This document shows, piece after piece, positions 1-55,607 of a stretch of 55,607 nt of DNA. The notes under the pieces are model-generated. The model was given only the letters and a program-made list of their open reading frames with translations, did not search any database and had not been told where the DNA came from. The position numbers and the translations under genes were made by a program. Source of the stretch: Gammaproteobacteria bacterium (GTDB lineage Bacteria > Pseudomonadota > Gammaproteobacteria > UBA6429 > Thiohalophilaceae); NCBI GenBank assembly GCA_015491815.1, contig WFVC01000196.1, positions 1-55,607 on the forward strand. The letters are read 5' to 3'. Every line of letters begins with the position of its first letter. Within the stretch, counting starts at the first letter, position 1.

Positions 1-2
1 CC

Positions 3-128
3 GATGGAAAAACCCGGCAGGGAAAGACAAGTGAATTATTGCGGGAAGATATTTTGAGTGAACTTTATCAGCATCGGATTCAATGCCTGAATCATGCGGG
101 CAGAACATTTTTTATCAGTGATGCGTAA
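3..128 (+). CDS. C-terminal fragment of an unidentified protein (cut by window edge)
   Basis: An open frame enters from the left edge and encodes 41 residues before TAA at 126-128, ending in RTFFISDA. The reading frame is uninterrupted and the composition is protein-like (charged, helix-prone stretch SELLREDILSELYQHR), but the fragment is too short for me to name a family. The other two forward frames have stops within the first 60 bases, which favours this frame. It could still be chance. Confidence 0.35.
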   Translation, partial: DGKTRQGKTSELLREDILSELYQHRIQCLNHAGRTFFISDA

Positions 129-192
129 TGAGTGACCTGTAAATACCTCACAAGACAAACAGGCTGAAACCACTAAATGTTTACCGGATAAT

Positions 193-330
193 TTAAGGAA
201 GCTCTGATTTATTCCACCGTTCGTGGTGAGCTTGTCGAACCATGAATATAGAATAGAATAAAATCAGTGTCTTATAAATTACACCCTTCGACAAGCTCAG
301 GGCAAACGGAATAAATCAGAGCTTCCTTAA
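193..330. repeat. Palindromic dispersed element, copy 1 (138 bp)
   Basis: The arms 193-215 and 308-330 are perfect 23-bp inverted repeats. The interior carries inverted versions of the motif TTCGACAAGCTCAG (about 228-240 and 285-300). Related elements sit at 12270-12416 and 15218-15286 and share the terminal core CTCTGATTWATT. No coding capacity is visible, so this looks like a non-autonomous, MITE- or REP-like intergenic element. Which transposase mobilises it cannot be told from the window. Confidence 0.85.
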
Positions 331-380
331 CAAACCATTATGGTTTGCCTTCGTTTAAACAGCCCCCTGAAACCTTTTTA

Positions 381-408
381 TAAAAAAGGCTCCACACAGG
401 AGCCTTTG
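381..408 (-). terminator. Rho-independent terminator of the 529-2619 lipoprotein gene
   Basis: A 9-bp stem (385-393 with 399-407, loop ACACA) is followed on the minus strand by a run of T (positions 387-382). It lies about 120 bp past the stop of the minus-strand lipoprotein gene. The fragment at 3-128 may share it from the other side, but the T run there is weaker. Confidence 0.7.
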
Positions 409-528
409 CATATATGAAATATTATTCTACTTTGACGAAATCATGATTACCCTATCACCTATGATGGTTGGTCTAATCATAGATAACGCTTTTAGTAAAA
501 TAAGAGCTTTACTCCCCTAGCTTATCCA

Positions 529-2619
529 TCAGCTGCATGCGTTTGTATCAGTACGATAGTTTAAATTCGTCGTCGAGCCTGCTGTAATAGTAACAGTACA
601 TTCAACATTACTATCATCTCTCATCTGGACACGATAAGTCCCTGCGGGAATGCTTAATATATAGGTTCCATCGCCACGGGTTCGCTGTGTTTTTATTAAA
701 TAATCGCTGCCCGCGCCACCTGTCATGACACGGGTTTTGAAATTTTTCTGTGCAGTAGTACCGTCACTGGTGATACTGACATTTAATGTGCCCCCGGCTA
801 ACAATGTGATATCAGACATGCTTGTTTGGGTGGCGTCCACCAGTGTTGCATTGGTGCTAATATCCGTTTTGCCGCTATAAACTGTCGTCCCCCAATCTTT
901 GGAATCATCAATCCGAACATATACCATATAATTTACATCACAGGTCTTGCAGTATAATTTGATAGAGCCATCACTGTTACTAAGTTCCTGACTTACCGTA
1001 TTACCTGAGTTGTCTAGCAACCACGCCTTGGCCTGACTAACGCCATTGCCATTGTATTTGATATTGGTGGAAATCGTAGTAACCGGGCCAACAGGACTAT
1101 AGCTTGCATTCGCTGCAGTCATATCCAGATCGGCGGATACCTGTCCATAACTTTGTATAAAGTATGTTCCAGGTTTTAACCAGATGCGATATTTCCCCTC
1201 TTTATTGGTTCGTAAACGCTGTGCGGCTCCGCCACCATCAGAAGATGCGCGATTGACGCGAACCCGCATTCCAGTCACCGCATTACCACCGGCACTGTCA
1301 AGTATAGTACCTGAGAGCTTATAGCCTTTTTCCAAATCAAAGTTAATAGTCGTTGTAGTGCCGGTGCTCAACGTAACCGGCGTTGATTCATAATAAGTAT
1401 TAACACCTGTAGAACCATTGTAATATTGAGAAGCGTAGGCTTTCAGAGTTCCATTTCTGACACCGATATTGTAAGTTCCAGCGATTACATTTATACGATA
1501 CAAACCTTCTGCATTGCTTCTCTTACCCGCAACCGGGAAGAAATTTTGAAATTTTCGTACTTGCACCTTGATACCTTCCAGCGCAGTGCCTGCCGCCAGT
1601 GAGCCGCCTGCTGCCGCCTTGATTGTGCCTTCAATACGCGCCCCCGCTTCAAGAGAAAAATTTCGCGTCACACTGGCTGATGCAGAAACTGTTATTTTTT
1701 CCGCGTCAATCTGCGAATATTTGGTGCCACTGGTATGCCACCATTCACTGGCCGCCATGCTGGTATTAGTAAAGTTAAGTGCGCCAAGAATATATTCACC
1801 ATCTGGCACGCTGACACAATAATTACCATCGCTGTCAGTTCTGGATCGCGCACGCGTTACCCAGTTTCCAAAATCACGCACTACAATTCTGATGTTAGCA
1901 AGATTTTCACCACTGGCGTCTTTGACATTGCCACATATTGATCCGGCTGCGGCAATACTGTTGATCTGATTATTTGTTTCTTCATCATTAATTGCTTCTG
2001 TCTGTACTGCACTCGACATGGCGGAAGCAGTTGTAAAACTGCTCGCATCAATATTCTGTGCGATGTTGTCCATCACATTCTGGAGTTCAGCAACTTCCTC
2101 TACTGAAACCCTGGACAGATCAGAAGCAGCAGATGTTATCAGCTCACTCACTGCTGTAGTGATGGGATCAACATTATTTGTAGTATCCGTGACACGCACA
2201 TCCATATTTTCACTAGCGCCTACCGCACGAATAATATATTTACTGTCTGGCGTAAACCTCGAACGTGCAGTCAGTGAATACTGACCATCAGCATCTGTGG
2301 TGGTGCTTGCAATAGCATCTCCGACTATGTTTCCATTCTCATCCACTTCAAATAATTTAATGGTTACACCAGAACCAACACTGGAAACACCAGAGACATC
2401 TGCTATCGCATATTTACCAAAAATACTGGCAAACATCTGTTCAAGTTTTGATGGTGGATTAAAGGCCATGCCACCACCCGGCGCAGAAACATTACCTGAC
2501 AGGGAAACCCCATCCCCACCCTTACAGGCCGTTAGCGCCAACATCGTAAATAATGCGGAGACTGTGATTAATATCAGTGTTCTATATTTTTCGAGAAACA
2601 AGAATTTTAATGAAATCAT
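529..2619 (-). CDS. Large lipoprotein with repeated carboxypeptidase-regulatory-like modules
   Basis: This is a 696-residue protein. A hydrophobic signal sequence (about residues 13-31) ends in the lipobox LTAC, so C32 is the probable lipidated residue of an outer-membrane lipoprotein. The rest is a string of about six beta-sandwich modules of the CarboxypepD_reg type, near residues 82-135, 228-283, 327-390, 432-490, 530-580 and 620-690. Each has the usual G-x-(V/I) start, a D/E-G-x-Y turn and a GxY end such as PDGEYILG or PAGTYRVQM. Residues about 150-225 are Ser/Ala/Asn-rich and look like a linker. A ribosome-binding site GAGGA precedes the ATG. Such proteins are usually surface or adhesion scaffolds; the actual partner is unknown. 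It is monocistronic with its own terminator at 381-408. Confidence 0.8.
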   Translation of the reverse strand: MISLKFLFLEKYRTLILITVSALFTMLALTACKGGDGVSLSGNVSAPGGGMAFNPPSKLEQMFASIFGKYAIADVSGVSSVGSGVTIKLFEVDENGNIVGDAIASTTTDADGQYSLTARSRFTPDSKYIIRAVGASENMDVRVTDTTNNVDPITTAVSELITSAASDLSRVSVEEVAELQNVMDNIAQNIDASSFTTASAMSSAVQTEAINDEETNNQINSIAAAGSICGNVKDASGENLANIRIVVRDFGNWVTRARSRTDSDGNYCVSVPDGEYILGALNFTNTSMAASEWWHTSGTKYSQIDAEKITVSASASVTRNFSLEAGARIEGTIKAAAGGSLAAGTALEGIKVQVRKFQNFFPVAGKRSNAEGLYRINVIAGTYNIGVRNGTLKAYASQYYNGSTGVNTYYESTPVTLSTGTTTTINFDLEKGYKLSGTILDSAGGNAVTGMRVRVNRASSDGGGAAQRLRTNKEGKYRIWLKPGTYFIQSYGQVSADLDMTAANASYSPVGPVTTISTNIKYNGNGVSQAKAWLLDNSGNTVSQELSNSDGSIKLYCKTCDVNYMVYVRIDDSKDWGTTVYSGKTDISTNATLVDATQTSMSDITLLAGGTLNVSITSDGTTAQKNFKTRVMTGGAGSDYLIKTQRTRGDGTYILSIPAGTYRVQMRDDSNVECTVTITAGSTTNLNYRTDTNACS

Positions 2620-2912
2620 ATACTAGTCCTCTTTGTTTGTTTTTTATCCACTTTGGAATTAGAAATATTTTAGACACCTGCTTCCCAAGCCACTATCGAC
2701 TCAGCAGCAAAAAACTTTAGACATGCAAAAAAAAAATAAAATAAGTAATATATTTGGAAAACAGGAGGTTAGGCGTACGAAATAATATTTATGTCGCCCA
2801 CCTGGATGACTGACAGCCAGGCTGGTAAAACCTGATGTAAATGGGAGTAAGGATTATCAGCAGGGGATAAACCACAGAGATTAAAGTGCGCACAATTTAG
2901 AAAGAACCTGTA
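2620..2912. other. AT-rich intergenic region
   Basis: These 293 bases separate the ParA gene from the lipoprotein gene, both on the minus strand. The stretch is AT-rich, especially 2640-2760, and must hold the lipoprotein promoter. I see no convincing ORF, strong hairpin or repeat in it. Confidence 0.5.
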
Positions 2913-3599
2913 TCAGGGAACATGCCGCTGATGTTTTGCCAGCATGGCCCGATTATCTTCCAGCCAGGCCATGATCTCCTGCCATTGGCGCCGGTCCTGC
3001 TCAGCGCGTTTATCCCAGAGTTCATGCACGCCAATTCCCCGCTCCGCCGCATGCACATAATGTTGAGTGTCCCGTAGGCTGGCGATAAACGGTAATTTCA
3101 GGGTGGCAAGAAAACGCTCCAGTGACTGATAGACTCGTGTATTTTTGCGAGTGCGATTCGCCAACACGCCGACCCGCACGCCGCGACTTCGGATCTTGCC
3201 AACCAGCAGCAATTCTTTGATAAACGTGGTCGCCGCATGAATATCAATGGGCGACGGCAATACCGGGATCAGCAGCACATTCACCTGACAGATAAAATCC
3301 ACCAGCGCCTGCCCGCTCACGCCAGCCGGCGCATCGATTACCACCCGTTCAGTCGTATGCGGCAAACGCAACTGAAAGGCGCGGGTCTGCGCCGAACCCG
3401 GCTGGCGATTCGCCTGCACGCCAAAAATTTGATTATCGTCCTGCGGGCGCAGACTGAGCCAGCGCATGCTGGAACCCTGTGGATCATAATCCATCAGCGC
3501 GGTGGCGAAACCCTGTTGCGCATAGAGGCTGGCCAGATTGGTTGCGACCGTGGTTTTCCCGCAGCCGCCTTTTGAATTGAGAACAATAATTTTTTGCAT
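2913..3599 (-). CDS. ParA/MinD-family ATPase (orphan)
   Basis: This 228-residue P-loop ATPase has the deviant Walker A motif KGGCGKTT at residues 10-17, the switch motif DYDPQGSS near residue 37 and a Walker B-type strand VIDAPAG near residue 88. ParA-family proteins are ATP-dependent dimers that position DNA or protein cargo on the nucleoid or membrane. No parB-like partner, parS-like repeat or chemotaxis/pilus positioning gene is adjacent, so it is an orphan whose cargo cannot be read from context. The length suits small ParA proteins without an N-terminal DNA-binding domain. The role as an ATPase is secure; its cellular function is not. Confidence 0.85.
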   Translation of the reverse strand: MQKIIVLNSKGGCGKTTVATNLASLYAQQGFATALMDYDPQGSSMRWLSLRPQDDNQIFGVQANRQPGSAQTRAFQLRLPHTTERVVIDAPAGVSGQALVDFICQVNVLLIPVLPSPIDIHAATTFIKELLLVGKIRSRGVRVGVLANRTRKNTRVYQSLERFLATLKLPFIASLRDTQHYVHAAERGIGVHELWDKRAEQDRRQWQEIMAWLEDNRAMLAKHQRHVP

Positions 3600-3787
3600 G
3601 CTTTAGTCAAACATTACGCCGAGACAAGGAAAGCCCCTGTTTTTCAAAAAATTTATCGGCCTGAGCTCGGATAATTCAAGTACAGAACAGGCGCTGGTCG
3701 ACAATTTTAACCAATAGCCGCGCTTATTTCAGCAAAACCGCCCCGCCATCCAGAGGCAAGATCATACTCTTTATCAGGCGGCCAGCA

Positions 3788-3887
3788 CCGTTGTAAGTAA
3801 TTGATCTTCAGTGTCGACCGCAGGGATGCGGTCATCAAGCCGACAGGGATGTCTTTACGGCGGATGAATATCAATTACTTACAACGG
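3788..3887. repeat. 100-bp element with 18-bp perfect terminal inverted repeats
   Basis: The sequence CCGTTGTAAGTAATTGAT at 3788-3805 is repeated in perfect inverse complement at 3870-3887. The interior holds a smaller hairpin, GACCGC-AGGGAT-GCGGTC, and a second AGGGATG-containing stem with CCGACAGGGATGTC. Two AGGGATG units inside a terminal palindrome recall dispersed intergenic repeats seen in other gammaproteobacteria. It lies between parA and the cobalamin riboswitch and has no coding capacity. Confidence 0.8.
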
Positions 3888-3959
3888 TCGCAGGGTGAAC
3901 TTACCCTGCCCCGCCGCCCGAACTTGACAGAATTCTCCTTCGCGCCTATCGTGCCCCTG

Positions 3960-4165
3960 CTTTCAGGTGCTTCAATATTCTGAAGTGAAACGGGAAGCCG
4001 GTGCGTCATATCCACGCGATATCACAATTCCGGCGCTGCCCCCGCAACGGTAAACAAGTACGGCAATCCTTACGCCACTGTCCGAAACACGGATGGGAAG
4101 GCGGACTTGTCAGCGTCATCCATGATGATGCAACTTGTGAGCCCGGAGACCGGCCTGAAACCTTC
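3960..4165 (+). promoter_or_regulatory. Cobalamin (AdoCbl) riboswitch
   Basis: The conserved blocks occur in the canonical order: a GGTGCTTC-like 5' stem at 3966-3973, GGGAAGCCGGTG at 3992-4003, GCTGCCCCCGCAACGGTAA at 4035-4053, GCCACTG at 4074-4080, TGGGAAGGC at 4094-4102, and the B12 box GAGCCCGGAGACCGGCCT at 4139-4156. It sits about 105 bp before the btuB start. In this family, binding of adenosylcobalamin represses the downstream gene, here by masking the ribosome-binding site or by termination. I did not resolve the expression platform. Confidence 0.96.
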
Positions 4166-4271
4166 ACTGTGTCGCGGAGGGCGAACACGGGTGTGATCTC
4201 TCTGCGCCCGTCTATTCCTCTGCACACTTGTCATGCACTACGCGGGTGAGCGTTTTATCAGAGGAATCACA

Positions 4272-6107
4272 ATGAAAAACACCCTGTTAACTAGGCGTCT
4301 GACGACGTCATTCTTAACCACTCTTTTTGCCACAAACCTTATTTCGCAGCCGCTACAGGCTGAGGAACAGGACGCCATTATCGTCACCGCCAACCGCACC
4401 GCGGAAACCGTCGATGAAACACTGGCGGCGGTCACGGTCATCAACCGTAAGAATATTGAACAAAGTCAGGCGCAGAACGTCACCGAGCTGCTGCGCCTGC
4501 AATCCGGCATTGATATTTCCAATAATGGCGGCCCCGGCGCGAATACCAGCCTGTTCATGCGCGGCACAAATTCAAACCAGACGCTGGTGCTGATCGATGG
4601 CGTGCGCGCCAGTTCCGCCACCACCGGCGCTTTTGCCTGGCAGCACCTGAATACCAGCGATATCGAACGCATTGAAATCGTGCGCGGCCCGCGCGCCGCG
4701 CAATACGGTTCCGATGCCATCGGCGGCGTGATTCAGATTTTCACCCGTCACAACAAAGCCGTGAACGTGCGAGTCATGGGCGGCTCCTATAAAACCGGTC
4801 AGATCGAAGCCGGTATCGGCGGCGGCGATAAAATCAAGTACAGCTTAAATGCCACCGGCCAAAGTTCAGAGGGCTTTTCACGCACCAGAGACACCAGCAG
4901 CTCCTATGATCCGGACAAGGACGGCTACCGCAACCAGAGTCTCAGTGGCAACATCCTGTTCCCCGTTTCGGATAAAACCAGCCTCAGATTCAGCGGCTGG
5001 TACAGCAAAAGCAATGTGGAATACGATGCCTACGGCGGCGTCTATGGCGTCAGTGACAATCGCAACGGCACCCTCGATGTACGTCTGAAAAATCAGACCA
5101 CGAGCAACTGGAGTCAAACCCTGAGCGCCGGTCTCGCCACCGATGACAGCAAGACCACCAGTTCCTCCATTTCCCGGATAAAAACAAACCGGCTGATGGC
5201 CGACTGGCAACATGATCTACTGCTCAATCCGAATAATCTGCTAAGTCTGGGGTTGAGCACCTATACTGACAAGGCGGATAATGTTTCCGTCAGCGGCAAC
5301 AGCACCCGCTTCGATGAATCCATTACTAACAATGCCGTCTTCGCCATTTTGCAAAGCAGTGTTAGCGGCAATGATATTTCACTCAGCGCACGACTTGACG
5401 ATCACGAACGCTATGGCAGTAACGGCACGGGACAACTTGCCTGGGGGCGTGACGCCACCAGCAAACTGCGCTTGTTGGCTTCCTATGGCAGCGCCTTCCG
5501 GGCGCCGACCATCAACGAACTGTATTATCCCAATTACGGTAATTCAGATCTAAACCCGGAAAAATCCACCACTGCGGAACTGGGACTGCGTTATCAACTC
5601 ACCCCACAACAACAGCTTCGCATCAACGCCTATCGCACCCGCATCACGGATATGATCCCGAGCGTTAATGTCGCGCTTTATACTTATGAAGCCACCAACA
5701 TTGGCAAGGCCAACATCGACGGGCTGGAACTGGAACATGATCTGAATCTGCAAGCCTGGGCATTGTTAACCCGTTTCACTTTGCAAAAGGCCATCGATGA
5801 CAGCGACAAGTCTGATCTGCTGCGCCGCCCCCGCCGCAAACTGTCCATGCAACTGCGCCATCAGCTAACTAAAAACGGCAGCCTCGGCGCAGAATGGCTG
5901 TATGCGTCAGAACGTAAAGACTACGGCAATGTCAGCCTGGACGCCTATAGTCTGGTTAATCTGAGCGGTCGCTATCAGGTGCTCAAAAGCACCTGGCTGG
6001 AAGCGCGCGTGGAAAACCTGTTTGACGCAGACTACCAGCTGGTCAACGGCTACAATACCGCGGGACTCTCTGTTTATGTTGGCATCAACTATGCGCCCGG
6101 AAAATAG
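4272..6107 (+). CDS. btuB: TonB-dependent vitamin B12 outer-membrane receptor BtuB
   Basis: This outer-membrane receptor imports cobalamins using TonB energy. The protein starting at 4272 has 611 residues. I prefer this ATG over 4233 because AGAGGA precedes it and a clean signal peptide follows (MKNTLLTRRL, cleavage after PLQA near residue 30). Just after cleavage is the TonB box DAIIVTANRT. The plug domain follows (about 50-155: TELLRLQSGID, MRGTNSNQTLVLIDG, IERIEIVRGPRAAQYGSDAIGGVI), then a 22-strand-type barrel ending in the typical VENLFDADYQLVNGYNTAG. The cobalamin riboswitch directly upstream fixes the substrate class. tonB follows after 12 bp and an adenosyltransferase after that, so import and cofactor activation are probably co-transcribed. 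Confidence 0.95.
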   Translation: MKNTLLTRRLTTSFLTTLFATNLISQPLQAEEQDAIIVTANRTAETVDETLAAVTVINRKNIEQSQAQNVTELLRLQSGIDISNNGGPGANTSLFMRGTNSNQTLVLIDGVRASSATTGAFAWQHLNTSDIERIEIVRGPRAAQYGSDAIGGVIQIFTRHNKAVNVRVMGGSYKTGQIEAGIGGGDKIKYSLNATGQSSEGFSRTRDTSSSYDPDKDGYRNQSLSGNILFPVSDKTSLRFSGWYSKSNVEYDAYGGVYGVSDNRNGTLDVRLKNQTTSNWSQTLSAGLATDDSKTTSSSISRIKTNRLMADWQHDLLLNPNNLLSLGLSTYTDKADNVSVSGNSTRFDESITNNAVFAILQSSVSGNDISLSARLDDHERYGSNGTGQLAWGRDATSKLRLLASYGSAFRAPTINELYYPNYGNSDLNPEKSTTAELGLRYQLTPQQQLRINAYRTRITDMIPSVNVALYTYEATNIGKANIDGLELEHDLNLQAWALLTRFTLQKAIDDSDKSDLLRRPRRKLSMQLRHQLTKNGSLGAEWLYASERKDYGNVSLDAYSLVNLSGRYQVLKSTWLEARVENLFDADYQLVNGYNTAGLSVYVGINYAPGK

Positions 6108-6119
6108 TTTCATCCACTT

Positions 6120-6845
6120 ATGAAAGCTGGCACCCACATACCGGTTCGGATGTGGCCGGCGGGCTATGCGGATAAGATTACAGCTTATCCGTTTAGCCTG
6201 CTGCTCGGGCTTTCCCTGCTCATCCACCTGCTGGCGCTGGCGGGATGGTCTTTCTCGTCAGTAAAACAGATCGAACGGGCTCTGCCGGTCGCGGATATTG
6301 CTATTCACCTGCAGCAGAGTAAAAGTAGAACCGAATCGGTAAAACCCCGCCCGGTTTCACCTGTTTCGGTTTCCAAACCACCTGCCCTTCGAGAAGCAGT
6401 CATCCCCAAGCGCACACAAGCTGTTAACACACCCGAGCCAACACCTATTGTTCACCGGCAAACGGCGATGGCGACAACCGCTGATACTGTAAAAACAGAC
6501 ACCCCGCCATCGCCTCCGGCACAACCCCAAACAGAGACTGATAACCCAACACCGTCGAACAACCACAGCCGCGTTATCAGTCAACTACAACGCAAGTTAA
6601 AGCAGTATTTTTATTATCCGCGTCTGGCGCGCCGGAAAAATATTCAGGGCGCCGTCGTGATCGGTTTTGCCATCGATCCACGCGGAACGCTCACCAACAT
6701 CCGGGTGATAAAAAGCTCCGGCTTCGCCATTCTTGATATGGCCGCCGAAGATGCTCTGCTGAAATTAGATCATCTGGATGATAATCAATACGGACAGACA
6801 GACAATCTCGAACTACCCGTTATATACAAACTAACCGAGGGTTAA
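6120..6845 (+). CDS. tonB: TonB-family energy transducer (dedicated to BtuB)
   Basis: This 241-residue inner-membrane-anchored protein has the TonB plan. A single N-terminal transmembrane helix lies at about residues 25-44 (FSLLLGLSLLIHLLALAGW). A long Pro/Lys/Thr-rich periplasmic linker follows (about 60-150). The C-terminal TonB domain (about 155-241) includes YYPRLARRKNIQGAVVIGF and a typical NIRVIKSSGFAILDMAAEDAL stretch. TonB couples the proton-motive force, through ExbBD, to outer-membrane receptors; exbB/exbD are not in the window. Its position between btuB and pduO under one riboswitch suggests it serves cobalamin uptake. No strong ribosome-binding site is visible before the ATG, which may reflect coupling with btuB; an internal ATG at 6150 is possible. 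Confidence 0.9.
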   Translation: MKAGTHIPVRMWPAGYADKITAYPFSLLLGLSLLIHLLALAGWSFSSVKQIERALPVADIAIHLQQSKSRTESVKPRPVSPVSVSKPPALREAVIPKRTQAVNTPEPTPIVHRQTAMATTADTVKTDTPPSPPAQPQTETDNPTPSNNHSRVISQLQRKLKQYFYYPRLARRKNIQGAVVIGFAIDPRGTLTNIRVIKSSGFAILDMAAEDALLKLDHLDDNQYGQTDNLELPVIYKLTEG

Positions 6846-6849
6846 ACTT

Positions 6850-7404
6850 ATGGGACATCGTTTATCAAAAATCTATACCCGCACCGGCGACAAAGGCGCG
6901 ACCGGACTCGGTGATGGAACCCGGGTTGACAAGGATCATGTGCGGGTCGAAGCCTATGGCGCCGTTGATGAGCTTAACAGCATCATCGGCATGATACTCG
7001 CGCATACGCTGCCCGAAGACGTGAAAAACTGCCTGATGGAGATTCAGAATGATCTGTTTGATCTGGGTGGTGAGTTCAGTTGCCCCAGTGACAAAAACAT
7101 GCCTGACAATTATGTGCAACGACTGGAAAACACCCTCGATGCTTTTAATCAACAGCTGCCTTCGCTGAAAGAATTTATTTTACCGGCCGGTGGGCCGGCC
7201 TGTTCGACCTGTCACCTTGCCCGTACTGTATGCCGACGCGCCGAGCGACGCGCCATTACGCTGGCAAAAGAAGAAGATATCAATCCGGTGGCGCTGGCCT
7301 ACCTCAACCGCCTGTCTGATCTACTGTTTGTCATTGCCCGCGTACTGGCCCGCGCCGAAAACGGCAAAGAAGTCCTGTGGCAACCCGGTAAAAACCAGGC
7401 ATAA
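6850..7404 (+). CDS. pduO: PduO-type ATP:cob(I)alamin adenosyltransferase
   Basis: The enzyme transfers the adenosyl group of ATP to cob(I)alamin, giving adenosylcobalamin. It has 184 residues, the normal size for the PduO/MMAB family. Signature motifs are the N-terminal ATP-binding loop YTRTGDKGATGLGDGTRV (about residues 9-26), VEAYGAVDELNSIIG (about 34-48), and near the C-terminus ARTVCRRAERR followed by NRLSDLLFVIARV. It starts 4 bp after tonB with GAGG upstream, so it is the third gene of the riboswitch operon, and a strong bidirectional terminator follows. In this operon it would convert imported corrinoid to the coenzyme form. Confidence 0.95.
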   Translation: MGHRLSKIYTRTGDKGATGLGDGTRVDKDHVRVEAYGAVDELNSIIGMILAHTLPEDVKNCLMEIQNDLFDLGGEFSCPSDKNMPDNYVQRLENTLDAFNQQLPSLKEFILPAGGPACSTCHLARTVCRRAERRAITLAKEEDINPVALAYLNRLSDLLFVIARVLARAENGKEVLWQPGKNQA

Positions 7405-7405
7405 A

Positions 7406-7447
7406 AAAAGGGCGGAGAACAAGGCTTCCCTCGTTCTCCGCCCTTTT
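7406..7447. terminator. Bidirectional terminator between pduO and hppA
   Basis: A perfect 15-bp stem (7406-7420 with 7433-7447) encloses a 12-base loop. It has A runs on the left and T runs on the right, so it can end transcription of the plus-strand btuB operon and the minus-strand hppA gene that converge here. Confidence 0.92.
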
Positions 7448-7459
7448 CACTCGCGCCTG

Positions 7460-9478
7460 TTAAAGAATAGGCACGATCATCAAGGCGACGATGTTCATAA
7501 TCTTGATCAACGGGTTAATCGCCGGACCCGCCGTATCCTTGTAGGGATCGCCAACGGTATCGCCGGTCACCGCCGCTTTATGCGCATCGGAACCCTTGCC
7601 GCCGAAATTACCGTCTTCGATATATTTCTTGGCGTTATCCCAGGCGCCGCCACCGGTAGTCATGGAAATCGCGACGAACAGGCCCGTAACGATAGTTCCG
7701 ATGAGCACGCCACCCAGCGCTTCCGCACCGAGGGTCAAGCCAACAATAATCGGCACCAGCACCGGCAGAATGGAAGGAACCACCATTTCCTTGATTGCCG
7801 CCTTGGTCAGCATATCCACCGCCCTGGAGTAATCAGGGGTCTGAGTGCGATCCATGATGCCCGGCATTTCCCTAAACTGACGACGCACTTCATTAACGAT
7901 GCCGCCCGCGGCGCGACCGACGGCTTCCATCGCCATGGCGCCGAACAGATAAGGAATCAGGCCGCCGATGAACAGGCCGATGATCACCATATGATTGGAC
8001 AAATCAAAGCTGGTCACCACACCATCGCCGTGTTTCAACAGGGCTTCGGTGTAATCGGCAAACAGCACCAGAGTCGCCAGACCGGCAGAGCCAATCGCAT
8101 AACCTTTGGTCACCGCCTTGGTCGTGTTACCCACGGCATCCAGCGCATCAGTGGTATCACGAACAGAATCAGGCAACTCAGCCATTTCAGCAATACCGCC
8201 GGCGTTATCGGTAATCGGCCCGTAGGCGTCAAGCGCGACGATAATGCCGGTCATGGACAGCATCGAGGTCGCGGCAATCGCAATCCCGTACAGACCGGCC
8301 AGATCATAGGCGACATAGATAGAAGCGCAAACCGACAGCACAGGCAGCGCGGTAGACTTCATGGACACGCCCAGACCGGCAATCACATTGGTGCCGTCAC
8401 CGGTGGTGGAAGCTTCAGCGATATGCTTAACCGGCGAGAACTCGGTTGCTGTGTAGTACTCAGTGATCACAATCATGGCCACGGTCAGCACCAGCCCTAC
8501 CAGCGCCGAGCCGAACAGTTGCATGGTGCTGTACTGGGCATTATTGCCCATCATCTGATCGGTAATGAAATAGAAGGCAATGGCTGACAGCACTGCCGCC
8601 ACCATCGTACCCCGATAAAGGGCGTTCATGATTTTGCCGCCTTCATTCACTTTCACGAAGAAAGTGCCAATAACCGAAGCAATAATGGATGCGCCGCCCA
8701 GCACCAGTGGGTACATGACTGCGGTTGCGCCCATGTCTTTGAGCACCAGACTGCCCAGCAACATGGTCGCCACCAGCGTTACCGCATAGGTTTCAAACAG
8801 GTCAGCAGCCATACCGGCGCAGTCACCGACGTTGTCACCCACGTTATCGGCGATAACCGCCGGGTTGCGTGGATCATCTTCCGGAATACCAGCTTCCACT
8901 TTGCCGACGATATCCGCGCCCACATCGGCGCCCTTGGTGAAGATGCCACCGCCCAAACGCGCAAAGATGGAAATCAGGGAACCACCGAAGGCCAGTCCCA
9001 CCAGCGGATGCACCGGATCGTCAACGCCCATCACGGTAAGCACCGTGTAGTAACCGGCTACGCCCAGCAGACCCAGACCGACCACCAGCAAACCGGTGAT
9101 CGCACCGCCTTTGAAAGCCACCTGCAGGCCGCTATTCAAACCACTGCGCGCCGCTTCGGCGGTTCTGGAGTTGGAGCGCACGGAAACATTCATACCGATG
9201 TAACCCGCCGCACCAGACAGAATTGCGCCAATGGCGAAACCAATCGCTGTTTGCATGCCCAGTACAATCGCAATCGCAACAGCCAGACCAACACCAACCA
9301 TACTAATGGTCATGTATTGACGATTAAGATAAGCACTGGCGCCATCCTGAATTGCCTGGGCAATTCTTTTCATCTCATCCGTACCCTGCGGCATGCGCAT
9401 AATACTTGAAATGGAAACAGCGCCATATATGATGGCAAGCACTGCCGCAGCAAGTGCAAACATTAGCTCTGGACCCAT
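7460..9478 (-). CDS. hppA: Membrane-bound proton-translocating pyrophosphatase, K+-independent type
   Basis: This 672-residue polytopic membrane enzyme hydrolyses inorganic pyrophosphate and pumps protons. The catalytic core motifs are present: the substrate-binding stretch from [20 protein letters not shown], then [19 protein letters not shown] (about residues 175-225), and the C-terminal [14 protein letters not shown] (about 640). The segment [16 protein letters not shown] near residues 450-465 carries Lys (K454) where K+-dependent enzymes have Ala, the established marker of the K+-independent subfamily, whose members pump H+. A strong GGGAGG ribosome-binding site precedes the ATG. The gene stands alone, divergent from 9870. 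It would recover energy from biosynthetic pyrophosphate, for example that released by GlgC. Confidence 0.95.
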
Positions 9479-9869
9479 GGACTAACCTCCCCGGTTAACA
9501 ACAAAAAAAAGATAAGCTGGATGCTACGCCCTTTTTCAGCATGTGCTAATTGTGTCTTTTTATCCGGGTATGGATAAGCTTAATAACTTCAAGTGAAACA
9601 TTCTTAGACTCTGTCTTAATTTTTAGCTAAACGGTTAATTTATAATGACTTATAAAATTAGTATGTAAGCATATATTAAATTTGTTTTTTATATCGAAGA
9701 AATTTAAATTGCAAAACAGTTGATCCAGACAACATTTATAAATGTTCGGCCAGAATCCGTGTTGGCAAGATGATTCTTCTGTAGCAAAAACACAATTTAA
9801 CATGCATCAGAAAATGAAAAATAGTAATCTGATCCAGATCAACAGATATATAAATTTGAGGAACCCTGC
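9479..9869. promoter_or_regulatory. Divergent intergenic region with FNR-like sites and a palindrome
   Basis: This AT-rich 391-bp stretch separates hppA (minus) from 9870 (plus). It holds CTGATCCAGATCAA at 9829-9842, which matches 9 of the 10 conserved bases of the FNR consensus TTGAT-N4-ATCAA. A poorer relative, TTGATCCAGACAAC, lies at 9720-9733. The perfect 16-bp palindrome AACATTTATAAATGTT at 9731-9746 overlaps the latter by 3 bases. These are candidate operators only; which gene they serve is unknown. Confidence 0.4.
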
Positions 9870-10664
9870 ATGCAAAATCCCGTCATCGTCATTGGCATTG
9901 GTGAAATGGCCAGCGTCTTCAGCCGCGCTCTGCTTCGACTGGGTCGTCCGCTTTATCCGGTCAACCGCGAGACCGATATGCAGACGCTGGCGGCGCAGGT
10001 TCCCGAACCTTCACTGGTGCTGGTGGGCGTCGGTGAAAATGATCTGCAGGGCATCCTGAAACAAATCCCGGATCAGTGGCGTTCACGACTGGGGCTTTTG
10101 CAAAATGAATTACTGCCGCGCGACTGGCGCTCCCTGGATCTGAGCGCCCCCCCGACCGTCATTTCCGTCTGGTTCGAAAAGAAAAAGGGCACGGATTATA
10201 AAGTGCTGGCGCCTTCTCCCGTTTACGGACCCAACGCCTCCCTGCTGGTTGATGCGCTGGCTACGCTGGATATCCCCGCCCGGGCACTGACAGACGAAGC
10301 AGAACTGGAATTCGAGCTGGTGCGAAAAAATGTTTATATCCTGACCACGAATATTACCGGTCTGGTGATTCGCCATTTTAAGGCGGAAACCGTGAAAGAA
10401 ATGTGGGACGACTATCAGGATCTGGCCCGCGAGGTTGCCGACAATGTCATTGATATTCAGGAATCGTTAACCGGTCACCAATTTGATCGTGAAAAACTGA
10501 TCGACGGCATGTACGAGGCGATTAAAGGTGATCTGGCGCATAAATGCATGGGTCGCTCATCGCCCGCGCGACTGAGCCGCGCCATCGAGCAGGCCGATGC
10601 GGCCGGACTAGCGGTGCCCCGGTTACGGGAAATTTATAAAAACGAAGTGGAATCGGAAATATAA
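9870..10664 (+). CDS. Putative Rossmann-fold NAD(P)-binding protein of unknown function
   Basis: This is a 264-residue soluble protein. The N-terminus VIVIGIGEMASVFSRALLRLG (about residues 5-25) looks like a Rossmann beta-alpha-beta dinucleotide fold with a GxGxM/A loop. A second strand LVLVGVGENDLQ follows near residue 50. The all-alpha C-terminal half (about 145-264) includes LVRKNVYILTTNITGL, recalling the two-domain layout of ketopantoate reductase-like enzymes, but I cannot assign a reaction. GAGGAAC precedes the ATG. It lies between the hppA promoter region and the convergent btuF-like gene; no operon partner is evident. Confidence 0.6.
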   Translation: MQNPVIVIGIGEMASVFSRALLRLGRPLYPVNRETDMQTLAAQVPEPSLVLVGVGENDLQGILKQIPDQWRSRLGLLQNELLPRDWRSLDLSAPPTVISVWFEKKKGTDYKVLAPSPVYGPNASLLVDALATLDIPARALTDEAELEFELVRKNVYILTTNITGLVIRHFKAETVKEMWDDYQDLAREVADNVIDIQESLTGHQFDREKLIDGMYEAIKGDLAHKCMGRSSPARLSRAIEQADAAGLAVPRLREIYKNEVESEI

Positions 10665-10675
10665 AACGTCGCGAC

Positions 10676-11575
10676 TCAGCGCCAAATCGCCTTGCGCGCC
10701 TGATCAACATAGCGACACATGATCTCGGCACCATCAAGGATGCGCGGACCATGGCGATGTATCAGAGCTGAATCTATAAAATAAAGTTGTTCATACTTCA
10801 CCGCAGGCAGATTTGTCCAACGCCGCCAGACATCCATCCAGTGCGCTTTTTCGGCCGCCTCCCCCCCGGCGATAATGATTTGCGGTTTTGCGGCAATCAC
10901 GGCTTCCACACTCACCCCCGCCGATAAGGCCGGCATATCCCTGAAAACATTTTCTGCACCACACAATCGCATCACCGCGGAAATCAAGTGCTGATCGTTT
11001 ACGGTAATCAATGGATCATTCCAGATCTGATAAAACATTCTGACTTTTTTCCGACCCTGCCAGCGCGTCTGCAGGGCATGGTAATGTTGCCTAAAATTTT
11101 TGCTAAAACGATTCGCGATCGTTTCCGTCCCCAGTAGTTTACCGAAGCGTTCAATACTGTTCGCCACATCGTCAATTGAACGCGGTTCATTGATAAATAC
11201 GTTTAACCCCAGCTGGATCAGTTTATCGATTTCATTTTTCCGGTTGCCACTTTGCCAGGCGATGATCAGATCCGGCTTCAGCGCCAGAATGCGTTCCACA
11301 TCAACCGCCGTATAACTTCCAATCAGCGGAATACTTTTCGCCTGTTCAGGGAAATCACTGTAAGACACGGTGCCGATGATGCGCTCACCACCGCCGGCCG
11401 CGAAGATCAGTTCCACCGCATGTGGCGCCAGCGTAATAATGCGTTGCGCCGCTTTATCCAGTTGTATCGTTCTGCCTGTATCATCCTTGACCCTGATGAC
11501 TTCGGCCGATAACTCACCCGTAACAAAGCACAGCAACAAGGAAAACAGTACGATGAGATAATAATTATTTTCCAT
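10676..11575 (-). CDS. btuF: BtuF-like periplasmic cobalamin-binding protein
   Basis: This is a cluster A-II/helical-backbone solute-binding protein of the BtuF/FhuD type, 299 residues from the chosen start. It has a signal peptide (MENNYYLIVLFSLLLCFVTG, cleavage near ELSA), then the family motif VKDDTGRTIQLDKAAQRIITL and APHAVELIFAAGGGERIIG. The turn SYSDFPEQAKSIPLIGSYTA is also typical of cobalamin-binding members. It would hand cobalamin from BtuB to a BtuCD ABC transporter, whose genes are not in the window. The frame is open to 11674, but earlier starts add a non-signal extension and overlap the divergent gene; ATG at 11596 is the main alternative. Substrate is inferred from similarity and the nearby B12 operon. 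Confidence 0.8.
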   Translation of the reverse strand: MENNYYLIVLFSLLLCFVTGELSAEVIRVKDDTGRTIQLDKAAQRIITLAPHAVELIFAAGGGERIIGTVSYSDFPEQAKSIPLIGSYTAVDVERILALKPDLIIAWQSGNRKNEIDKLIQLGLNVFINEPRSIDDVANSIERFGKLLGTETIANRFSKNFRQHYHALQTRWQGRKKVRMFYQIWNDPLITVNDQHLISAVMRLCGAENVFRDMPALSAGVSVEAVIAAKPQIIIAGGEAAEKAHWMDVWRRWTNLPAVKYEQLYFIDSALIHRHGPRILDGAEIMCRYVDQARKAIWR

Positions 11576-11688
11576 AACAGGCCGTTTTTCAGTCATACTG
11601 TTGAATAAATGAATACTCGGTATTTTACATGATATGTGCGCATGCGATATATACCGCCGCCACCCAATATTCAAACCGCATTAATAAT

Positions 11689-12201
11689 ATGAAAAACCTC
11701 AAAACCCGTTCATTAATGTGTTTACTGTTCATTAGCCTTTCAGTGTGTATCGTGGAACCGGCCTGCTCACAGCAGAATGTGGAATCCATTATGCAAACCA
11801 CTCTCGAGCGGTTTACACATGCAAATCCGGCGATTCAACGCGAACTCCAGCAATCTCCCGGTTATGCCGTCATTGACTGGCAAGCTAACAGTGGAAAGGG
11901 CATACTCGTTATTCGCGCAAAAAAACAACGGCATGCGATCACGCTTAGTCAGTTTGAACTGGAGCCGCACTGGCGCGAACGCGCATTCCATGCTCTGATC
12001 GTTTTCGCAACAAAAGATTATCTCGATAAACTTAAACCCGGCAAGTTCCGATTTGTAGCCGGCGTCAATATTCCTCTCGACTCAACCGATAAAAATATTC
12101 CGACACCCACGCTTAACCCTGACTTTACTATTTATATTTTAAATAAAAATAATACCGTTGAAACCGCTATTGCCCGAAGCATACAAATGCAGATAGATTG
12201 A
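11689..12201 (+). CDS. Small exported protein of unknown function
   Basis: The protein from the ATG at 11689 has 170 residues and begins with a Sec-type signal peptide (about 1-28, hydrophobic LMCLLFISLSVCIVEPACS). The frame is open from 11629, but the extra N-terminus is not signal-like. The segment QQSPGYAVIDWQANSGKGIL resembles the opening of SYLF/YSC84-like lipid-binding proteins, and the C-terminus TIYILNKNNTVETAIARSI is a beta-rich tail; I treat that resemblance as weak. Divergent from the btuF-like gene, with no obvious ribosome-binding site. Function unknown. Confidence 0.6.
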   Translation: MKNLKTRSLMCLLFISLSVCIVEPACSQQNVESIMQTTLERFTHANPAIQRELQQSPGYAVIDWQANSGKGILVIRAKKQRHAITLSQFELEPHWRERAFHALIVFATKDYLDKLKPGKFRFVAGVNIPLDSTDKNIPTPTLNPDFTIYILNKNNTVETAIARSIQMQID

Positions 12202-12269
12202 TAACACCATTCCCCGCATTATCAATAAACGCCTTTTATTCCATTTGTTTTCCTTTATTTAAAATCTTC

Positions 12270-12416
12270 AGGAACCTCTGATTAATTCCGTTCACCCTGA
12301 GCTTGTCGAAGGGGGAATCATATAAATTATGATTTTACAATGCTTAGCGTTCATGGTTCGACCCTTCGTCAGGCTCAGGACTTCACCACGAACGGTGGAA
12401 TTAATCAGAGCTTCCT
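12270..12416. repeat. Palindromic dispersed element, copy 2 (147 bp)
   Basis: The arms 12270-12289 and 12397-12416 are 20-bp inverted repeats with one mismatch, and share the terminal core CTCTGATTAATTCC with the copies at 193-330 and 15218-15286. The interior again has the GAGCTTGTCGAA / TTCGTCAGGCTCAG motif. It occupies the gap between 12201 and 12609. The remaining bases to 12608 hold the promoter region of the SoxB-like gene; I see no ORF there. Confidence 0.85.
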
Positions 12417-12608
12417 TCAATCATATTGATACACAACAGTGTGAAACACCTGCCTCACCCTAACTACGACTATAAACCATCTTTCTTCAGTCGATGGAAT
12501 AAATTTTTCTCCGCTGTGTCTTAATCTGTTGATCACGGTTCATGATCTCTACCGGCAAGCTGGAAGTATTGCCGTTATTCATCAATAAAATTTTTAAGGA
12601 TATCTGCC

Positions 12609-14408
12609 ATGAAAATAAAAAATGAAAAGAAACGATTTTTCTCTTTTCTATGCGGTTCGACACTCAGTTCGATACTGGCTCTGTCATCAATCCATCCCGC
12701 CATTGCCGGCGAACCGGACAGCGAAGATAGCGACGATGAAAATGAAGTTGAAATCACCCTGATTCATATCGGCGACATACACGGTCATCTGGATTCGCGC
12801 GTCAATGTTCGCAGCGACAGCAACGGCCTCAGGGAAGGCGGACTGGCGCGAATCTACAGCAAGCTGAAAAAGATCCGCAAACATGCCGATCACAGCCTGA
12901 CCATCATGACCGGCGATACGATTCACGGCTCTGCTGAAGCCCTGTTCACCCAGGGCCAGGCTCTGGTCGATCCATTGAATAAATTCGGCATCGATGTGTT
13001 TGCGCCGGGTAACTGGGAATACGTCTATGGCACCAAACGTTTTCATGAATTATTTACCGGCAAAAAGCCGGGGGCAAACTGGAATGCGATTGCTTCCAAT
13101 CTTTATTACACCGGTGCGCCTTACGAAGATAAAATCGGCCAACGTGTTTTACCTTCCTACTGGATAAAAGACATCGCCGGTATCAAAATCGGCGTCATTG
13201 GCTTTACCACTGAACGCGGCCCGAAAGTTATCGGTTCAGAGGTAGTCGATGGCTTTGGCTTCAGCAAGGGCGATGATGAAATCGCGGAGCTCGTACCCTT
13301 GATGCGTGAAGTCCACAAAGTCGATCTGGTAGTGATGATCTCGGAACTGAATCTGGCTAACAACTACCGTCTGACTGAGGCCGTCCCCGGCGTTGACATT
13401 GTCTTTTCCTCCGACATGCATGAAGAAACACCGAAAATGATACGCAACAGCAATGGCACCGTACTGGTGGCCGAAGGCATGGACGGTTCCAACGTTGGCG
13501 AAATGCAAGTGGAATTCAAAAACGGCAAACTGGTCGAGATTGAATGGAAACAACACGCCATTGATACCCGCATTAAGGAAGATAAAAAAATCGCCAAACT
13601 GGTCGCCAAAATCAAGGCGCCTTTTTATGGCGATAGCTTTGTCCCGCATATCAACCCCATCAATGGCACAACACTAAATAAACCTCTGGATACGGTAATT
13701 GGCGCCGCTTCGGTTGATCTGCATCGCTCCAACTTTGCTCATGAAAACATGCCGGGCGTGGTCGAAGGCACTTCACATGATTTTCTCGCTGATGTTTTTC
13801 GTGACATGACTGGTGCGGATCTTGGTGTTATTCGCGGCTTCCGCTATGGCACCACCGTTGCCGCAGGCCCGATTACACTCGGTGATATTTATCACTTTGT
13901 ACCCATCGGTCCCTATCTGGCTTATGGTGAAGTTACCGGCAAACAGATCAAGGGCACCATCGAAAAACCGGCGGATGGCTCATTGAATCCGGATGTCGCC
14001 AAATGGGGCGGCGGCTGGCTGTTTGGCTGGAGCGGCCTGCGTTATGATCTTGATCCCTATCAGACACTGGGTAATCGCGCGAGCAATATTGAAATCTATA
14101 ATCGCGCCACCGGCGTCTGGGAACCGCTTGATATGAACAAAACCTATACGCTGGCGGGATATAACTATGATTCCGAACCCAATCGCATCAACAAGGTTCC
14201 GGCAAAAAATGTCATTCAGCTAAAAGAAGCAGATGGTTCCGGCCTGACCGTAGTCAATGCCGTTGCCCGCTATCTGCAAAGCAGCGATGCGAATCCACAA
14301 CAGAATCGCATTACCCTGATGCGGCCTCTGCCGGATCTGCGCCCGCTGCTCGGCTTTCCGATGATTCAGTCCATATTTGGCGCGCGTGAGGATCTGGCGC
14401 CGTACTAA
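12609..14408 (+). CDS. SoxB-like / 5'-nucleotidase-family exported protein with altered metal ligands
   Basis: This 599-residue exported protein has a signal peptide (about 1-33, ending AIAG), an acidic stretch (EPDSEDSDDENE), an N-terminal calcineurin-like metallophosphatase domain (about 48-290) and a C-terminal 5'-nucleotidase/SoxB domain (about 340-580). SoxB-like features are GSAEALFTQGQALVDPLNKF, GNWEYVYG (SoxB has GHWEFTYG) and GFRYGT before a NPD motif and an aromatic WLFGWSGL. The first metal motif DIH is intact (D56, H58) and N135 stands in the GN(H/W)E site. However, the usual SH is SE (E246) and the usual GGHTH is SSDMH (D269, H271). It is therefore a divergent relative, not a safe SoxB; no soxAXYZ lies nearby. 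The DsrE-like gene follows after 106 bp. Confidence 0.75.
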   Translation: MKIKNEKKRFFSFLCGSTLSSILALSSIHPAIAGEPDSEDSDDENEVEITLIHIGDIHGHLDSRVNVRSDSNGLREGGLARIYSKLKKIRKHADHSLTIMTGDTIHGSAEALFTQGQALVDPLNKFGIDVFAPGNWEYVYGTKRFHELFTGKKPGANWNAIASNLYYTGAPYEDKIGQRVLPSYWIKDIAGIKIGVIGFTTERGPKVIGSEVVDGFGFSKGDDEIAELVPLMREVHKVDLVVMISELNLANNYRLTEAVPGVDIVFSSDMHEETPKMIRNSNGTVLVAEGMDGSNVGEMQVEFKNGKLVEIEWKQHAIDTRIKEDKKIAKLVAKIKAPFYGDSFVPHINPINGTTLNKPLDTVIGAASVDLHRSNFAHENMPGVVEGTSHDFLADVFRDMTGADLGVIRGFRYGTTVAAGPITLGDIYHFVPIGPYLAYGEVTGKQIKGTIEKPADGSLNPDVAKWGGGWLFGWSGLRYDLDPYQTLGNRASNIEIYNRATGVWEPLDMNKTYTLAGYNYDSEPNRINKVPAKNVIQLKEADGSGLTVVNAVARYLQSSDANPQQNRITLMRPLPDLRPLLGFPMIQSIFGAREDLAPY

Positions 14409-14514
14409 ACCGCACCGGATTCGCGATCGTCTAACCTGTCTCGACATTTTCGATATGGGTTGGGCGCTATAAAACAAACGGTCCCGATAGCAACGCATAA
14501 ATTATGGAGACACC

Positions 14515-15108
14515 ATGAGATTAAACAAATATATTTTATTACTACTGGCCGGTAGTCTGATAAATGTCGCACAGGCTTCATCCCGTGACGACGATGATAA
14601 AGACATGCTACTGCCCTGTCCGCCTGCCGTGATTGAAAGTATCGATCAGCAATTCGGTCATGGCGCCAGTCTGCTCACCACCTGCACACAGAAACGTACC
14701 GAGGTAAAAGATGTTTTCGCCTGGAACTCGGCCGGCATCAACAGGAAAAAGAAACTCGCCCAGCAGGTTCACGTTACCCGCAACAGCGTAAACAATTATG
14801 AAAAACTCTATGCCATGAAAATCAACAGGGACTTCAAAGTTATCGCCATTGGTTATTCCGGTGGCGGTCGCTGGTTGTTAACGGATGAAGCCTACAACCG
14901 GACATACGGCGTGACCACCGGCAATCCTACCGCTGCACTCACCCAGTCACTGATCGAGCGGGGGGTTAAAGTTTATATGTGTCAGAACACCATGCGCGGC
15001 AATGGCTGGATCAGCAGCGATCTATTGCCCGGTGTAAAAATGGTGCCCTCCGGTGCGGTGGCGGTGCTTGATTTTGAACATCAGGGTTACCGATATATTG
15101 CTCCGTAA
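14515..15108 (+). CDS. Exported DsrE-family-like protein
   Basis: This 197-residue protein has a signal peptide (MRLNKYILLLLAGSLINVAQA), so it is periplasmic. The C-terminal half (about residues 100-197) follows the DsrE/YchN fold. It has a first strand DFKVIAIGYSGGGRWLL, the segment NPTAALTQSLIERGVKVYMCQNTMRGNGW with Cys156 at the usual sulfur-relay position, and the ending LLPGVKMVPSGAVAVLDFEHQGYRYI. Two further Cys lie near residues 35 and 61. DsrE-family proteins bind or relay sulfur, and periplasmic members accompany sulfur-compound oxidation genes. With the SoxB-like protein upstream this suggests a small periplasmic sulfur-related module, an inference. The start has TGGAGACACC upstream. 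A hairpin and a clear terminator follow. Confidence 0.7.
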   Translation: MRLNKYILLLLAGSLINVAQASSRDDDDKDMLLPCPPAVIESIDQQFGHGASLLTTCTQKRTEVKDVFAWNSAGINRKKKLAQQVHVTRNSVNNYEKLYAMKINRDFKVIAIGYSGGGRWLLTDEAYNRTYGVTTGNPTAALTQSLIERGVKVYMCQNTMRGNGWISSDLLPGVKMVPSGAVAVLDFEHQGYRYIAP

Positions 15109-15117
15109 TATCGCATC

Positions 15118-15161
15118 AGGTGTCAAAGTCAGAACCTTGACTGGTTTTGACTCCGACACCT
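15118..15161. repeat. Strong hairpin, copy 1 of a GTC-GAC stem family
   Basis: AGGTGTC at 15118-15124 pairs with GACACCT at 15155-15161, and an inner arm AGTCAGAACC pairs with GGTTTTGACT (one G-U). A related hairpin with the same plan (outer GTC/GAC, inner AACC/GGTT) lies at 32590-32628. It sits 10 bp after the DsrE-like gene and before a conventional terminator, so it is more likely a dispersed hairpin repeat than the terminator itself. Confidence 0.6.
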
Positions 15162-15183
15162 GAAGTTAAGAAAATAGAAATGC

Positions 15184-15215
15184 AAATAGCCCCGCATTGG
15201 GGGCTATTTTTATTT
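15184..15215 (+). terminator. Rho-independent terminator after the DsrE-like gene
   Basis: A 10-bp stem (15184-15193 with 15200-15209, loop GCATTG) is followed by a T-rich tract to 15215. It ends the SoxB-like/DsrE-like transcript. Confidence 0.9.
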
Positions 15216-15217
15216 AG

Positions 15218-15286
15218 GGAACCTCTGATTAATTTCGGTTCACCCTTCGACAAGCTCAGGGCGAACCGAAATTAATCAGAGGTTCC
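15218..15286. repeat. Palindromic dispersed element, copy 3 (69 bp)
   Basis: The arms 15218-15241 and 15263-15286 are perfect 24-bp inverted repeats around a 21-base loop that holds the CCTTCGACAAGCTCAGGG motif. This short form has the same termini as the copies at 193-330 and 12270-12416 but a much smaller interior. Confidence 0.88.
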
Positions 15287-15350
15287 TTGGAAAATTACAA
15301 TGAAAAGCCATCCGCCATGCAGATGGTTATTACAAATCAGGAAATAATAT

Positions 15351-15455
15351 TTATACCAACTGAGTCCAGATCATAATCGCAATCACTGCAATAGTAATGA
15401 TTGAAATAGCGGCGGCTCCACAAAATACACAGGCATTAGCAATTTTATCTGACAT
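15351..15455 (-). CDS. 34-residue membrane micro-protein with a CxxC motif
   Basis: On the minus strand an excellent ribosome-binding site GGAGGAAA stands 6 bases before ATG (15455-15453), followed by 34 codons and TAA. The N-terminus MSDKIANACVFCGAAA holds Cys9 and Cys12 in a CxxC arrangement. The rest, ISIITIAVIAIMIWTQLV, is one transmembrane helix. I know of no named family for it. The strong translation signal and the bitopic layout argue that it is real. It is isolated between the palindromic element at 15218-15286 and cobC; I see nothing coding in the rest of 15287-15656. Confidence 0.6.
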   Translation of the reverse strand: MSDKIANACVFCGAAAISIITIAVIAIMIWTQLV

Positions 15456-15656
15456 TTGGGTTTCCTCCTATTTAGTTATAGATACAACATCAACCCAAGA
15501 CATCATTTATTATTATTGAAACGCCAGTAATGTCGTGAGCCTGTCTATATTTATAGCAAAGATGAAAAAGAAAAACCACTGAAATTATCAGGTACTAAGA
15601 TTATGAATAATATAATAATATTGTGATATTTAGGTGAGACAACGGACACAAATGGT

Positions 15657-16268
15657 TTACAGTTGACCACCATGGAAAACCAGTTGTGGCAATGCGTTTT
15701 CCGCCTCGCCCACAACCTCAATCCGGCTGATGCCCGCAAGGGCAACCTGCAGACGGAACATGCGCTCCAGCGGCATATCCAGTACATGACGAATAATCAT
15801 GCGTATCATGCCGGCGTGGCCAACCAGCAAGACATGCTGTCCCTGATAGTTTTTCAGCAACTCGCCCCATGCCTCAATCACCCGGCTTTCAAAATCCGCC
15901 AATCTCTCCGCGCCCGGCGGCGTGTTATTCAGAGGATCAGACCAGAAGCGATGTAATGCATCAGGATCATGTTTCAATAATTCCGCTGCTGTGCGCCCTT
16001 CCCATTCACCAAAACCAATTTCCATAAAACGGGGATCATTCATCACCGGTAGGCGGTAACACGCCGCCAGTTCTTCGGCGAACAATCGACAACGGCTCAG
16101 GGAAGAAGAAACGATGGCATCCCAGGGATGATGATCTGCTACGGCTGTTCGCATCTGCGCCCAGCCTTTTTCACTCAAAGGATCATCGATCTGCCCCCGA
16201 TAACGTTTACCCCCTACGGGCTCGCCGTGACGGATAAGATCAATCCTCGTAACAGTGGGATTATTCAT
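15657..16268 (-). CDS. cobC: Histidine phosphatase, probable alpha-ribazole phosphatase CobC
   Basis: This 203-residue member of the phosphoglycerate-mutase-like branch of the histidine phosphatases has the catalytic RHGE at residues 13-16, the SSSLSRC arm (about 54-60), FMEIGFGEWEGRTAAEL (about 82-98) and the second catalytic His in LLVGHAGMIRMI (about 147-158). CobC removes the 5'-phosphate of alpha-ribazole phosphate during assembly of the lower nucleotide loop of cobalamin. The specificity call rests on the family pattern and the B12 genes nearby; a general phosphatase is the alternative. It lies 56 bp after ampE on the same strand and may be the last gene of that unit. Confidence 0.75.
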   Translation of the reverse strand: MNNPTVTRIDLIRHGEPVGGKRYRGQIDDPLSEKGWAQMRTAVADHHPWDAIVSSSLSRCRLFAEELAACYRLPVMNDPRFMEIGFGEWEGRTAAELLKHDPDALHRFWSDPLNNTPPGAERLADFESRVIEAWGELLKNYQGQHVLLVGHAGMIRMIIRHVLDMPLERMFRLQVALAGISRIEVVGEAENALPQLVFHGGQL

Positions 16269-16324
16269 AGATATTAATCAGGGTACGAGAATTTGGTAAA
16301 ATGGAATATAAAATCTGAATAGAT

Positions 16325-17188
16325 TTAGAGCACCCAGCCGGTCAGCGTTAGCAGAGCAAGGATAGCCAGCCAGACGATCAGGGTGCGTTTCATCAACGCG
16401 AGGACACTCTGTACACCGGCAATATCGGGCTGTCCTTCCTCTGTAGATTCGTCCAGTTCATGCCTGACCGCACCCGCGCCACTGACACTCAACAGCTCTT
16501 CACTATCACGTTGCCAGAAGTCCGATGATGATTCCCAGTTGCTAACGGTATCAACGAAACTACCGGTTAGCGCAAAGCCAACCACACTCAAACGCGCGGA
16601 AGGCCAGATCATGATTTCATGCAGGCGTTCAAGAACACGAAAGAAATCTGAACTCCAGCCGGCCTGATGATAAAGCAGGCAGGTATAACGAAACAGCACC
16701 GCACCCACCGGTCCCATGAGCATAAACCAGAATAAAATTCCCAGCACCCGCGAATTCGCCGTAACCGGAATGCCATCCTTAACCTGCTCGGCCAGCGACA
16801 CCTTATCACCACTGACTTCCCGTCCTAATATCTCGCTGGCATAATGCTGCGCCGCGTCCAGATCATCGGCCTGCAGGGCATCGGTAAATTTTTTCACATC
16901 ATCAAGGAGATCTTTGGGGCCAAGACAATAGATAAGCACCAACAGTCCGAATATAAAACTGAACAGACCCGCCACTCCCGCCAGCATCGCGGCAATCAGC
17001 CAGACCGCAAAACAGGGCAGAGCCACGATCAGAATCAGTCCCATCGGCCCGTCACGCCAGGATTGAGGCGACAACTTTTGATATATTTTGCTGCTCGCAT
17101 CCAGCAACCAGTCATAACGACGATAGTCGCTTACGGGTTTGTACAGCGTTTCCACCATCAGAGCGATAAGTATGCTGATAAGATTCAT
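16325..17188 (-). CDS. ampE: AmpE-family regulatory membrane protein
   Basis: This 287-residue inner-membrane protein resembles AmpE. It has an N-terminal helix MNLISILIALMVETLYKP followed by YRRYDWLL, a hydrophobic pair at about 52-90, the soluble segment DDLDAAQHYASEILGREV typical of the family, a helix at about 150-172 and a C-terminal helix (TLIVWLAILALLTLTGWVL). AmpE is the partner of AmpD in peptidoglycan-recycling signalling to beta-lactamase in enterobacteria. Here it follows ampD by 31 bp, as in the classical ampDE operon. No ampC or ampR lies in the window. Confidence 0.85.
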   Translation of the reverse strand: MNLISILIALMVETLYKPVSDYRRYDWLLDASSKIYQKLSPQSWRDGPMGLILIVALPCFAVWLIAAMLAGVAGLFSFIFGLLVLIYCLGPKDLLDDVKKFTDALQADDLDAAQHYASEILGREVSGDKVSLAEQVKDGIPVTANSRVLGILFWFMLMGPVGAVLFRYTCLLYHQAGWSSDFFRVLERLHEIMIWPSARLSVVGFALTGSFVDTVSNWESSSDFWQRDSEELLSVSGAGAVRHELDESTEEGQPDIAGVQSVLALMKRTLIVWLAILALLTLTGWVL

Positions 17189-17219
17189 GCCGGTAGTTTC
17201 CAGTTTTTATTTCACAATA

Positions 17220-17774
17220 TCAAGTCCGAATTTTCGACCAGTCAAAAGCGGGGCCGGGATCGGTTTTTCGACCTGGTGCAATATCGCTATGGCCAACAAT
17301 CCGATCCTGGCGAATGCCGGGGTAAACCTGAACAAGCAGATCAATCAGTTGCCGTAACACCTGATACTGGATGGCTTCATAGGGCAGCTCATCCGTGCCT
17401 TCCAGCTCAATACCGATAGAAAAATCATTACAGCATTCCCGTCCCGCAAAACAGGAGACGCCAGCATGCCAGGCGCGTTGCGTAAACGGCACGTACTGGA
17501 CAATCGCGCCGTCACGTTGAATCAATAAATGCGCGGATACGCGCAGCTCACTAATCTCTGAATAAAAAGGATCGGCATCGACATCCAGGGTATTAGTAAA
17601 AAAACAATCGATTGCATCACCGCCGAAACAGCCCGGCGGCAAACTGATATTATGGATAACCAGCAAATCAATACTGGTTCCCGCTGGGCGCGCATCACAG
17701 TTGGGCGAAGGCACCTGCCGCGCCACATCCAGCAAGCCACTGTGGATATCAATATGCATATCAGCGCCAATCAC
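17220..17774 (-). CDS. ampD: 1,6-anhydro-N-acetylmuramyl-L-alanine amidase AmpD
   Basis: This 184-residue cytoplasmic zinc amidase cuts the lactyl-amide bond of anhydromuropeptides during murein recycling. Visible family residues are the first zinc His in LLVIHNISLPPG (about residues 37-49), the SAHLLIQRDG segment (about 80-90), RAWHAG (about 100-105), the NDFSIGIELEG strand (about 116-126) and the C-terminal IVGHSDIAPGRKTDPGPAFDW, with the second His and the Asp ligand. The chosen GTG start overlaps the stop of the CBS gene by one base (TAGTG); an ATG five codons later is equally possible. Coupling to the upstream CBS/PII/DUF1538 genes is unusual for ampD. Confidence 0.93.
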   Translation of the reverse strand: MIGADMHIDIHSGLLDVARQVPSPNCDARPAGTSIDLLVIHNISLPPGCFGGDAIDCFFTNTLDVDADPFYSEISELRVSAHLLIQRDGAIVQYVPFTQRAWHAGVSCFAGRECCNDFSIGIELEGTDELPYEAIQYQVLRQLIDLLVQVYPGIRQDRIVGHSDIAPGRKTDPGPAFDWSKIRT

Positions 17775-18193
17775 TATTCCGGATGATATTCCTTGTTCAC
17801 CACCAGCCCGCGCAGCACCATATCGGTATAGCTCACAATGCCGACGACTTTACGTTCCTTAATTACCGGCGCCCGCGACAGGCCGAAACGTTCAAACATG
17901 CGCGCGCAATAGCGTATATCCATCTCAGGATCAACACAGATAACCGGCTTGGCCATCACTTCATAAATATTCACTCGATCCGGAGAGCGATCCCGGGCCA
18001 ACACCTGCTTGGCGATATCGGAAATCAGCACAATACCATACTCATCATTTTCATGTCGTTTATCGACAATCAGGGATTTGGTTTCAATATGCTTCATCAT
18101 CTTTAGCGCATCACTTACCGAGGTCATACCATCAACCATGTCAATGCGCGTTTTCATTACATCACGCACGCGCACTATTTTTTTCTGATTCAT
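17774..18193 (-). CDS. CBS-domain pair protein
   Basis: This 139-residue protein consists of one pair of CBS domains. The first, about residues 8-67, opens with VRDVMKTRIDMVDG and includes YGIVLISDIAKQVL. The second, about 75-130, opens with YEVMAKPVICVD and includes GIVSYTDMVLRG. CBS pairs bind adenine nucleotides and sense energy state, often controlling a transporter or enzyme. Its ATG overlaps the stop of the PII-like gene as ATGA, preceded by GAGGAAGAG inside that gene, so translation is coupled. Together with PII and the DUF1538 proteins it looks like a regulatory subunit of a membrane system. Confidence 0.9.
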   Translation of the reverse strand: MNQKKIVRVRDVMKTRIDMVDGMTSVSDALKMMKHIETKSLIVDKRHENDEYGIVLISDIAKQVLARDRSPDRVNIYEVMAKPVICVDPEMDIRYCARMFERFGLSRAPVIKERKVVGIVSYTDMVLRGLVVNKEYHPE

Positions 18194-18540
18194 ATCTCTT
18201 CCTCCACAACTTCACTTAAACTGGCAATTTGCTGCTTAATGCCGACTGCATCTTCAACATCAATTTGAAAGGCAATACCGGAACCCGGCTTGTTGTCAAA
18301 CTCCCCCACCTCAGAAATTTTTTCCAGAATAGAACGGCTAAGATGTTCTTCCACCAGCATCAACAACATGTCGCGCTGGGTTTCCAGCGTCAGCCCAAAA
18401 AAAGTTTTACTCTGTTTCAGCCCCTCGCCACGCGCATGGTTAATCACTGTCATTCCGGTCGCCCCGGCCTCACGCGCCGCCTCCATAACCGCATCGGTCT
18501 TGTCGTCTTCTATTAAAGCAATGATTAATTTAAAATGCAT
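18190..18540 (-). CDS. PII-like signalling protein
   Basis: The 116-residue protein from 18540 has the PII fold: MHFKLIIALIEDDKTDAVMEAAREAGATGMTVI is the first beta-alpha-beta unit, residues 37-55 form a T-loop, and the C-terminal KPGSGIAFQIDVEDAVGI is the B/C-loop region. The T-loop ARGEGLKQSKTFFGL lacks the Tyr that is uridylylated in GlnB/GlnK, so it is not a standard nitrogen PII. I chose this start because GAGGAGA stands just upstream; the frame is open to 18600 but that would overlap the DUF1538 gene. It probably senses a nucleotide or metabolite and binds the DUF1538 membrane proteins encoded directly upstream. Confidence 0.85.
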   Translation of the reverse strand: MHFKLIIALIEDDKTDAVMEAAREAGATGMTVINHARGEGLKQSKTFFGLTLETQRDMLLMLVEEHLSRSILEKISEVGEFDNKPGSGIAFQIDVEDAVGIKQQIASLSEVVEEEI

Positions 18541-18550
18541 GACTGTCTCC

Positions 18551-19333
18551 TCAATTTTTCTTTCTTTCTCGTAAGCTCCACCACTGACTGAGCTGTGCAT
18601 AGGCCATCACCGAAATAATCGGAAACAGGCTGGCAAACGCTATCAAACCAAATCCATCCAGCAAAGCGCTGCGCCCCGGCACCGTACTCGCCAGCCCCAA
18701 ACCCAATGCAGTCACCAGCGGCACCGTAACAGTCGAGGTTGTCACCCCGCCGGAATCATAGGCCAGAGCAATGATCATTTTCGGGGCAAAAAAAGTCTGG
18801 ACGATCACCACCACATAACCCGCCATAATATAATAGTGCAGCGGGGCGCCACTAACGATGCGATAAGTTCCCAGCGCAATCCCAAAGGCCACGCCAATCG
18901 CAACCGCAATTCGCAGTCCCCAGACACTGATCGTTCCAGCTGAAACTTCCTGGGCTTTTATCGCCACCGCCAGTAGAGAGGGTTCAGCAATGGTGGTGGA
19001 AAAGCCGATACTGGCAGCGAAAATATAAACCCATTTGTAGTCCGACCAGTGAAAAAATTTAGGCACATTTTCCAGACTGCCATAAATAAACAGCGGATCT
19101 GTGAGTTGGCTGGCCATCAACTTGCCAATGGGAAACAACGCCTGCTCCAGCCCCACCAGAAAAAAAGACAGCCCCAAAAGCACATAGATAAATCCAAGCA
19201 CCACCTGCTTTAAATGAGGGACAGGCTTACGAATAACCAGAAACTGAAAACCGAAAATAATCAACACAATCGGCAAGACATCGAATACTGTATCAATAGT
19301 CACCGCTAATAACTGGCCCAAAAATTCAGTCAT
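18551..19333 (-). CDS. DUF1538 membrane protein, subunit B
   Basis: This 260-residue polytopic membrane protein has about seven hydrophobic segments. Family motifs are [11 protein letters not shown] (residues 110-120) and [17 protein letters not shown] (191-207), both also found in the neighbouring paralogue, and a C-terminal [16 protein letters not shown]. The ATG overlaps the stop of the upstream paralogue as ATGA. The polar, Thr/Ser/Gly-rich motifs within membrane segments look like a substrate or ion path, so transport is likely, but I know of no established substrate for DUF1538. The two short paralogues may form a heterodimer equivalent to a longer fused protein. Confidence 0.85.
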
Positions 19334-20064
19334 CGCAACATTCCATATAGCATTACAAAAAACATAGGCGTTAACGAAGCAAAGGCAATCAGGCCAAAAC
19401 CGTCGACCATCGGATTTCGGCCCTTGATGCTGGAAGCCAGACCCACTCCCAGCGCCGCCACCAAAGGCACCGTTATAGTCGAGGTTGTCACCCCACCGGA
19501 ATCATAGGCAATGCCGATAATTTCCTCTGGCGCAAAAGCTGTCATGATGACAATGCCAATATATCCGCCAACAATCAGGTATTGAATAGGCCAGCCGCGC
19601 AGAATTCGCAATACACCGATAATCAGCGCCAGCCCCACCGAAAAAGCCACTGTAAATCGAAGACCATCAGCATAGCTTTTTTTCGCCACATAAGTATCAA
19701 CAATTATTCCCCCGGCAGCAGCGACATCCGCCGCTTCATCCGCCACTGCAATCAACGCTGGTTCAGCAATCGTCGTGCCAAAACCAAGAGCAAAGGAAAA
19801 AATCAGCAACCAGAAAAGACTACCCTTGCGGGCAAAAGCATAAGCCATCGATTCACCGATGGGGAACAATCCCATCTGCAAGCCCTGCACAAACAGGCTC
19901 AGACCCACGACCACAAACAGAGCACCACTCAGAATCTGAAGAAGATGAGGAATAGCCTGTTGCAGGACAACGATCTGGAAAAAACCAATCACCAGAATAA
20001 TAGGATACAAATCCCGCAAGCTCTGATACAGCGACTGAAATATACTGATAAAGGAATTCTTCAC
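19330..20064 (-). CDS. DUF1538 membrane protein, subunit A
   Basis: This 244-residue polytopic membrane protein is a paralogue of the next gene. It has [11 protein letters not shown] (residues 94-104), [17 protein letters not shown] (187-203) and [15 protein letters not shown] (219-233). The N-terminal part has the matching segment [20 protein letters not shown] (51-70), also conserved in the partner ([19 protein letters not shown]). It starts with GTG at 20064-20062; no strong ribosome-binding site is visible. It is the first gene of the minus-strand unit DUF1538-DUF1538-PII-CBS-ampD-ampE, and its promoter should lie in 20065-20221, shared with the divergent lipoprotein operon. Confidence 0.85.
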
Positions 20065-20143
20065 ATACTAGCCCGGTCACATTTCTGTATTGACCTTACA
20101 CCATTTGATATGTCAGTGAAACATTAGCAATTTAACGGTAAAT

Positions 20144-20171
20144 TTGACAGATATTCCAGCGGAGATATGCT
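20144..20171 (+). promoter_or_regulatory. Sigma70-type promoter of the lipoprotein operon
   Basis: A perfect -35 box TTGACA (20144-20149) is followed after 16 bp by TATGCT (20166-20171), four of six matches to the -10 consensus. Transcription would begin near 20178, about 44 bp before the first gene, whose ribosome-binding site is AGGAG. Confidence 0.5.
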
Positions 20172-20221
20172 TAAATATAGCTCTATAAATTACTCTAACC
20201 CCCCAACCAGGAGTAACGGCC

Positions 20222-20794
20222 ATGCGCAAATGGAAATATCCAACCCAGGCTATCAATACACTGATGCTAATTAGTCTCAGCCTGCTGATTTTCGGCTGCT
20301 CAAACAAAACCATAGTTGAGAGCGACCTCGGACTCAATAGTGCGCCTGACTGGGTCAACGAAGGCACCCAATATCTTAACAACAATAAAGGCAAACTCTT
20401 TCACGGTGTTGGTGAAGCGGCGCCGATGGGCGATATCTCACTGCAAAAATCTACCGCAGACAACCGCGCCCGCGCAGAAATCGCCCGAATCTTAAGCTCT
20501 ATGCTCGATATCGCCAGCCAGGATTATAGCGCCGCTGCAGGAACCGGAAAAGACGCAGTCAATCAGCAATCCGTTTCCCGTGAAATAAAAAATCTGACCA
20601 GAATGAATCTCTCCGGCGCCAAAATTATAGGCCGCTGGAAAGATGAAAAAACTGGAACCATTTATTCACTTGCTGAACTGGATATGAAATATGTCAAACA
20701 AATTCTGGCAACGACAACAAATATGAATCAGGATTTACAACGATATCTTGGCGCCCATGCTGATAATACCTTTGACAGGCTTTCCTCAAAATAA
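20222..20794 (+). CDS. LPP20-family lipoprotein (first of two)
   Basis: This 190-residue lipoprotein has a hydrophobic signal and a lipobox ending at C26 (LLIFGC). The mature part begins with APDWVNEG, then the LPP20-type segment GEAAPMGDISLQKSTADNRARAEIARIL (about residues 66-93), in which the ADNRARAE pattern is characteristic. A beta strand with TIYSLAELDM follows. LPP20 proteins are outer-membrane-associated; relatives include flagellar FlgP. It starts a tight four-gene lipoprotein operon; a related LPP20 protein is the fourth gene. Confidence 0.82.
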   Translation: MRKWKYPTQAINTLMLISLSLLIFGCSNKTIVESDLGLNSAPDWVNEGTQYLNNNKGKLFHGVGEAAPMGDISLQKSTADNRARAEIARILSSMLDIASQDYSAAAGTGKDAVNQQSVSREIKNLTRMNLSGAKIIGRWKDEKTGTIYSLAELDMKYVKQILATTTNMNQDLQRYLGAHADNTFDRLSSK

Positions 20795-20812
20795 ATACCG
20801 GAGAAAGAAATT

Positions 20813-21418
20813 ATGCTTATTAAGAAACTCAATCTGGCTATTCTTACCATTATGATAAGCCTGTTTGTCAGCGCCTGTGGCACCCAGGTTAAACGGATGG
20901 ATGTGAATGAGACCGTTGATTTAAGTGGTGCATGGAATGACACAGACTCACGCATGGTTTCTGAAGAGATGATCAACGACATGCTGGAGCGCCCCTGGAT
21001 TAGGAACTACACCCGCAAACACAACAGCCTGCCCGCTGTCATTGTCGGTGAAATTCGCAACCTCAGCCACGAGCACATTAATGTAAGAACCTTCATTGCC
21101 GATATTGAACGCGCCATGATCAACTCCGGTCGGGTTAACTTCGTCGCTTCCAGCACTGAGCGCAAGGAAATTCGCGAAGAACGCAAAGATCAGGACATCA
21201 ATGCCAGTGATGCAACCCGTAATGCCATGGGACAGGAAATGGGCGCAGACTTTATGCTCAAAGGCAGTATTAACACCATCATCGATATGGAAGGTAAAAC
21301 CCAGCTTCGCTACTATCAGGTCGATCTGACTTTAATCAGTCTGGCGGATAACCGTAAAGTCTGGCTGGGACAAAAGAAAATCAAGAAGCTGGTTAAAAAC
21401 AGTAGTCTGCGTTATTAA
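20813..21418 (+). CDS. LpoB-like lipoprotein (penicillin-binding-protein activator family)
   Basis: This 201-residue lipoprotein has its lipobox at VSAC22. The mature protein has the LpoB/CsgG-like core: DLSGAWNDTDSRMVSEEMI (about 38-56), PAVIVGEIRNLSHEHINVRTF (about 73-93), IERAMINSGRVNFVAS, and GADFMLKGSINTI (about 143-155). In enterobacteria LpoB stimulates PBP1b from the outer membrane, but the wider family includes proteins of unrelated or unknown role. It sits 18 bp after the first LPP20 gene with a GGAGAAAG ribosome-binding site. PBP activation is only one possibility here. Confidence 0.82.
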   Translation: MLIKKLNLAILTIMISLFVSACGTQVKRMDVNETVDLSGAWNDTDSRMVSEEMINDMLERPWIRNYTRKHNSLPAVIVGEIRNLSHEHINVRTFIADIERAMINSGRVNFVASSTERKEIREERKDQDINASDATRNAMGQEMGADFMLKGSINTIIDMEGKTQLRYYQVDLTLISLADNRKVWLGQKKIKKLVKNSSLRY

Positions 21419-21444
21419 TTATTTCCCACGCAAATTAAAGTAAT

Positions 21445-22797
21445 ATGCTTTTCAGGGATCGACTAGTATTAAATAACATAGCCCTTCCTGCTATAGCCGT
21501 CACATTTCTACTTCTCACTGGCTGTGCAAGTTACAGCCGGTCTTTTCAAAATATTGAAAGCAAATTACAAAACAATGATCCTGCCGGCGCATTAGAAGCA
21601 TTGGAAAAACAGTCGCACAGCAGCAAAGATCTATTTCTTTATGCAACCAACAAAGCCTCTCTCCTGCGGGCATTAAAAAAATATAAGGAAAGCAATGAAG
21701 AAATTGAAAAAGCCAAGGCTATCGTAGACAAATATTCCAGCCTAAGCGTTTCAGAAACAGGCTCATCATTTATTATTAATGACGCCACACGCACATATAT
21801 TGGATCTCCCATTGAACAAATTATGCTGCACATCTATGCCGCTCTCAACTATCTTGAAATGAATGATCTGGATGGCGCACGGGTTGAAATATTACAGGCG
21901 GATGTTCGCCTGCGCACACTGATGCAGGATGATCCTGACAGCCCTCTCAGCATTGATCCTTTTGCCTATTATCTAAGTGGCATTATCTATGAAGATCTGG
22001 GGGAATGGAGTGACGCCATGATTGCCTACCGCAATGCCTACCAGGCTTATCTGGCGCATGGAAAGCTTTACGGAATTAATGTTCCCAGACAACTTAAAGT
22101 CATACTGATTATTATGGCTGATAAAGTAGGGCTTGAAAATGAACGACGTAAATATGAGGAGCAGTTCGATCTACTGCTTGATGATCTTAAAACTGACAGG
22201 CAAAATACCACTGAACTCGTCTTCATTTTTCATAATGGTCTGGCGCCAATTAAACGTGAATCAAGCATTAACATTCTGGAGCCTTCATCGGGACATATGA
22301 TTCGTATTTCCATACCTCATTATGTAAAAAGAGACGTAATAATTGACCACGCGCGTCTGCGACTCAAAGGGGAACAGGAGCAAAATAATAATCTGGTCGC
22401 GGAAACCGAGGTAACGGAAAATATCAGTATGCTTGAGATTGAAAACCTGAACGCAAACATGGGTGCAATTACCGCCCGCGCCATTGCCCGCGCCGCCGCT
22501 AAACATGAAATAAGCAACGAGGCCGGTAAAAATAATAGTATGGCCGGGCTTATTGTGAGCATCGCCGGAGTTTTAACAGAACGCGCCGATACGCGCAGCT
22601 GGCTAACACTTCCGGCGGAGATACAGACAGCCCGGCTGCGCGCCCCAGCCGGTACATACACGCTTAATATCGAACTGCTGGATCATAATAATAATATTAT
22701 CTTTCAACATTCATCCGGAAAAATTGAACTCAATAAAAATTACAAGCGATACCTGTCATTCAACTGGGCATCGGTCAGTACAACTACGAGGCACTAA
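21445..22797 (+). CDS. COG3014-type lipoprotein with TPR-like N-terminal half
   Basis: This 450-residue lipoprotein has its lipobox at LTGC27. The first half is alpha-helical and TPR-like (NDPAGALEALEKQ, ALKKYKESNEEIEKA, YLSGIIYEDLGEWSDAMIAYRNAYQAY). The second half is beta-rich with a Gly/Ala segment near residue 345 and RAPAGTYTLNIELLDHNNNI near 400. This layout matches the COG3014 group of uncharacterised lipoproteins, often found beside LpoB- and LPP20-like genes. No clear ribosome-binding site precedes the ATG, 26 bp after the LpoB-like gene. Function unknown; the TPR half suggests it scaffolds the other lipoproteins. Confidence 0.75.
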   Translation: MLFRDRLVLNNIALPAIAVTFLLLTGCASYSRSFQNIESKLQNNDPAGALEALEKQSHSSKDLFLYATNKASLLRALKKYKESNEEIEKAKAIVDKYSSLSVSETGSSFIINDATRTYIGSPIEQIMLHIYAALNYLEMNDLDGARVEILQADVRLRTLMQDDPDSPLSIDPFAYYLSGIIYEDLGEWSDAMIAYRNAYQAYLAHGKLYGINVPRQLKVILIIMADKVGLENERRKYEEQFDLLLDDLKTDRQNTTELVFIFHNGLAPIKRESSINILEPSSGHMIRISIPHYVKRDVIIDHARLRLKGEQEQNNNLVAETEVTENISMLEIENLNANMGAITARAIARAAAKHEISNEAGKNNSMAGLIVSIAGVLTERADTRSWLTLPAEIQTARLRAPAGTYTLNIELLDHNNNIIFQHSSGKIELNKNYKRYLSFNWASVSTTTRH

Positions 22798-22799
22798 GT

Positions 22800-23831
22800 A
22801 TGCGCAATATCTTTATTCCTTTTTTCCTGCTTGGTATTCTGCTCAACACAGGCTGCGCCGGCAGCGGCTCAAGTCAACCCGATTGGATTAACGGCAATAG
22901 CAGCAAATACCCGCCAACAAAATATTTAACCGGCAAAGGCGAAGCCAACTATCAGGCCGTCGCCCGTGATCGAGCGCGCGCCGATCTGGCGAAAATTTTT
23001 GAAGTTAGAATTCAGGAACAAAGTGAAGACAGTGTTCGATCAAATAATCAAACTGCAGAAGGCAAAACAAATTTGCGTCTGGAGGCCAGCGCCAGTCGTG
23101 ATATTTCCACTCAAACAAATCAGATCATTTCCGGGATTCAAATTGCCGAAACCTGGCAGGATAAAGCCAGTAAACAGTTTCATGTCCTCGCTGTACTCGA
23201 AAGAATGAAAGCCGCCGCAAGTCTTAGAGAAAATATTGATAAACTGGATGAAGCAACCAGTCTTGCGATTCGTCGGGCGCGACAAAGTGACAACCTGCTA
23301 CAAAAAATAAGCCTCGCACACACAGCTTTACAGGCGCAACTTGAACGAGAAATTTATAACAAACAACTCAAAATCGTTGACTATTCCGGACGCGGTCTCA
23401 GAAGTCCCTATACCTTGGCGACCCTTGCCAGAGATCGCGATGCTCTGCTGCAACGCGTGAAAATTTACACTAAAGTAAGCAGCGATCCCCTCGGTAATCT
23501 GGATGATGCGCTCAAAGCGGCTATTTCAACTGCCGGCTTCACTCACGTCAACGAAACTGGAAAAGATGCTTACACCCTGAAAGCTAAACTGACACTCAAT
23601 GAAAACAAAGACGCACAGGGCTGGTACTGGCAACGTGGCGCACTGGAAATAAATTTGACCCAGACTAGCAGTCAACAGGTTCTCGGAAGTAAGCGCTGGA
23701 GTATAAAAGAATCTGCACAAGATCGAGCCATATCCAGAAAACGGGTGCGAGATCGTATCGATAAAATCCTTAAAACCGAATTACGCCAGACACTTATTAG
23801 TTTTGGAAAACCAGAACAAGATGTCGAATAA
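22800..23831 (+). CDS. LPP20-family lipoprotein (second, longer)
   Basis: This 343-residue lipoprotein has its lipobox at NTGC19. The mature region QPDWINGNSSKYPPTKYLTGKGEA then VARDRARADLAKIFEVRI (about residues 54-71) is the LPP20 signature, and it shares the PDW(V/I)N(E/G)G opening with the first gene of the operon. The central part is helical (LRENIDKLDEATSLAIRRAR). The C-terminal part (about 225-343) is an extra domain with LDDALKAAISTAGFTHV and a RWSIKESAQDRAISRKRVRD ending. It starts 2 bp after the COG3014-like gene, so translation is probably coupled. nadC follows after 13 bp. Confidence 0.8.
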   Translation: MRNIFIPFFLLGILLNTGCAGSGSSQPDWINGNSSKYPPTKYLTGKGEANYQAVARDRARADLAKIFEVRIQEQSEDSVRSNNQTAEGKTNLRLEASASRDISTQTNQIISGIQIAETWQDKASKQFHVLAVLERMKAAASLRENIDKLDEATSLAIRRARQSDNLLQKISLAHTALQAQLEREIYNKQLKIVDYSGRGLRSPYTLATLARDRDALLQRVKIYTKVSSDPLGNLDDALKAAISTAGFTHVNETGKDAYTLKAKLTLNENKDAQGWYWQRGALEINLTQTSSQQVLGSKRWSIKESAQDRAISRKRVRDRIDKILKTELRQTLISFGKPEQDVE

Positions 23832-23844
23832 TCACTAAAACCCT

Positions 23845-24702
23845 ATGACGTTATTCCCCACGCCCCCCTCCCTGGAAGATATCCGCACACAGTGTGCCCA
23901 GTCACTTGCTGAAGATCTAGGTAAAACCGGAAGTGATCCCAGTGCGGCGCTTATTCCGGAAAACAAAGTTCTTCAGGCTGAGGTCATTTGTCGTGAAGCA
24001 GCAATAATATGCGGTCGACCCTGGTTTGATGAAATCATTCAGCAATGCGACAGTGCTATCAGTATTGACTGGCATATTTCTGAAGGTCAACAGGTAGGAG
24101 CAAACACCCTGCTTTGTTCCTTGCAGGGTTCAGCGCGTCATCTTCTCAGCGCCGAGCGCAGCGCATTAAATTTTTTGCAGACCCTTTCCGCCACCGCCAC
24201 CCAGACACACCACTATGTCACAGCGATTGCGGATACCGGCGCCCGGCTGCTGGATACGCGTAAAACCCTGCCCGGCCTGCGACTGGCGCAAAAATACGCG
24301 GTATGCTGCGGGGGAGGCTGCAATCACCGTATTGGCCTGTATGACATGATCATGTTAAAAGAAAATCATATTATCGCCGCCGGTTCGATCATTGAAGCTG
24401 TACATCAGGCAAAACAACGATTTCCCAACATTGCAATTGAAGTGGAAGTTGAAAACCTGGAACAACTGCGCGAAGCACTGGATGCCTGTGTCAACCGCAT
24501 CCTGCTCGATAATATGGATCTCGAAAATCTTCGACAGGCCGTCAAACTGACCGCAGGAAAAACTCCGCTGGAAGCCTCCGGTGGAGTTGAACTGCAAACT
24601 ATTCGGGAAATAGCCTTAACCGGAGTGGACTATATATCCACCGGTGCGATAACCAAACATGTACGGGCAATTGATCTATCCATGCGTTTTATTGATAAAT
24701 AA
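23845..24702 (+). CDS. nadC: Nicotinate-nucleotide pyrophosphorylase (carboxylating)
   Basis: NadC converts quinolinate and PRPP to nicotinate mononucleotide, CO2 and PPi in de novo NAD synthesis. It has 285 residues, the normal length. Hallmarks are ERSALNFLQTLS (about residues 98-109), the DTRKTLPGLRLAQKYAV segment (about 133-149), GGGCNHRIGLYDMIMLKENH (about 152-171) and the C-terminal barrel strands VEVENLEQL, ILLDNMD, LEASGGV and YISTGAITK. KYAVCCGGGCNHR has Cys where many homologues have Arg or Lys. It is the last gene of the plus-strand lipoprotein run and converges on the PilZ-like gene 6 bp away, with no visible terminator. Confidence 0.96.
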   Translation: MTLFPTPPSLEDIRTQCAQSLAEDLGKTGSDPSAALIPENKVLQAEVICREAAIICGRPWFDEIIQQCDSAISIDWHISEGQQVGANTLLCSLQGSARHLLSAERSALNFLQTLSATATQTHHYVTAIADTGARLLDTRKTLPGLRLAQKYAVCCGGGCNHRIGLYDMIMLKENHIIAAGSIIEAVHQAKQRFPNIAIEVEVENLEQLREALDACVNRILLDNMDLENLRQAVKLTAGKTPLEASGGVELQTIREIALTGVDYISTGAITKHVRAIDLSMRFIDK

Positions 24703-24707
24703 AACTC

Positions 24708-26459
24708 TCACTTAAGCCCCGGCGAACGCATTTCAAAAATCAGAAACTCCTTCTTCGCCATCCAGATATCACCCAGTCTTACCGGTATCCGGCTGCCCTT
24801 TGAACGGATCAACCACAGGGGCGCGCCGGGAACAAAATCATAAGCCGGATTCACAATCAAAAACCAGTGGTCGTTAAGATCCCGGAAAACAATAATGGGT
24901 TTGCCTTTATCCGTCTCCATCGCCGACTGTTCAAACAGAAAACCGGCTTCAGCATGATTTGAAAGGCAACGCAAAGCCACCTCAACAAAACCATCATCAT
25001 AGCGCTGCAGGCGCACAACAACACACAATGTAGGTTTTCGAATATTATCTTCGGGAACAAAAGCCATTAGCTGACCCAGTTGCACCGGGTTACTGAAATC
25101 TGTTTCCCGCGTTCGCAACAACATACCGCCGGTGCTGAAATTAACCATGCGCCAGTTTGAACGCATATGCATATCATCATCTTCGGCAAACATCGATGAC
25201 TGTTGCGCAAGGGTATCGGTAAACTGCCGTGAGCGCGCCACTTCTTTAAAATCATTACGAGTCAAATCAGCAAGCAAATGCATAACTTCGCGTTTCCCGA
25301 AATAAACCTTTAAGGAATCATCAGAAAAAACCGCATGCCGTTGCTGCTGACGTTTACGCGGTTGCAGGGCCAGCAAGATCATATCCAGAACAGGAATGCG
25401 TTCTTCCTCTTCCATTTTTTGCAGCGGGCGGCTTAATTTTGTTGCATCAAAGTCCGCGATAAATTTCATTTTTGCAATGGCTTCATGATCCTTCACCAGC
25501 GCATTATATAAACCGGAAATATCCACCTGTACGGCCGGCTCATGTTTCATCGTTGGCCGATCAAAACGCAGCGGCATATCCTGATAGAGATCCGTGTAAA
25601 GAAAACCGGGGCTGAGTTTCTCGCCGTCATCAAACAGCATTTTCATGCCTTCGCCATCAAGATAATCAAGGTAGGCGTCCGGGAGATGAAACATTCGGGT
25701 CGGCCAGGTGCTGACATCCATGAGACCGAATAACTGGATGGATAAATAGAGTTTACGCACGCTGCTTTTCAGGAAATCCTTGCGACTGCTTTTTCCCGAG
25801 TGTTCGGAACGGATGCCGACACTGCCATGAAGCTTGTAAACATCGTCAACCGCATTATGTAAGGCCAGTGAAAAAAACAACTGATTGCAATTCTGCCATT
25901 CGCTGCGTGTCAGTTTCTGATAGCGCAAAGCGCGAAAGCGTTGTAACAGCATAAAAATTTCTATCAGTCTGAAACCCACTGCGGTTAATTTGCCTGACTG
26001 TTTTTTGAAGCGCCGCGGTTTCGCTGAAAACAACTCCCTGAAATAATGCATATAGGAAATCGCCAGTTGTTCCAGCACCTTGACGCTAACAGACAGCGTG
26101 GTTCGCCGATCCTTGCTTTCCGGCAAACTGTTTTCCTGACTCTGATATTTCCGATACCAAATCGCCAGCGCCGGATAAACCTGCACCATGATCATTTTTG
26201 TGATTTCCAGTCGTTGCTCCGGCTTTAGCAACATCATATTAAGCGTGGAAAGCAGGCTCGCGCCTTCTTCCAGCATCCGCGCCGGAAAGCTTTGCAACTG
26301 TTTCAGTCTATCCTGACAACTGGCGAGATCGATTTCTTTTTTTCCGGGGTGACGATGCAGGTGCGGTAAATTTGTGAATTTTGCATAGGGCGCCTTAAGC
26401 AGATCATACGTCTCTGCCCGGCTTCCAGGCGTTCCCCTTTTTTTTCTAAAAAATCCCAT
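24708..26459 (-). CDS. Large protein with a C-terminal PilZ-like domain
   Basis: This is a 583-residue soluble protein. Residues about 1-400 are mostly alpha-helical with no motif I recognise (a basic patch RRFKKQ near 149-154). The C-terminal part (about 425-540) reads as a PilZ-like beta-barrel. NWRMVNFSTGGMLLR matches the D/NxSxxG half of the cyclic-di-GMP site, and VVRLQRYDDGFVEVALRCLS matches the closing strands. The RxxxR half is not clear, so nucleotide binding is uncertain. A final beta segment ends with IPVRLGDIWMAKKEFLIFEM. Possible roles include c-di-GMP-dependent motility or envelope control. It sits alone between nadC and pgi. Confidence 0.55.
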   Translation of the reverse strand: MGFFRKKRGTPGSRAETYDLLKAPYAKFTNLPHLHRHPGKKEIDLASCQDRLKQLQSFPARMLEEGASLLSTLNMMLLKPEQRLEITKMIMVQVYPALAIWYRKYQSQENSLPESKDRRTTLSVSVKVLEQLAISYMHYFRELFSAKPRRFKKQSGKLTAVGFRLIEIFMLLQRFRALRYQKLTRSEWQNCNQLFFSLALHNAVDDVYKLHGSVGIRSEHSGKSSRKDFLKSSVRKLYLSIQLFGLMDVSTWPTRMFHLPDAYLDYLDGEGMKMLFDDGEKLSPGFLYTDLYQDMPLRFDRPTMKHEPAVQVDISGLYNALVKDHEAIAKMKFIADFDATKLSRPLQKMEEEERIPVLDMILLALQPRKRQQQRHAVFSDDSLKVYFGKREVMHLLADLTRNDFKEVARSRQFTDTLAQQSSMFAEDDDMHMRSNWRMVNFSTGGMLLRTRETDFSNPVQLGQLMAFVPEDNIRKPTLCVVVRLQRYDDGFVEVALRCLSNHAEAGFLFEQSAMETDKGKPIIVFRDLNDHWFLIVNPAYDFVPGAPLWLIRSKGSRIPVRLGDIWMAKKEFLIFEMRSPGLK

Positions 26460-26527
26460 TTCCAGCCCGATTTAGTTTTCCATTTTGTATTAATCGTATT
26501 TCAGCGCGGCATTTGCGTCTTGCGGGT

Positions 26528-28177
26528 TTAACTGTTCTTCGGTCGCATCTCTTTATAAAAATTTATCAGGCCATTGGTTGACGAATCATGCGCTGTTACC
26601 GGTTGTTCATCCACCAGCTCAGACTGAATTTTTACGGCCAGTTGTTTGCCCAGTTCCACACCCCACTGATCAAAAGAATTAATATTCCATATAATACCCT
26701 GAACAAAAATCTTGTGCTCATACATGGCAATCAGCATCCCCATAGTATGCGGATCGAGCGTGCGAAACATAATTGTATTCGTCGGTTTGTTACCCGGAAA
26801 TACCTTGTAGGGTAGTAATTCTTTTATCTCTTTTTCTGAGAGGCCCTGTTTTTGCAATTCAGCCGCCGCATCTTCCTCTGACTTGCCTTTCATCAACGCT
26901 TCCGTTTGCGCAAACACATTTGACATCAATACTCGATGATGTTCCTTGATACAGTGAAAGTCCGTAATTGAAGCCAGAAAATCCGCCGGGATTAATTTAC
27001 TGCCCTGATGTATCAATTGATAAAAAGCATGTTGCGCGGCAATGCCGATTTCACCGAAAATCACCGGCCCGGTTTCATAGTCCACCGTCGCGCCCTGACG
27101 ATCCACCAGCTTGCCATTGCTTTCCATATCCGCCTGTTGCAGATAGGCCGGCAGGCGGCTCAAATGCTGATCATAGGGCAAAACAGCCTGTGTCTGTGCG
27201 CCGAAAAAATTGTTATACCAGATGCCCAACAGGGCCAGCACCACCGGAATATTTTTTTCAAACGGCTGAGTTTTAAAATGCTGGTCCATCTCATAGGCGC
27301 CATCCAGCATGGCTTCAAAATGCTCCATGCCGATAGAAATTGCAATCGGCAGACCAATCGCCGACCAGAGCGAATAGCGGCCACCGACCCAGTCCCACAT
27401 TTTGAATACATTTTCCTCGGCAATGCCAAACTCAACCGCCGCCCGGGTATTGGCGCTCACCGCAACGAAATGTTTATTGATTGCCGACTCATCATCGACA
27501 TTTTTCAAAAACCAGCGACGCGCGGTGCTTGCATTGAGCATGGTGTCCTGCGTCGTAAAGCTCTTGGAGGAAATAATGAACAGGCTGGTCTCCGGCTTTA
27601 GCAATTCCAGCGTGTCCATAATGTGATTTTCATCCACATTGGAAACAAAATGAAAACGCATGTCGTGGATGCCATAGGGACGCAGCGCATCGGTAACCAT
27701 TTCCGGACCAAGACTGGAACCACCGATGCCAATATTGATCACATCGGTAATCGGCTGCCCGCTGAAACCACGCCACTTGCGCTGACGCACGGCTTCGGCC
27801 AGCTCACGGATTTTCTTCAATTCGGCGCGAACTTCCGGCATCACGTCCTGGCCGTCAAGCATTACCGGCTGATCCGAGCGGTTGCGTAATGCCGTGTGCA
27901 GCACCGCGCGTTTTTCGGTATGGTTGATGCGCTCACCATTAAACATACGTTTAATCCAGTTTTCCAGATCGGCCTCGCGCACAAGCTGGAACAACAGCGA
28001 CATGGTTTCTTCGTTAATCCGGTTCTTGGAATAATCCAGCAGGAGATTGTTATGCTGCAGTGAAAATTTGTTAAAGCGTTCACGATCCCCGGCAAACATA
28101 TCGCGCATGTGCTGCCCGCAAATCACCTCATAATGCGCCTGCAGCGCCTTCCATATCTTCGTTTTTATCATTGACAT
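26528..28177 (-). CDS. pgi: Glucose-6-phosphate isomerase
   Basis: Pgi interconverts glucose 6-phosphate and fructose 6-phosphate. The 549 residues match the bacterial/eukaryotic long form. Signature parts are the phosphate-binding NIGIGGSSLGPEMV (about residues 148-161), SKSFTTQDT (about 208-216), the PGI signature DWVGGRYSLWSAIGLPI (about 266-282), the active-site GEIGIAAQHAFYQLIHQGSK (about 375-394) and the C-terminal NSFDQWGVELGKQLA (about 501-515). It starts the carbohydrate region and is divergent from pgm, which makes the reverse branch point substrate available. Confidence 0.97.
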   Translation of the reverse strand: MSMIKTKIWKALQAHYEVICGQHMRDMFAGDRERFNKFSLQHNNLLLDYSKNRINEETMSLLFQLVREADLENWIKRMFNGERINHTEKRAVLHTALRNRSDQPVMLDGQDVMPEVRAELKKIRELAEAVRQRKWRGFSGQPITDVINIGIGGSSLGPEMVTDALRPYGIHDMRFHFVSNVDENHIMDTLELLKPETSLFIISSKSFTTQDTMLNASTARRWFLKNVDDESAINKHFVAVSANTRAAVEFGIAEENVFKMWDWVGGRYSLWSAIGLPIAISIGMEHFEAMLDGAYEMDQHFKTQPFEKNIPVVLALLGIWYNNFFGAQTQAVLPYDQHLSRLPAYLQQADMESNGKLVDRQGATVDYETGPVIFGEIGIAAQHAFYQLIHQGSKLIPADFLASITDFHCIKEHHRVLMSNVFAQTEALMKGKSEEDAAAELQKQGLSEKEIKELLPYKVFPGNKPTNTIMFRTLDPHTMGMLIAMYEHKIFVQGIIWNINSFDQWGVELGKQLAVKIQSELVDEQPVTAHDSSTNGLINFYKEMRPKNS

Positions 28178-28218
28178 CTTTTCGATTCGCCTCGAATGAC
28201 GGTTGGGGATAAACCTGA

Positions 28219-29964
<1,746 letters not shown>

Positions 29965-30033
29965 TTTTTTTCCGCACGATGTTATATTTTGTGCTAAAAC
30001 TAACCCCTCACCCCCATCAGGACGAATAAAAGC

Positions 30034-32583
30034 ATGAGCGAAACCTATTTTAAATTTGAAGTTCAACCGATTATTCCGGAAGAACTTTCCGGCCTGAATG
30101 AACTGGCGAATAACCTGCTTTATACCTGGGATCGCCGGGTGCGCCGCCTGTTCTATCGACTGGACGTTGGCCTGTGGGAAAGCTGCAATCACAATCCGAA
30201 GGTCTTCCTGCGACGCATCGCGCAGGAAAAACTGGATGAAGCGGTAAACGACAATGTCTTCCTTGAAGAATACAACCGGGTCATGTCCTCCTTTAACACT
30301 TACCATAACAAGGTGGTTCACCCTGACATCATGGCCCACCTCGATCAGGATCAGGATCTGGTTGCCTATTTCTGCGCCGAATTCGGCCTGCACGAAAGCT
30401 TCCCGATTTATTCCGGTGGCCTGGGTATTCTGGCCGGCGATCACTGCAAGGCGGCCAGCGATCTCGGCCTGCCCTTTGTCGCCATCGGCCTGCTCTATCG
30501 GCAGGGTTATTTCACCCAGACGATTGATTCCGCCGGTAATCAACTGGCGAGAAATAAATCCGCCCATTTCAGCGATCTGCCGGTCTCCCCGGCGCGCGAC
30601 AGTGAAGGCAATAAACTCAAGGTCAGTGTTGAAATCGACGGGCGCACCGTTGTCCTGAAAGTCTGGCAGGCGGTCGCCGGACATATCAGCCTGTATTTAC
30701 TCGACAGTGATCAGCCGGAAAACAGCGAACAGGATCGCTCGATTACTTTCCAGCTTTACGGCGGCGACAAAGTCCTGCGCATTCAGCAGGAAATCGTCCT
30801 CGGTATCGGCGGCGTCCGCGCCCTGCGCGCGCTGGGCCTGAAACCCAATGTCTGGCATATCAATGAAGGTCACTCCGCTTTCCAGATTCTGGAACGCTGT
30901 CATGAACACGTAACGGATGGCATGGATTTTCGCAGCGCCCATGAGCTGGTCGCCTCCGGCACCATTTTCACCACCCATACCCCGGTGCCCGCCGGCCACG
31001 ATATTTTTGACGATCACCTGATTCATCAATACCTCGGGCATTTTCCCGAGAAACTGAATATCGACATGCAGACGTTTATGAATCTGGGACTGGCGCCCAA
31101 TAGCGACGGCGGTTTCAACATGACCACGCTGGCGCTGCGCAGCTCGCGTTTTCATAACGGCGTCAGCCGCATTCACGGCGGCGTCGCCTCGCAAATGGAA
31201 GCCGACATCTGGCCACAGATCCCGCATGAAGAAAATCCGATTTCCTATGTCACCAATGGCGTGCATGCGCCGACCTTCCTCGCTCCGGAATGGATCAACC
31301 TGTTCGACATGCGCTTCCGCGAATGGCGCAATCACCTGCTGGATCCGGAGTTCTGGGACTGTCTGGACAACATCCCCGACCACCGCTTCTGGAGTCTGCG
31401 TCAGGAACTGAAATCGCAGATGCTGGAATACGTGAACCGCCGCGTGGCCATACGCTGTCGCCGGAATGGCTGCAGCGATGTCCTGCTCAAACGCGTGACC
31501 TTCTTCACCTCGCGGCCGGAATCCGACGTGCTGGTGCTGGGCTTCGCCCGCCGCTTCGCCACCTATAAACGCGCGACCCTGTTGTTCAGCGATCCCGAAC
31601 GACTGGCCCGTCTGCTGAATAACCCCAAACGTCCCGTATTGTTGATTTTCGCCGGCAAGGCGCACCCGAATGATATTCCCGGACAGGACTTGATCCGCAC
31701 GATTCACGAATACTCGCTACGCCCGGAATTCGTCGGCAAAATCATCCTGCTCGAAGGCTACGATATGGCGCTGGCGCGCAAGCTGGTCAGCGGCGTAGAT
31801 GTCTGGCTCAATACGCCGGAATATCCGCTGGAAGCCAGCGGCACCTCCGGGGAGAAAGCCGCCATCAACGGCGTGCTCAATGTCAGCGTACTCGATGGCT
31901 GGTGGGATGAAGGCTATACCGGCGATAACGGCTGGGGAATTTCACCTCACGGCCAGCACTTCGACGAGGTTTACCGTAACACCGAAGAAGCAAACGATCT
32001 GCTTAATATTCTGGAACACGAAGTGATCCCTCTGTTTTTCGATCGTGACACGCAGGGCTACTCCGCCGACTGGGTAAAGATGTCCAAGTCATCGATGAAA
32101 TACTGTATTCCGCATTTCAATGCCCAGCGCATGTTGATGGACTATGTTACCCAGTTCTATGGTCCGGCAAAAATTCATCACCAGCGTCTCAGCGCCGACA
32201 ACAACCAGCCCTCGCAGGAACTCGCAAGCTGGAAAGCTAAAATTTCAGCTCACTGGCACGGGGTCAGCATGAAACCGGTGGATGAGGCGAGCAACGTCAT
32301 TCATCACGGTGAAAAATTATCATTAAAAGTCAGCGCCTTCCTTAATGGCCTGTCACCGGACGATGTCGCGGTAGAATGTCTGGTGGGAGAGAAGGATCAG
32401 GATGAATTCTGCGCCTGCAATAAACAACGCTTCTCTTTTGTCGAACAACAGGGCGACGACTACCTGTTCTCTCTGGATCTTGAACCTGCGCGTCCCGGTC
32501 TTAACTATTACAAGTTGCGCATGTATCCCTTCCACGAGCTGCTCGCGCATCCGTATGAAACCGGCTTTATGATCTGGTTATAG
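30034..32583 (+). CDS. glgP: Alpha-glucan (glycogen) phosphorylase
   Basis: The enzyme releases glucose 1-phosphate from alpha-1,4-glucan ends using pyridoxal phosphate. It has 849 residues and belongs to the alpha-glucan phosphorylase subtype with an N-terminal DUF3417 domain (LNELANNLLYTWDRRVRRLF, about 16-35), not the E. coli GlgP/MalP subtype. The PLP site is EASGTSGEKAAINGVLN with the Schiff-base Lys608. Other conserved parts are FGLHESFPIYSGGLGILAGD (about 117-136), THTPVPAGHD and RRFATYKRA. Residues about 715-849 form a C-terminal beta domain. An AGGA ribosome-binding site precedes the ATG. It follows pgm, which would use its product. Confidence 0.95.
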   Translation: MSETYFKFEVQPIIPEELSGLNELANNLLYTWDRRVRRLFYRLDVGLWESCNHNPKVFLRRIAQEKLDEAVNDNVFLEEYNRVMSSFNTYHNKVVHPDIMAHLDQDQDLVAYFCAEFGLHESFPIYSGGLGILAGDHCKAASDLGLPFVAIGLLYRQGYFTQTIDSAGNQLARNKSAHFSDLPVSPARDSEGNKLKVSVEIDGRTVVLKVWQAVAGHISLYLLDSDQPENSEQDRSITFQLYGGDKVLRIQQEIVLGIGGVRALRALGLKPNVWHINEGHSAFQILERCHEHVTDGMDFRSAHELVASGTIFTTHTPVPAGHDIFDDHLIHQYLGHFPEKLNIDMQTFMNLGLAPNSDGGFNMTTLALRSSRFHNGVSRIHGGVASQMEADIWPQIPHEENPISYVTNGVHAPTFLAPEWINLFDMRFREWRNHLLDPEFWDCLDNIPDHRFWSLRQELKSQMLEYVNRRVAIRCRRNGCSDVLLKRVTFFTSRPESDVLVLGFARRFATYKRATLLFSDPERLARLLNNPKRPVLLIFAGKAHPNDIPGQDLIRTIHEYSLRPEFVGKIILLEGYDMALARKLVSGVDVWLNTPEYPLEASGTSGEKAAINGVLNVSVLDGWWDEGYTGDNGWGISPHGQHFDEVYRNTEEANDLLNILEHEVIPLFFDRDTQGYSADWVKMSKSSMKYCIPHFNAQRMLMDYVTQFYGPAKIHHQRLSADNNQPSQELASWKAKISAHWHGVSMKPVDEASNVIHHGEKLSLKVSAFLNGLSPDDVAVECLVGEKDQDEFCACNKQRFSFVEQQGDDYLFSLDLEPARPGLNYYKLRMYPFHELLAHPYETGFMIWL

Positions 32584-32589
32584 CTCAGA

Positions 32590-32628
32590 GGCGTCGGCGT
32601 CGAACCCTGCGGGTTTGACGCCGACTCC
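32590..32628. repeat. Strong nested hairpin between convergent glgP and malQ
   Basis: GGCGTCGGCGTC (32590-32601) pairs with GACGCCGACTCC (32617-32628) with one mismatch, and an inner AACCC/GGGTT stem closes on a 3-base loop. No T run follows on either strand, so it is not a textbook terminator, although it separates convergent genes. It shares its plan with the hairpin at 15118-15161. Confidence 0.7.
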
Positions 32629-32643
32629 GGATTAGTTCCCGAA

Positions 32644-34149
32644 TTATTTCTGAATATCCCGACCATAACATTCAATCAGCGAGCGCAGACGAGCCGCCGC
32701 CTGTTCGGTCATCGCCGCATCATCAAAGCGCCAGCCCCAGTTGCCTTCGACGGTGCCCGGCACATTCATGCGCGCCTCACTGCCTGAGGCCAGAATATCC
32801 TGTAGTGGAATGATCGCCATGTCCGCCACCGAAGACAGGGCCAGACGAATCAATGGCCAGGGCATGCTTGTCCCGGGATCATAGCCCAGATAATTCTGCA
32901 AAGACTGCCGGGTATGTTCATCCAGCGCGGCGTACCAGCCGCAGCTCGTATCGTTGTCATGGGTGCCGGTGTAAACCACCGTATTATGATCATAATTATG
33001 CGGTAAATAGGGATTATCCGCCGCTCCGCCAAAAGCAAACTGCAGAATGCGCATGCCCGGAAGATCAAACTTCTGACGCAGGGCGTTCACTTCCTCGGTA
33101 ATCACGCCCAGATCTTCAGCCACCAGCGGTAAACCGGAAAAGGCTTCGGTTAAACATTGCAGCAACGCCGCGCCGGGCGCCTTGATCCAGCGGCCGTTAA
33201 TCGCGGTTTCCTCCGCCGCCGGTATTTCCCAATAGGCCTCAAAGCCCCGGAAGTGATCGATGCGGATCAGATCGAACAGTTCGAGCTGACTGCGCATTCG
33301 CCGTATCCACCACTGAAAACCATCCCCGGCCATCGCCGGCCAGTTATACAGTGGGTTGCCCCAACGCTGTCCCGTTTCTGAAAAATAATCCGGCGGCACG
33401 CCGGCAACCACGTTCGGCTGTCCGTGTTCATCCAGCAAAAAATACGCCTGGCTGCTCCACACGTCACAACTGTCATGGGCGACAAAAATCGGCATATCGC
33501 CAAACAGATACACGCCGTGACGATGCGCATACTCTTTCAACTCGATCCACTGGCTGAAAAAAACATACTGCTCAAATTTCACAAAATCGATCTGTTCATG
33601 CAAACGCCGCCGCGCGTCTTCCAGCGCCGCTTTCTCACGTTTGCGCAGCGCCGGCGGCCAGTCCACCCAGCCACGGTTGGCTTCTGATTTGCGAATCGCG
33701 CTATAGAGCGCGTAATCATCCAGCCAGTCGGCGTGTCGCCGGCAGAAATCAAGCAGGCGCTGCTGCTCGGCATTATCATTATGCCGGGTAAAAAATTTAA
33801 AGGCCTGTTGCAGGCAGGCATGGCGGAATGACATGCCCGCTTCATCGTTTTCTATTTCGCTATGCTTCAACCAGCCGCGATCCACTAGCCATTCAAGACT
33901 GATCAGGCGGGGATCGCCGGCATGCGCCGACAGGCACTGATAGGGGGAACCATCATCATGCACCGGCCCCAGCGGCAGGGTCTGCCAGATACTGACGCCG
34001 CAGGCGGCAAGAAATTCGATAAAACGGTAGGCGCTATGGCCCATGTCGCCATTGTCCGCGCGTCCCGGCAAGGATGTCGGATGCAGCAAAATCCCGGCCC
34101 GGCGCACGCCGGAAAATTCAAAGCCCGGTAAAGCGTTCGCCTGACTCAC
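32644..34149 (-). CDS. malQ: 4-alpha-glucanotransferase (amylomaltase)
   Basis: MalQ is a GH77 enzyme that moves maltodextrin units between chains and frees glucose, helping to recycle the short products of phosphorylase and debranching. It has 501 residues, the short bacterial/plant DPE1-like form. Motifs are RRAGILLHPTSLPG (about 16-29), the GDMPIFVAHDSCDVW loop (about 217-231), the nucleophile Asp in LIRIDHFRGFEAYW (about 293-306), the acid Glu in PLVAEDLGVIT (about 339-349) and GTHDNDTSCGW (about 393-403). It immediately follows the GH57 gene on the minus strand (stop of one next to the start of the other), an operon with glgC. Confidence 0.96.
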   Translation of the reverse strand: MSQANALPGFEFSGVRRAGILLHPTSLPGRADNGDMGHSAYRFIEFLAACGVSIWQTLPLGPVHDDGSPYQCLSAHAGDPRLISLEWLVDRGWLKHSEIENDEAGMSFRHACLQQAFKFFTRHNDNAEQQRLLDFCRRHADWLDDYALYSAIRKSEANRGWVDWPPALRKREKAALEDARRRLHEQIDFVKFEQYVFFSQWIELKEYAHRHGVYLFGDMPIFVAHDSCDVWSSQAYFLLDEHGQPNVVAGVPPDYFSETGQRWGNPLYNWPAMAGDGFQWWIRRMRSQLELFDLIRIDHFRGFEAYWEIPAAEETAINGRWIKAPGAALLQCLTEAFSGLPLVAEDLGVITEEVNALRQKFDLPGMRILQFAFGGAADNPYLPHNYDHNTVVYTGTHDNDTSCGWYAALDEHTRQSLQNYLGYDPGTSMPWPLIRLALSSVADMAIIPLQDILASGSEARMNVPGTVEGNWGWRFDDAAMTEQAAARLRSLIECYGRDIQK

Positions 34150-35844
34150 CTACTCCTGTCCCTTGCGCATGGCGCCACCCATGACCGGATCGCCGCTGCC
34201 GTGAGCAAAAACTTCCGATAAATAGGCCGGCGGTTCTTCGCCAAGGATCTGGTACAGATTCGACAGGTGCATGCGGTACAAAGATTCAAAGTCACTCACC
34301 GACTCCGCTGAATTATAATCACCGAACCACCAGAACCAGTCCGAACCTTCGCAAATGGCCAGCTGCCGTTCGGCGCGTTGCCGATGGGCGTCGTCCAGTC
34401 GCCCGGCGCTGATTACTTTATCGTAACAACGCTTGGCGTCGCCGAGCATATCCCAGGCGCGGTTTTTATCTTTATCGCCAATCCAGGTGGAGAACGTGCC
34501 GTAGACCCAGCTACCGGCAACCAGTTCCGGCATCCGCACCGGTTCCGCCGTTTCGATACAATCGGAATAGGTGGTTAATTCCAGCCGTGAATTTTCCGCA
34601 ATTCCCTTGTACAGGGCGCGCAAAAAATAATAGCCGTTTTCCGGATAAAACTCCCAGGCGTTTTCACCATCGAGAATAACCGAGACCACACTGTCATCCT
34701 GAGCGGCGCAGGCATCGGCAATGTTCTCAAGATGATGTACGAAGTTCGCTACCGCATCATCCGCGTGCCAGTCTGAATAGGTAAAGCCGATTAAATCCGA
34801 AAGCCCGTCATCACGGAAAAAGCAGTTGAGTTTCTGTCCCTTTAGCTGATAAGCATGATGAATACAACTGTCCGGCTCCGGCGTCATCCCGGATTTGGCC
34901 AGACTGTTGCGCAACACGCTTTCCCCGGAAGCGGCCCATTTGAATCCGGCCTCATCCAGTAATTTCACGGTCGCGGCGCTGACGCTGCCTTCTGAGGGCC
35001 AGCATCCCGCAGGCCGCAGGGCAAAATATTTTTCAAAGGTCGCCAGCCCCTGTTGCAAATGCCAGTTAACCCGCTCTTCACCACCGGGATACTGTTGTAA
35101 AAAAGGCAGGCTGACATCGGGCATGGCTTCCGTTGCGCTTTGAATATCCAGCAACAGGGGCATGATTGGATGCGCATAGGGCGTCATCGACAGTTCCACC
35201 TGACCGCGTCTCGCCAATGCCGCATAGCGTCCGTTGATGCCCGCCAGCAACTCACCGATCACCGCCAGCAGTTCACGCCGATCATGCAGCGTATACCCCG
35301 AAGCCTTTTTCAACAGGCCTTTAATGCGCGCATCTTCGCGGCGCACGGTTTCGCCCATCCAGGCGAGGTGATACCAGACCAGCAAATCAACCAGAAATTG
35401 ATCATTCACATACAGCATCATCTCCGGATGTTCCGGCAACCAGCGCGCGATATCCGCCAGCTTACGATAGGCCGGGAAGGGATTGATCAGGCGCTCGGCA
35501 TTGGCGCGCAGACAGTGGCGAATCAACTCCAGCCGCGCTTCCTGACTCGAAGGCAGAACCGGCCCCGCCAGCGCCGCGAGCAGGGGATCGCTCAACGCCC
35601 CGCTGTTACCCAGATAGCTTTTTATCTGTTCGGCGTAATCTTCAATCTGTTCCAGCAGGATGGGCACAAAATTCACCACCGCCCGCGCCTGTGGAATAGC
35701 CTCAAGATGCGCGGCCATATCAACATAGTCCTTGATGCCATGCAGGTAGGTCCAGGGCTGGTGATATTCACCACTGCGCAGATCCCGGTATTCAGGCTGG
35801 TGCATGTGCCAGTAGAGCACAACCTTTAATGGTTTAACGGACAT
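34150..35844 (-). CDS. Glycoside hydrolase family 57 protein (alpha-amylase type)
   Basis: This 564-residue GH57 enzyme has a (beta/alpha)7 catalytic barrel. It shows the family motif [10 protein letters not shown] (residues 12-21), the nucleophile region [10 protein letters not shown] (about 279-288) and the acid region [14 protein letters not shown] (about 403-416). It has no signal peptide, so it acts on cytoplasmic glycogen or maltodextrin. GH57 includes alpha-amylases, 4-alpha-glucanotransferases, branching enzymes and amylopullulanases. The placement between malQ and glgC suggests intracellular glycogen trimming or debranching, which matters because no glgX is seen. The ATG overlaps the 3' end of glgC by 11 bp. 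Exact bond specificity is not readable. Confidence 0.9.
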
Positions 35845-37102
35845 GATGCAACTTCTGCCCCAGCATTTCAGGCGTCACCAGCACGACGCCACCGGGACTG
35901 ACATAAAAGCGTTCCCTGTCCTGCTCCGGATCCTGGCCGATAAGCGTGCCTTTGGGCACCTTGCAGCCTTTATCGATAATGGCCTTGCTGATCTGGCAAC
36001 GCTCGCCAATCACCACATTGGGCAGCACCACTGTTTCACTCAGCGAGGCATAAGATTCAACACAGACATTGGAAAACAGCAGCGAATGCTCCACTTTCGC
36101 GCCGGAAATAATACAGCCGCCGGATACCATCGAGTCCACCGCCATACCGCGACGATCCTCATCATTGAAAATAAACTTGGCCGGCGGCAACTGTTCCTGA
36201 TAGGTCCAGATAGGCCAGTCTTCGTCATAAAGATTCAGCTCCGGCGTCACCGACACCAGCTCCATATTGGCGTCCCAGAAGGCGTCCACCGTGCCCACAT
36301 CCCGCCAGTAAGCCTGCTCATTATTTTCCGGATCGCGGAAAGGATAGGCATAGGCGCGATAACGTTCGATAACCGAAGGAATAATATCTTTACCGAAGTC
36401 ATGACTCGACTGCGGCATGTCCGCATCTTTAATCAGCTGTTCAAACAGGAATTCAGTATTAAAAACATAAATACCCATCGAGCATAAGGAGGTGTCTTTT
36501 CTACCCGGCATAGGCGTCGGCGCATCCGGTTTTTCAGTGAAAGTCTGAATTCGACTGTCTTCATTTACGCCCATCACGCCAAAGGCTTTGGCCTGTTCCA
36601 GCGGCACTTCGATACAACCGACGGTAATATCCGCCTCATTCTCCACATGAAAAGCCAGCATCTCACCATAGTCCATTTTATAAATATGGTCGCCCGCCAG
36701 AATCAGCACATATTTCGGGCGATGACTGCGAATGATATCCAGGTTCTGATAAATAGCATCAGCGGTGCCGGCGTACCAGGAGGCGGCGATGCGCTGCTGC
36801 GCAGGCAGTAATTCGACAAATTCACCGAACTCGCCGCGCAAGTGTCCCCAGGCCTGCTGAATATGGGTCAACAGTGAATGGGCTTTGTACTGGGTGAGCA
36901 CCCCGATGCGGCGAATCCCGGAGTTGATGCAATTGGAAATCGGAAAATCAATAATGCGGAACTTGCCGCCAAAAGGCACCGAAGGTTTGGCGCGCCACTG
37001 GGTTAAATCCTTAAGCCGGGAACCCCGCCCGCCGGCCATAATAAGCGCCAGGGTGTCACGGGTAATCCGACTAACGAAACGAGGGGATCGTTCAATATTC
37101 AT
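35834..37102 (-). CDS. glgC: Glucose-1-phosphate adenylyltransferase
   Basis: GlgC makes ADP-glucose from glucose 1-phosphate and ATP, the committed step of bacterial glycogen synthesis. From ATG at 37102 it has 422 residues; AGGAAG precedes this ATG at good spacing, while a GTG six bases earlier would crowd it. The nucleotidyltransferase loop [17 protein letters not shown] (about residues 14-30), [21 protein letters not shown] (about 33-53), [14 protein letters not shown] and the sugar-binding GIYVFN are present. A C-terminal left-handed beta-helix begins near residue 300 ([12 protein letters not shown]). The enzyme releases PPi, which could feed HppA. First gene of the glgC-GH57-malQ operon, divergent from glgB. 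Confidence 0.97.
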
Positions 37103-37335
37103 GAGCACACTTCCTGATTGTTACAAAAGTAAAACAAAATGCGCTGTTCCACAAATGAATATATCCGCTATTTAATAGCATTATACTGGGTTAATCATTT
37201 GCAGGTGGCCGCAAGGCGCTTCGCTAATGCGAGTATGATTATCATGCATTATTGCGGTTATCCTGCAAATAATAAAGCGCAATTTTTTTCTCCGCGCGGT
37301 AGAATAAAGTTCCTTACTGTCCAGTCGCATCGCCC

Positions 37336-39525
37336 ATGTCAAACGCATCTGATAACAAACTGTTTTCGCCTGATCTTCAACGCATTATGGATGCGCGCCA
37401 TCATGATCCTTTTTCCGTACTCGGTCGTCATGTTCAGGCGGATACGGCGACGGTCTGTATATTTAAACCCCGGGTCGAGCAACTGAGCATTACCGATCAG
37501 CGCCTGCCCATGCGCAGACTGGAGAACAGCGATATTTTTGTCTGGCAGGGCCGGGCCGAAGATGTTCCCGAACGCTATCAGTTACACTGGAATGCAGACG
37601 GGCGGGAACAGGCTGAGTTTGATCCCTACTGTTTCCCCCCACAGGTGGCGGATTTCGATATTCATCTTTTTTCCGAAGGAAAACACTGGCACGCCCAGCA
37701 GTTTCTCGGCGCTCATCTGCGCGAAGTCGATGGCGTCAGCGGCGTGCTGTTCGCCACCTGGGCGCCCAATGCGGAACGGGTCAGCGTGATTGGTGAATTC
37801 AATCACTGGGATGGCCGGGTTCATCCCATGCGCATACGCGGCGGCAGCGGCGTCTGGGAACTGTTTATCCCGGGGCTGAAGGCCGACGCCCTCTACAAGT
37901 TTGAAATTCGTAATCGCGAATCCGGAGAGATTCTGAGTAAAACCGATCCCTACGCTCGCCAGTATGAACTGCGTCCGAATACCGCCGCCATCGTCACCGC
38001 AACGACGGAATATGAATGGCGGGATACGCAGTGGATGCAACAACGCCCGCAACATGACTGGCTGCACGGCCCGACTTCGATTTATGAAGTTCATCTCGGC
38101 TCCTGGCAAAAAGATGCGCAGGGCGAATTTCTGAATTATCGCGAACTCGCGCATCGACTGGTCGCCTATGTGGTCGAGCTGGGGTTCACCCATATCGAGC
38201 TGATGCCCATCACCGAGCATCCACTGGATGCCTCATGGGGTTATCAGACCACCGGTTATTTCGCCCCGACTCGCCGCTTTGGAAACGCTGATGACTTTCG
38301 TTATTTTATCGACTACTGCCATCAGCATAACATCGGCGTCCTGCTCGACTGGGTGCCGGCGCATTTTCCCAAAGACGCCTTTGCCCTGGCTCGCTTTGAC
38401 GGCAGCCCCCTCTACGAACATGAAGATCCCCGCCGCGGCGAACACCGCGACTGGGGCACGCTGATTTATAATTTCGGTCGTAACGAAGTTAAAAACTTTT
38501 TGCTCGCCAGCGCCCTGTTCTGGCTGGAAGAATTTCATCTCGACGGCCTGCGCGTGGATGCGGTCGCCTCGATGTTATATCTGGATTATTCCCGCGAAGA
38601 CAATGACTGGATTCCGAATGTTCACGGCGGCAATGAAAACCTTGAAGCCATCGCTTTTCTACGCGAGCTGAATACCCTGACCCATGATCAGCAACCCGGC
38701 ACCGTAATCATCGCCGAGGAATCCACCGCCTGGCCGCAGGTCACCCGTCCGGTCGATATGGGCGGTCTGGGTTTTTCCATGAAATGGAACATGGGCTGGA
38801 TGCATGACACCCTGAAATATATGGCGGAAGATCCGGTGCATCGGCAATATCATCATAACAAGCTGACCTTTGGCCTGCTCTACGCCTTTACCGAAAATTT
38901 TGTCCTGCCCTTCTCCCACGATGAAGTCGTACACGGCAAGTCCTCCCTGCTCTATAAAATGCCCGGTGACGAATGGCAGCGTTTCGCTAATCTGCGCCTG
39001 TTGTACGTGTATATGTTTACCTATCCCGGTAAGAAACTGCTGTTCATGGGCTGTGAATTCGGTCAGGGTAATGAGTGGAATAATGAAACTCAGCTTGACT
39101 GGTATGTACTCGATTATCCCTTGCATCAAGGCGTTAAACATCTGTTAGCCGATCTCAACAGCCTGTATAAAAACGAACCCGCGCTGCACCGCTTCGACTT
39201 CGAACATCAGGGTTTTGAATGGCTTGACTGCGACGATAAAGAACGCTCCATTCTCGCCTATAGCCGCAAAGACGAACACGGCCATGTGCTGGTGATTCTC
39301 AATCTGACCCCGGTGCCACGCGACAACTACCGGATCGGCGCGCCGGCGGCGGGCGCCTATCGGGAAATACTCAACTCGGATTCAGAATATTACGCCGGTA
39401 GCAATATCGGCAATGCCGGTCTGGTCGAAACGGAAATGGCGCCCTGCATGGGCCGCCATTATTCATTAACGCTGAACCTGCCGCCGCTGGCGGCGCTGGT
39501 GTTAAAACCTGAAGGGCGCAGCTAA
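37336..39525 (+). CDS. glgB: 1,4-alpha-glucan branching enzyme
   Basis: GlgB introduces alpha-1,6 branches into glycogen. The 729 residues have an N-terminal GlgB_N module (about 20-110, [15 protein letters not shown]), a CBM48 module (about 125-220, [20 protein letters not shown]), a GH13 barrel (about 245-590) and a C-terminal beta domain. GH13 motifs are [10 protein letters not shown] (about 334-343), the nucleophile Asp in [19 protein letters not shown] (about 400-418), the acid Glu in [10 protein letters not shown] (about 457-466) and [13 protein letters not shown] (about 525-537). No good ribosome-binding site is visible before the ATG. It is divergent from glgC across about 230 bp. Confidence 0.97.
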
Positions 39526-39890
39526 AGCCCATTGTACAGATGCGAATAAACTACCCCGCAGCAAGCTGACGGGGTATTAGTGGCAGCTTCGCCTGAAGGC
39601 GAACATGTGCGGCTGAAGCCGCACCTACGAGGGTCTTCGCTGCAAGCGGCGGGGAATTAAACCCAAAGGGATTAAAATCGCACCTGCAACAGGTTCCGGT
39701 AATGATAATGTATGCATACGTAGGTACTTAAGGATATGGGCAATTGTAGGTGCGGCTTTAGCCGCACAAAATGCTTAATCAGATACCACGATATATGTTA
39801 TTCAAGCGCTGCTGCGATATAAGACCACAGCAGACAACGTAAAACGAATCAGAACATTTTTAATTTTTTATAACAGGAGATAATGACTCC
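39526..39890. repeat. Repeat-rich intergenic region between glgB and glgA
   Basis: No ORF is supported here. A CCCCG/CGGGG hairpin lies at 39552-39576 and could end glgB transcription. Two copies of a REP-like 22-mer in opposite orientation follow: GTGCGGCTGAAGCCGCACCTAC at 39607-39628 is not far from GTAGGTGCGGCTTTAGCCGCAC at 39746-39767, each itself a small hairpin. A further GC-rich piece with CAAGCGGCGGGGAATTAAAC lies at 39642-39661. The last 100 bp before glgA should hold its promoter. Confidence 0.7.
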
Positions 39891-41357
39891 ATGTCTCGCA
39901 TTCTGTTCGCTACCAGTGAAGCTTACCCCTTAATTAAAACCGGCGGTCTCGCCGATGTCGCCGGCAGCCTGCCGCGCGCCCTGCTCGGATTGAAACAGGA
40001 GGTGCGCCTGATTCTACCGGCCTACCCCGAAGCCCGCGCGCGCATGGGAAAAGCCAGAACCATCGCCAGCTTCGAACTTGACAGCCATCAGCTGAATCTA
40101 TTGCAGGGGCGACTGCCCGGCGCCCGGGTCACCACCTGGCTGCTCGACTGCCCGGTATTTTTTGATCGCCCCGGCAATCCCTATCTCAATGAGCAGGGAC
40201 AGGTCTGGCCGGATAATGCCGAACGCTTCGCGCTTTTCAGTAAAGCCGTGAGTCTGATCGCGCAGGGAAAAGCCGGCATCGACTGGCGCGCCGATCTGGT
40301 GCATTGCAACGACTGGCAAACCGCGCTGGTTCCCGCCCTGCTGGATCAGGAAAGCCGGCGCCCGGCCACCCTGTTTACCATTCATAATCTCGCCTATCAG
40401 GGGCTGTTTGATCAGGCCACCTTTACAAAACTCGGACTGCCCGCCCATCTCTGGCACCATGAAGCGCTGGAGTTTCATCACCAGCTTTCTTTTATAAAGG
40501 GCGGACTGGTCTTTGCTGACAGCATCAGCACGGTGAGTCCGAGCTATGCAAAAGAAATTCTGCGCCCGGAATTTGCTTACGGACTGGATGGCCTGTTGCG
40601 TCACCGCCGGCAGGTGCTCAGTGGCATTATCAATGGCATCGACACCAATGAATGGAATCCCGGCACCGATCCCCGCCTGCAACAAAACTATAACCGCCGC
40701 ACACTCGCTAAAAAAATCATTTACAAGACAGCTTTACAACAGCACTTCAAACTAGCGGAAGCGCCCGACACCCTGCTGTTTGGTTTTATCGGGCGACTGG
40801 TTGAACAGAAGGGACTCAATGATATTCTCGCCAGCCTCCCGGCAATACTGAAAACGCCGGTGCAGTTTGTTTTTCTCGGCAGCGGCCAGCAGGAATATGA
40901 ACAGGCCTTGCGCGAGCTGGCTGCGCAATACCCGGATAAGGTCGCAGTGCAAATTGGTTATAGTGAAGATCTTTCTCACCGTATCGAAGCCGGCGCCGAT
41001 GCTTTTCTCATGCCCTCGACATTTGAACCTTGCGGGCTGAATCAATTATACAGCCTGCGCTATGGCGCCCTGCCGGTGGTGCGGAAAGTCGGTGGTTTAA
41101 ATGATACCGTCATCGACAGCACCCGGGAGAATCTGGAAAATGACAGCGCAACCGGCATTGTGTTTACCGGTACTGCGGGGGATGACTTACTTGATGCCCT
41201 GCAAAGGACACAAAAATTATATACCAATAAAGCACAATGGAAGCAGGTTCAGCTTGCCGCCATGCGTCAGGATTTCTCCTGGCGGCGCAGCGCGCAAGCC
41301 TACCTGGATTTGTATCAGACCAGCCTTAAGCGGAATCCGAAACCCTTATTGACGTAA
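39891..41357 (+). CDS. glgA: Glycogen synthase
   Basis: GlgA is the GT5 enzyme that extends alpha-1,4-glucan from ADP-glucose. It has 488 residues. The N-terminal domain begins with ILFATSEAYPLIKTGGLADVAGSLPRAL, containing the KTGGL ADP-binding loop (about residues 15-19). The linker has HCNDWQTALVPALL (about 139-152) and TIHNLAYQGLFD (about 163-174). The C-terminal domain carries FIGRLVEQKGLNDIL (about 297-311), the MPSTFEPCGLNQLYSLRYG acceptor/donor motif (about 373-391) and a final VGGLNDTV. GGAGA stands upstream of the ATG. It converges with the SAP gene, overlapping its 3' end by 12 bp. Confidence 0.97.
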   Translation: MSRILFATSEAYPLIKTGGLADVAGSLPRALLGLKQEVRLILPAYPEARARMGKARTIASFELDSHQLNLLQGRLPGARVTTWLLDCPVFFDRPGNPYLNEQGQVWPDNAERFALFSKAVSLIAQGKAGIDWRADLVHCNDWQTALVPALLDQESRRPATLFTIHNLAYQGLFDQATFTKLGLPAHLWHHEALEFHHQLSFIKGGLVFADSISTVSPSYAKEILRPEFAYGLDGLLRHRRQVLSGIINGIDTNEWNPGTDPRLQQNYNRRTLAKKIIYKTALQQHFKLAEAPDTLLFGFIGRLVEQKGLNDILASLPAILKTPVQFVFLGSGQQEYEQALRELAAQYPDKVAVQIGYSEDLSHRIEAGADAFLMPSTFEPCGLNQLYSLRYGALPVVRKVGGLNDTVIDSTRENLENDSATGIVFTGTAGDDLLDALQRTQKLYTNKAQWKQVQLAAMRQDFSWRRSAQAYLDLYQTSLKRNPKPLLT

Positions 41358-41555
41358 CTGTTTCTTCGCGGCGCTGAAACAGTCATCCCGCCAGAGACAA
41401 CCGGTCTGATCGCAATCATCCGCACTGGCTGCGGTCGCAAAACAGGCGTAGTTGCCTTCAACCTGCTGGATTTTCCGGATCAAGTTTACTTTTGTGGTTT
41501 TCCCGGCCTTGATACCGTGTTCTTTCGCAATCGTGCGAATTTGCTGCATTAACAT
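41346..41555 (-). CDS. Small SAP-domain protein with four cysteines
   Basis: This 69-residue protein has AAGGAGTGACAG just before its ATG. The N-terminal 35 residues look like a SAP-type helix-turn-helix (IRTIAKEHGIKAGKTTKVNLIRKIQ), a motif that binds nucleic acid. The C-terminal half carries Cys residues in the order NYACFATA, DDCDQTGCLW, DDCFSA, which could bind metal. Its stop lies inside the end of glgA on the opposite strand. The strong ribosome-binding site and recognisable fold make it a real gene; its target is unknown. Confidence 0.8.
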   Translation of the reverse strand: MLMQQIRTIAKEHGIKAGKTTKVNLIRKIQQVEGNYACFATAASADDCDQTGCLWRDDCFSAAKKQLRQ

Positions 41556-41837
41556 CTGTCACTCCTTGAAAAATAAATCGCAATCACCGGATTAAGCTTA
41601 AGGTATAGCAAACTATCTCCGGATCTGCACACTCAATTATACATTTTATTAAGAACGGCAATTATAGACTGTGACCCGTTTCGTGGCTGCAGGTTCATAT
41701 ATCCATCAATAAAATTGCCTTTTGATTATGCCCCCCATACATGACATATCTGCTACTCTGCTCTTAATGTTTGTTGACACATAGCCGATACAATTGTTTT
41801 CAAAGTAAAAATTTATTACTCACTCAGGATGAAAAAT
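41556..41837. other. Intergenic region upstream of gnd
   Basis: This AT-rich stretch separates the SAP gene (minus) from gnd (plus). A TTGACA occurs at 41774-41779, but the best -10-like hexamer TACAAT at 41789-41794 is too close for a normal promoter, so I do not call one. No ORF or repeat stands out. Confidence 0.4.
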
Positions 41838-42749
41838 ATGCGCATCGCACTAATTGGACTTGGAAAAATGGGCGCCAATATGGCGCGCCGACTCTGTCGC
41901 GGCGGCATCGAAGTGGTCGGTTATAACCGCTCGCCCGATATTGTTTCCCAGCTGGAAAAAGAAGAAGGCCTGATTGGCGCGGCCTCGCTGGAAAAAGCCG
42001 TTATTCAACTTCCCTCGCCACGCATCGTCTGGTTGATGCTGCCCAGCGGCGAAGTCACCGAATCGGTATTTCAAACTCTGGCCGACATGCTGACAAGGGA
42101 TGACATCATTATCGATGGCGGCAATGCAAACTATCACGACAGTCAGCGCCGCGCCAAACAACTGGCGGAAAAAGGCATCGGCTTTGTCGATGCCGGCACC
42201 TCCGGCGGGGTCTGGGGACTCGACAATGGCTATTGCATGATGGTCGGCGGAGAGGAGGCCCACGTTAAACCCGTGAAACCTTTACTAAAAGTACTGGCGC
42301 CCGCCCCGGACAAAGGCTGGGCTCATGTCGGCCCGGCCGGCGCCGGTCACTTTACCAAGATGGTTCATAACGGTATCGAATACGGCATGATGCAGGCCAT
42401 GGCCGAAGGCTTTTCCCTGTTACAGGGTAAACAGGAGTTTAATATCGATCTGGCCGAAGTGGCAGAAATCTGGCGACATGGTTCAGTGGTGCGCAGCTGG
42501 CTGCTGGATCTCACCGCGGAATTCCTGCAGCAGGATCAAAAACTGGAGGATATCTCCGGCTATGTCGCGGATTCCGGCGAAGGCCGCTGGACCGCAGAGG
42601 AAGGCATCGCCCAGGGGACGCCTACACCGGTGATGACCATGGCTCTGCTGATGCGTTTCGCCAGCCAGACCCCGGACGCTTACGGCAACAAAATGCTGGC
42701 CATGATGCGCAACGCCTTTGGCGGCCACGGATTCAAAAACAAGGACTAA
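41838..42749 (+). CDS. gnd: 6-phosphogluconate dehydrogenase (decarboxylating), short type
   Basis: The enzyme oxidises 6-phosphogluconate to ribulose 5-phosphate and CO2. From ATG 41838 it has 303 residues, the short form that lacks the long C-terminal domain of the 470-residue enzymes. Such short forms are commonly NAD-preferring. The Rossmann loop [16 protein letters not shown] is at the N-terminus, the substrate loops are [12 protein letters not shown] (about 95-106) and [21 protein letters not shown] (about 119-139), and the catalytic Lys-His pair is [16 protein letters not shown] (about 174-189). ATG at 41829 is less likely because its AGG would be adjacent. zwf follows after 4 bp, pairing the two oxidative pentose phosphate dehydrogenases. 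Confidence 0.94.
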
Positions 42750-42753
42750 GCCC

Positions 42754-44229
42754 ATGACCGAAGCCTGCACCTTTATCATTTTTGGCGCGACGGGCAATCT
42801 TGCCCGCAACAAATTATTACCCGCAATTTATCATCTGGAAGAAGCCGAGCGCATACCTGAGGGCAGCGCAATCATCGGCTTCAGCCGCCAGCAATGGCAG
42901 GGTGATGAATGGCGCAAACCGATGGATGCAATCCTCGCCGGGAAAGCCCGCGGAGGGGTAAAACCGGAAGTGCTGGCGCGCCTGCATGAACGTATGCACA
43001 TGTTCAGCGGTGACATGAGTGATCCTGAGAGCCTGAAAAAACTGGCAAAGGAGCTGGAAAATAATCCGGCCTATCCCAAAAATTTAATTTTTTATATGGC
43101 CATCCCGCCCAGCTTTTACGTGCCAGTGAGTCAGGCGATGGCGGCGGCGGGTCTGAACCGGGAAGACAATGGCTGGCGTCGCGTGGTCATCGAAAAACCC
43201 TTCGGCCATGACGTTGAAGGCGCAACCAGTCTGAATAAAAGCCTGCATCAGCACTTCGATGAAACCCAGCTCTTTCGCATCGATCACTACCTCGGCAAAA
43301 GCATGGTGCAGAATGTACTGGTATTCCGCTTCGCCAATCTGATGCTGGAGCCATTATGGAACCGCAATTATATCGATCATGTGCAGATCACCCACTCCGA
43401 AGATCTGGGCATCGGTGGCCGCGCCGGCTATTACGACGGGGTCGGCGCCCTGCGAGACATGCTGCAAAGTCATCTATTGCAAATGCTGACCCTGGTGGCG
43501 ATGGAGCCGCCCCCGAATCTGGATGCCGAATCCCTGCGCGATGAAAAAGTTAAGGTGCTCAAATCCCTGCGTCCGATCCCACGCCGCGCCGTTAACGCGC
43601 ACGCCTTTCGCGCGCAATATGTGCAGGGAGAAATCAATGGTGAAACGGTGCCCGGTTATCTGGACGAGGAAGGCATTCAGGAAAACAGCAGCACGGAAAC
43701 CTACGCGGCGATGAAACTGTACATCGACAACTGGCGCTGGCGCGGCGTGCCTTTTTATTTACGCACTGGCAAACGTCTGGCCAAAAACAGTTCGCTGATC
43801 AGCATTCGCTTCAAACATCCGCCGCAACAACTGTTTCGCAAAACCCACATCGAGCAGATCAAACCCAACTGGATTGTGCTTGGCATTCAACCGCAGGAAT
43901 GTATGCGCATTGAAATGCAGGTCAAGCAACCCGGACTGGAAATGCTGGCGCAAACCACGCAACTGGACGCCAGTTATTGCTCCATGACCTCATTGCGACT
44001 GGACGCCTATGAAGCCCTGTTGCTGGACGTGATCGAAAATGATCGTTCGCTGTTTTTACGCTATGACGAAGTTCACTATGCCTGGGAGGCCGTGGATCCC
44101 ATTCTCAAATACTGGGACAGTGAACGTGAATTTATTCATACCTATCCGGCGGGAAGCTGGGGACCGGAAGGCGTGCAGAAATTATTTGATCGCGAAGATC
44201 AATACTGGCGCAATTCGCTCAATGAATAA
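42754..44229 (+). CDS. zwf: Glucose-6-phosphate 1-dehydrogenase
   Basis: Zwf oxidises glucose 6-phosphate to 6-phosphogluconolactone with NAD(P)+. From 42754 it has 491 residues; the ATG follows AAGGACTAAGCCC and gives the canonical N-terminus [19 protein letters not shown]. The substrate site [13 protein letters not shown] (about residues 177-189), EKPFGHD (about 148-154) and [19 protein letters not shown] (about 228-246) are intact. It is second in the gnd-zwf operon and converges on glk 6 bp away; pgl, which hydrolyses its product, lies just beyond glk on the opposite strand. Confidence 0.97.
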
Positions 44230-44235
44230 AGTTCA

Positions 44236-45222
44236 TCACGACTGTTGAAAAGCAAAGGCGGCGGCGCCCAGCAGCCCCGTCTTTTCTTCCATAATCACCC
44301 TGACGGGAAAACTTTGCATCAGCTCAGTCATCACGCCCTTGTGATGAAAAGCCTCAAGAAAGCGATCCGAATTTAATGCCTCGATAATTTTTGGCGCAAT
44401 CCCACCGCCAATATACAGCCCCCCGGCAGGCAAATAATTCAGCGCCACATTACCGGCCTGTGCGCCGTAAATGCGAACGAAACAACTCAATGCCTGCACG
44501 GCGACAGGATCATCGTCTAATAATGCATGACGGCTGATTTCAACCGCCGGATCCGGAGCCTGCAAAATCGCATCTGAAAAAGCAGACGGCGCGCCAGTCT
44601 CTTCAAGAAAGAAACGAAAAATATGCTGCAAGCCTGAACCCGATAAAATATGTTCATAGGCGACATAGTTCAGCGAGGCCTGTAAATACTGCAGAAGCCG
44701 GATCTGCTCATCATCGGCAGGCGCAAACCCCACATGCCCGCCTTCGCTGGGATAAGGCCGGTAACGTCCATGCTGATAAACTAAGCTGCTGATCCCCAGT
44801 CCCGTCCCGGCGCCAATCAGGGCGCAGCGACCCTGCTTTTCCACTCGGCCGGTTTGCAGGCTAAACAGTTGCGCCTCATCTAAAGTTTGCAGTCCATAAC
44901 CCAGCGCCTGAAAATCATTAATCAAAGCCAGTTGTTTAATGCCCAGCGTTTTTTTCAGTTGCGCGGCATCCAGCCGCCAGGGGAGATTGGTTACCTGCGC
45001 CTGTTGCTCGCGCACCGGCCCCGCCACCGCAAGACAGGCTGCCTCAAATGAAAAACCGGAATGCGTTTTCAGAAAATCATGAAGTAGAGAAAGAAGATCC
45101 GGATACTGCTGACTGGCGTAAACCTGCTCATGGACAATATTAATTTTTTCCGCTTTTTTTTCGGCCAGACACAGGCGAGTATGAGTGCCACCGATATCGC
45201 CGGCCAGCACCTGCACGCTCAT
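44236..45222 (-). CDS. glk: Glucokinase
   Basis: Glk phosphorylates glucose with ATP to glucose 6-phosphate. It has 328 residues, as in the bacterial Glk family (ROK-less type). It starts VLAGDIGGTHTRLCLAE (ATP phosphate loop, residues 5-21), with VAGPVREQQAQVTNLPW (about 65-81), INDFQALGYGL (about 99-109), the GTGLGISSLVY loop (about 136-146), the SEGGHVGFAP motif (about 157-166) and GGIAPKI near the C-terminus. Its ATG overlaps the stop of pgl as ATGA. It would take up glucose freed by MalQ and the GH57 amylase. Confidence 0.96.
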   Translation of the reverse strand: MSVQVLAGDIGGTHTRLCLAEKKAEKINIVHEQVYASQQYPDLLSLLHDFLKTHSGFSFEAACLAVAGPVREQQAQVTNLPWRLDAAQLKKTLGIKQLALINDFQALGYGLQTLDEAQLFSLQTGRVEKQGRCALIGAGTGLGISSLVYQHGRYRPYPSEGGHVGFAPADDEQIRLLQYLQASLNYVAYEHILSGSGLQHIFRFFLEETGAPSAFSDAILQAPDPAVEISRHALLDDDPVAVQALSCFVRIYGAQAGNVALNYLPAGGLYIGGGIAPKIIEALNSDRFLEAFHHKGVMTELMQSFPVRVIMEEKTGLLGAAAFAFQQS

Positions 45223-46022
45223 ATCTCGCCCAGTTTGGCGGCCGCCGCCTTATCCATAAACCACAGGCTGTCTATTCGCCTCGCAAAGCGTTTCACCGGA
45301 TAATCCTGTTCATCGGTGGGGCTGAAAACTTTTTCCAGAACATCCGCCTTGTCTTTGCCACAAACCAGCAGTAAGCGCTGACGCGCCTGCTCCAGCACCG
45401 GAAAACTCAGACTCACTCGCCAGCTTTTTAATTTCTCGACATAGACCGCCACCACGCTGTTCGTACAATCATCGAGTATGGATGTTCCGGGAAACAGGGA
45501 AGCGGTGTGCCCGTCTGCGCCCATCCCCAGCATGACAAGATCAAATTGTATCCAGCCGGCATCGTTATGGGGAAGCTGCGCCTCTAAACGTTCTGCATAG
45601 CGAGCGGCTAACATCGGCGCAGCGCTGGCGGGTTCATGGGCGGCCAACAAAACATCATCAACTACAGGGTGAATATTGGCCGCTGGAATATCGACATGAT
45701 CCAGCAGGGTTTCCCTGACCATGCGGTAATTGCTGTCGGCATGATCGCAGGCCACCATGCGCTCATCACCGAAATAAGCATGCACCCGCGACCAGTCAAG
45801 CTGTCGCCGGTATTCATCCATCAATAAATAACGGTGCAAATGTTTTGGCGTCGAACCGCCGGAGAAGGCGACATGAAATGCGCCCCGTTCAGCAATCGCG
45901 CTGCTCGCGCAGGCCAACCAGTAGTCCGCCGCCGCTTTCGCCGCCGCCTCAACGCTGTCTTCGATATGAATATTATTTTTGTTATTCAAGAAATGCCGCC
46001 TGACTGTTTTGAGTCTCGACAA
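45219..46022 (-). CDS. pgl: 6-phosphogluconolactonase
   Basis: Pgl of the DevB/SOL family hydrolyses 6-phosphogluconolactone, the step between Zwf and Gnd. The family blocks are FHVAFSGGSTPKHLHRYL (about residues 49-66), VHAYFGDERMVACDHADSNYRM (about 80-101), the LVMLGMGADGHTASLFPG segment (about 162-179) and a C-terminal LVCGKDKADVL. The only initiators are TTG codons: 46022 gives 267 residues and 45989 gives 256 with AGGCGG-like spacing; the shorter form is closer to family length. Overlaps glk by 4 bp, so the two are co-translated. Confidence 0.92.
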   Translation of the reverse strand: MSRLKTVRRHFLNNKNNIHIEDSVEAAAKAAADYWLACASSAIAERGAFHVAFSGGSTPKHLHRYLLMDEYRRQLDWSRVHAYFGDERMVACDHADSNYRMVRETLLDHVDIPAANIHPVVDDVLLAAHEPASAAPMLAARYAERLEAQLPHNDAGWIQFDLVMLGMGADGHTASLFPGTSILDDCTNSVVAVYVEKLKSWRVSLSFPVLEQARQRLLLVCGKDKADVLEKVFSPTDEQDYPVKRFARRIDSLWFMDKAAAAKLGEI

Positions 46023-46087
46023 AGAATCGGGTTCAGAGCTTACTTTACCCTGCCACTCGTCCCTCGCGACTCGCCACCGGGTGTTAA

Positions 46088-46163
46088 TGGTGCCGAAGAG
46101 AGGATTTGAACCTCCGACCTACGCATTACGAATGCGGTGCTCTACCAGCTGAGCTACTCCGGC
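46088..46163 (-). tRNA. thrT: tRNA-Thr (anticodon CGT)
   Basis: Read on the minus strand, the cloverleaf begins GCCGGAGTAGCTCAGCTGGT and has the anticodon loop TTCGTAA, a T arm GGAGGTTCAAATCC and an acceptor stem closing with CTTCGGC. The anticodon CGT reads the Thr codon ACG. The discriminator is A and the CCA end is encoded (46090-46088). The 27-43 pair is C-T, similar to the mismatch in the E. coli counterpart. Confidence 0.96.
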
Positions 46164-46204
46164 GATAAAAACAGAAATCCCGCGCCATCAATCACGGCGC
46201 GGGA
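46164..46204 (-). terminator. Rho-independent terminator of the Fur-family gene
   Basis: A perfect 9-bp GC-rich stem (46178-46186 with 46196-46204) is followed on the minus strand by a T-rich tract (TTTCTGTTTTTATC, about 46177-46164). It lies about 85 bp past the Fur-family stop and isolates it from the tRNA. Confidence 0.82.
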
Positions 46205-46287
46205 ATGGGATTATACTAATGTCAGCGGGAAGGATAAAAGAGAAACCGGCGCTAACGCGGAAAATATTTTCCCGGCTAGTGGCTGCT

Positions 46288-46728
46288 TCAGGAATCTGCT
46301 GTGACGTTACGAATACGATAAATAATATCGATGCATTCACCCACCGTGCCTTCCGGCGGGGTCGGCAAATTCGTCACCACCATCTGCCCGTCTTCAATAT
46401 CCGATAACATACCGGTGTCCACATTGAAAAAATGGTGATGATCACTGGTGTTGGAGTCATAAAAGACCTTGGTGGGATCAACGATGATTTCACGAATCAG
46501 GCCTTTTCTGGCGAAAAGTCCCAGCGTGTTGTAAATCGTTGCTTTCGAGGCTTTCTGCTGCTCGCTGTTTAGCTGCGACAACACCTGTTCGGCCGACACA
46601 TGTTGCGGACGGGCAAACAGGATATTGGCGATTTCGATCCGCTGCTGAGTGGGGGTAATATCGTGTTCGAGCAGAAGCTCAATCGCACGATTTTTGGGCA
46701 TATCGGGTTTAGATTCAGTCGTTTCCAT
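46288..46728 (-). CDS. Fur-family metalloregulator (Irr-like)
   Basis: This is a DNA-binding metalloregulator of about 146 residues from the ATG at 46728. The N-terminal winged helix has RAIELLLEHDITPTQQRIEIANILF and SKATIYNTLGLFARKGLIRE, the recognition helix. The C-terminal half has YDSNTSDHHHFFNVDTG, the HHH metal site, which with the TNTSDHHHF pattern most recalls Irr/PerR-like branches rather than canonical Fur. The C-terminal CxxC zinc motifs of many Fur proteins are absent. Iron, haem or peroxide sensing are possible. A TATAAT box ends only 8 bases before the ATG, so the mRNA may be leaderless. A TTG at 46734 is an alternative start. Confidence 0.9.
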   Translation of the reverse strand: METTESKPDMPKNRAIELLLEHDITPTQQRIEIANILFARPQHVSAEQVLSQLNSEQQKASKATIYNTLGLFARKGLIREIIVDPTKVFYDSNTSDHHHFFNVDTGMLSDIEDGQMVVTNLPTPPEGTVGECIDIIYRIRNVTADS

Positions 46729-46736
46729 AGGCAAAA

Positions 46737-46788
46737 ATTATAGCCTAAGGATTTGGATGAAGTCCAATTTACACTTGATCTTAATCAG
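46737..46788 (-). promoter_or_regulatory. Promoter and possible operators of the Fur-family gene
   Basis: On the minus strand, TATAAT (46742-46737) lies with TTGGAC (46767-46762) upstream at a long 19-bp spacing. The -35 region is part of an imperfect palindrome TTGGATGAAGTCCAA (46753-46767). Further upstream TTGATCTTAATCAG (46775-46788) matches 9 of 10 conserved bases of an FNR site. Autoregulation at the palindrome and oxygen control at the FNR-like site are inferences. Confidence 0.5.
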
Positions 46789-46789
46789 G

Positions 46790-47884
46790 TTAGTCACAAA
46801 TGGCAGATTTAATTTGATAAGCCTGAGGCGCTACAATCGGCGCGCGCCCGAGTAAAATATCCGCCAGCAAATGCGCGGAAGCCAGTCCCAGCACCACGCC
46901 ATTGCGAAAATGGCCGGTATTGATATACAGGTTGCTTAATTCCGGATGCGCGCTTATATAAGGTATACCCTCGGGAGAAGCGGGGCGTAAGCCCGCCCAA
47001 TGCTGTTCAATGTCCATCTCCCCCAGCGCCGGGATCAGGCGTTGCGCCTCCACCATCAACTCAGCACGCGCCGATTCCGTCGTGGAGCAATCGAAGCCGG
47101 TTTCCTCCAGCGTGCTGCCAACCAGCACCCGCCCGTCCCGGCGGGCAATCACATAGCGATCCTGACTCAGGATAATCCGTGAGACCATGCCGGGTTCGCC
47201 GCAATAGAGAATCATTTGTCCGCGCACCGGTCGCACGGGCAGATCGATCCCGGTGGAGGCCAGCAATTGCCCGCTCCATGCCCCGCTCGTGACCACCACC
47301 TTTTCAGCCGAAAGGGTTTCATTTTCAGTCTGTACGCCCCGCACGCTGTCCCCCTGTGTCGCCAGCCCCCGCACCGCACAGTGTTCACGAATCTCAACCC
47401 CCTGATTCAACAGGCTTTGTTTCAGGGATTTCAGCAGACGGGGGTTGCGCACATGCCCAATTGCCGGCAACCATAGCGCTGAATCAGGAACCTCACCCAG
47501 CGATGGCGCCAGCGCCTGTATGGCCTCGGCATCCACCTGTTGCAGATCGTAAGCCCAGCGTTTCGCCCAGTTTTCAGCCGCAGACGCTTCACCGGTATCC
47601 AGAATTAACAGGCCGTCGTTCTGCAACTGGGGATCAATTCCCGTCTGCTCATGCAATAACCGAAGAAAACCCGGATAATGCGCCTGACTCCAGTGCGCCA
47701 ATGCGGTCACCGCATCGGCATAGCGCCAGGGATAAAGAGGCGAGAGAATTCCCCCGCCGGCCCAGGAGGACTCCTTCCCGCATTGCCCCTGTTCCAGAAC
47801 CGTAACGGAAAGTCCCGACTGGCGTAATTCCCATGCGCTGAGCATGCCAATCAGCCCGCCGCCAATAACCACACAATCGACCAT
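46790..47884 (-). CDS. thiO: Glycine oxidase ThiO
   Basis: This 364-residue FAD-dependent amine oxidase of the DadA/ThiO family oxidises glycine to iminoglycine for the thiazole half of thiamine. The FAD loop CVVIGGGLIGMLSAWELRQSG is at the N-terminus (residues 4-24), with GQCGKESSWAGGGILSPLYPW (about 34-54) typical of ThiO, VRPVRGQMILYC (about 217-228), the catalytic-domain YVIARRDGRVLVGST (about 245-259) and a C-terminal NTGHFRNGVVLG flavin contact. GGAGTG precedes the ATG. Next to the minor pilin genes, as in Pseudomonas; no other thi genes are in the window. Confidence 0.94.
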   Translation of the reverse strand: MVDCVVIGGGLIGMLSAWELRQSGLSVTVLEQGQCGKESSWAGGGILSPLYPWRYADAVTALAHWSQAHYPGFLRLLHEQTGIDPQLQNDGLLILDTGEASAAENWAKRWAYDLQQVDAEAIQALAPSLGEVPDSALWLPAIGHVRNPRLLKSLKQSLLNQGVEIREHCAVRGLATQGDSVRGVQTENETLSAEKVVVTSGAWSGQLLASTGIDLPVRPVRGQMILYCGEPGMVSRIILSQDRYVIARRDGRVLVGSTLEETGFDCSTTESARAELMVEAQRLIPALGEMDIEQHWAGLRPASPEGIPYISAHPELSNLYINTGHFRNGVVLGLASAHLLADILLGRAPIVAPQAYQIKSAICD

Positions 47885-48066
47885 CCATCACTCCGTTAAA
47901 GCCTTGAAAGCCCGCTATTATGCCATTAATTTCCCGCCCTGCCCCGCCTCGACAAACTGCCAAATCACGCACATTTTCAGACCATTGCCGACCATTTATC
48001 CGGTATTTGAACGGTCTTGTCGGATAGCGCCTGAATCCTGCGCCCGAATAGCCTATAAATTAACCC

Positions 48067-48708
48067 ATGAAAAATTATCACGGACTCACGCTGATCGAAC
48101 TCATGGTCACCCTGGCGGTGTTTGCCATTGTTACGGTTCTTGCTTTCCCCGGGTTCAGGCTTTATCAACAGAACAGCAACCGGGTTAGCCAGATCAATGA
48201 TCTGATCGCCACCCTAAGTCTGGCGCGCAGCGAAGCGGTTAAACGCAACCTGCCGGTTATTGTCTGCGCTAGCGCCGACATGGCCACCTGCAGTGGCGTC
48301 AATGACTGGACAACCGGCTGGATCGCCTTCATCGATGACAACCTCGATGGCGTTGTCGATCCGACTGATGGGGATGATCTGATGAATGGCGGTGAATCGG
48401 CATTTCATGTTCATGGAAGCTTGTCCGGCGCCGGGCTGGTGTATAACGACATTGCCAATGGCGGCGCAGTCGCCATTCGCTTTAACAGCCAGGGGATGCC
48501 AACCGTATTTGATGCAGGCGGCATCACCAGCACCGACGCCACCTTCCTGCGTTGTGACAATCGCCGTAACACAGAACCAGCGCTTACTCGAAACAACCAT
48601 GCGCGCGCCATTCTTCTAACTGCATCAGGACGAACACGCCTGTCGCGGGACAGTAATAATAACGGTGTTCAGGAAGACGCTAATAATGTGGATCTCAACT
48701 GCCCATAG
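48067..48708 (+). CDS. fimT: Minor pseudopilin, GspH/FimT/FimU type
   Basis: This 213-residue type IV pilus minor pilin has the class III signal MKNYHG cut before LTLIELMVTLAVFAIVTVLAFPGF, with Glu at mature position 5 (E11) and a hydrophobic N-terminal helix. SLARSEAVKRNLPVIVCAS (about residues 55-73) and the NDWTTGWIAFIDDNLDG segment are the GspH/FimT hallmark. With PilV, PilW, PilX and PilY1 such proteins prime pilus assembly at the tip. First gene of the plus-strand pilus operon; divergent from thiO. Whether it is FimT or FimU cannot be told. Confidence 0.92.
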   Translation: MKNYHGLTLIELMVTLAVFAIVTVLAFPGFRLYQQNSNRVSQINDLIATLSLARSEAVKRNLPVIVCASADMATCSGVNDWTTGWIAFIDDNLDGVVDPTDGDDLMNGGESAFHVHGSLSGAGLVYNDIANGGAVAIRFNSQGMPTVFDAGGITSTDATFLRCDNRRNTEPALTRNNHARAILLTASGRTRLSRDSNNNGVQEDANNVDLNCP

Positions 48709-48746
48709 TAGTAATGAGAAGACAAATTAAAAGTGAATAATACAAA

Positions 48747-49325
48747 ATGATAGAAATTAATCACAATTACAATTCGGGAGCCGGCCCTGAAAAAATACAG
48801 GGTCTGACCCTGGTGGAAGTCATGATCGCGTTAGTCATACTTTCAGTAGGCCTGTTAGGGCTGGCCGGGCTACAGATACATGGGCTGCGCGGCACCGGCG
48901 GGGCTAATTCACGAGTACAGGCCACCTTTATTGTTTCGGACATGGCCGAACGCATGCACGCCAATTCCGTCGAATTTTCTCAGAATCTGGCCTATCAAAA
49001 TATTGCGCTGGCGGCCAACAACTGCGGCAACCCCCCAACCGATTGCGATACGGGCGCCTGTTCAACCGCTCAACTGGTCGCCCATGATAATTATAAAATC
49101 TGCCAGGCGATGGGTAGTTTACCTTCCGGCGCAACCCTGACAGTTACCTGCGATGATAATCCCTGTGTTGCCGGTCTTTATGATGCTAACAACCGTCAAC
49201 AGTCCGGCTCCACGCACACGCTCACATTAACCTGGTCGGAAGTGCGCGACGCCAGTCTTGGAGGAAACCAGAATCAGACTATCATGATGTCTATTCAGCC
49301 CTTCCTCCCGCAACTAAAAAAATAA
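48747..49325 (+). CDS. pilV: Minor pilin PilV
   Basis: This 192-residue minor pilin has a longer class III leader cut after G19, before LTLVEVMIALVILSVGLLGLAGLQ, with mature Glu5 (E24). The TLVEVM-IALVILSVGLLGLA pattern and the following SDMAERMHAN are typical of PilV. The Cys-rich middle (NNCGNPPTDCDTGACS) probably forms disulfides. It is part of the tip priming complex. It starts 38 bp after the FimT-type gene and is followed 6 bp later by pilW. Confidence 0.92.
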   Translation: MIEINHNYNSGAGPEKIQGLTLVEVMIALVILSVGLLGLAGLQIHGLRGTGGANSRVQATFIVSDMAERMHANSVEFSQNLAYQNIALAANNCGNPPTDCDTGACSTAQLVAHDNYKICQAMGSLPSGATLTVTCDDNPCVAGLYDANNRQQSGSTHTLTLTWSEVRDASLGGNQNQTIMMSIQPFLPQLKK

Positions 49326-49331
49326 AATAGC

Positions 49332-50243
49332 ATGATAATTATGAAGAATTACACACAACAACACGGCCTGACCCTGATTGAACTTATGGTCGCCCTGGTG
49401 ATCAGTCTGCTGATTCTGGCGGGCCTGTTTACTGTTTATCAGTCCAACCAGCGCGGTTACCGTCTCAATGACGGGCTGGTGCGCGTTCAGGAAAGTGGTC
49501 GCTTCGCCATTGATTTTCTTTCCCGGGATGTGCGTCAGGCGGCTTATCCCGCGAATGATCCAAATGCAAATTCAATAGTCCCACCTGAGTTTCATTTTTT
49601 TCTATTTACCGGTGGCGCCAATGATGTTGATATTGCCGGCACCAATGCCGGGGATTATCCACCAAGTGATATCCTCTCTCTACGTCATGGCTTCAGCACA
49701 CTCGCAAGCCCTGACTGCAATGGCAATACTCCCGCCAATGGCGGCAATACGGATCCAATCGGGATCCCTATGACCCAGGGAGCGACAACCTGGGTTCCCG
49801 ATGGCACCACAACCTGGAATCGCTATGATATTCGCAATACCGGTCGGCAGAACAATCGGGGCAACCCCATTTTTGCTCTCTACTGCAACGGCATTGAACT
49901 GGTCGAAGGTATTGAAAACATGCAGGTGCTCTACGGAGTTGACACCAGCCAGCCACAGGATTTCGTTGTCGACCAGTATTTCACCTATAACAACGTGCCC
50001 GATGTTATAGGCGATCTGGTAACTGACTGGGGACGCGTCATCAGTGTTCGCATCGCCCTGCTGGCCAGCAGTGTCGATGAAAAAGCCAACGCCCCCAGTT
50101 CCCGTAGCTTTAATCTGCTCGGCAACAATCTCATCTTCGATGGCACCGGCGTGGACGCTAACGGCAATGCCATTGCCGCCGATCAGAAAATACGCCGTGT
50201 CTACACCACCACCGTACTTATTCGTAATAATATTAGTTCGTAA
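49332..50243 (+). CDS. pilW: Minor pilin PilW
   Basis: This 303-residue minor pilin has the class III signal cut after G12, before LTLIELMVALVISLLILAGLF, with mature Glu5 (E17). FTVYQSNQRGYRLNDGLVRVQESGRFAIDFLSRDVRQAAY (about residues 34-73) is the PilW signature, and the size fits the family. An ATG three codons later is an alternative start. Acts with PilV, PilX and FimU as the tip complex. Confidence 0.92.
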   Translation: MIIMKNYTQQHGLTLIELMVALVISLLILAGLFTVYQSNQRGYRLNDGLVRVQESGRFAIDFLSRDVRQAAYPANDPNANSIVPPEFHFFLFTGGANDVDIAGTNAGDYPPSDILSLRHGFSTLASPDCNGNTPANGGNTDPIGIPMTQGATTWVPDGTTTWNRYDIRNTGRQNNRGNPIFALYCNGIELVEGIENMQVLYGVDTSQPQDFVVDQYFTYNNVPDVIGDLVTDWGRVISVRIALLASSVDEKANAPSSRSFNLLGNNLIFDGTGVDANGNAIAADQKIRRVYTTTVLIRNNISS

Positions 50244-50269
50244 CAATATATGTAAAACAGGCAAAAGAA

Positions 50270-50788
50270 ATGAAATCAATAATAACTCATTCAAGACATA
50301 ATGCTAAAAATCAGCAAGGCATTGTTCTGGTTGTTGCTTTATTAATTCTCCTGGTTATGACCATACTGGGTATCAGCATGCTGAGTTCCTCCACCATGGA
50401 AGAACGCATGGCCAGCAATATTCAGGCGCAACAGATTACCTTTCAGGCGGCGGAATCCTGCATTCGCACCGCCCTTTTGCCGCCCGCCAGAGCTCTACGC
50501 GATGGGGCTATAAATAATACCTTGCTCGCCAATCCAAATCCCGGCCTTAACTGCCAGTTAAACGGCGTGAATGCCACCGTTAATTTTAGTATTCCTGCAG
50601 CTGCTGAACAACAGGAAGGTGATCTGACCGGCTTTGATCTTGGCAATAGTCATAAACAAGTTGATGGCGCAATATTATTTATGACCGGCACCTCAACGCT
50701 GCCTTCCGGCACCTCAAGCAGTGTTACTTTTGCCGGAAAAAGTCCAAAACCAAACAGTGGCGGTTCGCAAAGCAACACGCAAGAATAA
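50270..50788 (+). CDS. pilX: Pilus assembly protein PilX
   Basis: This 172-residue minor pilin has a leader up to G17, then IVLVVALLILLVMTILGISMLSSSTMEERMASN. As in other PilX proteins, mature position 5 is hydrophobic rather than Glu, and the TMEERMA motif after the helix is diagnostic. QAAESCIRTAL (about residues 60-70) is conserved. PilX caps the minor pilin tip with PilY1, whose gene lies one gene downstream. Confidence 0.9.
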   Translation: MKSIITHSRHNAKNQQGIVLVVALLILLVMTILGISMLSSSTMEERMASNIQAQQITFQAAESCIRTALLPPARALRDGAINNTLLANPNPGLNCQLNGVNATVNFSIPAAAEQQEGDLTGFDLGNSHKQVDGAILFMTGTSTLPSGTSSSVTFAGKSPKPNSGGSQSNTQE

Positions 50789-50852
50789 CCTTAATATCAC
50801 TATCAACTGAGATTTACGCTTTCAGCTCCAAGACACTAACCGGAGAAAGATT

Positions 50853-51170
50853 ATGAAAAATATTCGCCATACTTTTATTTACCTGTCCCTGCTAATGTTG
50901 CCAGTCATCGGGCAGGCTGAGATCCTCCTGATCGAGGATGTGATTGAGACCGACAAATTACAGATTAACATCGATGCCTCGCTAAATGGCTATATCAAAG
51001 CTCGACGCTGTCCAGGTTGCCCGGACATTCGACTGAAAGTCGATAAAAACACACAGGCCTTCAAACATGGTAAATCCATACACCTTAATCAGGCAACGCA
51101 TCATAATGGAAAATTCGCCACTGTGATTTTTGATCCTAAAACAAAACGGGTGAAACGTATTAAGTGGTAA
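50853..51170 (+). CDS. Small exported protein in the pilus operon (PilY2-like?)
   Basis: This 105-residue protein has a Sec signal peptide (MKNIRHTFIYLSLLMLPVIGQA) and a good GGAGA ribosome-binding site. The mature part (about 83 residues) contains a CPGCPDIRLKVDKNTQAF segment with a CxxC motif and a basic C-terminus TKRVKRIKW. In Pseudomonas a small protein, PilY2, of similar size lies next to PilY1, although downstream of it. I suggest an analogous role in pilus assembly, but homology is not shown. It lies between pilX and pilY1, 65 and 58 bp from its neighbours. Confidence 0.7.
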   Translation: MKNIRHTFIYLSLLMLPVIGQAEILLIEDVIETDKLQINIDASLNGYIKARRCPGCPDIRLKVDKNTQAFKHGKSIHLNQATHHNGKFATVIFDPKTKRVKRIKW

Positions 51171-51228
51171 ACCGATAATCACTTACCCAAATTCTGTAAC
51201 TTCCAGCAATACTTAAGTGAGGTGCGTT

Positions 51229-54200
51229 ATGCGTACTGCAAGTAAAAAACTGATTTTATCTCTGGCTTCAGCGCTTTATATTTTAACGAGTGCGGTACCT
51301 CTATATGCCGAGGATATTGAACTATATACCGGTGTTACCCCCGGCGCCATTACCGCTCGGCCTAATGTTTTGTTTATCATTGATACCTCAGGCAGTATGG
51401 GTACAAATGTCACCTTGACCACCGGCACCTATGATCCAGCCACTACTTATACAGGGGATTGTGACAGCGCTTATTATTACTGGAGCAGTACCGGCAGTAC
51501 TCCTTCCTGTACCGGCTGGACCATTCCCTATATCGCCACCAGCTCATTTAAATGTGACGACGCTGTTTCCGCACTCAGCGCGGGGGGAACGGGCTTTTAT
51601 CTCGGTCGGATGGCGCGTTATCGGCTGTCTAATTCCGGCGACTACTGGACAACATTCACATCATGGGATCATGATGATATCGTCGAATGTGAAGCCGACT
51701 ATGGTGTACATGGTGATGGCGTTAACACCACAAATCTCTGGCCGGCTAATGAAAGTAATGGCGGCCCCTGGAGAGGCAACACAAATAATTCTATCAGTTG
51801 GGCGGCAACCGGCGGCGCTTATACTGTTTACACCGCTAATTATATTAACTTCGTAAATACTGCGGGTAACTCCATCACTCTCACACGCCTGGAAATTGTC
51901 CAGCAGGTTCTCAAAGATATTATCGACAGTACATCGGGAATCAATGCCGCTCTGATGCGTTATGATGCAAGCGGCAGCAGTCTTGGCGGCAGCTTTATCG
52001 AGCCCATGCAGGAAATCAACAGCACCACCCGCACCGGGTTTAAAGCCAGTATCGACAGCCTGACTGATACCGGCGCCACACCTCTGGCGGAAACCCTGTA
52101 TGAAGCCATGCTTTATTATCGCGGCGAACATGTACATTTCGGTGATACAGCTGTACCCGCCAATGTTAGTACGGTTCTCGACCCTAATGATAATAGTCGA
52201 TATCTCAGCCCAATTGAATTTCAATGCCAGAACAACTTCATTGTCATGCTCACTGATGGTGAACCCTACTATGATAGCGATGCAGACACTCTGATTAACA
52301 ATGGTAATCAGGGTGCGCCATTCAATGATAACTTCCCCGGTGTTTCCGATAGTTGTGGCTATTCCGCCAATGACTGCCTCGATGAGCTGGCCGGGTATAT
52401 GTATGATTTTGATCAGATAAACACATTGGCTGACAAGCAAAATATCATTACCTATACCATTGGTTTTGCAACTGATCAGCAATTACTGATGGATACAGCA
52501 CGCGCAGGCGGCAGTAGTGGAGGCAATATTGATCCCAGCGTCGGCTACTTCACTACCGAATCTATTACAGGTCTGACAGATGCATTCACATCCATCATCA
52601 GTGATATACAGGAAATTAATACAACCTTTGTTTCACCAGCCGTATCGGTCAACGCCTTTAACCGTCTTGCGCACCGTAGCGAACTCTATTTTGCTCTGTT
52701 CCGTCCGACAACACGCTATCGCTGGCCTGGCAACCTCAAGCGTTATGAACTGGCTCGCGCCACAGCTGGCGATCCTGACTCTGAACTTATTATCAAAGAT
52801 GTAAATGGCGCGCCAGCGGTTGATCTCAACACCGGTTTTTTTGACTCCAATGCACAAAGTTTCTGGAGCACAAACCCGGATGGCGCCGATGTAACCCTGG
52901 GTGGCGCAGCTGAAAACCTGCCACTGGCAAACCGCAGAGTTTATACATTTACCGGCGCCAATAGCGCGCTGGTTCCACCTCAGACCGATACGGAAACTCT
53001 GAATACCGCCACTAACCTTTTACATGAAAACAATGATGCATCCGTAACCGGGGGCACGCTGACCAACACCCTGCTGGGACTGGATGCCACAACGACCGAT
53101 GCCGATCGTATTTCCCTGATCAAGTGGGCGCGAGGCGTCGATGTGCTGGATGAAGATGAAGATAACTCAACCAGTGACGCCCGCAACTTTATGGGCGATC
53201 CTCTGCACAGCAAACCGCAAATGGTGAACTATCAGGGCACCAATGAGACCGATACCGACATTACGATCTATATGATCACCAATGAGGGTTTTCTACACGC
53301 CATTGATGCCGACACTGGCGTTGAACAGTTCGCCTTTATGCCCCAGGATCTATTACCTAATCTGAGCACGCTTAAGAATAATACAACGGCGGCAACCCGC
53401 ACCTATGGTCTGGATGGCCCCATGACTATCTGGCACAATGATCTTAATAATGATCTTCTGGTGCTTGACTCCAATGGTGACCCGCAGGTTACTAATGGCG
53501 TTGCTGAACATGTTTACCTGTACTTTGGCATGCGTCGAGGCGGTAAAAATTACTATGCTCTGGATGTCACTGACCGTAACAACCCCAAACTGAAATGGAA
53601 AATTGAGGGTGGCATTCCCGGCGATGACTTTGAAGAACTGGGACAAACCTGGTCCAAGATGGATCTTGCTACAATCAAGTATGCAGGACAAAAACGGACT
53701 GTGCTTATCTTCGGCGGCGGCTATGACACCAACGTCGATAATGTCACGACTCCCGCCGATGACAATATGGGCCGCGCCATATTTATCGTCGATGCAGAAA
53801 CCGGCGAACGCCTATGGTGGGCCAGCATCACGGGTTCCGGCGCCGATCTGGAACTGGCTGATATGAAAAATGCAATTACTGCAGATATGACCGCCTTTGA
53901 CAGCACGGGTGACGGCTATGTCGATCGTATCTACACCGCTGATCTGGCCGCGCGCATCTGGCGATTCGACATCGATAATAATACCACTTCGGGAACCCCC
54001 ATAAATATAAGTGGTGGCGTCATTGCCGATCTAAATGGCAGCGCACTTGGCAATACCGCCGCAGCAACGGCTGCAAACAATCGCCATTTCTATTATGCAC
54101 CCAGTGTCGCCTATATCCGTGATGGCAGTCAGGAGTACTTCACTATTGCAATTGGTTCCGGCTATCGTTCCCATCCCACTAACACAACAATCGAAGATCG

Positions 54201-54792
54201 ATTTTATGTGATTCGGGACACCAATGTTCGAGGTCCGGAAAGAGACGCCAATGACAACCCCATCTATACGGCAATAAATGAAGACGACCTCTTCGATGCT
54301 ACCGATAATATTATTGGTGAAGGCACAACGACAGAAATCAATGCCGCCCGTCAATCTTTGAATACCAATAATGGCTGGTATATCAGACTAAATGAACCCG
54401 ATGGTTCTTTCATTGGTGAGAAGGTGCTTGGCAGAGCCGTAACATTCAACTCGATTCTGCTATTCTCCACTTTTACACCAATTGATAGCGGTCAATCCAA
54501 TAGTTGTTCACCCAGTCAGGGCGTATCCGCCGCCTGGGCTGTCAACCTTTTAGACGCCAAACCAGTGTTTAACTTTGACCAGAGCAACCCGGATCTGACT
54601 CGCGGTGATCGTAAAGGCACTCTTAATATGGGCGGCCTGCCTGCAGATCCTTCCATTGTGTTCTTTGATGGAGAAGTAACCGCCTTCTTTGGCACATTGA
54701 AGCTTAATCAAGCCGGAGATGGGCTTGGCATCAAGGCCGGTCTTCTTCCTGAAGGCTATGTTCAACCTATGTACTGGAATGTTAATCAGTAG
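51229..54792 (+). CDS. pilY1: PilY1-type pilus tip adhesin
   Basis: This protein of about 1187 residues has a signal peptide (MRTASKKLILSLASALYILTSAVPLYA). The N-terminal von Willebrand factor A-like domain has the MIDAS motif DTSGSMG (D52). The large middle region contains NFMGDPLHSKP and a C-terminal beta-propeller domain. A calcium-binding loop of the PilY1 kind, DSTGDGYVD (from about residue 891), precedes RIYTADLAARIWRFD. PilY1 controls pilus extension and retraction and can act as an adhesin or surface sensor. The ATG at 51229 is chosen because GAGGTGCGTT stands before it and the signal peptide follows; a GTG at 51217 is open. A strong terminator follows. Confidence 0.95.
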   Translation: MRTASKKLILSLASALYILTSAVPLYAEDIELYTGVTPGAITARPNVLFIIDTSGSMGTNVTLTTGTYDPATTYTGDCDSAYYYWSSTGSTPSCTGWTIPYIATSSFKCDDAVSALSAGGTGFYLGRMARYRLSNSGDYWTTFTSWDHDDIVECEADYGVHGDGVNTTNLWPANESNGGPWRGNTNNSISWAATGGAYTVYTANYINFVNTAGNSITLTRLEIVQQVLKDIIDSTSGINAALMRYDASGSSLGGSFIEPMQEINSTTRTGFKASIDSLTDTGATPLAETLYEAMLYYRGEHVHFGDTAVPANVSTVLDPNDNSRYLSPIEFQCQNNFIVMLTDGEPYYDSDADTLINNGNQGAPFNDNFPGVSDSCGYSANDCLDELAGYMYDFDQINTLADKQNIITYTIGFATDQQLLMDTARAGGSSGGNIDPSVGYFTTESITGLTDAFTSIISDIQEINTTFVSPAVSVNAFNRLAHRSELYFALFRPTTRYRWPGNLKRYELARATAGDPDSELIIKDVNGAPAVDLNTGFFDSNAQSFWSTNPDGADVTLGGAAENLPLANRRVYTFTGANSALVPPQTDTETLNTATNLLHENNDASVTGGTLTNTLLGLDATTTDADRISLIKWARGVDVLDEDEDNSTSDARNFMGDPLHSKPQMVNYQGTNETDTDITIYMITNEGFLHAIDADTGVEQFAFMPQDLLPNLSTLKNNTTAATRTYGLDGPMTIWHNDLNNDLLVLDSNGDPQVTNGVAEHVYLYFGMRRGGKNYYALDVTDRNNPKLKWKIEGGIPGDDFEELGQTWSKMDLATIKYAGQKRTVLIFGGGYDTNVDNVTTPADDNMGRAIFIVDAETGERLWWASITGSGADLELADMKNAITADMTAFDSTGDGYVDRIYTADLAARIWRFDIDNNTTSGTPINISGGVIADLNGSALGNTAAATAANNRHFYYAPSVAYIRDGSQEYFTIAIGSGYRSHPTNTTIEDRFYVIRDTNVRGPERDANDNPIYTAINEDDLFDATDNIIGEGTTTEINAARQSLNTNNGWYIRLNEPDGSFIGEKVLGRAVTFNSILLFSTFTPIDSGQSNSCSPSQGVSAAWAVNLLDAKPVFNFDQSNPDLTRGDRKGTLNMGGLPADPSIVFFDGEVTAFFGTLKLNQAGDGLGIKAGLLPEGYVQPMYWNVNQ

Positions 54793-54801
54793 CAGCAAAC
54801 A

Positions 54802-54837
54802 GGCTCGTGCAGTGAAAACCTGCACGGGCCATTTTTT
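54802..54837 (+). terminator. Terminator after pilY1
   Basis: An 11-bp stem (54802-54812 with 54820-54830, one G-U) with a 7-base loop is followed by six T residues (54832-54837). Since pilE begins only 16 bp later, it may act as an attenuator that lets the pilin gene be expressed separately or at another level. Confidence 0.88.
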
Positions 54838-54853
54838 AACTGACTTATAAATT

Positions 54854-55327
54854 ATGAACACACCCAAACATAAAAAACATACTCATGGTTTCAGCCTTAT
54901 CGAAGTCATGGTCGTTCTTGCTATTATCGGCATTCTGGCCAGTATCGGATGGCCGATTTATCAGGAGCAAACACGCAAAAATCAGCGCGCTGAAGCGGTC
55001 ACCATGGCCTCTATGTTGCGGCTGGAAATGGAGCGTTGTGCATCCAATAATAACGGACTCTATGCTATAAACTGTCCAAATCTCGCCACCGCTGCAGTGC
55101 TGCCTGCTATCACAGCCAAATATGACCCAACCGGAACCCGAGGCAATATTTATAATGCAAATATTGCAGTAACGCCGGATGGCTCAGGTTATACGATCAC
55201 TATCGCCGATATCATCGGCAATGATGATGACTGCCAAACCTTTACCCTGGATAATTTTGGAGCCAAAGGGTTTACCCAGGCGCCCGGCCACAACAGCAGC
55301 GTCGCTCGTTGCTGGGGCAGCAACTAA
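54854..55327 (+). CDS. pilE: Type IV pilin PilE-like minor pilin
   Basis: This 157-residue prepilin has a 12-residue leader (MNTPKHKKHTHG) before FSLIEVMVVLAIIGILASIGWPIY, with mature Glu5 (E17). The globular part has QTRKNQRAEAVTMASMLRLEMERC and two Cys near the C-terminus (DDCQTFTLDNFGAKG, SVARCWG), matching the pilin disulfide loop. In Pseudomonas the last gene of this locus, pilE, is a minor pilin placed like this one before ispH. Its stop is 9 bp from the convergent ispH stop. Confidence 0.93.
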   Translation: MNTPKHKKHTHGFSLIEVMVVLAIIGILASIGWPIYQEQTRKNQRAEAVTMASMLRLEMERCASNNNGLYAINCPNLATAAVLPAITAKYDPTGTRGNIYNANIAVTPDGSGYTITIADIIGNDDDCQTFTLDNFGAKGFTQAPGHNSSVARCWGSN

Positions 55328-55336
55328 CACCACCGT

Positions 55337-55607
55337 TTATTTTTCTTTTTTCAAAGCCAGGGGCAAAGAAAAAACCACATTCTCTTCATCCCCGGCATCC
55401 TGCGCAATACTTGTCGCTCCCCATTCTTTCAGGCGAGTGATGACATTTTTAACCAGAACCTCCGGCGCTGAAGCGCCGGCGCTCAGGCCGATTGATTTTT
55501 TACCTACAAGCCAGTCTTTTTTAATCTCAGTTTCATTATCGATAAGATAGGCGGGAACATTCAGTCGCTCAGCCACTTCACGTAGTCGATTTGAATTGGA
55601 ACTATTG
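55337..55607 (-). CDS. ispH: 4-hydroxy-3-methylbut-2-enyl diphosphate reductase, C-terminal part (5' end outside window)
   Basis: IspH makes isopentenyl and dimethylallyl diphosphate in the MEP pathway. About 90 C-terminal residues are in the window, starting within the conserved NSSNSNRLREVAERL substrate-binding segment, then IGLSAGASAPEVLVKNVI. The latter carries the ASAPE motif near the third cluster-ligand region, and the reading ends in VVFSLPLALKKEK. The reading frame runs off the right edge, so the start and the other Fe-S Cys residues are not visible. Confidence 0.95.
   Translation of the reverse strand, partial: NSSNSNRLREVAERLNVPAYLIDNETEIKKDWLVGKKSIGLSAGASAPEVLVKNVITRLKEWGATSIAQDAGDEENVVFSLPLALKKEK

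Follow-up and report, generated by a model that had tools for sequence, protein, structure and literature searches.

A locus in a gammaproteobacterial genome (GCA_015491815.1) raises two questions: whether a SoxB-like protein whose metal-ligand histidines have been replaced is a remodelled or a defunct hydrolase, and whether it forms a periplasmic sulfur-handling pair with the DsrE-like protein encoded next to it. The window, i.e. the whole stretch of DNA analysed (55,607 nucleotides of contig WFVC01000196.1), contains both open reading frames exactly where an initial annotation, made from the letters alone, had placed them (Table 1), separated by an intergenic gap of 106 bp. That annotation also had the two genes ending in one shared terminator, in agreement with a consensus scan that detected a terminator-like hairpin with a T-tail 3' of the DsrE-like gene and none on the + strand of the gap; approximately four such sites occur per shuffled region by chance, and the hairpin alone is no evidence of function.

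Table 1 Features of the soxB-like/DsrE-like locus, in window positions; fractions are counts among homologues covering the position
Feature	Position	Strand	Evidence
soxB-like gene	12609..14408	+	ORF, 599 aa; Pfam/NCBIfam matches
Motif I, D56-I57-H58, kept (predicted metal ligands)	12774..12782	+	Invariant, 95/95
Motif II, Asp103, kept	12915..12917	+	96/96
Motif III, Asn135, UshA-type (canonical SoxB: His)	13011..13013	+	Asn 96/96
Motif IV, Glu246 replacing metal-ligand His	13344..13346	+	Glu 95/97, His 2/97; Glu 85/85 in ED family
Motif V, D269-M270-H271, Asp for first GGHTH His, second His kept	13413..13421	+	Asp 86/97, His in the other 11/97; H271 96/96
His390, C-terminal domain, co-occurring with D269	13776..13778	+	(E,D,H) 78 vs (E,H,N) 10 homologues
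DsrE-like gene, product predicted to be exported	14515..15108	+	197 aa; Pfam DsrE; model and PDB matches; alignments
Terminator-like hairpin with T-tail, bidirectional	15184..15209	.	Consensus scan

The larger protein has a signal-like N-terminus ending ...AIA-GE and is predicted to be exported. Its metallophosphoesterase and 5'-nucleotidase C-terminal domains (Pfam Metallophos, 7e-9; 5_nucleotid_C, 1.2e-26), together with its fold, place it in the SoxB/5'-nucleotidase superfamily. The best low-rmsd PDB match of its AlphaFold model (mean pLDDT 91.7) is the SoxB of the SoxB-SoxYZ complex (4uwq_D; rmsd 3.1, TM 0.72/0.79), which superposes over the full length more closely than any other leading PDB match. 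NCBIfam SoxB (TIGR04486) is also the top-scoring named family, but the score of 178.8 bits lies far short of the 550-bit cut-off, whereas the genome's canonical SoxB on contig C44 (genome G000) reaches 872 bits. Fold, domain order, export, the GFRxGT region and motifs I and II are shared with the SoxB thiosulfohydrolases (Thermus 2wdc/4uwq), whereas GNWE, SE and SSDMH stand where SoxB has GHWE, SH and GGHTH, and the gene is not found with sox genes. Score, motifs and phylogeny together rule out membership of SoxB itself. The UshA/CD73/NadN 5'-nucleotidases have the two-domain architecture and N135 at motif III in common with the window protein, which differs from them in its replaced motif IV His and first motif V His and in its sulfur gene neighbourhood. 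The proposed likeness to SoxB and 5'-nucleotidases stands for the fold; it does not for GNWEYVYG, which had been read as a SoxB motif, as the canonical SoxB here reads GHWEF and N135 is UshA-type.

Aligned to the genome's own SoxB ORF, motifs IV (ISELNLANN) and V (FSSDMHEET) fall on SH and GGHTHD, with E246 at H312, D269 at H335 and H271 at H337, confirming the replacements first seen by eye. Asn135 falls on His194, while D56, H58, D103 and H271 are retained. The full set of seven dimetal ligands is not present, two His having given way to Glu and Asp. Standard His ligands at other positions, which the initial annotation had named as the result that would speak against it, were looked for and rejected: the family alignment has no conserved His besides H271 within residues 240-275, and the only near-invariant His across the ED family (Glu at motif IV plus Asp at motif V) are H58, H271 and H390. 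In the model, E246 and D269 come after strands 240-245 and 264-267, at ligand-bearing places in the fold. We take the assignment of residues to sites from the known architecture of the SoxB/5'-nucleotidase fold, in which Asp103 is presumably the bridging residue. On this basis site 1 would be kept (D56, H58, D103, H271), whereas site 2, formed by Asp and three His in SoxB, would by alignment consist of D103, N135, E246 and D269, all oxygen ligands. Lacking His, such a site might be empty of metal.

Searching 84,980 genomes with patterns built from motifs I and III, so that motifs IV and V played no part in the selection, yielded 80 loci, and the ligand counts are based on 97 homologues comprising these loci plus relatives. 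The 80-locus collection reveals a single ED clade spread over Pseudomonadota, Nitrospirota, Actinomycetota and Campylobacterota, and the organisms named among the scan matches are largely sulfur oxidisers. D56, H58, D103, N135, H271 and E272 are invariant in 85 ED proteins, R373, R412 and others are also kept, and the GFRYGT region is retained. H390 lies within an EGxSHD motif and is present in 78 of the 80 ED copies that reach it, with Asn at this position in a second group of paralogues, the E/H group, whose motif IV carries Glu and whose motif V still has its His (SAHTHE). Relative to the sister species, NG86 estimates were dN 0.085 and dS 1.07 for the soxB-like gene (ratio ~0.08) and dN 0.094 and dS 2.06 for the DsrE-like gene (ratio ~0.05), dS being near saturation in both comparisons; both genes are under purifying selection. 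Because E246 and D269 are conserved, the other ligands (D56, H58, D103, N135 and H271) are retained and H390 appears together with D269, the soxB-like gene does not look decayed, and ligand conservation and dN/dS together rule out a pseudogene. Between the two options originally put forward, a site remodelled with carboxylates or a loss of hydrolase activity, remodelling without decay is the part upheld, E246 and D269 being fixed in ~85 homologues; activity itself is weighed below.

SoxB and ED proteins are each monophyletic with 100/100 support, and the soxB-like protein falls outside the SoxB clade. In a second tree 73 of 74 ED rows were grouped at 100, the exception (L132_6) lying among E/H rows, and the E/H group joins the ED clade with only 89/68 support. 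The tree is compatible with a first step from His to Glu, followed by a His-to-Asp change accompanied by the gain of H390, although this order would depend on where the root is placed. The ED proteins form a genuine and conserved branch of the SoxB/5'-nucleotidase superfamily that seems not to have been described before. An E/H soxB-like paralogue is present in the window's own genome, split by a contig break (contigs C183/C178; L047:11558-12115, L046:1-1626). Plasmids carry distant 5'-nucleotidase-like relatives only (~24-29% identity). Two haloarchaeal plasmid '5'-nucleotidases' (L205:614-2398, L211:620-2398) have Glu at motif IV and SAHTHE, and the gene next to that of L205 is annotated as a rhodanese. 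Viral carriage was dismissed, as no relatives of the soxB-like protein were found on viral contigs.

Pfam, structural model and alignments agree with the call of the neighbouring gene as an exported DsrE-like protein with Cys156 at the sulfur-relay position. The Pfam DsrE match covers residues 114-196 (1.6e-8, 35.2 bits versus a cut-off of 22.7), and the AlphaFold model (mean pLDDT 81.7; at least 88 per block from residue 81 onward) matches MTH1491, ST0148, YchN and DsrEFH in the PDB. Cys156, in MCQNTMRG, occupies the conserved CxNTxR position, and a second Cys pair (C35/C57) lies in the N-terminal extension. A Cys is found at the relay position in 32 of 35 aligned linked DsrE proteins, the window protein counted. 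The conserved Cys is lost in DsrE genes of TsdA loci at L098:4096-4518 (Ser), L150:5438-5914 (Ser) and L101:5517-5942 (one of two). In other genomes the window's DsrE subfamily is mostly found away from soxB-like genes.

The pairing itself recurs. A single sister species (G001/L079) keeps the exact pair, in the same order with a gap of 189 bp, and across the family 30 of the 80 ED copies have a DsrE-like gene no more than 2 kb away, whether downstream, upstream, divergent or fused; the other 50 have none within 2 kb in the sequence examined, some contigs ending early. Co-occurrence, the absence of which the initial annotation had said would count against a module, was thus observed, and in L091 the soxB-like protein is naturally fused to a C-terminal DsrE domain. 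By comparison, 20 canonical SoxB loci from relatives contained neither a DsrE-like (0/20) nor a TsdA-like gene (Fisher one-sided p 3e-4 for DsrE linkage, and 5e-4 for the 44 ED copies with long flanks, the loci being non-independent in both tests), ruling out an attraction of DsrE to SoxB loci in general. One ED subclade has an operon tsdA-sulP-dsrE-soxB-like, seen at 14 of the loci L088-L104 and L150, and at 13 of these tsdB precedes it. Its TsdA matches 4wqc at 1e-51 with the aligned haem-ligand Cys present, and both of its cytochromes match the TsdBA fusion of Marichromatium purpuratum (5lo9), which differs in that hydrolase and DsrE domains are absent. TsdA is also linked to further ED subclades (L085, L087, L114 and L155). 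The literature searched on SoxB-like proteins with DsrE, TsdA with nucleotidases, and TsdA/TsdB with DsrE, drawn mostly from papers outside subscription, held no description of the tsdB-tsdA-sulP-dsrE-soxB-like operon. The association in the proposed two-protein module outside the Sox operon is upheld by the recurrent DsrE and TsdA linkage, the L091 fusion and the canonical loci, suggesting that DsrE and thiosulfate dehydrogenase as recurrent neighbours mark an unstudied periplasmic sulfur-processing module; the sulfur function claimed for it is a more tentative matter. Four loci encode an anti-sigma-like N-terminus fused to a DsrE domain (L082:503-1213 (-), L083:4596-5303 (+), L084:508-1203 (-) and L113:3461-4177 (-)). 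The N-terminal part is zf-HC2 in L082 and L084, near ED soxB-like genes, and an ECF-type sigma gene adjoins the fusion in L082, L083 and L113. The DsrE domain of these fusions may sense sulfur.

Fold, family, conservation of the replaced ligands and gene linkage are shown by the data above, whereas metal identity, catalysis, substrate and relay are inferred. Tentatively, and at somewhat less than an even chance, the soxB-like protein hydrolyses a thiosulfonate or polythionate and the DsrE-like protein serves as carrier. The enzyme would act on oxidised sulfur chains in the periplasm, cleaving the S-sulfonate end with release of sulfate, and the remaining sulfane sulfur would be carried by the DsrE-like protein, a Sox-like chemistry with a DsrE-type carrier in place of SoxYZ. 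Possible substrates would be a thiosulfonate on the Cys of the DsrE-like partner or the tetrathionate that TsdA produces. Two precedents make a thionate-handling role plausible. In Erythrobacter flavus 21-3, TsdA and SoxB convert thiosulfate to zero-valent sulfur via tetrathionate in a proposed pathway without SoxYZ (PMC7608252); the available portion of that report gives its SoxB-like proteins typical SoxB metal ligands and does not report an exported DsrE, whereas the window's genome lacks a detected TsdA. In Metallosphaera cuprina, the reactive Cys of DsrE3A accepts thiosulfonate from tetrathionate, although its partner is TusA and not a hydrolase, and the accessible part of the account does not report export (PMC4175335). 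In SoxB, carrier-bound thiosulfonate is engaged by the metal ions (PMC5336275). Three observations speak against a strict relay: three linked DsrE proteins have no Cys at the position of Cys156, the majority of ED copies lack a DsrE close by, and searches of the window's genome and of three same-genus relatives, two of them incomplete, gave no TsdA. The mostly separate occurrence of the window's DsrE subfamily and soxB-like genes elsewhere also counts against the favoured reading. The wider proposal is a periplasmic pathway of Sox type with exported DsrE instead of SoxYZ, a hydrolase with an all-oxygen site 2 instead of SoxB, and TsdA supplying the oxidative step in many lineages; it is put forward as a doubtful one.

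Other explanations differ in whether the protein hydrolyses anything, and what. Were the ED substitutions to abolish site 2, the protein could bind a sulfur anion or a partner without hydrolysis, perhaps in the role of a periplasmic receptor or chaperone. The replacement of two site-2 ligands and the regulatory nature of some neighbours (ECF sigma and anti-sigma-DsrE fusions by L082, L083, L084 and L113) agree with such silent binding, which is nonetheless unlikely: site 1 and N135 are invariant, the GFRYGT region and conserved Arg residues persist, and both altered positions carry carboxylates, not random residues, in all 85 ED copies. A periplasmic nucleotidase or other phosphoesterase of altered metal preference, with sulfur neighbours incidental or co-regulated, would account for Pfam domains identical to those of 5'-nucleotidases and for the GxRYG region that ED proteins have in common with the plasmid-borne relatives. 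The rank of SoxB as best-scoring named family, the recurrent TsdA, DsrE and SulP linkage and the prevalence of sulfur oxidisers among named organisms make it quite improbable.

A further alternative concerns the partner, with a periplasmic DsrE that reports sulfane sulfur and a linkage that reflects control of the soxB-like gene. The zf-HC2-DsrE fusions that L082 and L084 carry close to their soxB-like genes, the ECF sigma gene at L082 and the similar arrangements at L083 and L113 point in this direction, but most linked DsrE genes encode simple exported proteins with no anti-sigma domain and in L091 the enzyme and DsrE are fused directly, so that a sensor in place of a carrier seems a poor prospect. 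If the carrier reading is true, it would add a periplasmic thiosulfate/tetrathionate route where such genes resemble 5'-nucleotidases, and would help to explain the role of periplasmic DsrE proteins. The ligand change, fixed in a widespread family of sulfur oxidisers, with His to Glu at motif IV, His to Asp at motif V and a His gained in the other domain, would offer a way to test how dimetal hydrolases retune their chemistry.

The host genome carries soxY and soxA (contig C29) and soxB, and contig C108 holds what we read as a dsr cluster. With these genes in place, the pair would add to the sulfur-oxidation system and not replace it. Directly upstream of the pair (window 11629-12201) is a 190-aa ORF, possibly exported, without a Pfam match. 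Inverted palindromic repeats flank both genes (window 12270-12421 and 15212-15288), and their core, CCCTTCGACAAGCTCAGG, is a dispersed REP-like repeat, since it has 136 genome copies at up to one mismatch versus 0 for the reversed control.
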